Shown here: one piece after another, positions 1 through 64,000 of the stretch
How the letters are laid out: each line of letters starts with the position of its first letter
How positions within the stretch are numbered: position 1 is the first letter of the stretch
The notes under the pieces: model-generated
The model's input: the letters and a program-made list of their open reading frames with translations, nothing else
Database searches by the model: none
What the model was told of the DNA's origin: nothing
Program-made: the position numbers and the translations under genes
Assembly (NCBI GenBank): GCA_946408995.1
Contig: CAMJUL010000003.1
Coordinates: 1 to 64,000, forward strand
Length of the DNA: 64,000 nucleotides
Reading direction: 5' to 3'
Source of the DNA: an uncultured Clostridia bacterium
GTDB lineage: Bacteria; Bacillota; Clostridia; Christensenellales; Aristaeellaceae

Positions 1-119
1 CTACCAAGCGTGTAGTGGACTTTCACCACCAAGCTATTGCCCATGGCGGGCGTACGGCAAAACAGCCGGAAGGAGTCCAGCTCCCTCCGGCTGCTTTCGT
101 CCAAGCGCAAAGCAGGCCG

Positions 120-533
120 CTATTTTGTTTCCTTTTGCATGATCTCCCGCAGGGCAGGAAGCACCAGGGCGTCCGCAGGACACCAGGGCAACTCTTCCAG
201 CGCCTCCGGAGCGACCCAGCGCGCGCTTTGGTGTTCTGTCAGAGCAGGCGCCTTGCTGCCGGGAGAGCACAGAAAGACCTCCATGTACAGGTAAAAGGTT
301 GGATATGCGTATTCCACCTTGCAAAGCGCTTTCCGGGGACAGATCTCCATGCTTAATTCTTCCCTGATCTCCCGCCGTACGGCTTCTTCCCCGGTTTCAT
401 CCTGCTCGATTTTCCCCCCGGGCAGCTCCCAGCGGCCCGTTAACGGACCATACCCCCTTTGGCATGCCAGAACCCTGCCTTCATGCAGGATCGCTGCCGC
501 AGCGACCCGTACCGTTTTCTTTTCCGCGTCCAT
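120..533 (-). CDS. NUDIX hydrolase (MutT-like, 8-oxo-dGTP diphosphatase type)
   Basis: Nudix box GGKIEQDETGEEAVRREIREEL in the 137-aa ORF. Confidence 0.9.
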   Translation of the reverse strand: MDAEKKTVRVAAAAILHEGRVLACQRGYGPLTGRWELPGGKIEQDETGEEAVRREIREELSMEICPRKALCKVEYAYPTFYLYMEVFLCSPGSKAPALTEHQSARWVAPEALEELPWCPADALVLPALREIMQKETK

Positions 534-586
534 CCTTACGTCTCCTTTTACCCGGGCAAGCGCACAGCCTGCAGCGTATGACGTGC

Positions 587-2278
<1,692 letters not shown>

Positions 2279-2305
2279 TCAGCCAATATGAAAGGAAGGA
2301 TTCAA

Positions 2306-3493
2306 ATGAAAAAAGGGATCTGTCTCCTGCTCTGTTTGATGTTTGCTTTGGGAACGGGTTTTGCCCATGCCCAGGAGGAGCCCCAGGGACTGTCTTCCCT
2401 CGCGCTTTCCTATGGATTCAAAATGGGCGCCCCTCTGTCTTTTGGACAAATGTGGGACAGTGCCTACTTGGATTTCGTCGCCAAAAACTTTAATTCTGTG
2501 ACGATGACCAACGAAATGAAGGCCTATTCCATGCTGGACGAACGCCGATCCCGTTCTTCAGGGGATGACATGCCCCAAATCAATTTCAGCATGGCGGACA
2601 AGATGGTCCAGTGGGCTGCCGACAACGGCATTGGCGTACGCGGCCATGTTCTGGTCTGGGATGCCTACATGACGGACTGGTATTTCCATGAGGGCTATGA
2701 TCCCGCCAAACCCTACGCGGACCAGGAAACCATCCGCAAGCGCACCCGTTCTTATATCGAGCAGGTGATCACCCATTTTGAGCAAACCTTCCCCGGAACC
2801 GTCTATTGCTGGGACGTGGTCAATGAGGCTGTCGGGGACAGTCCCGCCGAATACGATGCGTCTGATCCCCGCCACCTCCGCACCGCAAGGAACGGCGGAG
2901 CAAACCTGTTTCAGAAATATATGGGAAACGATTATGTGGAATACGCCTTTCTTTACGCCAAAGACACCGTGGAAGCCCTTGGCGCGGACATCAAACTTTA
3001 TTACAACGATTACAACGCCTATTTCCCTGAAAAGGCCGCAGCCATCCTGAGTCTTGCCGATTCCGTCAACCATTTTGACGGGGACAGGGTCCTGTGCGAT
3101 GGGATCGGCATGCAGGGGTATATCGGAGGATACGGCACACAGGAGGGCTGTCTTGAGCAAAGCCATCTCGCCCTGATCCGCTCCGCGATCCTCGGGTATG
3201 CTGCCAAAGGGCTGGAAGTGCAGATCACCGAAATGGCGGTCCGCAATTTTGACCCGGCCCAAAGCGAACGGCACGCGGAGTATTACCGGGACCTGTTCCG
3301 GGTTTTTCTTTCCCTGAATACACAAGAAGATCCTCCGCTCAAGGCTGTCTCCATCTGGGGCCTGACCGACGACCCCCAAGCCAAAAAGGGAAGCTATACC
3401 TACAACCTGAACAGTCCTTATGGCGGATTGGTGGATGAGCACCTGAACCCCAAAAAAGCCTATGAGCTTGTTTATGAACTGATGGCAAAGTAA
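2306..3493 (+). CDS. Secreted endo-1,4-beta-xylanase, GH10 family
   Basis: N-terminal signal peptide; GH10 motifs VRGHVLVWD, WDVVNEAVGD, ITEMAVR, SIWGLTDD; start at ATG 2306 after aaggaagg. Confidence 0.92.
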   Translation: MKKGICLLLCLMFALGTGFAHAQEEPQGLSSLALSYGFKMGAPLSFGQMWDSAYLDFVAKNFNSVTMTNEMKAYSMLDERRSRSSGDDMPQINFSMADKMVQWAADNGIGVRGHVLVWDAYMTDWYFHEGYDPAKPYADQETIRKRTRSYIEQVITHFEQTFPGTVYCWDVVNEAVGDSPAEYDASDPRHLRTARNGGANLFQKYMGNDYVEYAFLYAKDTVEALGADIKLYYNDYNAYFPEKAAAILSLADSVNHFDGDRVLCDGIGMQGYIGGYGTQEGCLEQSHLALIRSAILGYAAKGLEVQITEMAVRNFDPAQSERHAEYYRDLFRVFLSLNTQEDPPLKAVSIWGLTDDPQAKKGSYTYNLNSPYGGLVDEHLNPKKAYELVYELMAK

Positions 3494-3517
3494 GCCCTCC
3501 TTCCCTTCCTGGATTCA

Positions 3518-3545
3518 GGCCCGGCCGATCGCCGGGCCTTTTCAC
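3518..3545 (+). terminator. Intrinsic terminator after xylanase
   Basis: ggcccggc-cgatc-gccgggcc followed by ttttc. Confidence 0.75.
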
Positions 3546-3648
3546 GGTCTTTCAGCCATGCTTTGAAAGCGGAAGGCTTGACGGACCGATTTTCCTCCTT
3601 TATACTCAGTTTGTTTCGAACCGATGCTGATTCTTTGGAGGGATCTCC

Positions 3649-5004
3649 ATGGCTGATACCGCCCGAACCCAGTTTGACCGAATGACCGGCGAAAGCATTC
3701 CGAAACTGATCATGACCCTTTCGGTGCCGACCATTCTGAGCGCCCTGGTCACAAACATCTACAATCTGGTGGATACCGCCTTCGTTGGCCGGCTTGGCAC
3801 CAGCCAAAGCGGCGCTGTAGGCGTTGTGTTTGGCTTCATGGCCATCATTCAGGCCGTAGGATTCATGTTTGGCCAAGGCGCCGGCAGCATTACAGCCCGT
3901 CTGCTCGGCGCCAAAGAGCCGCGAAAGGCTTCCAGGACCGCCTCTTCTGGCGTGTTCTGCTCTGTTCTTTTTGGGCTTGTCATTTCTCTTGGAAGCGCGT
4001 TCTTTCTGGACCCCATTGTACGCTTTCTCGGCAGCACCGACACCATCGCCCCTTACGCGAAAAGCTACCTGACCTACATCCTCCTGGCAGCTCCACTGAT
4101 GACCGGAAGCTATACCCTCAACAACCTTTTGCGTTACGAGGGGAAAGCCAACCTGGGGATGATCGGACTGATGGCAGGAGCAATGCTCAACATCGTCCTG
4201 GACCCGATCCTGATGTTTTCATTCGGCCTTGGCATAGCCGGCGCGGCCATTGCCACCGCATCCAGCCAGATCCTTTCCTTCTTGATCCTGCTGGGGATGT
4301 TCCTGCGGAGAAAAACCACCGTCACCCTGTCCATCAAAAACGTGGACCTGCGCCCCGGGCCGGTGCTGGACATCATGTCCACAGGAGCTCCGAGCCTCCT
4401 GAGGCAGATCCTGAACAGCATCGCCACCATCCTGCTCAACAGCAGTGCTTCGGTTTACGGGGACGAAGCCGTCGCAGCCATGAGCATCGTTTCAAGGATC
4501 TCTTTCTTTGTTTTTGCCCTGGCCCTCGGCATCGGTCAGGGGTTCCAGCCTGTCTGCGCTTTCAATTACGGGGCCAAACAGTATTCCAGGCTTCGCAGTG
4601 CCTTTAAGGTGACGGTCTTCCTCAGTGAATCCGTCATCATCGCAGCCGCTTTCATCGCTCTTTTGCTCTCCGGACGGCTGATCGGCGTATTCCGCGATGA
4701 TCCTGAAGTCATTCGGATCGGGACCCGGGCCTTGCAACTGCAGATGGTCACCATCCCGCTTCTTCCCTTTACGATGTGCACCGAAATGCTTTATCAAAGC
4801 ACAGGCCACCGTCTTGGCGCGTCCTTCCTTTCCAGCGCGCGAAGCGGTCTGTTCTTTATCCCAAGCCTCCTGCTTCTGGGTTCCTGGCGCGGGTTGAACG
4901 GCATCCAGGAGGCGCAGCCGCTCGCCTACCTTCTTTCCGTCCCTCTCTCCCTCTTCTTTGTGATCCGCTTTTTCCGACTTCTTCCAAAGAAAGATGGCGC
5001 ATAA
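3649..5004 (+). CDS. MATE family efflux transporter
   Basis: Multi-TM protein with MATE-type sequence (PKLIMTLSVPTILSALVTNIYNLVDTAFVGRLGTSQSGAVGV); SD ggaggg. Confidence 0.93.
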   Translation: MADTARTQFDRMTGESIPKLIMTLSVPTILSALVTNIYNLVDTAFVGRLGTSQSGAVGVVFGFMAIIQAVGFMFGQGAGSITARLLGAKEPRKASRTASSGVFCSVLFGLVISLGSAFFLDPIVRFLGSTDTIAPYAKSYLTYILLAAPLMTGSYTLNNLLRYEGKANLGMIGLMAGAMLNIVLDPILMFSFGLGIAGAAIATASSQILSFLILLGMFLRRKTTVTLSIKNVDLRPGPVLDIMSTGAPSLLRQILNSIATILLNSSASVYGDEAVAAMSIVSRISFFVFALALGIGQGFQPVCAFNYGAKQYSRLRSAFKVTVFLSESVIIAAAFIALLLSGRLIGVFRDDPEVIRIGTRALQLQMVTIPLLPFTMCTEMLYQSTGHRLGASFLSSARSGLFFIPSLLLLGSWRGLNGIQEAQPLAYLLSVPLSLFFVIRFFRLLPKKDGA

Positions 5005-5059
5005 AGCGGCCTTATCGCTGCGCTCCCCCCGTTCGAACCCGTGCAAAGCCCGTTTTCTA

Positions 5060-5088
5060 TTGACTTTTCAAAGGGAACGTGCTATGAA
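5060..5088 (+). promoter_or_regulatory. Sigma70-type promoter for rnpB
   Basis: TTGACT - 17 bp - TATGAA immediately upstream of the rnpB 5' end. Confidence 0.65.
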
Positions 5089-5093
5089 TAGTA

Positions 5094-5437
5094 TGCGGCA
5101 AAGGCGGCCGAATGGCTGCGTGCCTTCGGGCATGAGGAAAGTCCGAGCACCACAGGGCAGGATGCCAGTTAACGGCTGGTGGAGGCGACTCCAAGGCAAG
5201 TGCAACAGAAAGATACCGCCGTTCTTCGGAACGGTAAGGGTGGAAATGTGCGGTAAGAGCGCACGGGCGGCCTGGCGACTCGTCCGTCATGTAAACCCCA
5301 TCCGGTGCAAGATCCAGAAGACACACAGGGCGGCCCGTCCTGTCTTCGCAGTATCGCTTGAGCACATTGGCGACTTTGTGTCCAGATAGATGGCCATTTT
5401 CAACAGAACTCGGCTTACAAGCCGCGCTTTGCCGCAC
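5094..5437 (+). ncRNA. rnpB: RNase P RNA (M1 RNA)
   Basis: Conserved gaggaaagtccgagcacc...cagggcaggatgcc; 3' cagaactcggcttaca; P1 pairing of tgcggcaaaggcggc with gccgcgctttgccgca; T-run follows. Confidence 0.93.
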
Positions 5438-5502
5438 TGTTTTTTTCTGAAATCTTTCCCCCGAAAAATCACAGAAAAACCTCAAAAATCTAAAAAATGG
5501 AA

Positions 5503-5531
5503 TTGACTTGTTCCGGGTTTAGCGGTATAAT
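5503..5531 (+). promoter_or_regulatory. Promoter for the tRNA-Thr/tRNA-Pro pair
   Basis: TTGACT - 17 bp - TATAAT. Confidence 0.75.
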
Positions 5532-5540
5532 AATGCCTGT

Positions 5541-5616
5541 GCCAATGTGGCTCAGCTGGTAGAGCAGCGGTTTCGTAAACCGCAGGTCAAGGGTTCGAGT
5601 CCCTTCATTGGCTCCA
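5541..5616 (+). tRNA. tRNA-Thr (CGT anticodon), CCA encoded
   Basis: gccaatg...cattggctcca acceptor; anticodon stem-loop gcggt-ttcgtaa-accgc; T-loop gggttcgagtccc. Confidence 0.95.
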
Positions 5617-5618
5617 GA

Positions 5619-5695
5619 CGAGGTGTAGCGCAGTTTGGTAGCGCGTTTGGTTCGGGACCAAAAGGTCGTGGGTTCAAATCCCGCCACCTCGACCA
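5619..5695 (+). tRNA. tRNA-Pro (CGG anticodon), CCA encoded
   Basis: cgaggtg...cacctcgacca acceptor; anticodon stem-loop ttggt-tcgggac-caa gives CGG; T-loop gggttcaaatccc. Confidence 0.95.
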
Positions 5696-5698
5696 CAT

Positions 5699-5723
5699 CC
5701 ACCGCATGTACGGTGGTTTTTTT
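5699..5723 (+). terminator. Intrinsic terminator after tRNA pair
   Basis: ccaccg-catgta-cggtgg-ttttttt. Confidence 0.85.
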
Positions 5724-5902
5724 ATGCCTTCCTGCGCCGGTTCCTGCAGCACGAGGCGCATTTTTTTTGTATTTATTTATAAATCCTCTTCCCTTTCTCA
5801 ATTGTTTATGATAGAATTATGTATATCCGTTTGACTGTCAATAATATGCTTTTCAGGCAGGATTATTCTGTCAGTTTATTTCCTTTATGAAAGGAGGACC
5901 CT

Positions 5903-7567
5903 ATGGCACAAACCTCCAAACTTAAAATCATCTCCTTGGGCGGTGTGGACGAAATCGGAAAGAACATGACCCTTCTTGAATACGATGACGACATTCTGGT
6001 GGTCGATTGCGGGTCCATGTTTCCAAGCGATGACATGCTTGGGATTGATCTTGTTATTCCGGACATCTCTTACCTGATCGCAAACAGGGACCGCGTGCGC
6101 GGATACGTTTTCACCCATGGACACGAGGACCATATCGGAGCCAGTCCTTATATCCTTGAACAGGTTCCGGCTCCCATCTACGGCACCAGGCTGACCCTGA
6201 GCCTGATCGATATCAAGCTGCGGGAGCATCGGGTCAACGGAATCAAATTCAACACCGTCGAGCCCAAGGACGAAGTCCGAATCGGCGCCTTCCGGGTCAA
6301 ATTCATCAAAGTAAACCACTCCATCCCTGGAGCCTGTGCCCTGATCATTACTTGCGGGGCCGGTGTGGTCGTCCACTCAGGCGACTTTAAAATCGACTAT
6401 ACGCCCGTGGACGGACAGGTAACGGATCTTGGAAGTCTGGCCGAGACCGGAAGCAAAGGTGTGCTGGCCCTCTTGTGCGAAAGCACCAACATCGAGCGCC
6501 CCGGCTATACCATGAGCGAGCGCAAGATCGGTGAAACCTTCATCAACCAGTTCCGCAACGCCTCCGGCCGCGTGATCGTGGCCATGTTCGCCAGCAACAT
6601 CAACCGCATGCAGCAGGTGATCGACAGCGGACTCCAGTTTGGCAGAAAAGTCTGCTTTGTCGGACGAAGCATGGTCAGCGTATCCCAGGTGGCTATGGAT
6701 ATCGGCGAATTGGTGATCCCTCCAAATGCCCTTCTTGAAATCGACGATCTGGATCATTACAGGGATGACGAGATCCTGATCCTGACCACCGGAAGCCAGG
6801 GAGAGCCCATGAGCGGACTGACCCGCATGGCGTTTTCGGAGCATCGGAAGCTTCAGATCAAGCAAAGCGACAAGGTCATCATCTCCGCCACCCCGATCCC
6901 GGGAAACGAAAAATTTGTGTCCCGCGTCATCAATCAGCTCTATCGCTGTGGCGCCGAGGTCATTTACGAGGCCATGGCGGAGGTCCATGTTTCCGGTCAT
7001 GCCTGTCAGGAAGAGATCAAGCTTTTCCATACCCTGGTCAAGCCCAGGTATTTTATCCCTGTCCATGGGGAATACAGAATGCTCTGGCAGCACGCGGAGC
7101 TTGCGGAATCCCTTGGCATGCCGCGGGAAAACATTGTGATCCCGGTCATGGGCAATGTGATCGAAATGGACAAGAACGGCGTTGCGATCACAGGCACCGT
7201 TCCCACCGGCGAGGTCCTGATCGACGGTCTTGGCATCGGGGACGTCGGCAATGTGGTCCTCAGGGACAGAAAGCACCTCTCCCAGGACGGCCTGATCATC
7301 GTCGCCATGGCCTTTGACAGGACCAACGGCATCCTGGTTTCCGGGCCCGATGTGATTTCCCGCGGGTTTGTTTACGTCAGGGAAAATGAGGACATCATCG
7401 AAAGCACCCGGGAAATCGTACGGAACATCATCGCATCCTATGACCACATCGACAGCGGCGATTGGGCAAGCATCAAAAATCGGATCAAGGATGAACTGCA
7501 CCGATACATCTATGAGAAAATCAAACGGAATCCCATGATCCTCCCGATCATCGTCGACTTGGGATAA
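5903..7567 (+). CDS. Ribonuclease J
   Basis: Metallo-beta-lactamase/beta-CASP motif HGHEDHIGA; GTGSQGEPMSGLTRMA-like segment (TTGSQGEPMSGLTRMA). Confidence 0.95.
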   Translation: MAQTSKLKIISLGGVDEIGKNMTLLEYDDDILVVDCGSMFPSDDMLGIDLVIPDISYLIANRDRVRGYVFTHGHEDHIGASPYILEQVPAPIYGTRLTLSLIDIKLREHRVNGIKFNTVEPKDEVRIGAFRVKFIKVNHSIPGACALIITCGAGVVVHSGDFKIDYTPVDGQVTDLGSLAETGSKGVLALLCESTNIERPGYTMSERKIGETFINQFRNASGRVIVAMFASNINRMQQVIDSGLQFGRKVCFVGRSMVSVSQVAMDIGELVIPPNALLEIDDLDHYRDDEILILTTGSQGEPMSGLTRMAFSEHRKLQIKQSDKVIISATPIPGNEKFVSRVINQLYRCGAEVIYEAMAEVHVSGHACQEEIKLFHTLVKPRYFIPVHGEYRMLWQHAELAESLGMPRENIVIPVMGNVIEMDKNGVAITGTVPTGEVLIDGLGIGDVGNVVLRDRKHLSQDGLIIVAMAFDRTNGILVSGPDVISRGFVYVRENEDIIESTREIVRNIIASYDHIDSGDWASIKNRIKDELHRYIYEKIKRNPMILPIIVDLG

Positions 7568-7576
7568 AACATAAGC

Positions 7577-7628
7577 GCAGGCAGCAAAAAGGGAGACCGG
7601 ACATCCGGCCTCCCTTTTTGCTGCCTGC
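7577..7628. terminator. Bidirectional intrinsic terminator between convergent RNase J and hslU
   Basis: Near-perfect inverted repeat gcaggcagcaaaaagggag-accgg-acat-ccgg-cctccctttttgctgcctgc. Confidence 0.85.
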
Positions 7629-7632
7629 TTAT

Positions 7633-8997
7633 TCAAAGAATGTACTTTTTGACATCGGTCTCCTTGGCCGCTTTGACATGCTGTCTTACATACTCTGGAG
7701 TAATTTCCAATTGCACCTCCGGCATGTTTTCCCCGCCTGCATTAAAGGAAACATCCTCCAAAAGCTCTTCGAAAATGCCATGGAGCCGTCTGGCGCCAAT
7801 GTCCTCGCCCATTTCGTTGGCGTTCATGGCGGCCTTCGCGATCTCGCCAAGGGCTTCCGGTTGGAAACTCAGGTGGACCCTGTCCACCTCCAAAAGAGCC
7901 TGGTACTGCCTGGTCAGCGCGTTGTCCGGCTGCGTCAGGATCTTCTCAAAATCCTCCTGAGTCAGGCTGCGCAATTCAACATGCACCGGAAACCGGCCCT
8001 GGAGTTCGGGGATCAGGTCCGACACCTTGCTGACCTGGAAGGCGCCCGCGGCAATAAACAGCATATAATCCGTCCGCACCGGGCCGTACTTGGTGGTTAC
8101 GGTGCTGCCCTCCACGATCGGGAGGATGTCCCGCTGAACGCCTTCCCGGCTTACATCCGGTCCGCTTCCATTCCCGCCCCGGCCGGCGATCTTATCGATC
8201 TCGTCCAAAAAAACGATCCCGCTTTGCTCGGCCCGGCGCACGGCCTCCTCCTGGATATCGTCTTTGTCGATCAGCTTGTTGGATTCCTCTTCGATGAGGA
8301 TTTTCCGGGCATCCTTTACCTTGACCCGCCTGGGTTTCATTTTCTTTGGCATCATGCCGCCAAATACGTCCCCGATGCTGATCGAGGCGCCTCCCAGTTC
8401 CAACTGAGGAGCTGCTTCCTCCACTTCGATCTCAAGCTCCCGGTCCTCCAGTTCGCCCCGGGCCAGCTTTTCCCGGATCTCTTCCCGGCGCATCGACAGG
8501 GTATTTCTTTCCTCCTCGTTCATTTCCGGTTCTTTGTTTTTCCCAAGAAGGATGTCCAGGGGATTGGCGCTTGTTTTCTTCACCGGATGCGCAAGCAGTT
8601 CCACAAGCCGTTCCTGCGCGTGCATTTCCGCCTTGTCCTTCACCCTTTCGGCGTGCTCGCTGCGCACCATGCGAATGGCGTTTTCCATAAGATCCCGGAT
8701 GATGGACTCCACGTCCCTGCCGACATAGCCCACTTCCGTGAATTTAGTTGCCTCGACCTTGACAAAGGGAGCCTTCACAAGCTTTGCGAGCCTTCTGGCG
8801 ATCTCGGTTTTCCCGACACCGGTAGGGCCGATCATCAGGATGTTTTTCGGATAGATCTCTTCCCGCATCTCATCGGAAAGCCGGTTTCTGCGGTAACGGT
8901 TGCGCAGCGCGATGGCGACGGCCTTTTTGGCCTCATCCTGCCCAATAATGTATCTGTCCAATTCCCGCACTACTTCGCGGGGAGTCAGTTCATTCAT
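7633..8997 (-). CDS. hslU: HslU, ATPase subunit of HslUV protease
   Basis: [37 protein letters not shown]; Walker [32 protein letters not shown]. Confidence 0.97.
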
Positions 8998-8999
8998 TC

Positions 9000-9533
9000 T
9001 CAGACATCCTCCACAATGATATGGTCATTGGTATACACACAAATGCTGGCCGCGATCCGAAGGGCTTTTTCCGCGATCTCGTGGGCAGAAAGATCTGTGT
9101 TCTGAACCAGTGCGCGGGCCGCTGCAAGGGCATAATTTCCCCCGCTTCCGATGGCGGCGACCCCCTCGTCAGGGTCGATGACCTCGCCCGTTCCGCTGAC
9201 GATCAGCAGCGTGTTTTTGTCCGCCACGATCAGCATTGCTTCCAGCTGGCGGATCCCCTTGTCCCCCCGCCAGTCCTGCGCGAGTTCGACAGCGGCCCGC
9301 TCCAGATTGCCTCCGCAGCCCGTCAGCTTTTCCTCAAACCGTTCACAAAGGGAGAAAGCGTCGGCGACAGAGCCGGCAAAACCGGTCACCACGGAATCAT
9401 TGTAAATGCGCCTGACCTTCCGCGCCGTTCCCTTCAGAATGGTGCTCTCCCCCATGGTGACCTGTCCATCCCCGGCAACAGCGATCTGACCGTTTTTGCG
9501 CACAGCGCAAATCGTTGTTCCTTTTATGTTCAT
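9000..9533 (-). CDS. hslV: HslV, peptidase subunit of HslUV protease
   Basis: [29 protein letters not shown]; start at ATG 9533 with ggagg upstream. Confidence 0.95.
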
Positions 9534-10834
9534 GTCCGATTCCTCCAATCCAGATGATCCAAAAGATGCAGGGATCTTTCTGCGATCAATCCATTTTTCT
9601 TCATTTTGTCTTTCATGCGTTCGGGCCAGGGCTCCATCAGGGAAAAGGTGATGTTCATCGGCTGGAAACTCCTGTTGGCCGAGGAAACATAATACCCAAG
9701 CGCCCCTATGGCCGTATTCCGCGTCAGCTCAGGGAATTCCCTTCCAAGCGCGAGACAGGATGCGCAGATCCCCGCGTACAGTCCGCTCGCCGCGCTTTCC
9801 ACATACCCTTCCACGCCGGTGATCTGCCCGGCAAAAAACAGACCGGGCCTGGAGAGGACCTGAAAATGCCTGTCCAGAAAACCGGGACTGTTCAAAAAAG
9901 TGTTTCGATGCATGACGCCATAACGCACAAACTCCGCGTCTTCCAAACCGGGGATCATGCCAAAGACCCGTTTCTGCTCTGAAAAAAGCAGCCGCGTCTG
10001 GAAACCGACCATATTGTACATCTCGTCCCCGGCATCGTCCTGCCTCAACTGGACGTTGGCGAACAGATGCTCCGCGTGATGCTTCAGACCGGCCGCCTTC
10101 ATGGGACCGAAGGCCAGGGTCATGGGGCCGCGTTTGGCCATGGATTCCACCGGCATACACCCTTCAAAGACCATGGACTCCTCAAAGCCGTGGACTGGAG
10201 CCGTCTGAGCATGCACCAGCGCGTCCACAAAAGCAAGATAAGTCTCCTTGTCCATCGGACAGTTCAGGTAATCGTCTCCGTCGCCTCTGTCATACCTGGA
10301 GGCGCGAAACACCTTCTCCATATGGATTGAGGATTTCAGGACGATGGGAGCGGCCGCGTCATAGAAATTCAACGTGCTCACGCCGTCCAGGCCCTCGATG
10401 GCGCGGCATAGCGCGTCACTGGCCAGGGGTCCGGCGGCGATGACCGCAATTCCCTCCGGCAGGGCAGTGACCTCCCCCGGAACAATCTCGATCAGGGGAT
10501 GGTTCCGAATCGCCTCCGTAATAGCTCCCGAAAAGCCAAGCCTGTCTACAGCCAAAGCCCCTCCGGCTGGGACACTGTTCCCATCCGCCGCCTTCATGAC
10601 AAGGCTGCCAAGATGGCGCATTTCTTCCTTCAGCAGCCCGACCGCATTCTGGATGCGATTGGATCGAAGAGAGTTGGAACAGACCAGCTCCCCGAAAAGC
10701 GGGCTGTGATGCGCCGGGGACATTTTGTCCGGCTTCATTTCGTACAGCCGGACCTTTACTCCGCTTTCCGCCGCCTGCCAAGCGGCTTCACAGCCTGCCA
10801 GCCCGGCGCCGACCACCGATATTGTTTCCATCAT
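9530..10834 (-). CDS. trmFO: TrmFO, methylenetetrahydrofolate-tRNA-(uracil-5-)-methyltransferase
   Basis: [29 protein letters not shown]...[12 protein letters not shown]; synteny with topA and hslVU. Confidence 0.95.
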
Positions 10835-12960
10835 GCATTCTCTCCGGGGACTTCCTCCGGCAGTACGATCTCTTTTTTATACCTGCACTGCTCGTTGGAA
10901 CAAAGGTGCCAGGTTTCTCCTTTCCGGTTGGTCTTCATGGTCATATAAGCGCCGCACACGGGGCAATTCTCCCCCACAGGCCGCTCCCAGGAGACGAAAT
11001 CGCACTCCGGATACCGCTCGCAGCCATAAAATTTGCGATTTTTGCGGCTGATCTTTTCAAGGATTTCACCGCCGCACTTGGGGCACTTGACCCCGATGTA
11101 ATTCAGGATGGCCTTCGTGTTTTTGCATTCCGGGAAATTGGGGCATGCCAGGAATTTCCCAAAGCGGCCCATCCGGTAAACCATCCGCGCCCCGCACTTA
11201 TCACAAAGAACATCGCTGGGTTCGTCTTTGATCTCGATTTTTTCGATTTCCTTCTCTGCTTGCTCCAGTTCGTTTTTGAATTCCGGATAGAAGCCGCTCA
11301 GCACGTCGTGCCAGTCCTCTTTTCCAAGGGCCACCGCGTCCAGCTGCTCTTCCAGGTCTGCAGTGAACTGGGTATCCACGATCGGGGAAAAATAGCCCAT
11401 CATCAGGTGATTCACCGTGCGCCCCATCTCGGTAGGATAAAGGCGTTTTTTCTCTCGCGTGACATAGCCCCGGCTGATGATGGTCGTGATGGTCGGCGCG
11501 TAGGTGCTGGGCCTGCCGATCCCCTTTTCTTCCATCGCTTTGACCAGAGAAGCCTCGGTATAACGGGCCGGAGGCTGGGTAAAGTGCTGCTCAGCGTGGA
11601 TCTCATCCAGAAACACTTTCTCCCCTTCTTCAAGCCTTGGAAAGCCGTGGGCAACGCTTTTTTCCGCTTCGTCAAGCCCCTCTTCGTAAACGCTTGTGAA
11701 CCCCGCAAACTGTTTTTTCTCGCCGCTGAAGCGCAGGACCGTTTCCCCGTCGGAAATATCCACGCTCTGCGTCTCGTAGACCGCCGGGGGCATCTGGCAA
11801 GCCAGAAAACGGTTGTAAATCAGTTTATAAAGAAGGAACTGGTCCCGGGAAAGGAAGGGTTTGACCGCATCCGGGGTCCGTTCAATGTCCGTTGGCCGAA
11901 TGGCTTCATGAGCGTCCTGGGCATCGGAACGGCCCTTGAACACGTTGGGCTCGGCAGGCAAAAACGCCTCCCCATATTTGTTCCGGATAAATTCCCGAAC
12001 GCTGAGGACCGCGTCCTCGCTGATGCGCACAGAGTCCGTACGGATATAGGTAACCAAGCCCTGGCTGCCTTCCTTGCCGAGCTCAATGCCTTCATACAAG
12101 GCCTGAACCACCTGCATGGTTTTCTGCGTGGTGAAATTCAGCTTTCGGCCGGCTTCCTGCTGCAGGCTGGACGTGGTAAAGGGCGGCGTGGGCATCTTTT
12201 TCTTTTCGCTATGCCGGATCTGGGAAACGGTAAAGTGTCCCTTCTCGACCGTTCTTTGGGCGTCCTCCGCCTCGGAAGTGCTGTGGATCTCCGCTTTTCC
12301 GCCTCTCAGGCTGTAAAGCCGTACGTCAAAAGGCGCTTTCCGGTCGCGGTCGGCTTCGGAAAAGGCCTTCGCGGTAATCTCCCAATACTCCTCTGGGATG
12401 AAATCTTCGATTTCCTGTTCCCTGTCCACAACCATCCGCGTGGCAACCGACTGAACGCGCCCGGCGCTCAGTCCCTTTTTGACTTTGGCCCAAAGCAGCG
12501 GGGAGATCTTGTATCCCACCAGCCGATCCAGTGCGCGGCGGGCCTGCTGCGCATCCACCCGGTCCATGTCGATAGACCGGGGATTCTGGATGGCCGCCAG
12601 GACCGCCTTCTTTGTCACCTCGTTAAACTCCACCCTGCACTTGCTGGCGGGATCGACCCCAAGCGCCAGGGCCAGATGCCAGGAAATCGCTTCCCCTTCG
12701 CGGTCAGGGTCCGTAGCAAGAAAAACCTTGGAGGCACTTTTGGCCTCTTTTCTGATTTTGGCAAGGATCTTGCCGCGGCCGTGGATTGTAATATATTTCA
12801 TTTCAAACTGATGCTCACAGTCCACGCCCAATTGAGACTTTGGCAGGTCCCGGATATGGCCCTGGGAAGCCTCCACTTTGTATCCCCGCCCAAGAAAGCG
12901 GGAAATGGTTTTTGCCTTGGCCGGAGATTCTACGATCACCAGTTTCGCCTGTGCTGCCAC
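10831..12960 (-). CDS. topA: DNA topoisomerase I
   Basis: AKLVIVESPAKAKTISRFLG, TDPDREGEAISWHLA, SAGRVQSVA, C-terminal zinc fingers CDKCGARMVYRMGRFGKFLACPNFPECK; GTG start at 12960 preceded by ggagg. Confidence 0.95.
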   Translation of the reverse strand: MAAQAKLVIVESPAKAKTISRFLGRGYKVEASQGHIRDLPKSQLGVDCEHQFEMKYITIHGRGKILAKIRKEAKSASKVFLATDPDREGEAISWHLALALGVDPASKCRVEFNEVTKKAVLAAIQNPRSIDMDRVDAQQARRALDRLVGYKISPLLWAKVKKGLSAGRVQSVATRMVVDREQEIEDFIPEEYWEITAKAFSEADRDRKAPFDVRLYSLRGGKAEIHSTSEAEDAQRTVEKGHFTVSQIRHSEKKKMPTPPFTTSSLQQEAGRKLNFTTQKTMQVVQALYEGIELGKEGSQGLVTYIRTDSVRISEDAVLSVREFIRNKYGEAFLPAEPNVFKGRSDAQDAHEAIRPTDIERTPDAVKPFLSRDQFLLYKLIYNRFLACQMPPAVYETQSVDISDGETVLRFSGEKKQFAGFTSVYEEGLDEAEKSVAHGFPRLEEGEKVFLDEIHAEQHFTQPPARYTEASLVKAMEEKGIGRPSTYAPTITTIISRGYVTREKKRLYPTEMGRTVNHLMMGYFSPIVDTQFTADLEEQLDAVALGKEDWHDVLSGFYPEFKNELEQAEKEIEKIEIKDEPSDVLCDKCGARMVYRMGRFGKFLACPNFPECKNTKAILNYIGVKCPKCGGEILEKISRKNRKFYGCERYPECDFVSWERPVGENCPVCGAYMTMKTNRKGETWHLCSNEQCRYKKEIVLPEEVPGENA

Positions 12961-13063
12961 GTTCCATAACCTCCCGGTAGAAATTGTTCCAAGCATAGAG
13001 CATGATTTGTGGTTTTGTCAAGTCTGTCTTCCCGTCACGCCCCGGAACGGGGCAAAGGCAGGT

Positions 13064-13930
13064 TCATCTTGAGATCACGATGAAATTGGTGATTCCCGCA
13101 TAACGAAGCTCTTCAAAGCTCATATAAACCAGCCCCGGTTCCAATATGTGCATGTATTTCGCGTGGTTTGTCCGGTATTCGGTCCTGCAGAGCGGATCGA
13201 GAAAATAAACGTTCTGATCGTCCCACCAGGCGAGAAACACATAATGCCCCACGGTGGTAAAGGCCCCCCCGCTGGAGCAGTAGACGACGACCGCTTTCCC
13301 GTCTTCCTTGACAGCTGCAAGGCCCGTCTCCATATCCGTGACGGTCTCAAGGGACAATTGATACGACCCGCAGACGTATTTCATGTACCCGCCGACAGTC
13401 CCCTTGGCCTCGCTTCTGGACGATACCCCATTCCGGTTGTTGCCGCAGGCGTAATCGGCAAATACCAGCGGCAAAAACCGGTCATAGTCCGCCGAAGTGG
13501 TCAGGTAATAGCGGGCATGGCCGTATCCGCATTTCGCCTTGTTCAGGGAACAGCGGCACATGCTGAAGGGGCGCACCATGTCAAGGGCGATCCCAGGCAA
13601 GTCCTCTTGGGGGATCAGCGACCTTACGGCCATCGCCAGGGCCGTAGGGTTGCATCCGCCGTCTCCAAAGGGACGCATTTTGGATGAACTGTCCGCTTCG
13701 TAGGTCAGGCTCTGCCACAGCTCGTCATTCTGGGCATAATACCGGGTCTTTCCCCGTCCCGGAACGGTTTTCCATCCGGAAACGCTCTCTTCCTTGCCAA
13801 ACCAGGCCTCCGTCAAGGTCAGCTCATCGTCCGCCAGGGCAGGTGGAACCTGAAACAGCAGCAACAGCGGCAAAAGAAAGCAGACAAGCCTTTTAAAGAA
13901 TAAAAATTGTTTCACTGTATTCTCCTGCAC
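13064..13930 (-). CDS. Secreted C39-like (papain-fold) peptidase-domain protein, putative
   Basis: Signal peptide FKRLVCFLLPLLLLFQVPPALA; YYAQNDELWQSLTY...GDGGCNPTALAMAV, later TTVGHYVFLAWWDDQNVYFLDPL (Cys/His/Asp order). Confidence 0.6.
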   Translation of the reverse strand: MQENTVKQFLFFKRLVCFLLPLLLLFQVPPALADDELTLTEAWFGKEESVSGWKTVPGRGKTRYYAQNDELWQSLTYEADSSSKMRPFGDGGCNPTALAMAVRSLIPQEDLPGIALDMVRPFSMCRCSLNKAKCGYGHARYYLTTSADYDRFLPLVFADYACGNNRNGVSSRSEAKGTVGGYMKYVCGSYQLSLETVTDMETGLAAVKEDGKAVVVYCSSGGAFTTVGHYVFLAWWDDQNVYFLDPLCRTEYRTNHAKYMHILEPGLVYMSFEELRYAGITNFIVISR

Positions 13931-13936
13931 TGTGAT

Positions 13937-13973
13937 AAAAAAAGCCCGCGGCGAATCGGTTTGCCCCGGGCTT
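13937..13973 (-). terminator. Intrinsic terminator downstream of yebC
   Basis: Minus strand aagcccggggcaaaccgattcgccgcgggcttttttt. Confidence 0.8.
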
Positions 13974-13989
13974 CATGCCATTGGACGTC

Positions 13990-14736
13990 TTATTCTTCTT
14001 CCTCTTCCTCGGGAAGCTCGGCATTGTGGTATACTTCCGAAACGTCATCGTCATCTTCCAGCATATCCAGGAGCTTCTGGACTTTTTCCAGGGTTTCCTG
14101 GTCCGGGATGGCGACCGTGTTCTGAGGGATCATGGTCTGGTCAGCGGAAAGGAAGGAATAGCCGGCTTTTTCAAGGTTTTCCCGGACCGCGGAGAAATCA
14201 GCCGGTGCCGTCGTGATCTCAAACACATCCTCCTGCACCTTCATGTCTTCCGCGCCGGCATCCAGCGCCGTCATCATCATCTCATCCTCGTCCATGCCGG
14301 GCTGACGCTCAATCACGATCACGCCCTTGTGATCGAACATAAAGGATACCGATCCGTTGGTCCCCATGGAGCCGCCGCATTTGTCAAAAATGTGCCGGAC
14401 TTCGCTGGCGGTACGGTTCCGGTTGTCCGTCACGATATCCACCATGACGGCCACACCGCCCGGTGCGTACCCTTCATAGGTGAATTCCTCATATTCCACG
14501 CTGCTGCCTTCACCGCTGGCTTTTTTGATGGAGCGCTGGATATTGTCGTTGGGCATGTTGTTGGCCTTGCACTTGGCGATGACATCCCGCAGCTTACCGT
14601 TGACTTCCGGATTCGGTCCACCATCATGAACAGCCATTGCGATCTCACGCCCCAGCTTGGTGAAGATCTTGCCTCTGGCGGCGTCTGTTTTGCCTTTTTT
14701 GGCCTGGATATTATGCCACTTCGAATGTCCGGACAT
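13990..14736 (-). CDS. YebC/PmpR family protein
   Basis: [32 protein letters not shown]. Confidence 0.97.
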
Positions 14737-14839
14737 GATAAAACCCTCCCACGGAATAACAATTTGTCAATGAACCTAAACAGTATACCACAGGCACGGG
14801 GCTGCCGTCAATTTTTTGTTCCAAACCGCGCCGCAGGCC

Positions 14840-17800
14840 TCAAAACAGCGATACCTGACTGGTTTCCGGCAGGCCTTTGAGACAGCCCATGCTCCTGAGA
14901 AGGTCGATCACGGTATTGGATGCCTTGGTCCTCAGACGCAGATCTTCGACGGAAATGAACGGATCCTTCCTTGCGTCGACGATACTCTGTGCGGCGCTCT
15001 CCCCCAATCCGCCCAACGCGGTGAAGGGCACCAGCAGCGCGTTGTCCCCCCAGGGCTGAAATTTGCTCACCTCGCTTTTATACAGGTCCGCAGGCGCAAA
15101 GCGGAACCCGCGAGCCATCATCTCGACCACCATTTCCATGGCCGTAACAAGGGAATCATCCTTGGCGGTATGGTCCTTGGCTGCCGCTTTTTCGCGGAAT
15201 TCCTTCAGCTTCGCCATCGCGGCATCCTTGGAGGGCAGGATCATCTGGCAGGCGTCAAAGCCGTCTCCGCGGATGGTGAAATAGGCGGCATAATAAGCAA
15301 GGGGCCGGTAGACCTTATACCATGCCACCCGGAGCGCCATGGTCACATAGGCCACGGCATGGCCCTTGGGAAACATGTATTTGATTTTATGGCAGCTGTC
15401 AATAAACCAGGCCGGAACATTGTGCTCCGTCATGGCCGCTTCCATTTCCGGTTTGAGTCCTTTCCCCTTGCGAACGTTTTCCATGATATCAAAGGCCATT
15501 TTGGCCTCGACGCCCATTTCCATCAGCTGATTCATAATGTCATCCCGGGTGCAAAGGCACTGGCTCAAAGGGGCGATCCCCCGATCGATCAGGTCTTTGG
15601 CATTGCCAAGCCATACGTCTGTACCGTGCGACAGTCCTGAGATCCGGATCAGTTCCTGCATCGTCGTAGGCTTTGTATCCATCAGCATGCCCCGGACAAA
15701 GGGCGTGCCAAACTCCGGTACGCCAAGCGTCCCGGTGTTGCAGTCGATCTCCGCGCTTGTCACGCCAAGCGCCTCCGGCCCCTTGAACAGACTCATCACC
15801 TTTTTGTCATCCAAAGGAATGTCGCGGTAGTTGACGTGGGTCAGTTCCTCCAGGAAATGCAGCATCGTTGGATCGTCATGTCCGAGAATATCCAGCTTGA
15901 CCAGGATATCGTGCATGGAGCTGAAGTCAAAATGGGTCGTGGTAATGCCGCACTCCAGGTCGTCCGCGGGATGCTGGATCGCCGTGAACTGGCAGATGTC
16001 ATATTCTTTGGGTACGACAACCATCCCGGCAGGATGCTGGCCCGTGGTTCGCTTGATCCCGACGCATCCTGCGGCCAAACGGTTCTTTTCCGCCTCGCTG
16101 GCGGTCAGCCCGCGTTCCTCAAGGTATTTCATGACATACCCATATGCAGTCTTGTCCGCGAGGGTCCCAATGGTGCCGGCACGATACACATATTTTTCCC
16201 CAAAGAGTTCCTTGACATAGTTATGGGCAATGGGCTGGTATTCCCCGGAGAAATTCAGGTCGATATCCGGCACCTTATCCCCCTTGAAGCCAAGAAAAAC
16301 CTCAAACGGAATATCGAATCCATCCTTTTCCAGTGGCGTCTGGCAAACCGGACACTGCTTGTCAGGAAGGTCGACACCGATGGTATACCCCTTGGGAATG
16401 TCAAAGAACCCTTTTCTGCACTTGGGACAGCGGTAATGCGGCGGAAGGGCATTCACTTCGGTGATCCCGGTCATAAAGGCGACCAGGGACGAACCGACAC
16501 TACCCCGGCTGCCGACCACATATCCGTCACGGAGCGATTTGCCGACAAGCTTGGTGGCAATCGAATAGAGGGTCGCATACCCGTATCCTATAATGGATTT
16601 GAGTTCCTTTTCCAGACGTTTGCGGATCAGGTCCGGAAGTTCCTCCCCATAAAGCTCCTTCGCGCGTCCCCAGGTCATTTCGGTGACTTCCCTCTCCGCA
16701 TCCTCCCAGTAGGGCGAGAACGTGGTCTTCCCCTCCGGATGCTTCGGATACAGGGTGATCTCATCGATCCTGGAGGAGATCAGCCGGGGATTGTCAATGA
16801 CGACTTCATGCGCCTTCTTCTCCCCAAGATAAGAGAATTCTTCAAGCATTTCGTCGGTCGTTTTAAAATAGAGGGGCGGTTGATTGTCCGCATCCGAAAA
16901 ACCTTGCCCCGCCTGAATAATGGACCTGAAAATGGCATCCCTCGGGTCCAGGAAATGCACATCCCCCGTGGCGCAGACAGGAAGCCCCAGCCTTTGCCCC
17001 AGCTCAACGATCCTGCGGTTGTTGTCCCTCAGTTCCTCGTCATCCCGGACCCGGCCGTTCCGTTTCAGATAAGCGTTGTTCCCTATAGGCTGTATCTCCA
17101 GGTAATCGTAAAACCTGGCGATCCTGGAGAGCTCTTTGGTATCCTTCCCGTCCAGGATCGCCTCATACAGTTCTCCCTCGGAACAGGCGCTGCCGACGAT
17201 GACTCCCTGACGGTATTTCTGCAGAATCGACCTTGGGATCATGGGCCTGCGCTTGAAATAGTGGATATGCGCCTCCGACACCATATGATTCAGGTTTTCC
17301 AGGCCTTTTTGGGTGGCCGCGAGCAGGATGATATGGGTAGAGGTGCCAAGCGTGTATTTGCTGCTGACCTGGTTGAGCTGCCGGAGGGTCTTCATGCCCC
17401 TGGAACGGCACTCATCGAGCATTTGCGCAAGGCACAGGGCCGTGGCGTTGGCGTCATTGACCGCCCGGTGCGCGCCTTTGAGCACCACGTGCAGGTGCTT
17501 GCAAACGCTGGAAAGCCGGTGGGTCTTCAGTTCGGGATAGAGCTTTCTTGCAAGCATCAGCGTATCCAGCTGAAGAAATGCGTCCTCCCGTCCGATGCGC
17601 TTGAGCTCGCTGCGGAGCACGGAGCAGTCGAAATTGGCATTGTGCGCGGCGATCGGGGCGCCGTCCACAAAATCCATCAGCTTCGGGATTGCTTCCGCCG
17701 CCTTCGGCGCGCCTGAGAGCATCTGGTCGGTGATATGCGTCAGCTGTGTGATCGTCTCAGGAAGAGGCATTTCCGGATCCACGAACAGGTTCAGGCTATC

Positions 17801-19183
17801 CACAACGTGCCCGTTCACAAGCTTGACGGCCCCGATCTCAATGACCCGATCCTTGCTGGTATTCAGCCCGGTGGTCTCAAAATCAAGCACCACGATCGGG
17901 GACGAAAATGCGCTGTCGCCCTCTCCTTCAACGATGGGCGCGTCGTCGGTCAGATATCCTTCCAGCCCGGGGATCAGCTTGATGCCCGCTTTTTTTGCGC
18001 TGGAAAAAGCCTCCGGAAAGGCTTGGACGACCCCGTGATCCGTGATGGCGATGGCTTCGTGCCCCCATTCCTTGGCCCGCTGGATCAGGGCGGAGGGAGA
18101 GGCGATGGCATCCATATTGCTCATGTTGGTATGAAGATGCAGCTCGATGCGTTTTTCCGCTGCGTTGTCCATGCGTTTTTCCAAAGGTGCTTCCGAAATG
18201 TCCCGCGCCATGACCACCGTTTCTTTGCTGAAAGTGTCAAACTGGGCATTCCCACGCACAAGGATCCCCATCTCCGGCTTGATCCGGGACAGGACCTCAT
18301 TGACTTTTTCTTTTTCCTCTTCGCTGATGGGCGGCGGGGATTCCTTCTCGGACGCGTTCAGCCTGCGGTCCCGGTAGTGAAGAAAAATCTTGCATTTGAT
18401 CGTATCCGTATAATCCGTCACCGAGAAGGTCAGCAGAACGGTTTCTCCATTGCTGATCTCCCGGCTCTCCACGGAGAGGACCTTGCCCTGAATGGTCACG
18501 ATGCCGCTGTTTTCGTTGATCTCGTGGATCTCAACGGGCTTATCTGCAATCATCCTCCCGCGGATTTTGACGTCGCTGCTCTTCTTTTTCTGCGCCGGCC
18601 TGCTCTCCTTCACCAGCGCATTGCGTTCTTTTTCAAACTCCTCCTGTCTCAGCAGGTTTTCCCGCCTGCGTTCATCCTCCATCTGAAGGATCCTTTTCTG
18701 GCTGTCCCCTTCCACTCGGACCGCAACCGGCGTGTCGAGACGAAAGATATCCTTCACGGCCCTGGACAGCTTTTCGGGAATGCCGGCGTTGACAAGAAAT
18801 TGGCGCACAAACTCGTCCGGAACATCCAAATTGACTCTCCCGTTTCCGGCAGACCAATGGATATCAAATTCCCAGGAGCGAACGGCCGGGCATTCCCGGA
18901 GGAGAAACTGGTTCAGCGGCAGCGCGTATTTTTCCGGATCCTGAAAAAAAGGCATCGCGAGCGACGGGCTCGCAACACGTACCTGTGTTCTGATTTCCGG
19001 AAAGGATTTCGCGACCAGATCCCGTATCGCAAAAAAGCCCTTTTCCCCGATCAGCTGTTCCGACAGAAAGGAAAAGCAGGCTTTGTTCTCCGCTTTGTTA
19101 TAACGGATATTCTCTATGGAGATCTTCTCCCTGCTTTCCGGGAGAAGACGGCAGATCTCTTCGATCAGTTCACTGTATTTCAT
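14840..19183 (-). CDS. polC: DNA polymerase III alpha subunit, PolC type
   Basis: 1447 aa; PHP HLHTNMSNMDAIAS, embedded DEDD exonuclease VVLDFETTGLNTSKDRVIEIGAVK, PDIDLNFSGEYQ. Confidence 0.97.
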   Translation of the reverse strand: MKYSELIEEICRLLPESREKISIENIRYNKAENKACFSFLSEQLIGEKGFFAIRDLVAKSFPEIRTQVRVASPSLAMPFFQDPEKYALPLNQFLLRECPAVRSWEFDIHWSAGNGRVNLDVPDEFVRQFLVNAGIPEKLSRAVKDIFRLDTPVAVRVEGDSQKRILQMEDERRRENLLRQEEFEKERNALVKESRPAQKKKSSDVKIRGRMIADKPVEIHEINENSGIVTIQGKVLSVESREISNGETVLLTFSVTDYTDTIKCKIFLHYRDRRLNASEKESPPPISEEEKEKVNEVLSRIKPEMGILVRGNAQFDTFSKETVVMARDISEAPLEKRMDNAAEKRIELHLHTNMSNMDAIASPSALIQRAKEWGHEAIAITDHGVVQAFPEAFSSAKKAGIKLIPGLEGYLTDDAPIVEGEGDSAFSSPIVVLDFETTGLNTSKDRVIEIGAVKLVNGHVVDSLNLFVDPEMPLPETITQLTHITDQMLSGAPKAAEAIPKLMDFVDGAPIAAHNANFDCSVLRSELKRIGREDAFLQLDTLMLARKLYPELKTHRLSSVCKHLHVVLKGAHRAVNDANATALCLAQMLDECRSRGMKTLRQLNQVSSKYTLGTSTHIILLAATQKGLENLNHMVSEAHIHYFKRRPMIPRSILQKYRQGVIVGSACSEGELYEAILDGKDTKELSRIARFYDYLEIQPIGNNAYLKRNGRVRDDEELRDNNRRIVELGQRLGLPVCATGDVHFLDPRDAIFRSIIQAGQGFSDADNQPPLYFKTTDEMLEEFSYLGEKKAHEVVIDNPRLISSRIDEITLYPKHPEGKTTFSPYWEDAEREVTEMTWGRAKELYGEELPDLIRKRLEKELKSIIGYGYATLYSIATKLVGKSLRDGYVVGSRGSVGSSLVAFMTGITEVNALPPHYRCPKCRKGFFDIPKGYTIGVDLPDKQCPVCQTPLEKDGFDIPFEVFLGFKGDKVPDIDLNFSGEYQPIAHNYVKELFGEKYVYRAGTIGTLADKTAYGYVMKYLEERGLTASEAEKNRLAAGCVGIKRTTGQHPAGMVVVPKEYDICQFTAIQHPADDLECGITTTHFDFSSMHDILVKLDILGHDDPTMLHFLEELTHVNYRDIPLDDKKVMSLFKGPEALGVTSAEIDCNTGTLGVPEFGTPFVRGMLMDTKPTTMQELIRISGLSHGTDVWLGNAKDLIDRGIAPLSQCLCTRDDIMNQLMEMGVEAKMAFDIMENVRKGKGLKPEMEAAMTEHNVPAWFIDSCHKIKYMFPKGHAVAYVTMALRVAWYKVYRPLAYYAAYFTIRGDGFDACQMILPSKDAAMAKLKEFREKAAAKDHTAKDDSLVTAMEMVVEMMARGFRFAPADLYKSEVSKFQPWGDNALLVPFTALGGLGESAAQSIVDARKDPFISVEDLRLRTKASNTVIDLLRSMGCLKGLPETSQVSLF

Positions 19184-20222
19184 TCAGATAACTCCGTACT
19201 GCCTGGATAAACGCTCCCGCAATGTCCCCGGTCAGACGCCGGACGTACTTTCCGTCAATATACAGGGCCCCGCATTGATCCCCGCCGCATAGGGCGACCT
19301 GGGCTTCCCCCGCTTCTCCCGGACCATTTACGACGCAGCCCATGACCGCCACCGTAATGTCCCGTGTTTCATCCTTGAATGCCTCTTCCACCTGTCTTGC
19401 GATGGCGGGCGTGTCAAGCCGGGTCCTGCCGCAGGTGGGACAGGAAACCAGGCGGAACCCTTTCCGGAATCCTATCGCCTTCAGGATGGAAAGGGCGGCT
19501 CTTGGCTCCTCCTCCGGATCCCCTGTCAGGGAAACCCGAATGGTATCCCCGATCCCCTCAAGGAGCAGCGTTCCGATCCCGATCGCGCTTTTCAGAGTCC
19601 CCTGTCCCGGAAGTCCTGCTTCGGTAATCCCTACGTGAAGCGGATAATCGCACCGTTCGGCACACAGCCTGTATGCCTCCACGGTGGTTTTTACATCAGA
19701 GGATTTCAGGCTCAGAACAATCTCCCCGAAGCCTTCCTCCTCCAGAAGGGCCGCATGATACAGGGCGGATTCCACCATCCCCTCCGGGGTCACGCCGCCA
19801 TAGCGGGACAGGATCTCTTTTTCCAGGGATCCGGAGTTGACGCCGACGCGCACCGGCACATGATGCATTTTGCAGGCCTGGGCGACCCGTCTGACATTCT
19901 CCCGGCCTCCAATGTTGCCAGGATTGATCCGCAGGCTCTGGATCCCGTTTTCAACACTGGCCACCGCCAGTTTCCAATCAAAATGAATATCTGCCGACAA
20001 AGGAACGGGGGAATGGTCCACATAATAGCGGACATTGCCGCAGCTCTCCTGATCGAAAACCGAGATCCGGACCAGATCACAGCCCGCTTTTGCAAGGCGA
20101 AGGATCTGGGCCAGGGTGCTCTCCCTGTCCCTGGTGTCCGTATTGGTCATGCTCTGGACGGAGACCGGCGCACCGCCGCCGATCAAAAGATCCCCGACCT
20201 TGACCTGTTTTTGGGATGCCAT
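19170..20222 (-). CDS. ispG: 4-hydroxy-3-methylbut-2-enyl diphosphate synthase
   Basis: VSVQSMTNTDTRD, SCPTCGRTRLD, MGCVVNGPGEA. Confidence 0.96.
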   Translation of the reverse strand: MASQKQVKVGDLLIGGGAPVSVQSMTNTDTRDRESTLAQILRLAKAGCDLVRISVFDQESCGNVRYYVDHSPVPLSADIHFDWKLAVASVENGIQSLRINPGNIGGRENVRRVAQACKMHHVPVRVGVNSGSLEKEILSRYGGVTPEGMVESALYHAALLEEEGFGEIVLSLKSSDVKTTVEAYRLCAERCDYPLHVGITEAGLPGQGTLKSAIGIGTLLLEGIGDTIRVSLTGDPEEEPRAALSILKAIGFRKGFRLVSCPTCGRTRLDTPAIARQVEEAFKDETRDITVAVMGCVVNGPGEAGEAQVALCGGDQCGALYIDGKYVRRLTGDIAGAFIQAVRSYLNEIQ

Positions 20223-20242
20223 TGTTTCGTCTCCTTCCCCGG

Positions 20243-21334
20243 TCACGCGAACAAATGAAGAATGTCCCTGTAAGTCAGCACCAGAAAAAGGCCAAACAGC
20301 AGGACAAACCCGGCCATGTGGATATAGGCTTCCACCTTTCGGTTGAGCGGCTTTCTGCGAATGGCTTCCACCAATAGAAACAGCAGCCTGCTTCCGTCCA
20401 GGCCCGGGATCGGAAGCAGATTCATGATCCCCAGGTTGACCGATATCACCATCAGCAGGTTCACCCAGGCTTCAAAGCCGTACTCTCTCGTTTCTTCCGT
20501 AATGACCTGAATGATTCGGACGGGACCTCCGGTGTCCTCAATGCCCTTCCCTGTGGTAACAAGGTCCCGAAGTGCTCCCAGAATGGCGCCTCCCGCGTTC
20601 CAGCAGGCAGTAGCTCCCATTTCAATCGCTCTGAAGAGGCCTACCGGGGCATAAACGTAATGAGCGTCCGACTGAAGGGTGACCCCCATCAGCATGCGTC
20701 CCTCCTGTGCGTCATAGACGGGGGTCACCGCACAGTCCACCTGCTCCGCGCCGCGGGTTACGGTGAGGACAAGCGGTTCATCGTTTTCCCGATAGCCGCT
20801 GATCAGGTTGATCAGGGTCAGATTTCCTTCCCCGTCCGCTCCGGAGGCGTCCACGCCATTGACCGTATCCACCACGTCCCCGGGCATCAGTCCACCCCTT
20901 TCGGCGGGGCTTCCCTCCGCAACGGAAACGATGGTGCATTTTCCGACTTCCACATCCACCGGCTCGCCGGTAAAAGCAAAAAAAGCGCAGGCAACGACCA
21001 GGGCAAGGACAAAATTCATCATAGGGCCCATCATGATCGTGATGAATCGTTTCCAGGGCTTGGCGTTGTTGTAAAGCTTTGGATCATCAGAATCCGCCTG
21101 GTCCGGGTCATCTTCCCCGTAAAAGGCACAGTAGCCGCCCGCAGGGATCGCCCTTAAATAAAAGACGGTATCATATTTCCGGCTTTTCCATTGGTAAATG
21201 GCCGGTCCAAAGCCGATGGCAAACTCACGCACGGGAATTCCGGTGCACCGGGCCGCCCAAAAATGGCCGCATTCATGGATCGTCACCATGATCCCAAGCA
21301 TCAGGATCGCCGCCAGCACGTACAGCAGGGTCAT
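20243..21334 (-). CDS. rseP: RseP-type site-2 zinc metalloprotease
   Basis: HECGHFWAAR (HExxH), PDZ domain, NLLPIPGLDGSRL. Confidence 0.94.
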   Translation of the reverse strand: MTLLYVLAAILMLGIMVTIHECGHFWAARCTGIPVREFAIGFGPAIYQWKSRKYDTVFYLRAIPAGGYCAFYGEDDPDQADSDDPKLYNNAKPWKRFITIMMGPMMNFVLALVVACAFFAFTGEPVDVEVGKCTIVSVAEGSPAERGGLMPGDVVDTVNGVDASGADGEGNLTLINLISGYRENDEPLVLTVTRGAEQVDCAVTPVYDAQEGRMLMGVTLQSDAHYVYAPVGLFRAIEMGATACWNAGGAILGALRDLVTTGKGIEDTGGPVRIIQVITEETREYGFEAWVNLLMVISVNLGIMNLLPIPGLDGSRLLFLLVEAIRRKPLNRKVEAYIHMAGFVLLFGLFLVLTYRDILHLFA

Positions 21335-22482
21335 TTCAAACCTCCGATCCGCTCCCGCGCCATTTCCCTGGCGCGCCGATCCGCTTCAAAGATATCTCCG
21401 GCTTCCCGGACCGCGAGAGTTGGAAGCCGGTCCAGGACAAACGAAACGGTGTCATAGATCTCTCCCAGCAAGATCTTCCCCTGAAGGAATGCGCCGACAG
21501 CTTCCTCATTGGCCGCGTTCAGGACGGCACAGGCTGTTCCGCCTGCATCAAGGCAGGAACGGGCCATATCCATAGCGGGGAAACGGGCATCGTCCGGCTT
21601 TTCAAACGTCAGGGTCCCGATTTTAAACAGATCCAGGTCCTCCGTGCCGGTAGGGAGCCGATCCGGCCAGGACATCGCGTAAAGGATCGGAAGCCGCATG
21701 TCCGGAATGCCCATTTGGGCAATCACGGTCCCGTCTTCAAAACGGACGGCAGAATGAACAATGGACTGTGGATGAATGTGGACCCGGATCTTTTCGTGCG
21801 GTACGTCAAACAGCCATCTCGCCTCAATGATTTCCAGCGCCTTGTTAAACATTGTCGCACTGTCCACCGTGATTTTTCTTCCCATGGACCAGGTGGGATG
21901 GCCAAGCGCCTCACCAATCGTGGCCTTTCGGATGCGTTCCAGGGTCCAGGTCCGGAACGGGCCGCCGCTTGCCGTCAAAATCAGTTCTTTGGGCTGACAG
22001 CCGTGCGCCCCTTCCAGACACTGCCAGATCGCGCTGTGTTCGCTGTCCACCGGCAGCAGCCTGTGGTTCCCGACAGGGCCAAAGAGCTCCATCACCAGCG
22101 CACCGCCGGCAACCAGCGCTTCTTTATTGGCCAGCAGCACTTTCTTCCCCGCTTTTCCGGCGGCAAGCACCGCTTCAAGGCCGGCCATTCCCATCACCGC
22201 ATCCAGCACCGTATCCACTTCGGGGAGTCTTGCGGCCTCGATCAGCGCCTTGGTGCCAAAGGACCATTTGCACAGGCTTTTTACATCCTCCGGCAGCGCA
22301 ATCTCGCCTCCTGTATAAAAAGCATATTCCGGCCTGAACCTGCGAACCAGTTCAAACAGTTTTTCCGCACTGCTGTGGGCGGTCAGCGCAAGGACACGAA
22401 ACCTGTCCGGATGAAGCGCAGCGACCTGAAGCGCCTGCGTCCCGATCGAACCGGTGCACCCAAGAATGGCGATTTTTTGCAT
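21331..22482 (-). CDS. dxr: 1-deoxy-D-xylulose-5-phosphate reductoisomerase
   Basis: ILGCTGSIGTQALQV, NKEALV, PVDSEHSAIWQCL, LTASGGPFR. Confidence 0.97.
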   Translation of the reverse strand: MQKIAILGCTGSIGTQALQVAALHPDRFRVLALTAHSSAEKLFELVRRFRPEYAFYTGGEIALPEDVKSLCKWSFGTKALIEAARLPEVDTVLDAVMGMAGLEAVLAAGKAGKKVLLANKEALVAGGALVMELFGPVGNHRLLPVDSEHSAIWQCLEGAHGCQPKELILTASGGPFRTWTLERIRKATIGEALGHPTWSMGRKITVDSATMFNKALEIIEARWLFDVPHEKIRVHIHPQSIVHSAVRFEDGTVIAQMGIPDMRLPILYAMSWPDRLPTGTEDLDLFKIGTLTFEKPDDARFPAMDMARSCLDAGGTACAVLNAANEEAVGAFLQGKILLGEIYDTVSFVLDRLPTLAVREAGDIFEADRRAREMARERIGGLK

Positions 22483-22535
22483 GAACGTCTATCCGGTTCC
22501 TTTCCTGAGTTTTCCTGTATGGGCTGCCTAAAGAT

Positions 22536-23342
22536 TCAAGGCAAAAACAGGGTCATATAGATGTACATCAGGACCGCCGTCCAGAATACGCTGTCCAGCC
22601 GGTCCATGATCCCTCCGTGTCCGGGAAAAATGGAGCCATAGTCCTTGATGCCGCATCTGCGCTTGATCAGAGACGCAAACAGGTCTCCGGCCTGGCCGGT
22701 CACCCCGCCCAGGAGCCCCAGCAAAAGCGCGTGCCAGAAGGGCATGATCCCGTGGGCTGAAAAGCACGCCCAAATGATGACAGCGGCCAGCACGCTTCCA
22801 AACAGGCCTCCGATCGCCCCCTCCGTGGTTTTATGGGGACTGACCTGCTCGCAGAATTTATGCTTGCCCCAAATCACGCCGATAAAATAGGCAAACGTAT
22901 CCCCCGCCAGCGGGATCCCGAAGGCCATGATCTCCAGCATCAGCTCGGCGGAACGGTTTTCCGCCCGAAGGAGGCCGATCATACACATGCCGGGGAGGAC
23001 CACCGAGACCAGCGGCAGGATGGAAAACCCGATGCCGGACAGGGAGGGCTTTGGGCTGAAAAGGTTCTGCACAACGATCATCATACAGGCGCAGGCAACC
23101 AAGGGAAGAAGCACCGCGGCACCTCCCAGCTTGATCGTCAGGATCGGAATGCTGAGTCCGAAAACAAGATATACGGGCCATTGCACCAGGGCTACCCTGG
23201 TTTCTTTCAGGGCCTTGTACTGCTCAATGACCGCAAGGCCGACACAAGCCATGAACGGTATGGAAAACCAGGCGCCGCCCAGCGCGAGGGCGACCACAAG
23301 AATGACAATCAATACTGCACCTGTCGCGATTCTTTGCGCCAT
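22536..23342 (-). CDS. cdsA: Phosphatidate cytidylyltransferase
   Basis: Multi-TM; C-terminal SLIKRRCGIKDYGSIFPGHGGIMDRLDS signature. Confidence 0.95.
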   Translation of the reverse strand: MAQRIATGAVLIVILVVALALGGAWFSIPFMACVGLAVIEQYKALKETRVALVQWPVYLVFGLSIPILTIKLGGAAVLLPLVACACMMIVVQNLFSPKPSLSGIGFSILPLVSVVLPGMCMIGLLRAENRSAELMLEIMAFGIPLAGDTFAYFIGVIWGKHKFCEQVSPHKTTEGAIGGLFGSVLAAVIIWACFSAHGIMPFWHALLLGLLGGVTGQAGDLFASLIKRRCGIKDYGSIFPGHGGIMDRLDSVFWTAVLMYIYMTLFLP

Positions 23343-23344
23343 GT

Positions 23345-24070
23345 TCAGCCTCCTCCATACCGGCGCTGCCGCTTCCCGTATTCCCTCAGCGCGTCATGAT
23401 AGCAGTCAATGTTGAAATCCGGCCACAGGACGGGGGTAAAAACAAATTCGGCATACGCGCATTGATACAGCAGAAAATTGCTCAGTCTCATTTCCCCGCT
23501 GGTCCTGATGAGAAGATCCACATCCTCCAGGCCTGCTGTATCCAGATGAGCCGAAAGGGTCTCCTCCGTGATCGCATCGGGGGTAAGAGAGCCGTCCTGG
23601 ACCTCCCTGGCGATTTTCCTCACGGCCCGCACGATCTCATCCCTGCTGCCATAATTGATAGCGATGTTCAGCTTGAGCCCGGTATTTGAGGCGGTACGGG
23701 CTTCCGCGCGCACCAAAGCCTCCCGCTGCGCTTCCGGAAGGGCCTCTTTCACCCCAAGGATGCGGATGCGCACTTTGTTTTGATCCAGCTCGTCGATCTC
23801 GCTGGAAAAAAATTCCAGCAAGAGCTGCATCAGCGCGTTGACTTCCGACGCATCCCTCGACCAGTTTTCTGTCGAAAAGGCATAAAGCGTCAGCGCTCCG
23901 ATCCCCAGGTCACTGCTCTCCCTGATAATGGATCTGAGCGCTTCCACACCCGTGCGGTGTCCCAAAGCGATCTGAAGTCTGTGTTTCCTGGCCCAGCGCC
24001 GGTTTCCATCCATGATTACGGCTACGTGGCGGGGCAGCGTGGTGAATACTGACATGGCAGAGGTATTCAA
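23345..24070 (-). CDS. uppS: Undecaprenyl (polyprenyl) diphosphate synthase
   Basis: HVAVIMDGNRRWA, GALTLYAFSTENWSR, LLIRTSGEMRLSNFLLYQCAYAE; TTG 24070 or ATG 24055 start. Confidence 0.96.
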   Translation of the reverse strand: MNTSAMSVFTTLPRHVAVIMDGNRRWARKHRLQIALGHRTGVEALRSIIRESSDLGIGALTLYAFSTENWSRDASEVNALMQLLLEFFSSEIDELDQNKVRIRILGVKEALPEAQREALVRAEARTASNTGLKLNIAINYGSRDEIVRAVRKIAREVQDGSLTPDAITEETLSAHLDTAGLEDVDLLIRTSGEMRLSNFLLYQCAYAEFVFTPVLWPDFNIDCYHDALREYGKRQRRYGGG

Positions 24071-24324
24071 TCCTTTCTGGGCTGCGCTTTCCCGGAGGCA
24101 TCCGGAGTCGGTGCCGCATCCGAAGGCTGCCCGGTTTTGAACCTTCCGACGATGAAAGTATGTTCCCGATATCCGATCACCCGGTCTTCCAAGGGACCTG
24201 TATCCGAATTTGCCCCCCTCTGCGCCGGAGGCTCGGTGTAGAGGCAGTCTATTTGCAAATGGCCTCTTTCCGCCGCTTCAAGCGCGGCGGAAAGAGGCAG
24301 CCCAAGCAAATCCTTCTGTATCAA
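24067..24324 (-). CDS. Uncharacterised 85-aa protein between frr and uppS
   Basis: ORF overlaps the frr stop (ATGA-type) and the uppS start by 4 nt, implying translational coupling in the operon. Confidence 0.65.
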   Translation of the reverse strand: MIQKDLLGLPLSAALEAAERGHLQIDCLYTEPPAQRGANSDTGPLEDRVIGYREHTFIVGRFKTGQPSDAAPTPDASGKAQPRKD

Positions 24325-24878
24325 ACCGACATGATCTCCTTTTCCTTTTCGGCGGCAATCTTGTCAATTTCCTTGATCTTGGCATCGGTCAATTTCTGAA
24401 GTTCGTCCTCGGCCTTGCGCTGATCATCTTCTGTGATCTCGCTCTTTTTCTGCATTTTCTTGATCTGTTCCATGGCGTCCCTGCGGGCACTGCGTACCGC
24501 AACCTTGGTTTCCTCCGCGCCCTTGCGCACAACCTTGGTCAGCTCCTTGCGGCGCTCCTCGTTCAGTTCGGGAACGATCAGGCGAATCACCTTTCCGTCA
24601 TTGGACGGGTTAAGGCCAAGGTCGCTCTTGAGAATGGCCTTCTCCACCAGGGGAATGGCCTTAACGTCCCACAGATTGATGGTCAGAAGGCGGGGTTCAG
24701 GGGCAGAGATGTTGCCCATCTGCTTCAGGGGAGTCGCAGTCCCGTAATAGTCTACCATGATCTTATCCAGGATCTGGGGGTTGGCACGTCCCGCCCTCAG
24801 GGAAAGCATATCCTTCTGATAAAACTGGCAGTTTTTGTCCATTTTTTCCTTGGTTTCTTCAATCACCGCTTTATACAT
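24321..24878 (-). CDS. frr: Ribosome recycling factor
   Basis: LRAGRANPQILDKIMVDYYGTATPLKQMGNISAPEPR; RLIVPELNEERRKELTK. Confidence 0.97.
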   Translation of the reverse strand: MYKAVIEETKEKMDKNCQFYQKDMLSLRAGRANPQILDKIMVDYYGTATPLKQMGNISAPEPRLLTINLWDVKAIPLVEKAILKSDLGLNPSNDGKVIRLIVPELNEERRKELTKVVRKGAEETKVAVRSARRDAMEQIKKMQKKSEITEDDQRKAEDELQKLTDAKIKEIDKIAAEKEKEIMSV

Positions 24879-24996
24879 GGTATACGCCTCCATTGCTCAA
24901 AATTTGCTTCTATTGTACCTTTTTTTGGTGCTGAAAGCAAGGGGTAATCTGAACCGCCCGTTTCATTCGGCGCGGCGGAGCAGCGCCGGATCGTCC

Positions 24997-25023
24997 AAAA
25001 AAAAGCCCGGACAGCTCCGGGCG
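24997..25023 (-). terminator. Intrinsic terminator downstream of the methyltransferase gene
   Basis: Minus strand gcccggagctgtccgggctttttttt. Confidence 0.8.
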
Positions 25024-25029
25024 CTCTGG

Positions 25030-25632
25030 TTATGGATGCTCTTCCTCAAAGGACTCTCTTTTCCATCCTGTAATGACTCCCCTCAGGCCGTTTTGCCTGC
25101 AGGAGATATGCTTGAAGCCGCACTCCTGCATCAAACGCATCAAAGTCCTGCGGTCCGTTTCCGTCTCGCCGAACTGGGAAAAAAGACTGCTCAGGCGTGG
25201 ATAGAGCGGGCAGACGATGATCAGCTGGGCGCCGGGATGAAGGACGCGGTGGATCTCCTTGAGTCCCGCAAGGGTACAGTTTTCTCCCGTGCGCCTTGTG
25301 ACAAACACCGTATCAAAGGAATTGTCTCTGAAAGGGATGTCCGATGTCTTTCCGCAGATGACATCGGCGTCGTCCATCATTTCCCGGATCTGCCGGGCCT
25401 CCCCCCAGTCCCTGCACATGCCGCAGGCCCGGATATGCATGCGACCTGTCAGGTTCAAAAGCAGCGCACCGCTTCCGCAGTCTGTATCCAAAACCCGGTC
25501 GTTTTCCTCAACGGCAGCCCACCGCAGGGCGCAGCGCTGGGAACGTTCCAGCGGCAGATGGAAGTCTTCCGTCAATTGTCTCAGGTTTGTCCTGGTCGTT
25601 TCCTTTGTGATCATGGTCCTGTCTCCGTTCAT
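25030..25632 (-). CDS. Class I SAM-dependent methyltransferase (methyltransferase 11-like)
   Basis: DRVLDTDCGSGALLLNL, DIPFRDNSFDTVFVTR, EIHRVLHPGAQLIIV. Confidence 0.8.
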   Translation of the reverse strand: MNGDRTMITKETTRTNLRQLTEDFHLPLERSQRCALRWAAVEENDRVLDTDCGSGALLLNLTGRMHIRACGMCRDWGEARQIREMMDDADVICGKTSDIPFRDNSFDTVFVTRRTGENCTLAGLKEIHRVLHPGAQLIIVCPLYPRLSSLFSQFGETETDRRTLMRLMQECGFKHISCRQNGLRGVITGWKRESFEEEHP

Positions 25633-25937
25633 GGAATTTGTTACAAATTCATGCGATTATTTCATGTGCTTAAAGATTATAGCATAGTTTTGTAATAAAG
25701 TCACCCATTTTCTTAACATTTTCTTAATTTTTTGTTTTTCACGGTCTGTTTGTTGTTTTTGCGATTCTTTCCTTTTCAAAACCGGGGATTTCGTGTAAAA
25801 TAACTTTAGGCGTTCCGCTCCAAAGCAGCGTTCATATTTCGTCCTTCCAAAAGGTCTTTCTGTTGACCTTGCTTTTCCGTCTTGGTATTCCGCGTTATAC
25901 TTCCAGCAGGCGCACAGAACGGGAGGTTTCGACAGCA

Positions 25938-27113
25938 ATGAAAAAAGCGGTATTGATCGTACTGGATTCGGTAGGGGCCGGTTATCTTCCGGATGCCGCC
26001 CTTTATGGAGACGAGGGGGCCAACACCCTTCGCCACGTGGCTGAGAGCGTTCCTCTTCAGGTCCCGAACATGCGTGCGCTGGGGCTTGGACACATACCGG
26101 GGCTCGCGATTCCCCCCGACGAAAAGGCAGCCGGATTCTTTGGCCGTGCAGCCGAACGGTCCAAGGGCAAAGACACCACCACAGGGCACTGGGAGATGGC
26201 CGGTGTCATCCTTTCCTCTCCCTTTCCCACCTTCCCGGACGGTTTCCCGGAAGAAGTAATCCGCCCCTTTGAAGAGGCCATCGGCACAAAAGTCATCGGG
26301 AACAAACCCGCTTCCGGAACGACTATTCTGGATGAGCTTGGGGAAGAGCACCTGCGCACCGGATATCCCATCGTATACACCTCCGCGGATAGCGTTTTCC
26401 AAATCGCCTGTCACGAAGCCCTTTATTCTGTCGACAAGCTTTATGAGCTGTGCCGGATCGCCAGGCGTCAGCTTCAGGGGCCCTTTGGGGTCGGAAGAGT
26501 CATTGCCAGACCCTTTACCGGGACCGGAAAGGGAGCCTTCACGCGGACCCCCAGAAGAAAGGATTTCTCCCTGGAACCCGTTTCGGAAACCATTCTGGAT
26601 GTCCTTAAGGCTTCTGGCCACGATGTGCTTGGGGTCGGAAAGATCGAGGACATTTTTGCGGAAAAGGGACTTACCGGTTCTGTGCACTCCGCCGGCAACC
26701 CCGCCTGCACCCAGAGCACGATCGATTACCTGCATACAGACTTTGACGGGCTATTGTTTGTCAATCTCGTGGATACGGACATGATCTACGGTCACAGGCG
26801 CGATCCGGTCGGCTACGCAAACGCACTGATGGACTTTGACAGGCGCCTTCCAGAGATTCTGTCCCTCCTGCGGGAAGGGGACCTTCTGATCATCACCGCC
26901 GATCACGGGTGCGACCCCACCTATAAAGGAACCGACCATACACGGGAATACGTTCCCGTCTTTGGAAGGATCATCGGCTGTCCCTCCCTCGTAAATCTTG
27001 GGGATCGTGCGTCCTTTACGGATATCGCGGCGACGATCGCTGATTACTTCGGGCTTCCTCAGCGCTTTGAGGGCATATCCTTTTTGAATGAGGCGAAAGG
27101 AGGTCGTCTATGA
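25938..27113 (+). CDS. deoB: Phosphopentomutase
   Basis: MKKAVLIVLDSVGAGYLPDAALYGDEGANTLRH; GKDTTTGHWEMAG; ADHGCDPTYKGTDHTREYVP. Confidence 0.96.
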   Translation: MKKAVLIVLDSVGAGYLPDAALYGDEGANTLRHVAESVPLQVPNMRALGLGHIPGLAIPPDEKAAGFFGRAAERSKGKDTTTGHWEMAGVILSSPFPTFPDGFPEEVIRPFEEAIGTKVIGNKPASGTTILDELGEEHLRTGYPIVYTSADSVFQIACHEALYSVDKLYELCRIARRQLQGPFGVGRVIARPFTGTGKGAFTRTPRRKDFSLEPVSETILDVLKASGHDVLGVGKIEDIFAEKGLTGSVHSAGNPACTQSTIDYLHTDFDGLLFVNLVDTDMIYGHRRDPVGYANALMDFDRRLPEILSLLREGDLLIITADHGCDPTYKGTDHTREYVPVFGRIIGCPSLVNLGDRASFTDIAATIADYFGLPQRFEGISFLNEAKGGRL

Positions 27114-27928
27114 ACATGGAAGAAAGAATCCTTGCCGCAGCCGGATACCTGAAGGCCCATTTGCCCCCGTTCCGGACGGTGCTGGTTCTCGGAAGCGGAT
27201 TGGGCGCTTATGGAGAAAGCCTTGGATCCTCCCTGGAGATCCCCTATCAGGAAATTCCCGGCTTTCCGGTATCCACCGTTGCGGGGCATGCCGGCAAGCT
27301 GATCTTTGGCGAAACGGGCGGCAAACCCGTGCTCGTCATGTCCGGCCGCTTCCATTATTATGAGGGGCTGTCCATGAAGGAGCTTGCCTTGCCCATCCGG
27401 GTTTTCAGCACCCTCGGCGCCCAAAGCCTGATCCTGACCAACGCCGCCGGGGGGGTCAATCTTTCCTATGCCCCCGGTGATTTGATGATGATCACGGACC
27501 ATATCAATCTGAGCGGTTCCAACCCCCTGATCGGCCCCAACGAGGATCGGTTCGGTCCCAGATTCCCTGATCTGTCCGAGGCCTATACCCCTTCCCTGCA
27601 GCAGCTTGCCAGGGAGTGTGCAAAAAGCCTCGGCCTCTCCCTGAAAGAAGGGGTCTATTGCATGATGTCCGGTCCCGCTTATGAGACACCCGCCGAAATA
27701 CGCATGATCCGCCAGTTTGGAGCCGATGCCGTTGGGATGTCGACCGTGCCGGAAGTGATCGCAGCTGCCCACTGCGGGCTTAAGGTCGTCGCGTTCAGCA
27801 GCATCACCAACATGGCTGCCGGGATCGTTGGCGCGCCGATCACCCATCAGGAGGTCATCGAAAGCGGCCGGAAAAGCGCTGCGGCCTTTGCCGCGCTGAT
27901 CACGGAGCTGATCCGGCGCATGGAATGA
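27110..27928 (+). CDS. Purine-nucleoside phosphorylase
   Basis: VLGSGLGAYGE, AGHAGKLIFGE, GRFHYYEG, LTNAAGGVNLSYAPGDLMMITDHINL; overlaps the deoB stop. Confidence 0.96.
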   Translation: MNMEERILAAAGYLKAHLPPFRTVLVLGSGLGAYGESLGSSLEIPYQEIPGFPVSTVAGHAGKLIFGETGGKPVLVMSGRFHYYEGLSMKELALPIRVFSTLGAQSLILTNAAGGVNLSYAPGDLMMITDHINLSGSNPLIGPNEDRFGPRFPDLSEAYTPSLQQLARECAKSLGLSLKEGVYCMMSGPAYETPAEIRMIRQFGADAVGMSTVPEVIAAAHCGLKVVAFSSITNMAAGIVGAPITHQEVIESGRKSAAAFAALITELIRRME

Positions 27929-28028
27929 TGCATGGTCATCCGTCCAGGCCGTTCAAAATGCACGGCTATTGCGCCGAAAGGCCATTTGTACTATAATAAA
28001 GCAGCTTTGTTGCAAAGGAGAATGGACC

Positions 28029-28358
28029 ATGAAATTGATTATCGCCATCGTACAGGATGAGGATTCCGCCAAGGTGCTGAACGGACTGATGAGCGAAGGG
28101 TACAGCGCGACGAAGCTGGCCACGACCGGAGGGTTCCTGAAGAGCGGAAACACCACCCTGCTGTGTGGCGTGGAAGAAAACCGGTTTGACCACTGTGTTG
28201 CCATCATAGAAAAAATGTGCAAAAGCAGGCGCCAGATCTCCACTACGCCGCTGACCATGAGCACATCCATCGACATGGTTGCTCCCTACCCCATCGAAGT
28301 AACGGTGGGCGGCGCCACCATTTTTGTATTGTCCGTTGAACAGTTTTTCAAAGTCTGA
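28029..28358 (+). CDS. Cyclic-di-AMP receptor, DarA/PstA PII-like
   Basis: MKLIIAIVQDEDSAKVLNGLMSEGYSATKLATTGGFLKSGNTTLLCGVEE. Confidence 0.93.
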   Translation: MKLIIAIVQDEDSAKVLNGLMSEGYSATKLATTGGFLKSGNTTLLCGVEENRFDHCVAIIEKMCKSRRQISTTPLTMSTSIDMVAPYPIEVTVGGATIFVLSVEQFFKV

Positions 28359-28421
28359 TTCCGGCCGTCAGCAGCACCCCGGTCCTCATTCTTTCAGAGT
28401 TCATCGCCAGGAGAGGGAACA

Positions 28422-29390
28422 TTGACGGAAGACATTCTATGCAGCCAGACCGCAGAAGACGCCCTGATCGGAGATTTGAAAGCAGGGCGTCTTCCGCATG
28501 CTCTGCTTTTGTCCGGACCAGCGGGGACCGGTAAAAAAACCCTGGCCGCCTATATCGCCAAAGGCCTGATGTGCAAAGCGGCACAGTCCCAGGACCGTCC
28601 CTGCGGGATCTGTAAAAACTGCCGCCGGTTCGATCACGATTCCATGCCGGACCTGATCCGTCCCGAAGTGAAAAGCGGCGAAAAAAACATCCGTCTTGAA
28701 GCCGTACGGGAACTGCTTGAAATCCTTTCACGACATCCCCTTGAAAACGGAAACCGGGTCGTTCTGATCGAAAACGCCGAACGTCTGACCCCGGGGTCCC
28801 AGAACGCCCTGCTGAAATCCATCGAGGAGCCGGATGAATCCACTTTCTTTCTCTTTACTGCCGATTCCATCCGATCGATCCTTCCCACCATTCTTTCCAG
28901 ATGCGGTATCGTCCGCATCGCCCCATGGAGCATCCGTCGTCTGTCAGACGAAATGAAAAAGCACGGCATCCCGCAGGACCGGATCGACGACATTCTCCCT
29001 CTTGCCGGCGGAAGCATTGGAAAAGCCCTGCAAATCAGTCAGGACGCCCATTTCCTTGAAGACGTGGCCAGCGCGAAAAGCATTTTTTTCGATATCCGCA
29101 CCCCTTCGGACATTCCGCCTGCCCTGAAAGCCCTCAGGGAACGCAAGGACCGAGGCGACCGGATCCTGGATATTGCCGAGGAAGAGACGGAAATCCTGCT
29201 GCGTGCCCCGGACTCCGTCCAGGATCCGTCCCTTTCCGCCTGGAAAAAGGCGGACGTTTACGGCCTCAAACACATCCTTGACACGATCATTGAGGCTAAA
29301 AAGTACCGAAAATCCAGTGTCGGACTGATCCCGTCCGCAGAAAAAGTTCTTTCAGTATTATCGGAGGAAGCAGAAAAATGGCAACTGTAA
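28422..29390 (+). CDS. holB: DNA polymerase III delta' subunit
   Basis: LPHALLLSGPAGTGKKTLA, zinc finger CKAAQSQDRPCGICKNC, NALLKSIEEPDESTFF; TTG start with aggagaggg SD. Confidence 0.9.
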   Translation: MTEDILCSQTAEDALIGDLKAGRLPHALLLSGPAGTGKKTLAAYIAKGLMCKAAQSQDRPCGICKNCRRFDHDSMPDLIRPEVKSGEKNIRLEAVRELLEILSRHPLENGNRVVLIENAERLTPGSQNALLKSIEEPDESTFFLFTADSIRSILPTILSRCGIVRIAPWSIRRLSDEMKKHGIPQDRIDDILPLAGGSIGKALQISQDAHFLEDVASAKSIFFDIRTPSDIPPALKALRERKDRGDRILDIAEEETEILLRAPDSVQDPSLSAWKKADVYGLKHILDTIIEAKKYRKSSVGLIPSAEKVLSVLSEEAEKWQL

Positions 29391-30349
29391 TTGGTGTACG
29401 TTTCAAAAACGCAGGTAAACTGTACTATTTCGACCCCGGCAAGCTGTGGCCCACCGCCGGTGATTCCGTTATTGTGGAAACTGTGCGGGGCGTCGAATTC
29501 GGGGAAGTGGTCACAGGGGTCAGCCAGATCGCGGATGAGCTGGTCACCCCACCCTTGAAAAGCGTGCTGCGCATCGCCACTGAAGAAGATATCCGGCACG
29601 ATCGGGAAAATCGTTCCAGGGAAGCGGAGGCCCTCGGGATCTGCGACAAAAAGATCCAGGAGCATAAGCTGCTGATGAAGCTGGTGGGGTGCGAATATAC
29701 TTTCGACAACAGCAAGCTGCTGTTTTATTTCACCTCCGACAAACGGGTCGATTTCCGCGGACTGGTCAAAGACCTCGCGGCCATTTTCCGCACACGCATT
29801 GAACTGAGGCAGATCGGCGTCAGGGATGAGGCAAAAATGCTGGGCGGACTCGGCATGTGCGGCCGCCCTCTCTGCTGCTCGACCTTCCTGGGAGATTTCC
29901 AGCCTGTTTCCATCAAAATGGCCAAGGAACAGAGCCTTTCCCTCAATCCGACCAAGATCTCCGGTGTCTGCGGCAGGCTGATGTGCTGCCTGAAGTACGA
30001 AGAAGACCATTATGAGGCGACCCGCAAAAAAATGCCCAAGCTGGGCAAAGAGGTCCTGACCCCGGACGGAAAGGGCACCGTCACGGAACTGAACATTCTT
30101 CGCGAAACCGTCCGGGTCCGGATCCCGAAGGGGGACGAAACGGAAGTCCGCGAATATCCCATGGATCAGGTGCGCCGTCCCTCCTCCCCGGAGCATCCCG
30201 CACCGTCTCAGACAGCCAATCAAACGGCGGACTCCGACAAGGACCTTGGAAACGACAAGGCGGAGCTCGCAAGAGAATTGACCGAGGAAGACGGTCTTGA
30301 CGAAGCGCAGGCCCTTGAAGAGGCTTCCGAGCTGCTCAGCGGGGACTGA
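29378..30349 (+). CDS. PSP1/RicT (YaaT) family protein
   Basis: [76 protein letters not shown]. Confidence 0.95.
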
Positions 30350-30416
30350 CCCTGTTCTCCATGCGCTTAACGGAACGAAACGCCATTCCTTTCGGACAGA
30401 ACATGGAGGCGACCGT

Positions 30417-32885
30417 ATGTACAGGCAGTCTTTGAATGGTTCTCAATGGAAAATGCGCTGCACGGACGAAGCGGTTTGGCATAACGCAGATGTCCCCGGC
30501 AGTGTATATGCCGATTTGATGCGCGACGGTTCCCTGCCGGATCCTTACTTCAGGGACAACGAGGCCCTCTTCCTTGAGGCGAGTTATAAAGACTATCTCT
30601 ATCGTCTGGATTTCACGCCGGACGAGGAATTGCTGCGGCATGCCTTTATCCATCTGACCTGTGACGGGCTTGATACGCTGGCCGAGATCTCTCTGAATGG
30701 CGTTACGGTTGGAAAAGCGGACAACATGCACATTTCCTGGTCCTTTGACGTCAAAAGCGTCCTTGTGCCCGGGGTGAATCACCTGTCTGTTCTGTTCCGT
30801 TCCCCCACCCGGTATATCCTTGAAAAATACGCGGAAGACCCCATGTGGGGGTCTTCGGATGCGATTCCCGGATTCGGTTACCTTCGGAAGGCCCACTGCA
30901 TGTTTGGATGGGATTGGGGGCCGCGCCTTCCGGACGCAGGCATTTGGCTGCCCATTTCGCTGGAAGGATGGGATTCCGCGCGTCTTGAGCAGGTCCTTCT
31001 CCTTCAGGATCATCAGGATGGACAGGTACAGGTGACCGTAAAGGCCCAGTGGACGGGTGGGAACGGAAAGGAACAAATCGAGGCCGTCCTTGTGGCACCG
31101 GACGGAACCCAATCCTTCTTTGAAGACGGCCACTGCCAGGTGGTCGCCCCCAGGCTCTGGTGGCCGCGGGGCTATGGGGAACAGCCTCTCTACACTGTAA
31201 AAGTATTTTTAAAGGAAGGCTGCTCCGTCCTTGACGTATGGGAAAAGCGGATCGGCCTGAGGACCCTGACGGTCTGTCATGAAAAGGATGAATACGGAGA
31301 AAGCTTCTGCCATGTCGTGAACGGCGTCCGGATCTTTGCCATGGGTGCCGACTACATTCCGGAGGACAACATTCTCTCCAGGATCACGCCGGAGCGGACA
31401 AGGCGCCTTTTGGGCGACGCCAGTCTTGCCAATTACAATACCATCCGTGTCTGGGGCGGCGGTTTCTATCCCCCGGATTTTTTCTGGGATGCCTGCGATG
31501 AGATGGGACTTTTAGTCTGGCTGGACCTGATGTACGCCTGCTCGTGGTATAAGCTGACCGACGACATGGAAAGATCCATCCGTACAGAGACCGTGCAGCA
31601 GGTCCGCCGCATCCGCAGCCACCCTTCTTTGGCCCTGATTTGCGGCAACAACGAGGATGAAGGCTTCGTCAGTGATGCCCAGGATGAACTGATCCTGCAA
31701 AGTCCTGTTCAGCGCTTTTCACCCGTGACACGCCGGCACATCTCGGATTATGTGAAAATGTACGAATACCTGCTGCCGGCCATCGTCCGCGCCGAAGCGC
31801 CCCAGACCTTCTGGTGGCCCAGCAGTCCCTCCAACGGCGGCTGTTTTGACCATCCCAATGATCCGGACCGGGGAGATACGCATTACTGGGACGTCTGGCA
31901 CGGGGAGAAGCCTTTCACCGAATACCGTAAATTTCATTTCCGATACGCTTCCGAATTCGGCTTTCAGTCCTTTCCCTCCCTGCCCACGGTCTGCGAATTC
32001 ACCCTGCCCGAGGACCGGAACATTTTTTCGCGGATCATGGAAAAGCACCAGCGCAACAAAGCCGCCAACGGAAAGATCCTCTCCTACCTGAGTCAGACCT
32101 TCCTGTATCCGAAGGGCTTTGACGAATTGCTTTATGCCAGCCAGCTGATGCAGGCGGAAGCCATCCGCTATGGCGTCGAACATTGGCGCAGAAACCGTGG
32201 CAGGTGCATGGGTGCCATCGTCTGGCAATTGAATGACATTTGGCCCGTTGCTTCCTGGAGTTCCATCGACTCCTTTGGGCGGTGGAAGGCGCTGCATTAC
32301 GCCGAAAAACGGTTCTTCGCGCCGGTGCTCCTCTCCGTAGAGGAACACGGCGAATTGGACCAGCACCCGCAGATCAACGAATGGCATCCCGAGCCTATTG
32401 AAACAAGCTGCAGCATGAACGTGTGCAATGAAACCCGCCGGGACCAGCGCGGGCTGGTCCGGTGGGCCCTTTGCAGGAACGACGGTTCCATCCTTCTGTG
32501 CGGCGAGCAGGAGATCTGCGTGCCGGCGCTTTCCGCCCTTTGGCTGGACAAGCTGAGTTTCCCGGAGGCGGAGGTCCAAAGCAGCTATTTTTCCTGTACG
32601 CTGCTTGTGGACGATAAGCCTGTTTCCTCAAGCACGGCGCTGTTTTGTGCGCCAAAGCATTTCCGCTTTTTGGACCCGCATTTGCAAGCCACCGTCCACG
32701 GAGATACGATCACGGTCCGCTCCTCTGCTTTTGCCAAGTCCGTTTGGATCGAAAGCGAGGATCCGGACCTGCTGCTGAGTGACAACGGATTTGACCTCGG
32801 CGCGGATTCAAAAACCGTTCGCATCCTTCGCGGAAAAGCCGATTCCGTCCGGGTTCGTTCCGTATGGAATATCGCGAACGCATAA
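30417..32885 (+). CDS. Glycoside hydrolase family 2 protein, beta-mannosidase-like
   Basis: [75 protein letters not shown]. Confidence 0.9.
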
Positions 32886-32913
32886 AAATCCGCACGGAAT
32901 GCGGGAAATCAGA

Positions 32914-32950
32914 GCAAAACGGCGTGACCCCGGTCACGCCGTTTTGCTTT
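32914..32950 (+). terminator. Intrinsic terminator after GH2 gene
   Basis: gcaaaacggcgtgacc-ccggtcacgccgttttgcttt. Confidence 0.8.
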
Positions 32951-33022
32951 ATTCGCAATATATGAAGAAAGAGTCTTCTTATCAGGCGGCTTTCGCGCCG
33001 TCAGTTCCGCTTCGGGATCCGC

Positions 33023-33928
33023 TCATTCCGCATCCATCCTGCCCTCCCCGGCCTTGTCCATAAAGAAGACCGCCAGGGTGCCGGGGCCCGCATGCGCGCC
33101 GATCACAGGGCCGATATACCCGGTCATGATTTCCTTTACGCCAAAGTCCCGCCGCAGTTTCTCCGCGACCCAGGCCGCGTCCTCTGCGCAGTCCCCATGA
33201 CCGATGAAAAAGACCTGCTCCTCCGGATGATCCGCGTATTTCCCGACCATGGACAAAAGGGCCTTCAGGCTGCTTTTCCTGCCCATGACCTTCATGCGGT
33301 TCACAAGATGCCCTTTGGGATCCACATTCAGAACCGGCTTGATATTGAGCATGGTCGCGGCAATGTAGCTTGCCGCGGAGATTCGTCCGCCCCGCTTGAG
33401 ATAAACCATGTCCTCAACTGTGAACCAGTGAATGATCCGATGACGGATCTCGGAGGCGTATTGCGCACACTCCTCTAGGCTGTGTCCCTCTCCCTGATCC
33501 CGGTACCGGATGACATGATGGACAAAGAGCCCTTCGCCCGTGCTGGCACAAAGAGAATCCACTGACACGACCCGTCTGTCAGGATACTTTTCGCTGAGAG
33601 CCTCCGCGGCCTTTGAAGCGGAATGGGCCGTGCTGCTGAGCCCGCTGGAGAACGCCAGGATCAAAACATCGTATCCCTTTTTCAGCAAAGGCTCCGTATA
33701 TTCTGTCCAGACCTGCTCGTTGATCTGCGCGGTATGGGTCATGGCGCCAGAACGCATCTGGTTGTAGAAATCACGGGTACGTATGTCACTATCCGTGTTC
33801 AAGGGATCGTGCAGGCATTCCGAATCGTTGACGTTGTAGACCATCGGAACCACCTTTAAAAAATGCTGTCGGTTGATATATTCCGCTGGAAGATCACAGC
33901 AGGCGTCTGTAAGGATCCAAAATGACAT
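33023..33928 (-). CDS. DegV family (fatty-acid binding) protein
   Basis: ILTDACCDLPAEYI...; GYDVLILAFSSGLSSTAHSA; VSVDSLCASTGEGLFVHHV; RGGRISAASYIAATMLNIKPVL. Confidence 0.93.
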   Translation of the reverse strand: MSFWILTDACCDLPAEYINRQHFLKVVPMVYNVNDSECLHDPLNTDSDIRTRDFYNQMRSGAMTHTAQINEQVWTEYTEPLLKKGYDVLILAFSSGLSSTAHSASKAAEALSEKYPDRRVVSVDSLCASTGEGLFVHHVIRYRDQGEGHSLEECAQYASEIRHRIIHWFTVEDMVYLKRGGRISAASYIAATMLNIKPVLNVDPKGHLVNRMKVMGRKSSLKALLSMVGKYADHPEEQVFFIGHGDCAEDAAWVAEKLRRDFGVKEIMTGYIGPVIGAHAGPGTLAVFFMDKAGEGRMDAE

Positions 33929-34118
33929 GTCCGCTCCTCCGGGATGGAACCCCGATCCCCAAATCTTTTTCTGTTCTTGTTCAGCCCGTCCCAGCCAAAG
34001 CAGGGACGGCCTCCAAGTTCTCTATTTATTGTATGCCTTCTTCCCACCTGTGTCAAGAACGAGGCAAGCCGGTTTCCCTTTATTCTCCGGTTTTCGTTCA
34101 CATTTCCGATATTCCCTT

Positions 34119-34147
34119 TGAATTAACGCCATAACTATGGTATACTT
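34119..34147 (+). promoter_or_regulatory. Sigma70-type promoter upstream of the zinc-ribbon/AAA+ genes
   Basis: TTGAAT - 17 bp - TATACT. Confidence 0.55.
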
Positions 34148-34175
34148 TTGCTGTTCGCAGAGAGGGGATGATTTT

Positions 34176-34409
34176 TTGCGCTGTGCCTGTCCCCAATGCG
34201 GGGCCTTTATGGAGCACGCCGAGACAAATGCGGTCTGTGTCTGTCCGCAGTGTCTGACAAGATGTTCCGCATGCCTTGGTACCGGGACCGTCTGGTCCCG
34301 GGAGGATGTATTGCGTCTTCGCTCCCAGCCCGACGCAGAGCAAATGATTCTGGACCGGGAATGGGAAGACGCAGCATGCCCGCCTTCATCTGATTCGGAT
34401 GCGCGCTGA
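34176..34409 (+). CDS. Small Cys-rich (zinc ribbon-like) protein
   Basis: RCACPQCGAFMEHAETNAVCVCPQCLTRCSACLGTG; TTG start at 34176 preceded by gagaggggat. Confidence 0.5.
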   Translation: MRCACPQCGAFMEHAETNAVCVCPQCLTRCSACLGTGTVWSREDVLRLRSQPDAEQMILDREWEDAACPPSSDSDAR

Positions 34410-34489
34410 ATGCTTGTCCGATTCCAGGCAGGGATATGCCCCGTTTCTGGCGCGGCCAGATACATGATCTTCAGCAGGAGGAAATCCGG

Positions 34490-35698
34490 ATGGATAAAAA
34501 GGACGAAATCATCAGCATGCAGAACGATATCCTTCAGGATATGCTAAAAAAACAGTTTAAAAGCCTGACGGACGACCTTTGGGGAATCAAACTGCCCGAC
34601 ACAGCTCTCCCTTTCGACGCCCCGCCTGCCGGTGAACCGAAAACGGAGGTTTCTGAAGGTAAACCTGTTTCTGAAAGCGTCAAGGAAGCGCTTCCTCAAA
34701 AGGAAGCGGAAGAAAAGGCCGAGCCCGAAGAAACCATAGAGGATCTAAAGGCCGAATTGAATTCCTACATCGGCCTGGATCATATCAAAAGCGAGGTCAA
34801 CAGCCTGATCAACTGGATCGGGATCATGAATGCCCGCAAACAGGAGGGGCTTCCCGTACCGGACATGTCTCTGCACATGGTCTTTTCGGGGAACCCCGGA
34901 ACAGGCAAAACCATGATCGCCCGTTTAATGGCCCGGATCTACAAATGCCTTGGCATTTTGAGCAAGGGCCACCTGGTGGAAGTGGATCGTTCCGGTCTGG
35001 TCGCAGGATATATCGGGCAGACCGCCATCAAAACCCAGGAGGTCATCTCAAAAGCCTTGGGCGGCGTACTTTTCATTGATGAAGCCTACGCGCTGTCCAA
35101 CAAAGGGGAAAACGACTATGGCCAGGAGGCCATCGATACCCTTTTGAAAGCCATGGAGGATCACCGGGAGGACTTTATCGTCATCGTCGCCGGATACACA
35201 GAGCTGATGCAGCGCTTCATTTCCTCCAATCCCGGCCTGGAGAGCCGGTTCAACCGCTTTATGCATTTCCCCGATTATACAGTGGAGGAATTGGTGGGCA
35301 TCTTTGACATGCGCTGCGGAAAAAGCGCATACACCCTTTCGGAGGACGCACGGAAGATCCTTCCCAAAATCCTCGAAGAAAAAAACAAGGATCCAAAAAG
35401 CTTCGGCAACGGGCGTGGTGTGCGCAACCTCTTTGAGCATGCAATTTCCAATCAGGCCGACCGCCTGAGCCAGGACATGGAGAATCTTACCAAAGAAAAG
35501 CTGATGCAGATCACCTCCGAGGACCTGATGAACGCCGCAAGCGAATCCGACGGGAGCACCTTGGAGAAAGCCGCCCTTGAGAGCACCCTGAAGGACCTTC
35601 TGGCCAATGCGGAAAAATGGACCCCAGAAGGGACGTCAGAGGAGAATACGGGGACGGATGAACACGCAGACGGATCCTCAAAGGACCCCCAGTCCTGA
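34490..35698 (+). CDS. CbbX/SpoVK-like AAA+ ATPase
   Basis: LHMVFSGNPGTGKTMIARLMARIYKCLGILSKGHLVEVDRSGLVAGYIGQTAIKTQEVI; VLFIDEAYAL. Confidence 0.9.
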   Translation: MDKKDEIISMQNDILQDMLKKQFKSLTDDLWGIKLPDTALPFDAPPAGEPKTEVSEGKPVSESVKEALPQKEAEEKAEPEETIEDLKAELNSYIGLDHIKSEVNSLINWIGIMNARKQEGLPVPDMSLHMVFSGNPGTGKTMIARLMARIYKCLGILSKGHLVEVDRSGLVAGYIGQTAIKTQEVISKALGGVLFIDEAYALSNKGENDYGQEAIDTLLKAMEDHREDFIVIVAGYTELMQRFISSNPGLESRFNRFMHFPDYTVEELVGIFDMRCGKSAYTLSEDARKILPKILEEKNKDPKSFGNGRGVRNLFEHAISNQADRLSQDMENLTKEKLMQITSEDLMNAASESDGSTLEKAALESTLKDLLANAEKWTPEGTSEENTGTDEHADGSSKDPQS

Positions 35699-35714
35699 TC
35701 GGGAGGAACACAGG

Positions 35715-36908
35715 ATGCTTCGCATTGGCGAGTTTACCGATACCTTTATTCCGGTCGCGGACGGGGTCGGCCGCGTGGTGGTTGCTTATGCCAACACGCT
35801 CAGCGCAAAAGGGCAGCAGGTGACCGTTTCTTCCCCCATGTATGATACCGGCAGCAGGGGCCATTATCCTTTTGAGCTGGTCGATTACCGTGGCTTTGAG
35901 TTTCCCATGGCACGGCAATACAGAACGGGCTTTACGGCCTTCGACCGTCATTACCGCGCCCGAATGAAAATGATCCCCCTGGATATCGTACATTCCCATT
36001 CCCCTTTCATTGCAGGGATGGAAGCCCTCAGGATCGCCAAGCAGCGCGGGATCCCCGTTGTCAGTACCTTCCATTCCAAGTATTACGACGACTTTTTGAA
36101 GGTCACCCATTCCAAAGCCCTTGCCAGGTTCGGAACAAACCTCATCGTCCGTTACTACAATCAATGTGATGAGGTATGGGCCTGCGGGGAGAGGACCGCG
36201 GATGTCCTCGCCGATTACGGGTACAGCGGGGAGATCCATGTGATGCCAAACGGCGTTACGATGCGGGAGCCGGACCCGGAAGCCGTCCGTGTCGCCGCCA
36301 AGCGTTTTCAGATCGACCCCGAGGTGCCGCTGCTGCTGTTCGTCGGCCAAATGAACTGGAAAAAGAACATTTTGACCGTTCTGGAAGCCTGTGCTTCCAT
36401 GAAGGCCGCAGGGTTTCCTTTTCGGCTTCTGTTGGCCGGACAGGGACCCGACCTGGAGGAGATCCGCAGAAAGATCCAGGAACTGGGGCTCACGGAGGAA
36501 GCCACCCTTGCCGGGCATATTACAGACTCTTCTATTCTGGACGCGCTGTATTATCTTTCGTCGCTCTTCGTGTTTCCTTCCCTTTATGACAATGCGCCCA
36601 TGGTCGTCCGCGAAGCCGCCGTTATGAAAACGCCCTCTGTGATGGTCGATGTCAGCAGCGGCTCCGAGGTGATCGAGGACCAGGTCAACGGGTATCTGTG
36701 CAAAAACACGCCGGATGACCTCGCACACGTGATACGGAATGCCCTCGCTTCCAGGGATGCCCTTCATTTGGCGGGTCAGCGCGCTTTTGAAACCATTCCG
36801 GTCCCCTGGGAAACCCTTCTTGACCGGGTCATAGACCGGTATGCCCTGCTTGTCGGGAAAAGCCGGAAAGGCGAATTGAAGCGAAAGCCCCGGTACCCGG
36901 ATTCCTGA
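35715..36908 (+). CDS. Glycosyltransferase family 4 (diacylglycerol glucosyltransferase-like)
   Basis: MLRIGEFTDTFIPVADGVGRVVVAYANTLSAKGQQVTVSSP; LLFVGQMNWKKNI; FPSLYDNAPMVVREAA; SD ggagg. Confidence 0.9.
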   Translation: MLRIGEFTDTFIPVADGVGRVVVAYANTLSAKGQQVTVSSPMYDTGSRGHYPFELVDYRGFEFPMARQYRTGFTAFDRHYRARMKMIPLDIVHSHSPFIAGMEALRIAKQRGIPVVSTFHSKYYDDFLKVTHSKALARFGTNLIVRYYNQCDEVWACGERTADVLADYGYSGEIHVMPNGVTMREPDPEAVRVAAKRFQIDPEVPLLLFVGQMNWKKNILTVLEACASMKAAGFPFRLLLAGQGPDLEEIRRKIQELGLTEEATLAGHITDSSILDALYYLSSLFVFPSLYDNAPMVVREAAVMKTPSVMVDVSSGSEVIEDQVNGYLCKNTPDDLAHVIRNALASRDALHLAGQRAFETIPVPWETLLDRVIDRYALLVGKSRKGELKRKPRYPDS

Positions 36909-36955
36909 TCAACTGCATCCTTTGTTATCAACATCTTTTAGGGAGGTATATTCAA

Positions 36956-37516
36956 ATGACCAACACCTATTCCATGCATGTTGCCGGCTTGGTTCGTTCC
37001 CTGCCGCTCTGCCGGGTCAACGATGATCTTTACATCGGCGCTTTTGTTATCTTTGGGGACGTTGAACTGACCTGCGCCTGTGCCCGTGACCTTTTGAAGA
37101 TTGCGCCGGAGCATGATATCCTCATCACCGCCGAATCCAAAGGCATCCCGCTGGCGTATGAGATGGCCCGCCAGCATGGCGAAAACCGTTATCTGATCGC
37201 CAGAAAAGCGCCGAAGCTGTATATGCAAAACGTTTTCTCCACCACGGTCCGTTCCATAACCACCGCCAAGGAGCAGACCCTCTGCATTGACCAGGCGGAT
37301 GCGGATGCCATGCGCGGCAAAAGAGTGCTGATCGTTGACGACGTCATCTCCACAGGAGAATCCCTGCTGGCCGTGGAACGTCTGGTGGAAGAAGCCGGAG
37401 GAATCGTTGTCGGGAAAATGGCCATTCTTGCCGAAGGAGATGCCCAAAACAGAAAGGATATCCTTTATCTTGAAAAGCTGCCGCTGTTTAATCCCGACGG
37501 TTCCATCAAGGCTTGA
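36956..37516 (+). CDS. Type I phosphoribosyltransferase (adenine PRT/PurR-like)
   Basis: ILITAESKGIPLAYEMA; RVLIVDDVISTGESLLAVERLVEEAGG. Confidence 0.9.
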   Translation: MTNTYSMHVAGLVRSLPLCRVNDDLYIGAFVIFGDVELTCACARDLLKIAPEHDILITAESKGIPLAYEMARQHGENRYLIARKAPKLYMQNVFSTTVRSITTAKEQTLCIDQADADAMRGKRVLIVDDVISTGESLLAVERLVEEAGGIVVGKMAILAEGDAQNRKDILYLEKLPLFNPDGSIKA

Positions 37517-37680
37517 CAGCTTTAGGGGATCCGGTTCTTTTTACGGTATTTTCGTTCATTTTGCAGCAGTTTTTTCTTGCAAATCCATTGCGGATATGTT
37601 ATAATCCTCTGGCTGTGAATTTTGGAATGTATCACGGTCTGCGGGCCGTTAACTCGAGCATTCCCATGGAGGTAAAGATT

Positions 37681-37914
37681 ATGGGCAAGTTTTGTCAGGT
37701 TTGTGGAAAAGGTCTGATGAGCGGTCATAACGTGAGCCATTCCAACAGGAAGACCAATCGTACCTGGGCTCCCAATGTTCAGAAGGTTCGCATTGTTCTG
37801 GATGGCGACCGCACCATTCACGCGAATGTCTGCACCCGCTGCCTGCGCTCCGGCTATGTACAGCGTGCCGTACGCGAAGTCAAAGCGCCTGTGGACGCTG
37901 TCGTTGAAGCGTGA
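37681..37914 (+). CDS. rpmB: 50S ribosomal protein L28 (zinc-binding C+ form)
   Basis: MGKFCQVCGKGLMSGHNVSHSNRKTNRTWAPNVQKVRI; CxxC pairs. Confidence 0.96.
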   Translation: MGKFCQVCGKGLMSGHNVSHSNRKTNRTWAPNVQKVRIVLDGDRTIHANVCTRCLRSGYVQRAVREVKAPVDAVVEA

Positions 37915-37939
37915 TCGCGTAACATTTTCCGATGAAAAG

Positions 37940-37988
37940 AAACCGTACCCGGCTGAGTTTGAATCAGCAAGAGGTACGGTTCTTTTTT
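37940..37988 (+). terminator. Intrinsic terminator after rpmB
   Basis: gaaaccgtaccc...gaggtacggttctttttt. Confidence 0.75.
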
Positions 37989-38018
37989 ATCCCCGTTTTC
38001 CGCAGCCGTCCTTTGCGG

Positions 38019-38858
38019 TCATTCCGGCCAGAAACGGCACAGGCGGAGGATCTCCTCCAGTGTCAGACTCTCCCCCCTTCTGAGGGGGTCGATCGCACAG
38101 CTGCCAAGCCATTCTTCCGCCTGCTGTTTGCTCATACCGAGGCAGGCCGCCGCATTATTGGCAAAGGTTTTTCGCCTCATGGAAAAAGCGGCGGAAGCCA
38201 CTTTCAAAAAGCGCTTTTCCAGGTCGAACTCTCCTTCGAAAGGCAGGGGGTGGTTTCTTTCAATGGTCACAAAGGCGCTGTCCACCTTGGGCGCAGGATC
38301 AAAGCAGGTCCTTGGGATTTCCCGAAGGATCCTGGCAGGCCCAAAATAGGCGCGCTGCAGGCTCAATAGGCAGTAGCCTTCATCGCCCGGGGACGCCACG
38401 ATCCGTTCCGCAGCTTCTTTTTGGACCATAATGTGGATCCCAAGAATCGGAAGATGGGAAAAAAACAGCTTCTGCAGCAGCTCCGTCGTCAGATAATACG
38501 GAATGTTTGCCACCACATGGAACGGCCCAAGGCTTTCCGTCCAATGATTCAGATCCATTTTCAGGATATTGTCATGCACAAGAAGAACATTCTCCCACTG
38601 CGCAGTAAAAACCTTCAGCAAGGGGATCAGCGTATCATCGATTTCGACCGTCAGGACCCGGGAGCATTTTTCCGCGAGGACTTTGGTCAGTGTTCCCATG
38701 CCGGTGCCGATCTCAAGCACCGCATCCTCCTTGCCGACCCCTGCAGCGTCTACAAGCGAGGATAGCAGCGCCTCATCAAAAATAAAATTCTGTCCGAGGC
38801 TTTTTTTCGCTTTATGGACATCCGATCCCAGTCCAACTCTTTGTTTTTTCCGGTTCAT
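38019..38858 (-). CDS. rsmA: 16S rRNA dimethyladenosine transferase
   Basis: KAKKSLGQNFIFDEALL; VLEIGTGMGTLTKVLAEKC; VVANIPYYLTTELL. Confidence 0.95.
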   Translation of the reverse strand: MNRKKQRVGLGSDVHKAKKSLGQNFIFDEALLSSLVDAAGVGKEDAVLEIGTGMGTLTKVLAEKCSRVLTVEIDDTLIPLLKVFTAQWENVLLVHDNILKMDLNHWTESLGPFHVVANIPYYLTTELLQKLFFSHLPILGIHIMVQKEAAERIVASPGDEGYCLLSLQRAYFGPARILREIPRTCFDPAPKVDSAFVTIERNHPLPFEGEFDLEKRFLKVASAAFSMRRKTFANNAAACLGMSKQQAEEWLGSCAIDPLRRGESLTLEEILRLCRFWPE

Positions 38859-38915
38859 ACCTCTCATCCTTCGGCGTTCATGGCTTTTCGGATGGCATGA
38901 TGAGGCCATCCGGTC

Positions 38916-39800
38916 CTATTGATAACGGTTTTTCCATTTTTCCCTGCATTGCGACAAAAGTTCCCTGTAGCGTTCATATCTTCCGGGATCTATTTCCCCT
39001 TTCTCAAGCCGCGCACGCACTGCACAGCCGGGCTCCGTATCATGGCAGCAGCCTTCAAACCGGCAGGCCTCCCCCACGCTGCGAAACTCCGGATACCACT
39101 CCTGAAGGGTTTTGGGGTCCGTGCCCAGGTCGAGATCCAGCAGGCTGAATCCGGGCGTGTCAAAGACATGACAGGCTTCTATGGAAAACAATTCCGTATG
39201 CCTTGTGGTGTTTTTCCCGCGGGCAATTTTCGCGCTGATGTCTCCGGTCTTCGCCTGAAGGGAGAACAGCGCATTGAGCAACGTGGATTTTCCGACGCCG
39301 GACTGCCCGGAAAAGCAGGCGTATTCCCCTTTCAGCCGCGCTTTCAATCCATCCAGGCCCTCCCCGCTCACGGAAGATACCGGATACACCTCAGCGCCGG
39401 CATTGCGATAGGTGCTTTGCAATCGCCGCGCGGTCCGACCGTCATCCATCTCGCTCTTGGCGCTGACGAGGATCGCGGACATGTTCTGCATGCCAGCAAA
39501 AAGGAGTAATTTGTCCACCAGCAAAAGGTCTGCCTCGGGCACCGGCGCCACCGTGACGCACAGGAGAGAAACATTGGCCACCGGTGGTCTTTGAAAATGA
39601 TTGGTGCGGGGCAGGATCTCCTCAATCCATCCATGCTCGTCGCTGATCCGCCCGGGCGTAAACAGCACCCGGTCTCCCACAAGCGGCGTTATCCTTTCCC
39701 GCCGGAATTTTTTCTTCGCGCGAAGGACATATTCCTGTCCTTCTTCCGTTCTGGCCGTAAACAGGCCGCCCATGCCGCGGATCAGTCTGCCCTCATCCAT
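38916..39800 (-). CDS. rsgA: Ribosome small subunit-dependent GTPase A
   Basis: FSGQSGVGKSTLLNAL; TRHTELFSI...VFDTPGFSLLDL; Cys/His zinc site CRFEGCCHDTEPGCAV. Confidence 0.95.
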   Translation of the reverse strand: MDEGRLIRGMGGLFTARTEEGQEYVLRAKKKFRRERITPLVGDRVLFTPGRISDEHGWIEEILPRTNHFQRPPVANVSLLCVTVAPVPEADLLLVDKLLLFAGMQNMSAILVSAKSEMDDGRTARRLQSTYRNAGAEVYPVSSVSGEGLDGLKARLKGEYACFSGQSGVGKSTLLNALFSLQAKTGDISAKIARGKNTTRHTELFSIEACHVFDTPGFSLLDLDLGTDPKTLQEWYPEFRSVGEACRFEGCCHDTEPGCAVRARLEKGEIDPGRYERYRELLSQCREKWKNRYQ

Positions 39801-39833
39801 TTTATACCCATCCTGTTGCTCTGTCCTTGCGCA

Positions 39834-41522
39834 TTATTGGGCCGCCTCCCCTTCCGTCGGGGTTTCCGTCCGGTATACGCCCAATATGACCTGGATCCCG
39901 CTGTTTTGCATCACCGTGCTATTTGTTTCGAGAGACAGGTCCTTCCTGTCCAGGTACTGCTGGGTGGCGATCGTTCCATCGATCCCGGGGTTGCTGACGA
40001 AGATCTCCTTCACTTCCTTGATGGTGATTCCGGATTGGGTCATGCGCTCCTTTGCGCTTTCGAAATCCATTCCCGTCAGATCCTGAAGCAGCAGGCTTCC
40101 ACCGGAAAGCGTCACCTGCACGATCCCGTTTTCGCTTAGCATCTCGCCCGCCTTTGGAAACTGTTCCACCACAGAATCCCATGCTTCCCTGCTGACTGCC
40201 CTTTCGGACAGGATCAGCATGGCAAACCCGTGGCGGGTCAGGATTTCCTGCGCTTCCTCGGACGAATATCCACAGATATTTGGCACTTCCTGCTCTTGGG
40301 GGCCGGTGGACACCGAAAGGGCCACCGTCTCCCCCTTCCTCATGCGGGTGTTGTACTCGGGTGTCTGCAAGATCACGGTTCCGGCGGGTCTTTCGGCGTC
40401 GCTTGCCCGGGTAATATTGGTTTTCAGTCCCGCCCGCGCCACAAGACGTACTGCCTGTTCCTCCGTTTCATACAGGACATAGGGAACTTCGGTCATGTTC
40501 ACAATCAAGTCATAGGATTTATAAACACCCGCGCCAAGGAGAATCCCTGTCAGAAGGATGACGGCAGCCGTTATCGAATACCGGATCGCCCTTTCCCTCC
40601 GGTATTTCGACCTTTCAGACTGTTTTTGATCGACCTGAGAGATCATGGGGATCGGAAGATCATGGGTGGTCCCCATCCAATCGGCGCTCTGATGCATGGC
40701 TTTGTGCAGGTCCTGGGCCATTTCCAGTGCGCTTTGATACCGCAATTCGGGTTTCTTGTCCATGGCCTTGCTGACCACATGCTCCATGGCCGCAGAAATG
40801 CCGGGCACCAGCTTGCTGACCGGCACAGGCTCCCCGTTGACCTGAAGCATGGCAACGGCATAGGGCGTGCTGCCGTCAAAGGGAACCATCCCCGTCAGCA
40901 TTTCATAGAGCACGACCCCAACACTGTAAATATCGCTGGCCGCGGTCACCTCTTCCCCCCGGGCCTGCTCCGGAGAGAAATAATACACCGACCCCATGAC
41001 GCTTTCCTGCTCGACCGCTTTCCCGTCCTCCGCCATACGGGCAATGCCAAAGTCCGCCACTTTGATATGCCCTTCCGAATGGACAAGGATGTTCTGCGGT
41101 TTGATATCCCTATGAATAATGCCGTTCTGGTGCGCGTGCTGAAGCGCCGAAAGGATACGAATGGCGATCTGTCCGGCGATCTGCGGGGGAAGTCTTTTCT
41201 TCTCAACGATCACTTCCTTGAGGGTTTTCCCGCGGACATATTCCATGACCAGATAGCGCAGCCCATCCATCTGCCCCACGTCCAGAAGATTGACGATATT
41301 GTGGTGCGTCATTTTGCTGGCCGCCAAGGCCTCCCGGTCAAAGCGCTCAAGAAATTCCTTGTCGGTGGAATACTCCGGCCTGAGCAGCTTGACCGCGACA
41401 TCGTGTCCCGTCCTGTGGTCCACGGCGCGGTAAACCAGGGCCATGCCCCCTTTGCCGATAAACTCCCGAAGCTCATACCGGTTATCCAGTTTTAATCCGA
41501 TTTTTATTTCCGTCATGCTCAA
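39834..41522 (-). CDS. prkC: PASTA-domain Ser/Thr protein kinase
   Basis: YELREFIGKGGMALVYRAVDHRTG; HRDIKPQNIL; DFGIAR; TM followed by PASTA repeats. Confidence 0.95.
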   Translation of the reverse strand: MSMTEIKIGLKLDNRYELREFIGKGGMALVYRAVDHRTGHDVAVKLLRPEYSTDKEFLERFDREALAASKMTHHNIVNLLDVGQMDGLRYLVMEYVRGKTLKEVIVEKKRLPPQIAGQIAIRILSALQHAHQNGIIHRDIKPQNILVHSEGHIKVADFGIARMAEDGKAVEQESVMGSVYYFSPEQARGEEVTAASDIYSVGVVLYEMLTGMVPFDGSTPYAVAMLQVNGEPVPVSKLVPGISAAMEHVVSKAMDKKPELRYQSALEMAQDLHKAMHQSADWMGTTHDLPIPMISQVDQKQSERSKYRRERAIRYSITAAVILLTGILLGAGVYKSYDLIVNMTEVPYVLYETEEQAVRLVARAGLKTNITRASDAERPAGTVILQTPEYNTRMRKGETVALSVSTGPQEQEVPNICGYSSEEAQEILTRHGFAMLILSERAVSREAWDSVVEQFPKAGEMLSENGIVQVTLSGGSLLLQDLTGMDFESAKERMTQSGITIKEVKEIFVSNPGIDGTIATQQYLDRKDLSLETNSTVMQNSGIQVILGVYRTETPTEGEAAQ

Positions 41523-42211
41523 GCCTCCGCCAGCACCAGGGAGACGTTGTCTTTCCCTCCCCGGTCTAAGGCGGTCTGCATCAGACGCTCCGCGGCATAT
41601 TCCATCGGAAGACCGGCCAGGATGGTTTCAAGCTCTCTGTCTTCCAGGTATTCCGTCAATCCGTCCGAGCAGATCAGCCAAAGATCGGAACGCTTTTTCT
41701 CAAACCGCAGAATGTCCGCGGTCACCTCCCTGTCAGTGCCTACGGCACGGGTGATCATATTTCTGTAGGGGTGGATCCTGGCCTCCGCTTCCGTAATCGT
41801 GCCCTGCCGGACCAGTTCCGCCACCAAAGAATGGTCTTCCGTCATCTGCCGAAGGCGTCCGCCGCGCATCAGGTAAGCTCTGGAATCCCCAACATGACCG
41901 ATCAGCACGCTGTCGTCCGCTTCCCAAAGGACCGTCAGCGTAGTCCCCATGCCTTCCAGTTCCGGATTGTTCAATTGACGTTCAAATACGGCGCTGTTCG
42001 CCTCGGCAATGCCACTGCGCAGCATCCGCTCCGACGGTTTGCCGTTTTCAAGAAACGACGTCAGGGTCTGAACCGCCAGGGTACTCGCAATGTTGCCTCC
42101 TTTATGCCCGCCCATTCCATCCGCAACGCCGTAAAGGCCCCGGCCGAGAATGAGCGCATCCTGATTTGATGCCCTGACAAGCCCCACATCCGTCCTTGAA
42201 ACGATCTTCAT
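41519..42211 (-). CDS. prpC: PP2C-type protein phosphatase
   Basis: DVGLVRASNQDALIL; VADGMGGHKGGNIAS; HVGDSRAYL; CSDGLTEYL. Confidence 0.95.
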   Translation of the reverse strand: MKIVSRTDVGLVRASNQDALILGRGLYGVADGMGGHKGGNIASTLAVQTLTSFLENGKPSERMLRSGIAEANSAVFERQLNNPELEGMGTTLTVLWEADDSVLIGHVGDSRAYLMRGGRLRQMTEDHSLVAELVRQGTITEAEARIHPYRNMITRAVGTDREVTADILRFEKKRSDLWLICSDGLTEYLEDRELETILAGLPMEYAAERLMQTALDRGGKDNVSLVLAEA

Positions 42212-43251
42212 CTTGCTTCCTCCGCCAGGTATTTTTTCCTCAGCTGTCCGCAGGCTCCCTCAATGTCGTCCCCCATTTCCCTCCGACGGGTCGCCGAAAT
42301 GTGTTTCTGCTCCAAAACATCCAGAAAGTCCCTGATCTGTTGTTCGCTGACCCCTTCAAGATTTCTTTCGGGCACATCATTGAGCGGGATGACATTGACA
42401 TGGCACTGCATCCCGCGCAGCAGCGAGGCCAGCTGAAGGGCGTGCTCCCTGCCGGCGTTAACACCGCGGATCAGTGCATATTCAAAGATGATCCTCCTGC
42501 CGGTCTTTTCAAGGTAAAGTCTGCAGGCGTCCAGTACCTGGCGGATGCTGTACCTGTTGGCCACCGGCATCAGCTGTTTGCGGATCTCGTCGTTGGGCGC
42601 ATGGAGAGAAACCGACAGCGTTACGGGAAGTCCTTCTCCGGCAAAACGGATCATTTCCGGAACAAGCCCGCAGGTGGAGACGGAAATATGCCTTAGTCCA
42701 ATGCATCTCCCCTGTTCAAGACTGACCAGGCGGAGGAATCGGACCACCTGGTCGTAATTGTCGAAGGGTTCCCCGCTTCCCATCAGCACGATGTTGTGTA
42801 CTTTTCCCCCGTCTGCTTCCAAAAGGCGGTCCGCGCAGAGAACCTCCCCGAGCATTTCCCCTGAAGTGAGATTCCTGACACAGCCTTCCAATGTGCTGGC
42901 ACAGAACCTGCAGCCCATCTTGCAGCCCACCTGGGTCGAGATGCAAAGCGTATGCCCGTAGGAATACTTCATCAGCACCCCTTCAACACAGTTTCCGTCT
43001 CTCAAACGGTAAAGCATCTTTCGGGTCCCGTCCAGCTGTGACTGGCGGACCTGTTCAATGGCCGTCGGCTGATCCACGCATTGATCGGCCAGTTTCCGGC
43101 GCATTTCCTTTGGAAGAGCCGTCATTTCATCGAAGCAAAGCCCCTTGTGAAGGCCTTCAAAAACCTGTCTGGCCCGGAACGTTTTCTCCCCCTGGCCGGA
43201 CAGAAAGGTATTCAGTTCCTCTGGAAACAGGCCAAGCAGTTCCGTCATCAA
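42208..43251 (-). CDS. rlmN: 23S rRNA/tRNA (adenine-C2)-methyltransferase RlmN
   Basis: CISTQVGCKMGCRFCAST; NIVLMGSGEPFDNYD. Confidence 0.96.
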   Translation of the reverse strand: MMTELLGLFPEELNTFLSGQGEKTFRARQVFEGLHKGLCFDEMTALPKEMRRKLADQCVDQPTAIEQVRQSQLDGTRKMLYRLRDGNCVEGVLMKYSYGHTLCISTQVGCKMGCRFCASTLEGCVRNLTSGEMLGEVLCADRLLEADGGKVHNIVLMGSGEPFDNYDQVVRFLRLVSLEQGRCIGLRHISVSTCGLVPEMIRFAGEGLPVTLSVSLHAPNDEIRKQLMPVANRYSIRQVLDACRLYLEKTGRRIIFEYALIRGVNAGREHALQLASLLRGMQCHVNVIPLNDVPERNLEGVSEQQIRDFLDVLEQKHISATRRREMGDDIEGACGQLRKKYLAEEAR

Positions 43252-43303
43252 ACAGCCCTCTTCCGTTCATATTTGCGTCTCGTTCCGGAAAATGCGTCCC
43301 AGC

Positions 43304-44899
43304 TCATTTTCTGCGCATCCTGGCAATGAAGAAGCCGTCCAATCCGCCGTCCCGATGAGGCAGGATCTGCAAGCCAAAGGGCCCGCAATGGGACAGAAGC
43401 GTTTCCCCAAAGGAAGCCGGAAGCGTGTCAAGGCTGAATTCCGGATGGGTCTGAAGGAACTGCCGGATCCGGTTTTCGTTCTCTTCCTTCAGAAGACTGC
43501 AGGTCGAATAGACCAGGGTCCCGCCCCTGCGGACATATCTCGAACAGGTGTCAAGCAGCTTTTCCTGCAGGGCGGAGAGTTCCTCCACCTGCTCCGGGGT
43601 GACCTTGTATTTAATGTCCGGCTTATTGTCCATGACGCCAAGGCCGGTGCAGGGCGCGTCCAGCAGTACGGCGTCCATGCTGTCCTCCATGTCCTCCCTG
43701 AAAAGGGACGCGTCCCGAACCATCGGACGGACATTGTCCAGATGAAGGCGATGGCTCATGGCGCGGATCAGGGCAACGCGATGGTCGTGCACATCCCATG
43801 CATAGACCCTTCCGGATCCCTTCATGGCTTCAGCCATATACGCTGTCTTGCCGCCCGGTGCGGCGCAGCAGTCCAGTACCCGCTCACCCGGCCGGACCTG
43901 CACCGCCTCAGCGGCGAGCATGCTGCTGATCCCCTCAATGGAGAACCCGCCCTGGCTGTAATCGGCATCCCTGGAGATGTCCGCGGCGCCACGGACATAA
44001 AAGGCGTCCAGCCAGGGCGCTTTTTCGGTTTCCCAGACTTTTTTGTCCAATACCCGGGCTTTGAAATCAGAAGCGGACGCATACTGCATTTGATTTGGAC
44101 GGATCACCATTGGATGGGTCCCTCTGTACCCGCAGATCCGCTCCGCTTCTTCCTGGCCATACTCCTCCGCCAGCCTGACAGCCAGCCACTTTGGCACGGA
44201 GTACATCACCCGGACATATTCCACGGGGTCCGTTTCCCGTTCGGGCCATTTGAAATCCGAATCCAGTGCCCTGAAGATGTTCCTTGTGACAGCGTTGACA
44301 AGGCCCGTCATCCCCTCCAGGCCGCAATTGCGGGCAAGTCTGACCGCTTCATCGGCGATCGCGCTGTCCGGGACCCGGTCCATAAACAGCTTCTGAGCGA
44401 TCGCCATCCTCAGAATGTATATGATCTGCGGATTCAGATTGTCCTTGTCCTTCAAAAACTGATCCAGCACATAATCGATCCTGTACTGGTTTTCGATCAC
44501 TGCATGCGTCAGGCTGGTACAGAATCGTTTTTCAACCTGCGGCATGTGCTCTTTCTCAAAGCAGGCATCCAGTGCAAGGGAGATAAAAGCCTTATCCTCA
44601 TAGATCTGTCCGATCACCTTCAGTGCGGCCCGTCTGCCGGGACTCGGCAAAGCGTTTTTGTCCCTTGCCTGCTTTGCATTCGTTTCCTGAAAAGGCCGCT
44701 GTCTGGGGGGACGGTTTCCCCCCTGGCGCGGGGAGGAGGGGCCGTATTTCCCAGTGCGGGGCCCTTTTTGCGCCGCATGGCTACCCTGACGCTCCGATAC
44801 GGGCCGTCCGTTTCCGGAGGAATGCTGCCTGGTCCTCTCGTCATTTGTGCGGTGCATCCGTTTCCCGTCCTGTCTGTTGTCCTGATTCATGCCTGTCAT
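43304..44899 (-). CDS. rsmB: 16S rRNA (cytosine-C5)-methyltransferase RsmB, with basic low-complexity N-terminal extension
   Basis: NusB-like N-terminal region; GERVLDCCAAPGGKTAYMAE; DAPCTGLGVMDNKPDIKYK; start overlaps the fmt stop. Confidence 0.92.
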   Translation of the reverse strand: MTGMNQDNRQDGKRMHRTNDERTRQHSSGNGRPVSERQGSHAAQKGPRTGKYGPSSPRQGGNRPPRQRPFQETNAKQARDKNALPSPGRRAALKVIGQIYEDKAFISLALDACFEKEHMPQVEKRFCTSLTHAVIENQYRIDYVLDQFLKDKDNLNPQIIYILRMAIAQKLFMDRVPDSAIADEAVRLARNCGLEGMTGLVNAVTRNIFRALDSDFKWPERETDPVEYVRVMYSVPKWLAVRLAEEYGQEEAERICGYRGTHPMVIRPNQMQYASASDFKARVLDKKVWETEKAPWLDAFYVRGAADISRDADYSQGGFSIEGISSMLAAEAVQVRPGERVLDCCAAPGGKTAYMAEAMKGSGRVYAWDVHDHRVALIRAMSHRLHLDNVRPMVRDASLFREDMEDSMDAVLLDAPCTGLGVMDNKPDIKYKVTPEQVEELSALQEKLLDTCSRYVRRGGTLVYSTCSLLKEENENRIRQFLQTHPEFSLDTLPASFGETLLSHCGPFGLQILPHRDGGLDGFFIARMRRK

Positions 44900-45828
44900 T
44901 CCCCCACCGTCTCAACGGTTATTTGATGTCCGCGAAGATAATCCCCGGCTTTCATGCGTTTTCCGCCTTTTGCCTGAAGAAGCGTGATCTCAAGTACGTC
45001 CCCGTCCCCAACGGCGATCAAAAACCCGTTCCTCGGGTCCGCCTTGAGAACCGTTCCGCTTTTCTTCTCGGTTTTTTTCCCTGTGCACGCCACACGCCAG
45101 ATTTTCAGAAGCTCTTCCCCCACCTGCAAGGTCGTTCCGGGCCAGGGATCCAACGCCCGGACACGGCATTCAATCTTTTCGGCAGGCAGTTCCAGCGGCA
45201 TGGGACTCAGGTCACGTGTCAGCTTCGGGTAATAGGACATTTTGCTTTCATCCTGCCGGATGCGGCTGCAGGTCCCCTTTTCCAATGCGTCCAGCGTACG
45301 GATCAAAAGCTGTGCGCCAACATCGGCGAGCCTCGCGGTCAGGGTTTCCGCAGTATCCTCCGGAGAGATCTCAAGGCGATCCTGCATCAAAATGTCCCCC
45401 GTATCGATGCCCTCATCCGTCAGCATGGTGGTTACGCCGGTCACCTTCCGGCCCTCCATCAGGCACCAGGAGACAGGACTGGACCCTCTGAATTCCGGAA
45501 GCAGGGAAGCGTGGACATTAACGGTGCCAAGCTTTGGGATCTCCAGAATCTCGCGGGACAGGATCTGGCCGAAGGCCGCGGTCACGCAGACCTCCGGATT
45601 CAGCGAGCGAAGCAATTCCACACTCTCCAGACGGATCCTTTTCGGCTGAAAAACCGGGATCCCTTTTTCCAGCGCCCATTTTTTGACCGGGGACAATTCA
45701 ATCCTGTTGCCTCTGCCGCTCGGCCTGTCCGGCTGCGTAAACACGCCAATCAGATCGTGCCCCGCCGCGGACAGCGCTTCCAGGGAAGGGACGGCATAAT
45801 CAGGCGTCCCCATAAATGCGATTCTCAT
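44896..45828 (-). CDS. fmt: Methionyl-tRNA formyltransferase
   Basis: MRIAFMGTPDYAVPSLEAL; VNVHASLLPEFRGSSPVSW. Confidence 0.96.
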   Translation of the reverse strand: MRIAFMGTPDYAVPSLEALSAAGHDLIGVFTQPDRPSGRGNRIELSPVKKWALEKGIPVFQPKRIRLESVELLRSLNPEVCVTAAFGQILSREILEIPKLGTVNVHASLLPEFRGSSPVSWCLMEGRKVTGVTTMLTDEGIDTGDILMQDRLEISPEDTAETLTARLADVGAQLLIRTLDALEKGTCSRIRQDESKMSYYPKLTRDLSPMPLELPAEKIECRVRALDPWPGTTLQVGEELLKIWRVACTGKKTEKKSGTVLKADPRNGFLIAVGDGDVLEITLLQAKGGKRMKAGDYLRGHQITVETVGE

Positions 45829-45888
45829 TCTTTCATCCTCCGCTGCTGCGGTCCAATTCGCATCGGTCGATCTTGGAACCGAAGGCGC

Positions 45889-46362
45889 TTACTCCTTCTG
45901 CTCCTCCTCGTCCTCCTCCAGGATCTCATGATCCATGATATCCACATACATCACGCCGTCCAGATGGTCCAGCTCATGACAGATGGCCCTTGCCAAAAGG
46001 CCTTCCCCGGTTTTTCTGAAAAGGTTTCCCTTGCGGTCCATCGCTTCCACGGTCACCTTGTTGGGCCTGACCACATACCCGCGTCTTCCCGGAACACTCA
46101 GGCAGCCTTCCGGTCCTGCCTGCTCGCCCTCCTTGGAAACAATGCGGGGGTTGACCAGTTCGATCAGCCCTTCCCCAACGTCGATCACCACGACTCTGCG
46201 CAAAATGCCCACCTGCGGGGCGGCCAGACCCACGCCGTCCGCCTTGTACATGGTCTCCGCCATGTCCCGCAGGAGCAGTGCAAGCCGCAGGTCGAATTTC
46301 TGGACGGGCTTGCAGGTTTTCCGAAGGTTTTCATCGCCAATCTTGAGTATTTTTCTGATCAT
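45889..46362 (-). CDS. def: Peptide deformylase
   Basis: GVGLAAPQVG; EGCLSVPG; CHELDHLDG. Confidence 0.96.
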   Translation of the reverse strand: MIRKILKIGDENLRKTCKPVQKFDLRLALLLRDMAETMYKADGVGLAAPQVGILRRVVVIDVGEGLIELVNPRIVSKEGEQAGPEGCLSVPGRRGYVVRPNKVTVEAMDRKGNLFRKTGEGLLARAICHELDHLDGVMYVDIMDHEILEEDEEEQKE

Positions 46363-46442
46363 TTTTGGGATTGTCCTTTCAGTTTACGGCCGATCGTCTT
46401 TCGGAAAAGGCCGCTTGGGTTCTTTTGGTTTTGCTGCCGGGT

Positions 46443-48713
46443 CTACGCCAGGGAAAGAGGATTGATCTCGAACGCAGCCGTCATTCCGTCGGCAGCGTCC
46501 GCATCTGCTTCCTCTCTGAGCATTTGTGCAATAAAGGCGATCAAAGGAGCGCATTTGGGAGAGTCCACCATTTTAAGCACCGTGTGCGCACGCCAGCGGT
46601 CCTGGATCCGCTGTATCGGCGCCGCATCCGTCCTGACAAACAGGACCAGTTTTTCTTCTTCCCTGCCTTTGAGATACTTCAGGATCTCATCCCGGTGCCT
46701 TTGAGCCCTTTCAAAGACACGGGAGGCCTCCTTTCCCTCCACAAGAATGCGGTCCATCTGCGTGAAGGGGGGGTAAAGATCCTGTTTGCGCCTCCGGAAC
46801 TCTTCGTTGAAAAAGGCCCGGTAATCCTGGCGGACAGCCTGGGCAATGGCATAATGCTCCGGCTTGTAGGTTTGTATGACCACACGGCCTTTTTCGTTTC
46901 CCCGGCCGGCCCGCCCGGCCACCTGAACGATCAGCTGATAGGTTCTTTCCGGGGAACGGTAATCCGGAAGGTTCAGGCTCATATCCGCCAGGACAGCCCC
47001 CACCAGCGTCACGGATGGGAAATCCAATCCCTTGGCGATCATCTGCGTCCCGATCAGGATCTGCGCCTCTCCGGACCGGAACCGGCTCAGGATCTCCGCG
47101 TGGGCGTTCCTGCCGGAGGTGGTATCCACGTCCATCCTCAGGACCCCGATCCCGGGGAACCTGCGCCTGACCTCCTCCTCCACTTTCTGCGTCCCGATCC
47201 CGACCGCTTTGATATATGGGCTACTGCAGGACGGGCAGGTCTCCGGCATCTCCCGGACGCTTCCGCAATAATGGCAATGGAGCTTCCGGTCCGTCGCATG
47301 ATAGGTCATGGATACATCGCATCGGCCGCACTTGATCGCTTCGCCGCATTTTCTGCAGCTGATAAAGGGGGCATAGCCCCTTCGGTTGATGAAAAGCATG
47401 GCCTGATTTCCGTCACGGACGCACTTGGTCAGTTCTTCCTCCAGTATTTTGGAAAATATGCCCCGGTTACCCCGGCGCAGTTCCTCCCGCATGTCCGCAA
47501 GGAGGATCTCAGGCAGCGGCCTTCCAAATACGCGCGAAGGCATTTCCACAAGAACGTAATCCCCTCTGCGGGCCATCGCATAGGAATAAATGCTGGGCGT
47601 AGCGCTGGCCAGCACCAGGATCCCGCCTTCCCGCAGGATCCTGGACCGGGCGACAGCCCGGGCATCGTACTGGGGATAGTGGTCCGAGATGTAGGTGCTC
47701 TCATGTTCCTCATCCACGATCACCAGCCCCAGCTTCCCGGCGGGGGCGAACACCGCGGACCTTGCGCCGATCACGATCCGGGCCTGTCCGCTCCGGATCC
47801 GTCTCCATTCGTCAAAGCGTTCCCCGGGGGTCAATCTGGAGTGCAATACCGCCATGTCGTCCCCAAACCGGGAGGAGAACCAGGAAATCATCTGAGGGGT
47901 CAGTACGATCTCCGGAACCAGAATCAGGGCCTGCTTCCCCGAAGAAACGCATTCCCGGACCAGGCGGATGAAAACCTCCGTCTTTCCGCTTCCGGTCACG
48001 CCGTGAAGCAGGAAAACTTTGTCCGTTCTCCTGCCCGCCAACGCAGGAACCATTTCATCCACGGCTTCCTGCTGTTCCGGGGTAAGAGGCGGATCCTGCA
48101 CCGCCGGCGCCTGACCGTACGCCACGGGCCGTCTGAGCACCTCCCGCTCAAAAGACCTGATGGCGCCGCAATTCTCAAGCGCCTGCACGGCTTCCCTCCA
48201 ATTTCCCGCAAGAGGCCTGATCTCGCTGACCGGATGGGGAGCTCCGTCTCCAAGCGCTGTCAGGATCAGCTTTTTTCTGGGTGAACGCTTCACCTTCTCA
48301 AGCCAGGTTTCCATCTCTTCCACTGGAAATGAAAGCTGAAAACACTTCTCCGTCTTGATCTTGACCTTTCCGGCGCGCATTTGGGGCGGGATCATCAGGC
48401 GAAGCGCCTCACACAGCGGACACTTAGTCTGTTCACGGATCTCCCTGGCGGCCTCAATCAGTGACGGAAGAAGCACCGGATAGGGTTCCAGCGGGGCGAT
48501 GATCTCCTTAATTTTGCCCGGATCATACTCCGGATCCTCTTTCAGGCTGAGAACATACCCTTCCTTTTCACGGAATCCGAAGGGCACTCTGACCCTGCTT
48601 CCAACGCCGATACAGCCTTCAAACTCTTCCGGAACACGGTAGGTAAAGGTTCGGTCCACCTTTTCCGTCGCGATATCCACGATTACATCCGCGAATTTCA
48701 TATTCCTCCGCAT
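46443..48713 (-). CDS. priA: Primosomal protein N' (PriA helicase)
   Basis: LLHGVTGSGKTEVFIRLV; DEEHE; zinc-binding CRKCGEAIKCGRCDVSMTYHATDRKLHCHYCG; IGTQMIAKGLDFPSVTLVG. Confidence 0.96.
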   Translation of the reverse strand: MRRNMKFADVIVDIATEKVDRTFTYRVPEEFEGCIGVGSRVRVPFGFREKEGYVLSLKEDPEYDPGKIKEIIAPLEPYPVLLPSLIEAAREIREQTKCPLCEALRLMIPPQMRAGKVKIKTEKCFQLSFPVEEMETWLEKVKRSPRKKLILTALGDGAPHPVSEIRPLAGNWREAVQALENCGAIRSFEREVLRRPVAYGQAPAVQDPPLTPEQQEAVDEMVPALAGRRTDKVFLLHGVTGSGKTEVFIRLVRECVSSGKQALILVPEIVLTPQMISWFSSRFGDDMAVLHSRLTPGERFDEWRRIRSGQARIVIGARSAVFAPAGKLGLVIVDEEHESTYISDHYPQYDARAVARSRILREGGILVLASATPSIYSYAMARRGDYVLVEMPSRVFGRPLPEILLADMREELRRGNRGIFSKILEEELTKCVRDGNQAMLFINRRGYAPFISCRKCGEAIKCGRCDVSMTYHATDRKLHCHYCGSVREMPETCPSCSSPYIKAVGIGTQKVEEEVRRRFPGIGVLRMDVDTTSGRNAHAEILSRFRSGEAQILIGTQMIAKGLDFPSVTLVGAVLADMSLNLPDYRSPERTYQLIVQVAGRAGRGNEKGRVVIQTYKPEHYAIAQAVRQDYRAFFNEEFRRRKQDLYPPFTQMDRILVEGKEASRVFERAQRHRDEILKYLKGREEEKLVLFVRTDAAPIQRIQDRWRAHTVLKMVDSPKCAPLIAFIAQMLREEADADAADGMTAAFEINPLSLA

Positions 48714-48728
48714 CGACGCAAATCCCGT

Positions 48729-49955
48729 TCATTGCGCTTTGGAAGCATTTTTCTCCTTCCAGATGCGCAGTGCCTCGTCAAGAAGCCTGTCCGCCGCCTG
48801 CCTTTTCGTCATCAGGGGCAGCTCGACCGCCCCGGAATCGGTAATCAGGGTCAGACAGTTGGTATCAACGTCAAAGCCCGCGTCTTTTCTGGTCACGTCA
48901 TTGAGACAGATCATGTCCAGGTTCTTTGAAACCAGCTTCTTCCGGGCGTTTGCCGTCAGGTTTTCCGTTTCCGCCGCAAAGCCCACAAATACCTGACAGG
49001 GTTTTTTCAATTTCCCGGCCGCCGCGGCAGTATCCGGGGTTTCCTTCAATACGAGGGTCAGGTCAGCGCCTTTTTCCTTCTTGATTTTCTGCGCTGCCGC
49101 TTCCAATGGGGTATAATCCGCCGGCGCGGCGGCCTGCACAAGAATGTCGCATTCCCCGCACCGTCCCGTCACCTCCTTAAGCAGGTCCCCGGTGGTCACG
49201 ACGCTGTGCAGCACAGCCCCCTGGGGAGGCGCAATGGAAACCGGCCCGGAGATCAGATCGACCTGAGCGCCCCTGTCCAAAGCAGCTTTGGCGACGGCAT
49301 ACCCCATCTTTCCGCTGGATCTGTTTGTGATAAACCTTACCGGATCGATCATTTCCCTCGTAGGGCCGGCCGTAAGCAGGACTCTGAGTCCCAATAGGTC
49401 CTTGCGCACGTCAAGAATCTCCTCCGCCCTTCGAAGAATGTCAGCGGGCTCGCTCATTCTGCCCGTTCCGCTGTCCCCGCAGGCAAGGGAGCCTCCCTCG
49501 GGTCCGACAAACAAGACGCCTCTGTCCTGCAGAAGCTGCACATTGGCCTTTGTGGCGGGATGGTTCCACATCCCTGTATTCATGGCCGGCGCCAGAAGAA
49601 CCGGCGCAGAAGTGGCCAGAAGGGTCGTTGAAAGCATATCGTCTGCCAGGCCGCAGGCCATCTTCGCCATCATGTTAGCGGTACAGGGGGCAACAACAAA
49701 CAGATCCGCTTTTTTCGCCAGGGCAACGTGCCCTACCTCCCACCTTTCCGGCCGGGCAAAGGTGTCCGTCACGACCGGATTGGCGGATAACGTCTCAAAG
49801 CTCTGCGGATGGATAAAGTTGCACGCATTATGGGTCATGATAACAAAAACCTGCGCGCCTGCCTTCCTTAAACGGGAAGTCAGGTCACAGGCCTTGTATG
49901 CGGCGATCCCGCCGGTTACTCCAAGTACGATCGTTTTTCCTTCCAGCGCTCCCAT
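48729..49955 (-). CDS. coaBC: Bifunctional phosphopantothenoylcysteine decarboxylase/phosphopantothenate-cysteine ligase
   Basis: KTIVLGVTGGIAAYKACDL; APAMNTGMWNHPATKAN; LLTAGPTREMIDPVRFITNRSSGKMGYA. Confidence 0.95.
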   Translation of the reverse strand: MGALEGKTIVLGVTGGIAAYKACDLTSRLRKAGAQVFVIMTHNACNFIHPQSFETLSANPVVTDTFARPERWEVGHVALAKKADLFVVAPCTANMMAKMACGLADDMLSTTLLATSAPVLLAPAMNTGMWNHPATKANVQLLQDRGVLFVGPEGGSLACGDSGTGRMSEPADILRRAEEILDVRKDLLGLRVLLTAGPTREMIDPVRFITNRSSGKMGYAVAKAALDRGAQVDLISGPVSIAPPQGAVLHSVVTTGDLLKEVTGRCGECDILVQAAAPADYTPLEAAAQKIKKEKGADLTLVLKETPDTAAAAGKLKKPCQVFVGFAAETENLTANARKKLVSKNLDMICLNDVTRKDAGFDVDTNCLTLITDSGAVELPLMTKRQAADRLLDEALRIWKEKNASKAQ

Positions 49956-49956
49956 C

Positions 49957-50172
49957 TCACGCATCCTCATCCTCAAGATTGCGATGATATCCCAGATATC
50001 CCTTGTTGATCTCCTCTACGGCAACACTGACCGGCTTTTGATCCTTCGGATCCACCAGGGGCTGCGACCCCGCGATCAGTTCCCTTGCGCGTTTAGAGCT
50101 TTCCACCACCAGGGTGTAGCAGCTGTCGGATTTTTTGAGCAACTCTTCAATAGGGGGTTGATTCAGTGGCAT
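49957..50172 (-). CDS. rpoZ: RNA polymerase omega subunit
   Basis: 71 aa with SCYTLVVESSKRARELIAG; position between coaBC and gmk. Confidence 0.88.
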   Translation of the reverse strand: MPLNQPPIEELLKKSDSCYTLVVESSKRARELIAGSQPLVDPKDQKPVSVAVEEINKGYLGYHRNLEDEDA

Positions 50173-50277
50173 TGTTTTTCCTCCTTATGCCTTATAGGTG
50201 TTTGAAAACGGCGTTGAACTGCGATAGGGCACCATCGAAGCGGATCGGGAGCCGTCTTTCGATGCGTCCTGCCGGAA

Positions 50278-50892
50278 TCATTCTTCAGGAATCTCGACGG
50301 AAAGCCGGGCCGTGCTGCTTCGCTCCGCCTTCAGGATCGCGTACAGCGCTTCAGCGGCTGCCTGCTTTCCTTCTTCTCCGTTCATGTTGGTGACAGCGTA
50401 ACGGTACATGCGCAGGGTTTTGACTTCTTCCCGGGCGTTTCTCAGGCGGATCTCCACCTGCTCGGGGTTTTCCGTATGTCTCCCGGTCAGGCGTTCCTTC
50501 AGTTCCTTCCAGGAAGGCGGGAGAATAAAAACCGAAACACAGTCCTGCTGGTTTTCGATCACCTGCTTTGCGCCCTGCGGGTCGATCTCAAGAAGGACGT
50601 TTTTCCCCTCCCCGATCATACGGTCCACATAATCCCTGGGGGTGCCATAATAATTCCCATGGACGCAGGCGTGCTCCAGAAGCCGTCCCTGCCCGACCAT
50701 GGTTTCAAATTCCTCCCGGGAGATAAAAAAGTAATCCTTGCCGTCCTGTTCATTTTCCCTGGGCCCGCGCGTCGTGACGGAAACCGAAAGCTTCAGTTCC
50801 GGGTCCATTTCCCGAAGCATACGGACAAGGGTCCCTTTGCCGACGCCGGAAGGGCCCGAGATCACAAGTAGCATTCCTTTGCTGCTAAACAT
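50278..50892 (-). CDS. gmk: Guanylate kinase
   Basis: [46 protein letters not shown]. Confidence 0.96.
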
Positions 50893-51181
50893 CCTCCATA
50901 TCCTTTCCCTTTTCCTCCCATTCAGGAAGCGAAAAAACGTTTCTGGCTGTGCTCTCAAGCCGTCCGGCGATGGTCTCCGGCTGAACCGCGCTGAGAAGGA
51001 CCTGCCCGGTATCCATCACCAGCACAGAGCGGGTCCGCCTGCCGGCAGTCGCGTCCACAAGGCGGGCCGTATCCCGGGCATCCTGCACAAGGCGTCTGAC
51101 CGGAGCGCTGTCCGGATTGATTACGGCTACGATCCGGGTCTGACTGACCAGATTCCCATACCCGATATTGACAAGCTTCAT
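50885..51181 (-). CDS. remA: RemA (DUF370) family regulator
   Basis: [36 protein letters not shown]; gene order yicC-remA-gmk-rpoZ. Confidence 0.93.
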
Positions 51182-51226
51182 GGTCTGTGCCGCTCCCGTT
51201 CCTTCCTCAGGCAGCCCTTCCGGGGC

Positions 51227-52105
51227 TCATTCCACGTTCTGGATCTGCTCCCGCATTTTTTCGATCTCGCCCTTTGCGTCCACCACAAGGAGCGTGATCC
51301 TGGAATCGGACGCTTTGGAGCCAATGGTGTTCGCTTCCCGATTCATTTCCTGGATCAGAAAGTCCATCCGTTTGCCCATCGGACCGCTCCCCGCAAAAGC
51401 CAATTCCATCTGATGAATGTGGGAATACAAGCGGGCGATCTCCTCGTCAATGGCACACCTGTCCGCCGCCAAAGCGACCTCCTGACAGATCCGCTGCTCA
51501 TCCGCCTCCACCCGAAGCTCGCCGAGCCTCTGGAGCAGCTTTTCGCGATAAGCGCGCGGAACATCCGGCGCAAGCAGTTCGATCTTCCCGACGATGGACC
51601 GGAGCTCCTCCATATGGCATTTCAGGTCCGCTTCAAGACGGGCGCCTTCCTTGTTCCGCATGGCACACAGCCCGTTCAGGGCGGTCCCGGCGGCTTCCCG
51701 GGCCAAAGCGGCCAGCCCCTCGGCATCTTCCTGCGCAGCCCGTGCGTTGATCACATCCGGAAGGGACGCATAAAAGGACACGCCACAGTCGTCCTGAAGC
51801 CCAAAGCGCTCGACAAGCTCCGCAACGGCCCGCCGATACCCTGAAACCAGGGCCTCATTGACGGTGACAGAAACGGAATCCTCTCTCAGATTCTGGTAAG
51901 TCAGGAAAACCTCCACATGTCCCCTGCCCAGGCGGGATGAAATCGTCTCGCGCAGCACATCCTCAAGGAACATCAGCCCCTTGGGGAGTCTGAAGGAAAG
52001 ATCCAAAAAACGGTGGTTGACCGATTTGATCTCGACGGAAAGGAGTCTTCCATCTCTTTCCAGCTGTGCATTTCCGTAGCCGGTCATGCTTTTCACGCTT
52101 CGCAT
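51227..52105 (-). CDS. YicC/YloC family endoribonuclease
   Basis: VKSMTGYGNAQLERDGRLLSVEIKSVNHRFLDLSFRLPKGL; MGKRMDFLIQEMNREANTIGSKASD. Confidence 0.95.
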   Translation of the reverse strand: MRSVKSMTGYGNAQLERDGRLLSVEIKSVNHRFLDLSFRLPKGLMFLEDVLRETISSRLGRGHVEVFLTYQNLREDSVSVTVNEALVSGYRRAVAELVERFGLQDDCGVSFYASLPDVINARAAQEDAEGLAALAREAAGTALNGLCAMRNKEGARLEADLKCHMEELRSIVGKIELLAPDVPRAYREKLLQRLGELRVEADEQRICQEVALAADRCAIDEEIARLYSHIHQMELAFAGSGPMGKRMDFLIQEMNREANTIGSKASDSRITLLVVDAKGEIEKMREQIQNVE

Positions 52106-52316
52106 CCTCCTTTCCTTCCTTTAATTATACCACGCTTCTCGTCCAGTGAAAAGCCCCCAAAAATCCGTCGTTTGCCCGGTCACGGTGAATTCCGGCCATT
52201 TCTCTTCCGGATTAAACGTTTACAGGCTTTTTACTTTCTTGATCTGCCGTAAGATTGACAAAACGGACAGGAAGGCGGTAGAATTTATCTGTAATTTTGT
52301 GCTTTGGAGGCGCTTT

Positions 52317-55300
52317 ATGCGAAGAGCAATGCAAGCAGCCGCGTTCTTGTTTATGCTGTTTTTTATTCTTGTGCCTTTATCCTCCTCCGCGCTTCCGGAA
52401 AACGCCGAGATCCGCGGGACCGTCTGGATCGACAGCAACACCAACGGCCGGTTCGAGCAGGGGGAAAACGGACTGAAAAACTGCACGCTGATCCTCTACG
52501 CCCTGGATCAGAACGGAAACGCCTCCGAATACAGCCGGACCGCCTCAGAGAAAAATGGCGTTTATGCTTTTGACAACGTCGCGCCGGGACAATACCAGAT
52601 TTTTGTTTCTCTTTCGGGGGATTACCGGTTCACCCTTCCCGGGCTCGAAAGCGCCGCCTTGCCTGCCTCCGGAAAGGAGTCCTATACCGTGCCCTTCACG
52701 GTGCCGTCCCTTTCCGTCAAGCAGATCGATATCGGCATTACCAAGGCGTCTTCCAGCATCAGCCTGGTAGCCTTCGAAGACCTGAACGCCAACGGCGGAC
52801 GCATGAATACAGAACCGCTAATGCGCAATGTCCACATCGAGCTTCAATACGAGGCCAACGGCACGGTTTATACCGTAGGGGCAGTAGATACAAACCGGGA
52901 AGGGGAAGCCCGGTTCGCGTCCCTTTCCCCCGCCGCCTACCGGGTCGCTGTCACAGCGCCGGAAGGGTTCGGATTCGGCCCGCTTGGCCAGAAAATCAAT
53001 CTTTGGTACAACTGCATTCCCTCCAACGGAACCCCACTCGGGCTGTCGGATGTCATAGAACTGGGGCCAAAGGACAAAGCCGCCCTGGGAATCGGCCTTG
53101 TCAGGACTGGCGCCGTTTCCGGTTCCCTCTGGTTTGACGCCAACGCTTCCGGAACTGCCGATGCGGGCGAGGGCGGGCTTGAGGGGATCGCCGTCACCCT
53201 CAGCAGTGCTTCCGCGGGCATCGAAGCCACCGTATTGACAGACAGGGACGGGATTTATCGTTTTTCCAGTCTTCCTGCGGGAACCTATCAGATCACGGTA
53301 ACGCTGCCGGACGAGTATATGTTCTCTTCGCAGAACGCTTCTTCTTTCTCCACCGCCTCCCCCCGTTCCGCCACTTCAAATGTGACCGCCGTGACCGGCT
53401 CGGTCCTTACGGTCGAACCGCTCGGCGTTATGCCCGATACCGCTGTTGCGGTCACAGTGTTTCTGGATCTGAATGCCAATGGCTTTTTGGACAACGGCGA
53501 ATCGCTTATGCCCTCGGTCCGGATCGGGCTGACCAACGGCGGACAGGCCTTTGAGTCCGTGACGGATGCCATGGGGTCCTGTCTTTTCAGAGGTTTGCGC
53601 GGCGCCGCGTCCACGTTGTCCTGCACGCTGCCGGAGGGCTATATTTTTACCTCCGACGGCGGAGACAGCCTGCTGACCGTTTCCAACGGCAGCACTTATG
53701 CGGAAGCCGCCGTTCAAACCGCTGCCGGGACCACCGAAGCCTTCATGATCGGAGCGACGCTTCCGTCAAGCGTCAGCGGCACCCTCTTTGAGGACAGCTC
53801 CTTCACCGGACATCCCGAGGACGCTTCCGTTTATCTTGCCGATTTCAAAGTCCTGCTCCTTGACGCGCAGGGTAAGGTGCGGGCGGAAACCCTCACCGAC
53901 GGACAGGGGCAGTATCTGTTCAGCCTGCTGCCCGGCGGCCAGTACCGTGTCCGTTTTGTTTTCAACGACCCGTATATCGCCTCCACCGCCGCCGCGGACA
54001 GTCCATCCAATGCGATCGCCGTCCAGAACATGGACTACGGGGAAACCAGCGCTTTTGAACTTTCCCCTGGCAGCACCGCAGTCAAAAACGGCGCGCTCTA
54101 CCAGGCTGGCAGCATTGAGGGCCACGTTTACCTGAACCCCGCCTATGATGCCCTAAAGACCCGCGAGGGTGGGCTTGAGAACGTCCGGATCGTTCTGCTG
54201 AACGAACAAGGCGTCCAGGTTTCAGACCATCTTTCGGACACGACTGACAGCAATGGGTATTTCTATCTCAAGGGCGTGGATCCGGGCATTTATACCCTGT
54301 CCTATGAGTTCCCCGACGGCTCGGTCATGGTCACCCCCGACCTTGGCGCAAGCCTTTGGACCAGCGCGCCCCTTCAGGTATCCCAGGGCACCCTTTCCAC
54401 CGTCCCCGATACGGGCGCGGTGCTAACCAGCGTTCTCTCCGGCACGGTGCGTCCCGCAGAAGGAAGCGTGAACACCGGCAGCTTCCCGGGGGAAATCACG
54501 CTGCAAAGCGAAACCTTTGGCACCGTTATGAGCCGCACCTTGGATGAGAACGGGAAATTCGCCTTTAATGGGCTCCTGCCAGACACCTACCACATCAAGG
54601 TCACCCTGGAGGACGGCTGTCTGATCTCCGGCTCCTCCCGCGACCTTGTCCCCATGTCCCTTTCCTCCTCTTCCGAAAACACCCTTCACATCGATATGGG
54701 AAGCGACTGGACGGAAAGCAGCATCTTCGTTTCCCTTCCTTCCTCCCTGGATGCGACCGTATACTTTGACCGTGACAATTCCCTTTCCCGCGACATGGGC
54801 AACGATTCCCCCGCCGCCAACCGCTCCATGCGCCTAACGGGGCCTGACGGCGAAAGGACCGTCTCGACCGATGAACAGGGACATCTGCTCCTGTCCCCCC
54901 TGTTCCCCGGGGATTATGTGCTCACCCTTTCCCTCGCGGAAGATGAGATTCTCCAGGGCCACCCGGAATGGATGGAAAAAGCGGAGATTTCCTTTACGCT
55001 GACCGACGGCGAAACAACTTTCTCTGAGGTACCCCTTTTGACTTTGGGCGCCATTGAGGGGCAGGTCTGGAATCTGGACGGAAATGCCACAAAGATCGCC
55101 GATCTGCCTATTTCCCTTGTGCAGAACGGAGAAACCGTGATGGAAACGCGCTCCGGCAAGGACGGGTCCTTCCGGTTCGGCAGACTGTATCCCGGGGTAT
55201 ACTCTCTTTCCGCCAAGCTGCCCGAACTGTACATATTCGCCCGAAAGCAGGACGCCAAGGAAAGGACCAGCGTCATTCTGAATACCGGTTCCACCGAGAT

Positions 55301-55775
55301 CCGTCTGGCCATGGGCGACAAGCTGTTTAAACAGGACATCGGCATCGGCGCGGTGGGTGGCATCGGGGACATGGCCTGGCTGGACGAAAACAAAAACGGC
55401 CTCCAGGACATCGGTGAAACCGGGATCCCCGGCCTGCTGATCGAACTTTATCAGTATGGCGAGCTGATTGCCTCCACCAACACGGATGTTTACGGGCGTT
55501 ACGATTTCAGAGATCTCTATCCCGGCACCTATACCATGCTCGTTACGGTTCCGGAGGAACTGAAAAGCACCCGGCACCGCACGGATTTCCCGCTGGTGAA
55601 CAGCATCCTTCCCGAAGGCGGCGATTCCATGCTCCGGGTGGAGGAGATCATCATTCCCAGCGGCTCCTTTGACATGAACTGCGATTTGGGGTTTGTTTTG
55701 AAAACCGACGGGGTCTACCCCGCTTCCATGCGGGACATTCCTGAACGAAACTGGACCCCCTACTCGGACCGGTAA
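52317..55775 (+). CDS. Large secreted SdrD B-like/Cna-B-like repeat protein (1152 aa)
   Basis: Signal peptide MRRAMQAAAFLFMLFFILVPLSSSA; recurrent IxGTVWxDxNxNGxxxxGExGLxNxxxxL...TDxxGxYxFxxLxPGxYxI modules; SD ttggagg. Confidence 0.85.
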   Translation: MRRAMQAAAFLFMLFFILVPLSSSALPENAEIRGTVWIDSNTNGRFEQGENGLKNCTLILYALDQNGNASEYSRTASEKNGVYAFDNVAPGQYQIFVSLSGDYRFTLPGLESAALPASGKESYTVPFTVPSLSVKQIDIGITKASSSISLVAFEDLNANGGRMNTEPLMRNVHIELQYEANGTVYTVGAVDTNREGEARFASLSPAAYRVAVTAPEGFGFGPLGQKINLWYNCIPSNGTPLGLSDVIELGPKDKAALGIGLVRTGAVSGSLWFDANASGTADAGEGGLEGIAVTLSSASAGIEATVLTDRDGIYRFSSLPAGTYQITVTLPDEYMFSSQNASSFSTASPRSATSNVTAVTGSVLTVEPLGVMPDTAVAVTVFLDLNANGFLDNGESLMPSVRIGLTNGGQAFESVTDAMGSCLFRGLRGAASTLSCTLPEGYIFTSDGGDSLLTVSNGSTYAEAAVQTAAGTTEAFMIGATLPSSVSGTLFEDSSFTGHPEDASVYLADFKVLLLDAQGKVRAETLTDGQGQYLFSLLPGGQYRVRFVFNDPYIASTAAADSPSNAIAVQNMDYGETSAFELSPGSTAVKNGALYQAGSIEGHVYLNPAYDALKTREGGLENVRIVLLNEQGVQVSDHLSDTTDSNGYFYLKGVDPGIYTLSYEFPDGSVMVTPDLGASLWTSAPLQVSQGTLSTVPDTGAVLTSVLSGTVRPAEGSVNTGSFPGEITLQSETFGTVMSRTLDENGKFAFNGLLPDTYHIKVTLEDGCLISGSSRDLVPMSLSSSSENTLHIDMGSDWTESSIFVSLPSSLDATVYFDRDNSLSRDMGNDSPAANRSMRLTGPDGERTVSTDEQGHLLLSPLFPGDYVLTLSLAEDEILQGHPEWMEKAEISFTLTDGETTFSEVPLLTLGAIEGQVWNLDGNATKIADLPISLVQNGETVMETRSGKDGSFRFGRLYPGVYSLSAKLPELYIFARKQDAKERTSVILNTGSTEIRLAMGDKLFKQDIGIGAVGGIGDMAWLDENKNGLQDIGETGIPGLLIELYQYGELIASTNTDVYGRYDFRDLYPGTYTMLVTVPEELKSTRHRTDFPLVNSILPEGGDSMLRVEEIIIPSGSFDMNCDLGFVLKTDGVYPASMRDIPERNWTPYSDR

Positions 55776-55794
55776 GCGCCCCGCGCGCCCCGTG

Positions 55795-55827
55795 GACGGC
55801 CCCGGAAGTCTTGTTTCCGGGGCCGTC
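55795..55827 (+). terminator. Intrinsic-type hairpin after the repeat protein gene
   Basis: gacggccccggaa-gtcttg-tttccggggccgtc then tcctttccc. Confidence 0.7.
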
Positions 55828-55918
55828 TCCTTTCCCTTTCCCAGTCCCTCATGCGCCAGCTCCCTCCCCGGTATCCAATCCTTTCCAGGGAGCAAAGAAA
55901 AAAACTTTAAAAAAAGGA

Positions 55919-55947
55919 TTGACACCGCCGTACATTGGTGGTATTAT
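55919..55947 (+). promoter_or_regulatory. Promoter of tRNA-Pro(GGG)
   Basis: TTGACA - 17 bp - TATTAT. Confidence 0.75.
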
Positions 55948-55966
55948 TTTACTTGCTGTTGAGCAT

Positions 55967-56043
55967 CTGGGTGTAGCGCAGCTTGGTAGCGTGCTTGAAT
56001 GGGGTTCAAGAGGCCGAGAGTTCAAATCTCTCCACCCAGACCA
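55967..56043 (+). tRNA. tRNA-Pro (GGG anticodon), CCA encoded; integration target of the element
   Basis: ctgggtg...cacccagacca; anticodon stem-loop cttga-atggggt-tcaag; T-loop gagagttcaaatctctc. Confidence 0.94.
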
Positions 56044-56067
56044 ACGCAAAAGCCTTGAAATCATTGG
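56021..56067 (+). repeat. attL: 47-bp direct repeat (tRNA-Pro 3' end plus terminator 5' arm)
   Basis: ttcaaatctctccacccagaccaacgcaaaagccttgaaatcattgg, identical to 62204-62250. Confidence 0.93.
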
Positions 56068-56114
56068 ATTTCGGGGCTTTTTTCTATGTGTAAAAAAGGC
56101 TTCCACCTCATTTT

Positions 56115-57329
56115 TTACCTCATTTGTGCCGCATAGCGTTGAATCGTCCCTTCCATGCGGTCAGCGGATGCGCGTTTTTCGTCCGAAAGGATATAGGCGT
56201 AGATGTTCATTGTGGTCGATAAGCAAGAATGTCCAAGCGCCGTTTGCACCGCTTTCGCGCTATCCCCGTTCTCAATGCACAGGGCCGTAAAAGCATGACG
56301 CAGTGAATGAAAATGCGCTTCCGGCACTCCGATTTCAGCAAAGATTTTTTTAATCTGCTTGCGGACGGAATTGTGGCAGAGATGCCCGCCGTACTCATTC
56401 GCAAAAATCAGGTCGTCAGGATTGCTCCATAGCTCCCCCGCTTTCATGCGCTGTTCTAATTGCCGTTTGCGCTCTTTTTCAAGCACCGCATTCATGGAAG
56501 CGGGAAGGCTCAGAATCCGTCTGGATTGTTTCGTCTTTAACGATTCAAGCCCATACGCTTTCTTGTTCCGATCGTATTGTAACTGTCTGTAAATTCGCAG
56601 CGTCATGCGCTCAGAATCCCAGCAGTCCCAGGAGAGACCCAGCAATTCCCCAATTCGCAGCCCCTCGAACAGCGCGAATTGAAAAAGGTTTTCCAGCGGA
56701 TGCCCAACACATGCAGACAGGAAAGCGCTAATCTCTTTGTTATCCATTACCCGGATTTCCGAGGATTGCTTGCCCGGAAGGATTTGTCTTTTACACTTGT
56801 CCATTGGGTTTACCGGGATCAAATTGTCTTGATATGCCCGTTTCAACAGCAGACCAAGCACAGAGGAAATGTCCCTCACCGTATGCGGGGAAAGGTCGCT
56901 CCGATTCAACGCCTTGTGAAAGTTGTCTATGTTTGCGGGAGTCAGTTTTTTTACTTTCACCTCTCCGAGCCGGGGCTTGATGTGAACACGGATAAACATT
57001 TCATACCTTGCGTATGAGTTTTGTTTCAGGCTTCCGTTGCTCACCCTTTCTGTTAACTCTTTAAGGTATTCGTCTGCCAACTCTCCAACGGTCGTTCCAC
57101 TCTTGCGAACGTCCGCAAAGGATTGACCATCACACCTTTTTTTAAGCGCTTCTGCCTTTGATTTGCACTCCGGCAGTGTCTTTCCGTAAACAGACTTGCG
57201 GACCGCGTTTCCCATGCCGTCACCAAGGGAGAGCATACATTTCCAAGTGCCGTCTGCCCGTTGTGAAAAAGACCCTTCGCCATTCAAGCGCCGTCCAGGC
57301 GTTTTTGTAGCATCTTTAGTTTTAGGCAT
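56115..57329 (-). CDS. Site-specific tyrosine recombinase (phage/ICE-type integrase)
   Basis: SAM-like N-terminal domain; GLRIGELLGLSWDCWD, HSLRHAFTALCIENGDSAKAVQTALGHSCLSTTMNIYAYI catalytic motifs. Confidence 0.95.
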   Translation of the reverse strand: MPKTKDATKTPGRRLNGEGSFSQRADGTWKCMLSLGDGMGNAVRKSVYGKTLPECKSKAEALKKRCDGQSFADVRKSGTTVGELADEYLKELTERVSNGSLKQNSYARYEMFIRVHIKPRLGEVKVKKLTPANIDNFHKALNRSDLSPHTVRDISSVLGLLLKRAYQDNLIPVNPMDKCKRQILPGKQSSEIRVMDNKEISAFLSACVGHPLENLFQFALFEGLRIGELLGLSWDCWDSERMTLRIYRQLQYDRNKKAYGLESLKTKQSRRILSLPASMNAVLEKERKRQLEQRMKAGELWSNPDDLIFANEYGGHLCHNSVRKQIKKIFAEIGVPEAHFHSLRHAFTALCIENGDSAKAVQTALGHSCLSTTMNIYAYILSDEKRASADRMEGTIQRYAAQMR

Positions 57330-57804
57330 TCGTTTTTCCTCTTTCCGTCAGATACTTTTGTTTCAGGTGTTCGCCCAGGCACATTGTGAAGAGAGCCACA
57401 GACGCAGCGGACATGTTTGCAACCTTCTCAGCCAAAGACGCAATTTCATCAATAGTTGCGTCCCCTTCCAGGCCGTAGAGGTCAACAGCTATGCGCTCAA
57501 TGTGGTTCTGAGCGGACCGCAAAACCGACGAATCAATTTCCTGTTTTTCCAAAGCCAAAGCGCAGTTTCCGAGAAGGTCTCTCAGACCGTACAACTCAGC
57601 CGTGACATCTTCCGTGTCGATTGCAGGATCACTTTTGATATCAGCAGCAATCCGCTTTAGGTACTTCTCTGCACCGTCCACCCCTTGCCAGTCTATTTTA
57701 TTCGATTCTGACATGAAACATGCCCAGTCGCTCAGACTCTCCGCAAGCACGGTCATCTCATCTGCAAGGTCTTTTTGACGTTTCGTCCTTTCCGCTTGTG
57801 TCAT
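57322..57804 (-). CDS. Hypothetical protein (160 aa, acidic, helical), coupled to integrase
   Basis: ORF overlapping the integrase start by 8 nt, same strand; SD aaggaggg-like sequence upstream (aggagggattacacg). Confidence 0.65.
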   Translation of the reverse strand: MTQAERTKRQKDLADEMTVLAESLSDWACFMSESNKIDWQGVDGAEKYLKRIAADIKSDPAIDTEDVTAELYGLRDLLGNCALALEKQEIDSSVLRSAQNHIERIAVDLYGLEGDATIDEIASLAEKVANMSAASVALFTMCLGEHLKQKYLTERGKTNA

Positions 57805-58143
57805 CGTGTAATCCCTCCTTACTCATCCTATCAGATTTCCGGGTCTATGTGGCGCTTGTAACATTTTCCGGGGGAACGTCCCCCCAGCAGCGCCCCGATA
57901 AAAACTCTCCATCCTCCTTTCTGAATCAAGAGACTATCCCAAAATCATATATTTGTCAACAGTGGATCAGCGCCGCCCGCTTTTTGCAGATGGATGAATA
58001 AAGGGTTACAACCCATTGCATTTTTCTATTTTGGTAAATACTGGAATTGTTACGAAGTCCCCAGGTGTTCCATTCACAAAAAAGGACAGATATAATAAAA
58101 ACCACCGTGACAAACGGAATAAATGCGCGAAAGGATCGAGAAC

Positions 58144-58365
58144 ATGAGCGAACAAAACAACACCCTCCCCCGCATGTTGGATGCCCGCCAGGTCATGAAG
58201 GAGTACGGTTTCAGCCGTCCATTGACCTACAAGTTGTTGAACAACCCCGCAGCAGGAGCCGTCCGCATAGGCCCCCGCCGTATCTACATGCAACGGGATA
58301 TGCTGGAGGAGTGGATCCGGCAGCAGTCCGAAGCCCAGCGGAGCGGAAGGGGGATTGACCGTTGA
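58144..58365 (+). CDS. AlpA/excisionase-like helix-turn-helix protein
   Basis: MLDARQVMKEYGFSRPLTYKLLNNPAAGAVRIGPRRIYMQRDMLEEWIRQQ. Confidence 0.7.
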   Translation: MSEQNNTLPRMLDARQVMKEYGFSRPLTYKLLNNPAAGAVRIGPRRIYMQRDMLEEWIRQQSEAQRSGRGIDR

Positions 58366-59138
58366 CCGAAACAGCCCAGGCCGAGGAAAAGATCCTTAAT
58401 GCGCTGGAGGTCCAGGGCATATCAGACAGCCCCGCAGTGAAAAAGCGTGTCCGTGAACTGTTGAGCCGCAGCACGTTTGAAACCGTGATGGGGTGGGTGT
58501 TCAGCAATCAGGCAGTATTCACCAGCACCACCAGCCCAGCGCCCGCCCCCACATGGTCACCTGCTCCGGCACGGACAGCAAACACCCCGAAGCCCTCCCC
58601 TGTCATCGTGGAAACCTCCACAGCAGATCAGACAACGGCCCGGACGGGGGGAGCGTATGAACCGCCAGATCCCAGCATTTCCAACTATATTGCGGCTTAT
58701 GCTTGCACATATAGCGAAAAAGAGCGTAATGGAATTAGGGCTAAACTCAAATATTCTCACTCTCTAGCACTCAAAACAGGCCGGGCTCTTTTCGGCAGTG
58801 CGGACAAAATGTCTTTTTCATGCCCCTTCTGTAAACAACCGGATGCAAGATGCACCATCAGCCCAGAAAGCCTAAGAACCTACTTTGTATGCTCTGCTTG
58901 CGGCTTTAAAGGGGATCTTGCAAATTACATCGGAAGGAGCGCAGGACGGACAGGGCGAACGGCCCAGGACTTTCTACCCGCCGAAGCAACAGCGGCCTTT
59001 CTGGATGATGATGCCTATCCCCCCGAATGGTATTCGGAATGGGAACAAACAAACCCCAAAGGGATGCCCAGCGAAAAGTTAGTCAGTTTGACTAATTTCT
59101 TGCGAGAAAAGTTGTGCGGTATTTTGCCAAGCAATTAA
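58362..59138 (+). CDS. DnaG/CHC2-type zinc-finger domain protein, no evident TOPRIM (replication-associated?)
   Basis: SCPFCKQPDARCTISPESLRTYFVCSACGFKGDLANYIG resembles the primase zinc-binding domain; TTG start overlapping the upstream stop. Confidence 0.55.
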   Translation: MTETAQAEEKILNALEVQGISDSPAVKKRVRELLSRSTFETVMGWVFSNQAVFTSTTSPAPAPTWSPAPARTANTPKPSPVIVETSTADQTTARTGGAYEPPDPSISNYIAAYACTYSEKERNGIRAKLKYSHSLALKTGRALFGSADKMSFSCPFCKQPDARCTISPESLRTYFVCSACGFKGDLANYIGRSAGRTGRTAQDFLPAEATAAFLDDDAYPPEWYSEWEQTNPKGMPSEKLVSLTNFLREKLCGILPSN

Positions 59139-59319
59139 AGGAGTTTTCCCATTTGTGCCGAATAGAATATTCTTTATATTCAACTTACTTGAAATATATG
59201 TATATTAATACTAGGAACTAGGAACTAGGATATACTTAGAACTATAACATTGTTAGTTATTAATATACAATGTTTGTTCCGGGGGAACCCTAGTTCCTAG
59301 TTTCCAAGGAGATGACCGC

Positions 59320-59556
59320 ATGACCGAAAAGGTATTCAGCACCCCCACCGGGAACGCCAGCGCCCAGGACAGACAGACGGCGCTTTTGCACCAGTACTCC
59401 CAGCTTTCCGAACGAGGACAGCTGAGCGTCCTTCTCATGGTCCGGGCCATAGCCCGTCAGGAAGAGCGGGAGCGGAAAAAGGCTCAGGATCAGGAGAAGC
59501 CGAAGCGGAAACGGAAAACGTCAGAACCGGAAAGGGAAATGACGTTTCTGGAGTAA
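59320..59556 (+). CDS. Small hypothetical protein (78 aa, highly charged C-terminus)
   Basis: ATG preceded by ccaaggagatgacc SD; MTEKVFSTPTGNASAQDRQTALLHQYSQLSERGQLSVLLMVRAIARQEE. Confidence 0.55.
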   Translation: MTEKVFSTPTGNASAQDRQTALLHQYSQLSERGQLSVLLMVRAIARQEERERKKAQDQEKPKRKRKTSEPEREMTFLE

Positions 59557-59634
59557 ATGGGACGGGGAGCCGTAAACGAGCGGTCCCCCGCTTTCTTTTT
59601 GCCCCTCAAAAGCAGAGCGCAAGACAGGAACCCC

Positions 59635-59658
59635 CGTTTTGTCAAATTTGACAAAACG
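59635..59658. repeat. 24-bp perfect palindrome
   Basis: cgttttgtcaaa|tttgacaaaacg. Confidence 0.9.
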
Positions 59659-59781
59659 ATATTGTCCCCGAGAGTGTTTCAATAGGGCATACTCCAATGA
59701 CATTCTGAAATGTTCTGGAAAAGTGTTTCACAGAGGTTCAAAAAAAATATTGCAATATGTCAAAATAATTACTATATCCTA

Positions 59782-59811
59782 TTGACACATTTCCTCTGTT
59801 TGGTGTAGAAT
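59782..59811 (+). promoter_or_regulatory. Promoter of serine recombinase
   Basis: TTGACA (59782-59787) - 18 bp - TAGAAT (59806-59811). Confidence 0.65.
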
Positions 59812-59841
59812 GATACCATCAAGCGAGAGGAGCGGAAGATC

Positions 59842-60435
59842 ATGGCGAACGTTGGATATATCCGGGTCAGCACCGAAGGCCAGAATACGGCAAGGCAGGA
59901 TTCCAAAGTCCGGGAGATGTGTGATAAAGTGTTTACGGAAAAGATTTCAGGGAAAAACACCAACCGCCCCGAGTTGCAGAAAATGTTGGAGTATGTTCGT
60001 GAGGGGGACACCGTGATAGTAGAAAGCTACAGCCGTTTCAGCCGGAACACCAAGGACCTGTTGGAGTTGGTATCCGAGTTGGAGGAAAAAGGCGTCGCTT
60101 TCATCTCACTCAAGGAGAATGTGGACACGACAACCCCACAGGGGAAACTGATCTTTACCGTGTTCGCGGGGCTTGCCCAGTTTGAGAGGGAGCAGACGTT
60201 GCAGAGGCAAGCAGAAGGAATTGCCGAAGCCAAACGGGAAGATGCCGCACTTAAAGCAGCAGGACAGCAAGCCAAGCACTATAAAGGCCGGAAGCCGATA
60301 GAGGTTGATTCAGGAGCGTTTGAGGCTGAATGCAGACGCTGGAGAGCAGGAGAGCAGACCGCCAAGGAGACAATGGAGCGTCTCAGTTTAAAACCAAATA
60401 CCTTTTACCGGAAGGTTAAAGAAGCGGGGATATAA
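59842..60435 (+). CDS. Serine recombinase (resolvase/invertase family)
   Basis: VGYIRVSTEGQNTARQ; VIVESYSRFSRNTKDLLELV; FTVFAGLAQFERE; C-terminal HTH. Confidence 0.93.
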   Translation: MANVGYIRVSTEGQNTARQDSKVREMCDKVFTEKISGKNTNRPELQKMLEYVREGDTVIVESYSRFSRNTKDLLELVSELEEKGVAFISLKENVDTTTPQGKLIFTVFAGLAQFEREQTLQRQAEGIAEAKREDAALKAAGQQAKHYKGRKPIEVDSGAFEAECRRWRAGEQTAKETMERLSLKPNTFYRKVKEAGI

Positions 60436-60549
60436 ACTCCGCTTTTTTCATGCTCTCCCCGCTGGAGGGACCGCAGGACCGGGGAACGGGAGCGGGAGCC
60501 AGGACCAGCCGGAAAGAGACGGTGTAATGTATTACAAAGTACCTTGTTA

Positions 60550-60578
60550 TTGACAATACAAGCAGGTTATGGTATAAT
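60550..60578 (+). promoter_or_regulatory. Perfect-consensus sigma70 promoter
   Basis: TTGACA - 17 bp - TATAAT. Confidence 0.85.
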
Positions 60579-60584
60579 GTTAGT

Positions 60585-60726
60585 TGAGCAGAGGCGCTCA
60601 CTGTTTGCCAAGGGGCCGATAATTCATCCTCTCCTGTTTTCCCTTTCGCAGCGCCGGGGAGCCGCTTCTCCCAAGCGCGGGGGCCGCCCGTGCGGACCGG
60701 ATCATACCGGGGGCGGCTCCCTTTTC
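60585..60726 (+). ncRNA. Candidate structured small RNA/leader within the element
   Basis: Downstream of the consensus promoter; hairpins tgagc-agaggc-gctca and gcgc-cggggag...ctccc-aagcgc; terminator-like gccgccc...gggcggctccctttt; no convincing coding ORF. Confidence 0.5.
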
Positions 60727-61082
60727 ATACCAGCCCCGTTTTTTATTCGCCGCAAAGAATTTTCCGGCTGTCTCCCCGGATGCAGTCCCCCAGGCGCATT
60801 TATTCCGTGTTGTGCACTCACAAGACGAAAGCGTCGCGAATTTCGCGTTTTTCCAGAGCACCCTATGAAACACACCACCCCGAAGGGAAGGCCGAATGTC
60901 GGCAGAATTTCCGCATGAACACAGGGCATTCCGAAAAACGCACAGAAACGCCCCTGTTTTCGTTTTTCCACAAAGCATGACCATTTTATCGTCCGAGAAT
61001 GACGAAAGCCCTTCTACCCCCTTAAAAATGCCAAATTTAGACATTTGAAAGTCAAAGTCAGTCAAAGAAAGGACAGTTCACT

Positions 61083-61331
61083 ATGCAAATGGACCTTACG
61101 CCCGCCGATTGGGCGATGTTGAAACGGATCATGTCAAACGGAATTTTCGTTTTGGACAGAACAAATAAAATCATCAGCAAGGACCGAACAGTCACCGCCG
61201 AGATTCCCAAGGAATTGTTTGACCAAGTGAAGAACATCCTCCAGCAGAGCGGATACCAACTGATAGACAGGGACTCTCACAAGCTGGAGGATATCACCGG
61301 GGGAGCAATTTCCAGGATGCTGGAGGTATAA
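61083..61331 (+). CDS. Small hypothetical protein (82 aa)
   Basis: MQMDLTPADWAMLKRIMSNGIFVLDRTNKIISKDRTVTAEIPKELFDQVKNILQQ; SD gaaaggac; followed closely by an HTH gene. Confidence 0.55.
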   Translation: MQMDLTPADWAMLKRIMSNGIFVLDRTNKIISKDRTVTAEIPKELFDQVKNILQQSGYQLIDRDSHKLEDITGGAISRMLEV

Positions 61332-61335
61332 GCCC

Positions 61336-61623
61336 TTGAAAACGTACAAGTTGCCGTCCGGGCCCGTTACGCTCTATGATACAGCGGATGCCGCCCGTAT
61401 GCTCCAGGTCTCTACCCGGACCGTCTGGAATTTGGTCCACCGTGGCAGGATCAGAGCCGAGAAAGTGGGCGGCTCAAAATGGATGTTTACCGAGTCAGCG
61501 CTTGCGGAGTATCTCCAGGGGAAAGCAGCCAAGCGCCCCAAGCAGATGCACCGCTACCACCGGGACGAAGAAGCATCAGAGGATGGACCCTTTATCCGGG
61601 AGAATGAGGAGACGCTTTTTTGA
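61336..61623 (+). CDS. Excisionase-family helix-turn-helix DNA-binding protein
   Basis: LYDTADAARMLQVSTRTVWNLVHRGRIRAEKVGGSKWMFTESALAEYLQG. Confidence 0.85.
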   Translation: MKTYKLPSGPVTLYDTADAARMLQVSTRTVWNLVHRGRIRAEKVGGSKWMFTESALAEYLQGKAAKRPKQMHRYHRDEEASEDGPFIRENEETLF

Positions 61624-61650
61624 TAGGCTCCCATCATACAAGCCGATTTT

Positions 61651-61679
61651 TGGCAAAACCTCATTTTGAGGTTTTGCCA
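61651..61679. repeat. Perfect 13-bp inverted repeat with 3-nt loop
   Basis: tggcaaaacctca-ttt-tgaggttttgcca. Confidence 0.9.
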
Positions 61680-61778
61680 CTCCTTCCCATCCCCGCCCGT
61701 ATGGAGCCGATGCTAAATATATCACGTCCGTTTGATAAATGTACAACCTCAAGTAAATGCAAGATATAACTCAATTCG

Positions 61779-61816
61779 CCGTAAACGCCATTTATTTGCC
61801 GTTTGACGGCTTTTTC
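61779..61816 (+). terminator. Terminator-like hairpin
   Basis: gccgtaaacg...cgtttgacggc then tttttccttttt. Confidence 0.5.
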
Positions 61817-62203
61817 CTTTTTAGTGTGCAGTTTATCGTCCGAGCATGGAAAAACGCAGGAAGCCCCCTTAAAATGGTAAATACAGCATAGTCCGAAAGA
61901 ACGAGGAGAAAAGACAAAATAGAAACGGTTAGAGATATTGAACTATGACGGGGACGGGAAGGAATTACCTACCGCCGTTTGTTCCAAACAAACTGAATCC
62001 TATGGAATTATTTGTCAGTGGAATTGGAAAAGAGTGGAAAGCATCCGCACATCATTTCCACCTCAATTTATACCTCAGTTACATAAAAAACGCATTTGAC
62101 GTGTTCACAAATAGTTGACTAATGGAAATGGGAGTCCTTGATTTTCAAGGGCTCCCTGTAAACATATCAGACGAAAAACACACAGAAAATGGTCTGCCGC
62201 TCT

Positions 62204-62250
62204 TTCAAATCTCTCCACCCAGACCAACGCAAAAGCCTTGAAATCATTGG
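62204..62250 (+). repeat. attR: 47-bp direct repeat
   Basis: Identical to 56021-56067. Confidence 0.93.
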
Positions 62251-62277
62251 GTTTCAAGGTTTTTTTGTATATAAAAG

Positions 62278-62313
62278 CCGCCTCCTGTCTGCCTCATTTG
62301 AAACAGGAGGCGG
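62278..62313 (-). terminator. Intrinsic terminator for the minus-strand alanyl-tRNA editing gene
   Basis: ccgcctcctgt...acaggaggcgg, with minus-strand cttttata after the stem. Confidence 0.6.
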
Positions 62314-62437
62314 ATCCATCTGCCGCTTCTTCACGCCGACGAACTGTTCGGGGCAGCCCCCATTCCTGAACCTGGAAACGGACCCCCGGAAAACATCAGT
62401 ATGTTTTGAAAGAAAAACCCATCAGCGTCAGGGCTCG

Positions 62438-63670
62438 TCAATGCATTCCCTGACACGCGGACCCGGGCGGCATGAGCATGTCAAAGAGCGCGCGAACGGC
62501 CGCCCTGTCCGCGATTTTGCCCTGTACCAAATGCGCTCTTCCCCCGCCGCGGATCCCCGGGACTTTCCGGATCAATTCGTTCAGGGAAAGGGGGACATCC
62601 TGCGACGACGCGAGGACAAAGGAGATGTCTTCAGCCTGGTCGGATACGCAAAGCACGATCCTGTTCCCGGTTCGGATCATCCTTGACACACAGTCGATCG
62701 GCACCTGCCGGTCCATCCAGGGAATCTCAAGAAAACAAGCTTCCGTACCCGTTCCAAGTACGACGCGGTTCTGCTCGCTTGCACGGATCCATTGATCCGC
62801 CAGAAGCCGGTTCTGCTTCTCAAGCTGCTTTTTCAACGCCGCGGTCTCCGCCGCAAGCTTGTCCAGAGTGCCCGGAAGGTCTTCCAGCGCGCAGGAGAGC
62901 TTCTCCGCGCATTGCTTCCCGATCCGATAGGCCCCGCCCAGGAAGGCCTCGGCCCGCTGTCCGCAGACAAAGCGGAATCGGGCTTTCCCTTTGGATGGGA
63001 ACACCGACAAAATCTTGATCTGCCCGATCATCCCGCTCCTTGGGGGATGCGTGCCTCCGCAGGCACAGTATTCAAAATCCCCATAGGCTACGACGCGGAC
63101 ATGCTCCCTGACCGTCGGCGGTTTTCTGAGCGGAAGAGCCGCCAGTTCCTCTTCCCCGGGAAACCAGCAGCGGACCGGCACATCCATCCGGATCTGCGTG
63201 TTGACTTCTGTTTCAAGTCTTTCAATTTCTGCTTCTGTCAGGTGGCAGCGCCCGTCCGGCATGGTTACATCGATGGTGGCGTCCTCCCTGCCTGTGTGCA
63301 GCCCGATGGTCGTTCCCCGCAGGATCCGCCATACAGCACCGGCCAGAAGGTGTTCCCCTCCATGCTGTTCCATATGGTCACGCCGTCTCTCCCAATCGAT
63401 TTTTCCATGGACCCCCTGGCCCTCCTCAAGCGCTTGAGCGCACAGATGCCAGACCTCGCCTTTTTCATCGCACTGGGTATCCAATATCCGCACGCTCTGC
63501 CCGTCCCCCAGGATAAAATAGCCCGTATCCCCCGGCTGTCCCCCGGATTCCGGGTAAAAAGCCGAACGGTCCAGACAGATATTCCAGCCGCTGTCCGTCT
63601 TGACGCTCCGGGTCACATGTCCGTCAAATTCTGTCAGAAGTGCGTTGTCGTAATAAAGGCGTTCCGTCAT
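62438..63670 (-). CDS. Alanyl-tRNA editing (AlaX-type) protein with DHHA1-like C-terminus
   Basis: DRSAFYPESGGQPGDTGYF; HMEQHGGEHLLAGA; EYCACGGTHPPRSGMIG; C-terminal GGGRAHLVQGKI. Confidence 0.9.
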   Translation of the reverse strand: MTERLYYDNALLTEFDGHVTRSVKTDSGWNICLDRSAFYPESGGQPGDTGYFILGDGQSVRILDTQCDEKGEVWHLCAQALEEGQGVHGKIDWERRRDHMEQHGGEHLLAGAVWRILRGTTIGLHTGREDATIDVTMPDGRCHLTEAEIERLETEVNTQIRMDVPVRCWFPGEEELAALPLRKPPTVREHVRVVAYGDFEYCACGGTHPPRSGMIGQIKILSVFPSKGKARFRFVCGQRAEAFLGGAYRIGKQCAEKLSCALEDLPGTLDKLAAETAALKKQLEKQNRLLADQWIRASEQNRVVLGTGTEACFLEIPWMDRQVPIDCVSRMIRTGNRIVLCVSDQAEDISFVLASSQDVPLSLNELIRKVPGIRGGGRAHLVQGKIADRAAVRALFDMLMPPGSACQGMH

Positions 63671-63759
63671 GAGCTCCCTTCCTTTCCCGCAGGCGGCAAA
63701 ACGCATGTTTTCATAGCAAAGAATAGCAAAGGAACCCCGTTAAGTCAATGCGCCTTGTA

Positions 63760-63788
63760 TTGACAAACCGGCAGGGGACAGATAAAAT
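63760..63788 (+). promoter_or_regulatory. Promoter of TetR-family gene
   Basis: TTGACA - 17 bp - TAAAAT. Confidence 0.7.
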
Positions 63789-63907
63789 ATGTACCATCGT
63801 CTGTTTTGGGGTCCGTCCCGCCCGCCGCGGACGGCCGGCGCCCCAGGAGGCGTATCTCCATTCATACGGTTCTCTTGGAGGCTGAACCGTTTACGGGAGG
63901 TCCTAAG

Positions 63908-64000
63908 GTGCTGAAAGGCGATTTAAAAAAGCAGGCTATTCTGGATACCGCCGAAAAGCTTTTTTTTGAGAAAGGCTACTCGTCCACAACCATCGACGAC
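63908..64000 (+). CDS. TetR/AcrR family regulator, N-terminal part only (runs off window)
   Basis: VLKGDLKKQAILDTAEKLFFEKGYSSTTIDD; GTG start with gggaggtcctaag. Confidence 0.8.
   Translation, partial: MLKGDLKKQAILDTAEKLFFEKGYSSTTIDD

Follow-up and report, generated by a model that had tools for sequence, protein, structure and literature searches.

A candidate small non-coding RNA behind a consensus promoter in a tRNA-borne integrative element of an uncultured Clostridia bacterium

The window analyzed here, a 64,000-nucleotide stretch of DNA, contains at tRNA-Pro(GGG) a complete-looking 6.18-kb integrative element, predicted from a tyrosine integrase beside the tRNA gene and from direct repeats at both ends (Table 1). 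The first of these repeats begins inside the 3' end of the tRNA gene. Besides the integrase, a serine recombinase and the excisionase-family protein hth95, the element encodes an 80-aa HTH protein (hth80), a 258-aa protein bearing a zinc-ribbon-like motif, an ORF of 78 aa, and the orphan o82; a further orphan ORF of 160 aa (o160) overlaps the integrase start and is without a family match. Family searches recognized no relaxase or replication initiator among the element proteins tested, and no transfer, replication, or cargo genes were recognized in 56021-62270. The region of interest lies between the recombinase gene and o82, in a 647-bp non-coding gap of this compact element.

Several palindromic or repeated sequences were also observed. 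A perfect 24-bp palindrome without a T run lies upstream of the recombinase gene, a large imperfect palindrome whose 14-nt ends match perfectly lies 5' of the 78-aa ORF, and a 13-bp perfect inverted repeat without a strong T run is found just past hth95. A direct repeat, which includes 60982-61001 and 61829-61848, flanks o82-hth95, and its two copies are possible binding sites for an element protein.

Table 1. Coordinates of the element, its genes, and the predicted features around the candidate RNA.
Feature	Position	Strand	Basis or detail
tRNA-Pro(GGG)	55967-56043		
Host element	56021-62270	.	flanked by direct repeats of 67 nt (56021-56087, 62204-62270) that are 93% identical and lie 6183 bp apart
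Tyrosine integrase	56115-57329	-	in host element, adjoins tRNA-Pro(GGG)
o160, 160-aa orphan ORF	57322-57804		
Large imperfect palindrome, ends AACTAGGAACTAGG	59216-59302		
Palindrome CGTTTTGTCAAATTTGACAAAACG	59635-59658		
Serine recombinase (resolvase/invertase type)	59842-60435	+	upstream of RNA; own promoter 59782-59811
Imperfect dyad TGTAATGTATTACAAAGTACCTTGTTATTGACAATACA, putative operator	60523-60560	.	shuffle score
Sigma-70/sigma-A consensus promoter TTGACA-17-TATAAT, extended -10 (TGGTATAAT)	60550-60578	+	12/12 match, weight matrix
Predicted non-coding RNA, ~140 nt (to ~60745 via second terminator)	60585-60725	+	fold, codon usage
Hairpin GCGCcgGGGAGccgcttCTCCCaaGCGC	60651-60678	+	-15.2 kcal/mol, z -1.85
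T1, predicted terminator: 11-pair GC-rich stem (one G-U pair), small inner hairpin, then TTTTC	60679-60725	+	~-31 kcal/mol, tail score 2.68
T2, predicted terminator: alternative hairpin (60710-60738), then TTTTTT	60710-60744	+	-11.2 kcal/mol, tail score 4.76 (excellent)
Stretch complementary to hth80 leader/start region 58107-58128	60794-60817	+	22 pairs, two one-base bulges
T3, terminator-like: CGCGA-ATT-TCGCG, then TTTTT	60835-60852	+	sequence
Direct repeat around TTTATCGTCCGAGNATG	60982-61036 and 61829-61882		
o82, orphan 82-aa ORF	61083-61331	+	downstream of RNA
hth95, HTH_17/excisionase-family DNA-binding protein	61336-61623	+	
Inverted repeat TGGCAAAACCTCA/TGAGGTTTTGCCA	61651-61679		

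The exact sigma70 consensus that an earlier note had reported in this gap was borne out in full. TTGACA and TATAAT are separated by a 17-nt spacer, a TG lies one base 5' of the -10, and the site is the only one in the 64-kb window to match all 12 positions with a spacer of 16 to 18 nt (0.004 expected under a first-order Markov model). Its weight-matrix score, 19.2 bits, is the highest in the window, the next site in the element reaching 15.1. The accompanying statement that the element's other promoters are degenerate did not hold, the recombinase gene having an 11/12 site. An imperfect dyad overlaps the -35 and may be an operator, a weak assignment and suggestive only; its score was equalled by 27 of 1,000 shuffles.

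Two open frames cross the region, one of 124 aa on the plus strand (60544-60918) and one of 155 aa on the minus strand (60598-61065). Codon usage, scored relative to the long genes of the window, gave -37 and -8 bits for these frames, compared with +18 for o82, +18 for hth95, and +33 for the recombinase. Because the crossing frames score negative while these three genes score positive, coding by either frame was rejected and the description of the stretch as non-coding stands. The frames are thus unconvincing, as had been claimed, although at 124 and 155 aa they are not short.

The start of the RNA was placed near 60585, 6 to 8 nt past the -10. From there to 60725 the predicted fold has an energy of -64.0 kcal/mol and consists of serial hairpins: one at the 5' end (60585-60600), a loose one (60606-60650), the hairpin GCGCcgGGGAGccgcttCTCCCaaGCGC, and an 11-pair stem (60679-60721). 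The third of these directly abuts the stem, and the two together reach a z of -2.9. Over the whole interval, however, z was only -1.7, with 12 of 200 dinucleotide shuffles folding equally well, so that the impressive look of the structure owes part to its GC richness. The fold signal was lost in windows shifted off the promoter and terminator borders and is confined to the promoter-to-T1 interval. The earlier picture of ~140 nt of serial hairpins ending in a GC-rich stem and a T run is correct in its parts, the stem being followed by TTTTC, but the fold beats shuffled sequence only modestly.

T1 is a predicted terminator whose stem is very strong but whose U tract is poor. Its 3' arm is reused by T2, with 60710-60721 common to both hairpins, and because of this shared arm the two are mutually exclusive; at equilibrium T1 is favored, the pairs of T2 having a probability below 0.001. 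T1, T2, and T3 all precede o82, the next gene, which begins ~500 nt from the start site, and the candidate promoters listed between T3 and o82 score at most 8.2, versus 19.2 for the promoter at 60550. Such an arrangement would suit an sRNA gene with secure termination as well as an attenuated leader.

Relatives of the RNA were sought widely. The Rfam search that the earlier note had proposed was run and returned nothing in the region above the gathering threshold, the best sub-threshold matches having E values of ~3. No relatives of the RNA or its surroundings were found in plasmid or phage records, nor by DNA search in 250 genomes of the family, 396 of the order, and 391 of the class. Two exact patterns matched no relative in viral contigs. 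A covariance model likewise retrieved no relative from 308 family genomes; as this model was built from one sequence entered twice, the family search used strict filters, and the searches were confined to the collections named here, the absence of relatives is limited evidence. The plasmid and phage records and the family, order, and class genomes thus yielded no homologous element and hence no alignment from which covariation could tell structure from chance. The short DNA matches that turned up in 13 family genomes were, among the stretches listed, mostly coding-looking; none shared the promoter-RNA-terminator layout, one locus (L008, in G209) having only a similar consensus promoter in common, and they were taken as chance. 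The covariance-model matches (L079, L080, and L049) were rejected because of their low scores, and L079 also fell inside a 398-aa frame. At another locus (L020), an exact promoter follows the recombinase, but on reading, the sequence there bore no resemblance to the candidate RNA.

Most of the element's proteins appear to be orphans in the collections tried. For o82, the zinc-finger protein, the integrase, hth95, and o160, no useful relatives were found in the collections where each was searched; the one match to hth95, a weak one, came from a Listeria phage, and a match to o82 (L071) proved to be an open frame of 599 aa that resembles nothing in the element and was dismissed as chance. Close relatives of the recombinase occur in Clostridia (75% for L016 and 71% for L017). 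DNA similarity to these two loci ends at the recombinase stop codon, and therefore the RNA is not part of a recombinase module.

Pairing partners of the core RNA were not evident. No significant target was found, the best duplex, formed with a host gene, being about as strong as expected of the top-ranking one among 58 gene starts; none of the pairings with element gene starts was convincing, and unrestricted duplex energies over whole regions were uninformative. Farther downstream, the stretch 60794-60817 is complementary to the hth80 leader, with an energy of -28.9 kcal/mol for the isolated pair. For this part of the RNA the hth80 start ranks first among 58 gene starts, at an energy only ~2 sd below the mean. 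An inverted match of 15 nt somewhere in the sequence occurs in 10% of shuffled elements, and the complementarity is suggestive only. The stretch lies beyond T2 and would be part of the RNA only if transcription passes T1/T2.

We favor, at a rough probability of 0.42, an element-encoded small non-coding RNA of ~140 to 160 nt, terminated and regulatory. Sigma-A RNA polymerase would start near 60585 at the consensus promoter, the folded RNA would end at the overlapping T1/T2 (60725 or 60744), and residual read-through would be halted at T3 (60852). The RNA, possibly abundant, would most likely act in trans on element mRNAs and so set the level of mobility or regulatory genes. We prefer this reading because the strongest promoter of the 64 kb stands before a stretch with non-coding codon usage, because the fold signal is limited to the promoter-T1 stretch and two overlapping terminators and a third come before the next gene, and because 60794-60817, though beyond T2, pairs best with the hth80 leader among the gene starts tried. 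A promoter, non-coding character, terminators, and a location inside the element are all present; at the level of sequence, then, the locus has what an independent sRNA gene should have, namely its own promoter, an intrinsic terminator, and no ORF. Against it stand the lack of a homolog, covariation, or Rfam match in the searches above, the modest fold z, the poor U tract of T1, and the lack of a significant target within the core RNA.

A close rival, ranked next and held tentatively, is that the promoter at 60550 is an operon promoter and the RNA an attenuated or antiterminated leader of o82-hth95. T1, T2, and T3 would then stop most polymerases in the quiet element, and a signal or an RNA-based leader antiterminator would permit read-through to the excisionase-like gene; given the shared arm, T1 could serve as the anti-terminator of T2. 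The promoter and o82-hth95 have the same orientation, no good promoter lies between T3 and o82, and, as in an attenuator, mutually exclusive hairpins of which one is a terminator precede a co-directional gene. Tn916 carries terminators T1-T3 of its own and a cis-acting antiterminator RNA, canT, which was assayed in a 452-bp fragment, found by experiment to act in cis, and is required for expression of Tn916 genes (PMC11658703). Like the candidate, canT belongs to non-coding sequence of an integrative element from Gram-positive bacteria, is proposed to act as structured RNA, and lies amid terminators that block element genes (PMC11658703); unlike it, the candidate is a predicted RNA of ~140 to 160 nt, and the likeness drawn here is one of layout. 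A leader here would be ~500 nt long with several terminator-like hairpins, the equilibrium preference for T1 counts against this reading, and no match to a known leader or antiterminator family was found.

It is rather unlikely that the region works as DNA, for example as an operator cluster, a transfer or replication origin, or a recombination site, with hairpins incidental to its GC richness. The long non-coding gap, the dyad over the -35, the repeats around o82-hth95, the palindromes at 59635-59658 and 61651-61679, and the modest fold z of 60585-60725 would all suit such a site, which nevertheless leaves an exact promoter with ordered terminators unexplained and for which no relaxase or replication initiator was recognized among the proteins tested. 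Slightly less probable is a transcript that runs to T3 (~268 nt) and, as an antisense RNA acting in trans, targets the leader of the element's own hth80-zinc-finger operon. The 22 pairs and their first rank among 58 gene starts point this way, but the complementarity was found after the fact, shuffled elements and the ~2-sd energy weaken it, the stretch sits behind T1 and T2, and the match might just as well reflect a protein-binding site present in repeated copies.

Plasmid copy-number antisense RNAs of the RNAI and CopA type are short and structured and lie behind a strong promoter on a mobile element, as does the candidate. Unlike in those systems, no gene with coding-like codon usage lies opposite the candidate RNA, the minus-strand frames failing on this measure, and family searches recognized no replication initiator among the proteins tested. 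Of the earlier proposal of a copy-number or regulatory RNA, or else a leader of the 61083-61623 genes, a predicted promoter-driven, non-coding, terminated stretch in the element is upheld, whereas the classical cis-antisense copy-number form is not supported. The put RNA of HK022 resembles the candidate in its compact hairpins near a promoter, but the last hairpin of the candidate is itself terminator-like. Nascent put RNA acts in cis to suppress termination of early phage genes (PMC9378689). Type I toxin-antitoxin RNAs of Clostridioides difficile mobile elements are likewise small regulatory RNAs carried in a Clostridia-type bacterium (PMC7699646). On unsystematic inspection of the candidate, no small hydrophobic toxin frame overlapping it or running opposite to it was noticed.

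Most speculatively, and with a probability we consider very low, the locus could represent a new RNA family in an undescribed class of 6-kb integrative elements, its terminated form being an abundant sRNA and its read-through forms carrying the excisionase-like mRNA as well as a stretch antisense to the leader of hth80. If true, one promoter would govern both arms of the element's switch. Whichever of the sRNA and leader readings holds, it would add an example to a kind of regulation already known, since terminators and a cis-acting RNA antiterminator are known from Tn916 (PMC11658703). The candidate itself is an orphan, well delimited and testable, plausible and as yet unproven. Little has been charted of the regulatory RNAs that small tRNA-borne integrative elements carry in gut-type Clostridia, and, if real, this RNA would show how a 6-kb element without recognized transfer genes restrains its excisionase-like genes.
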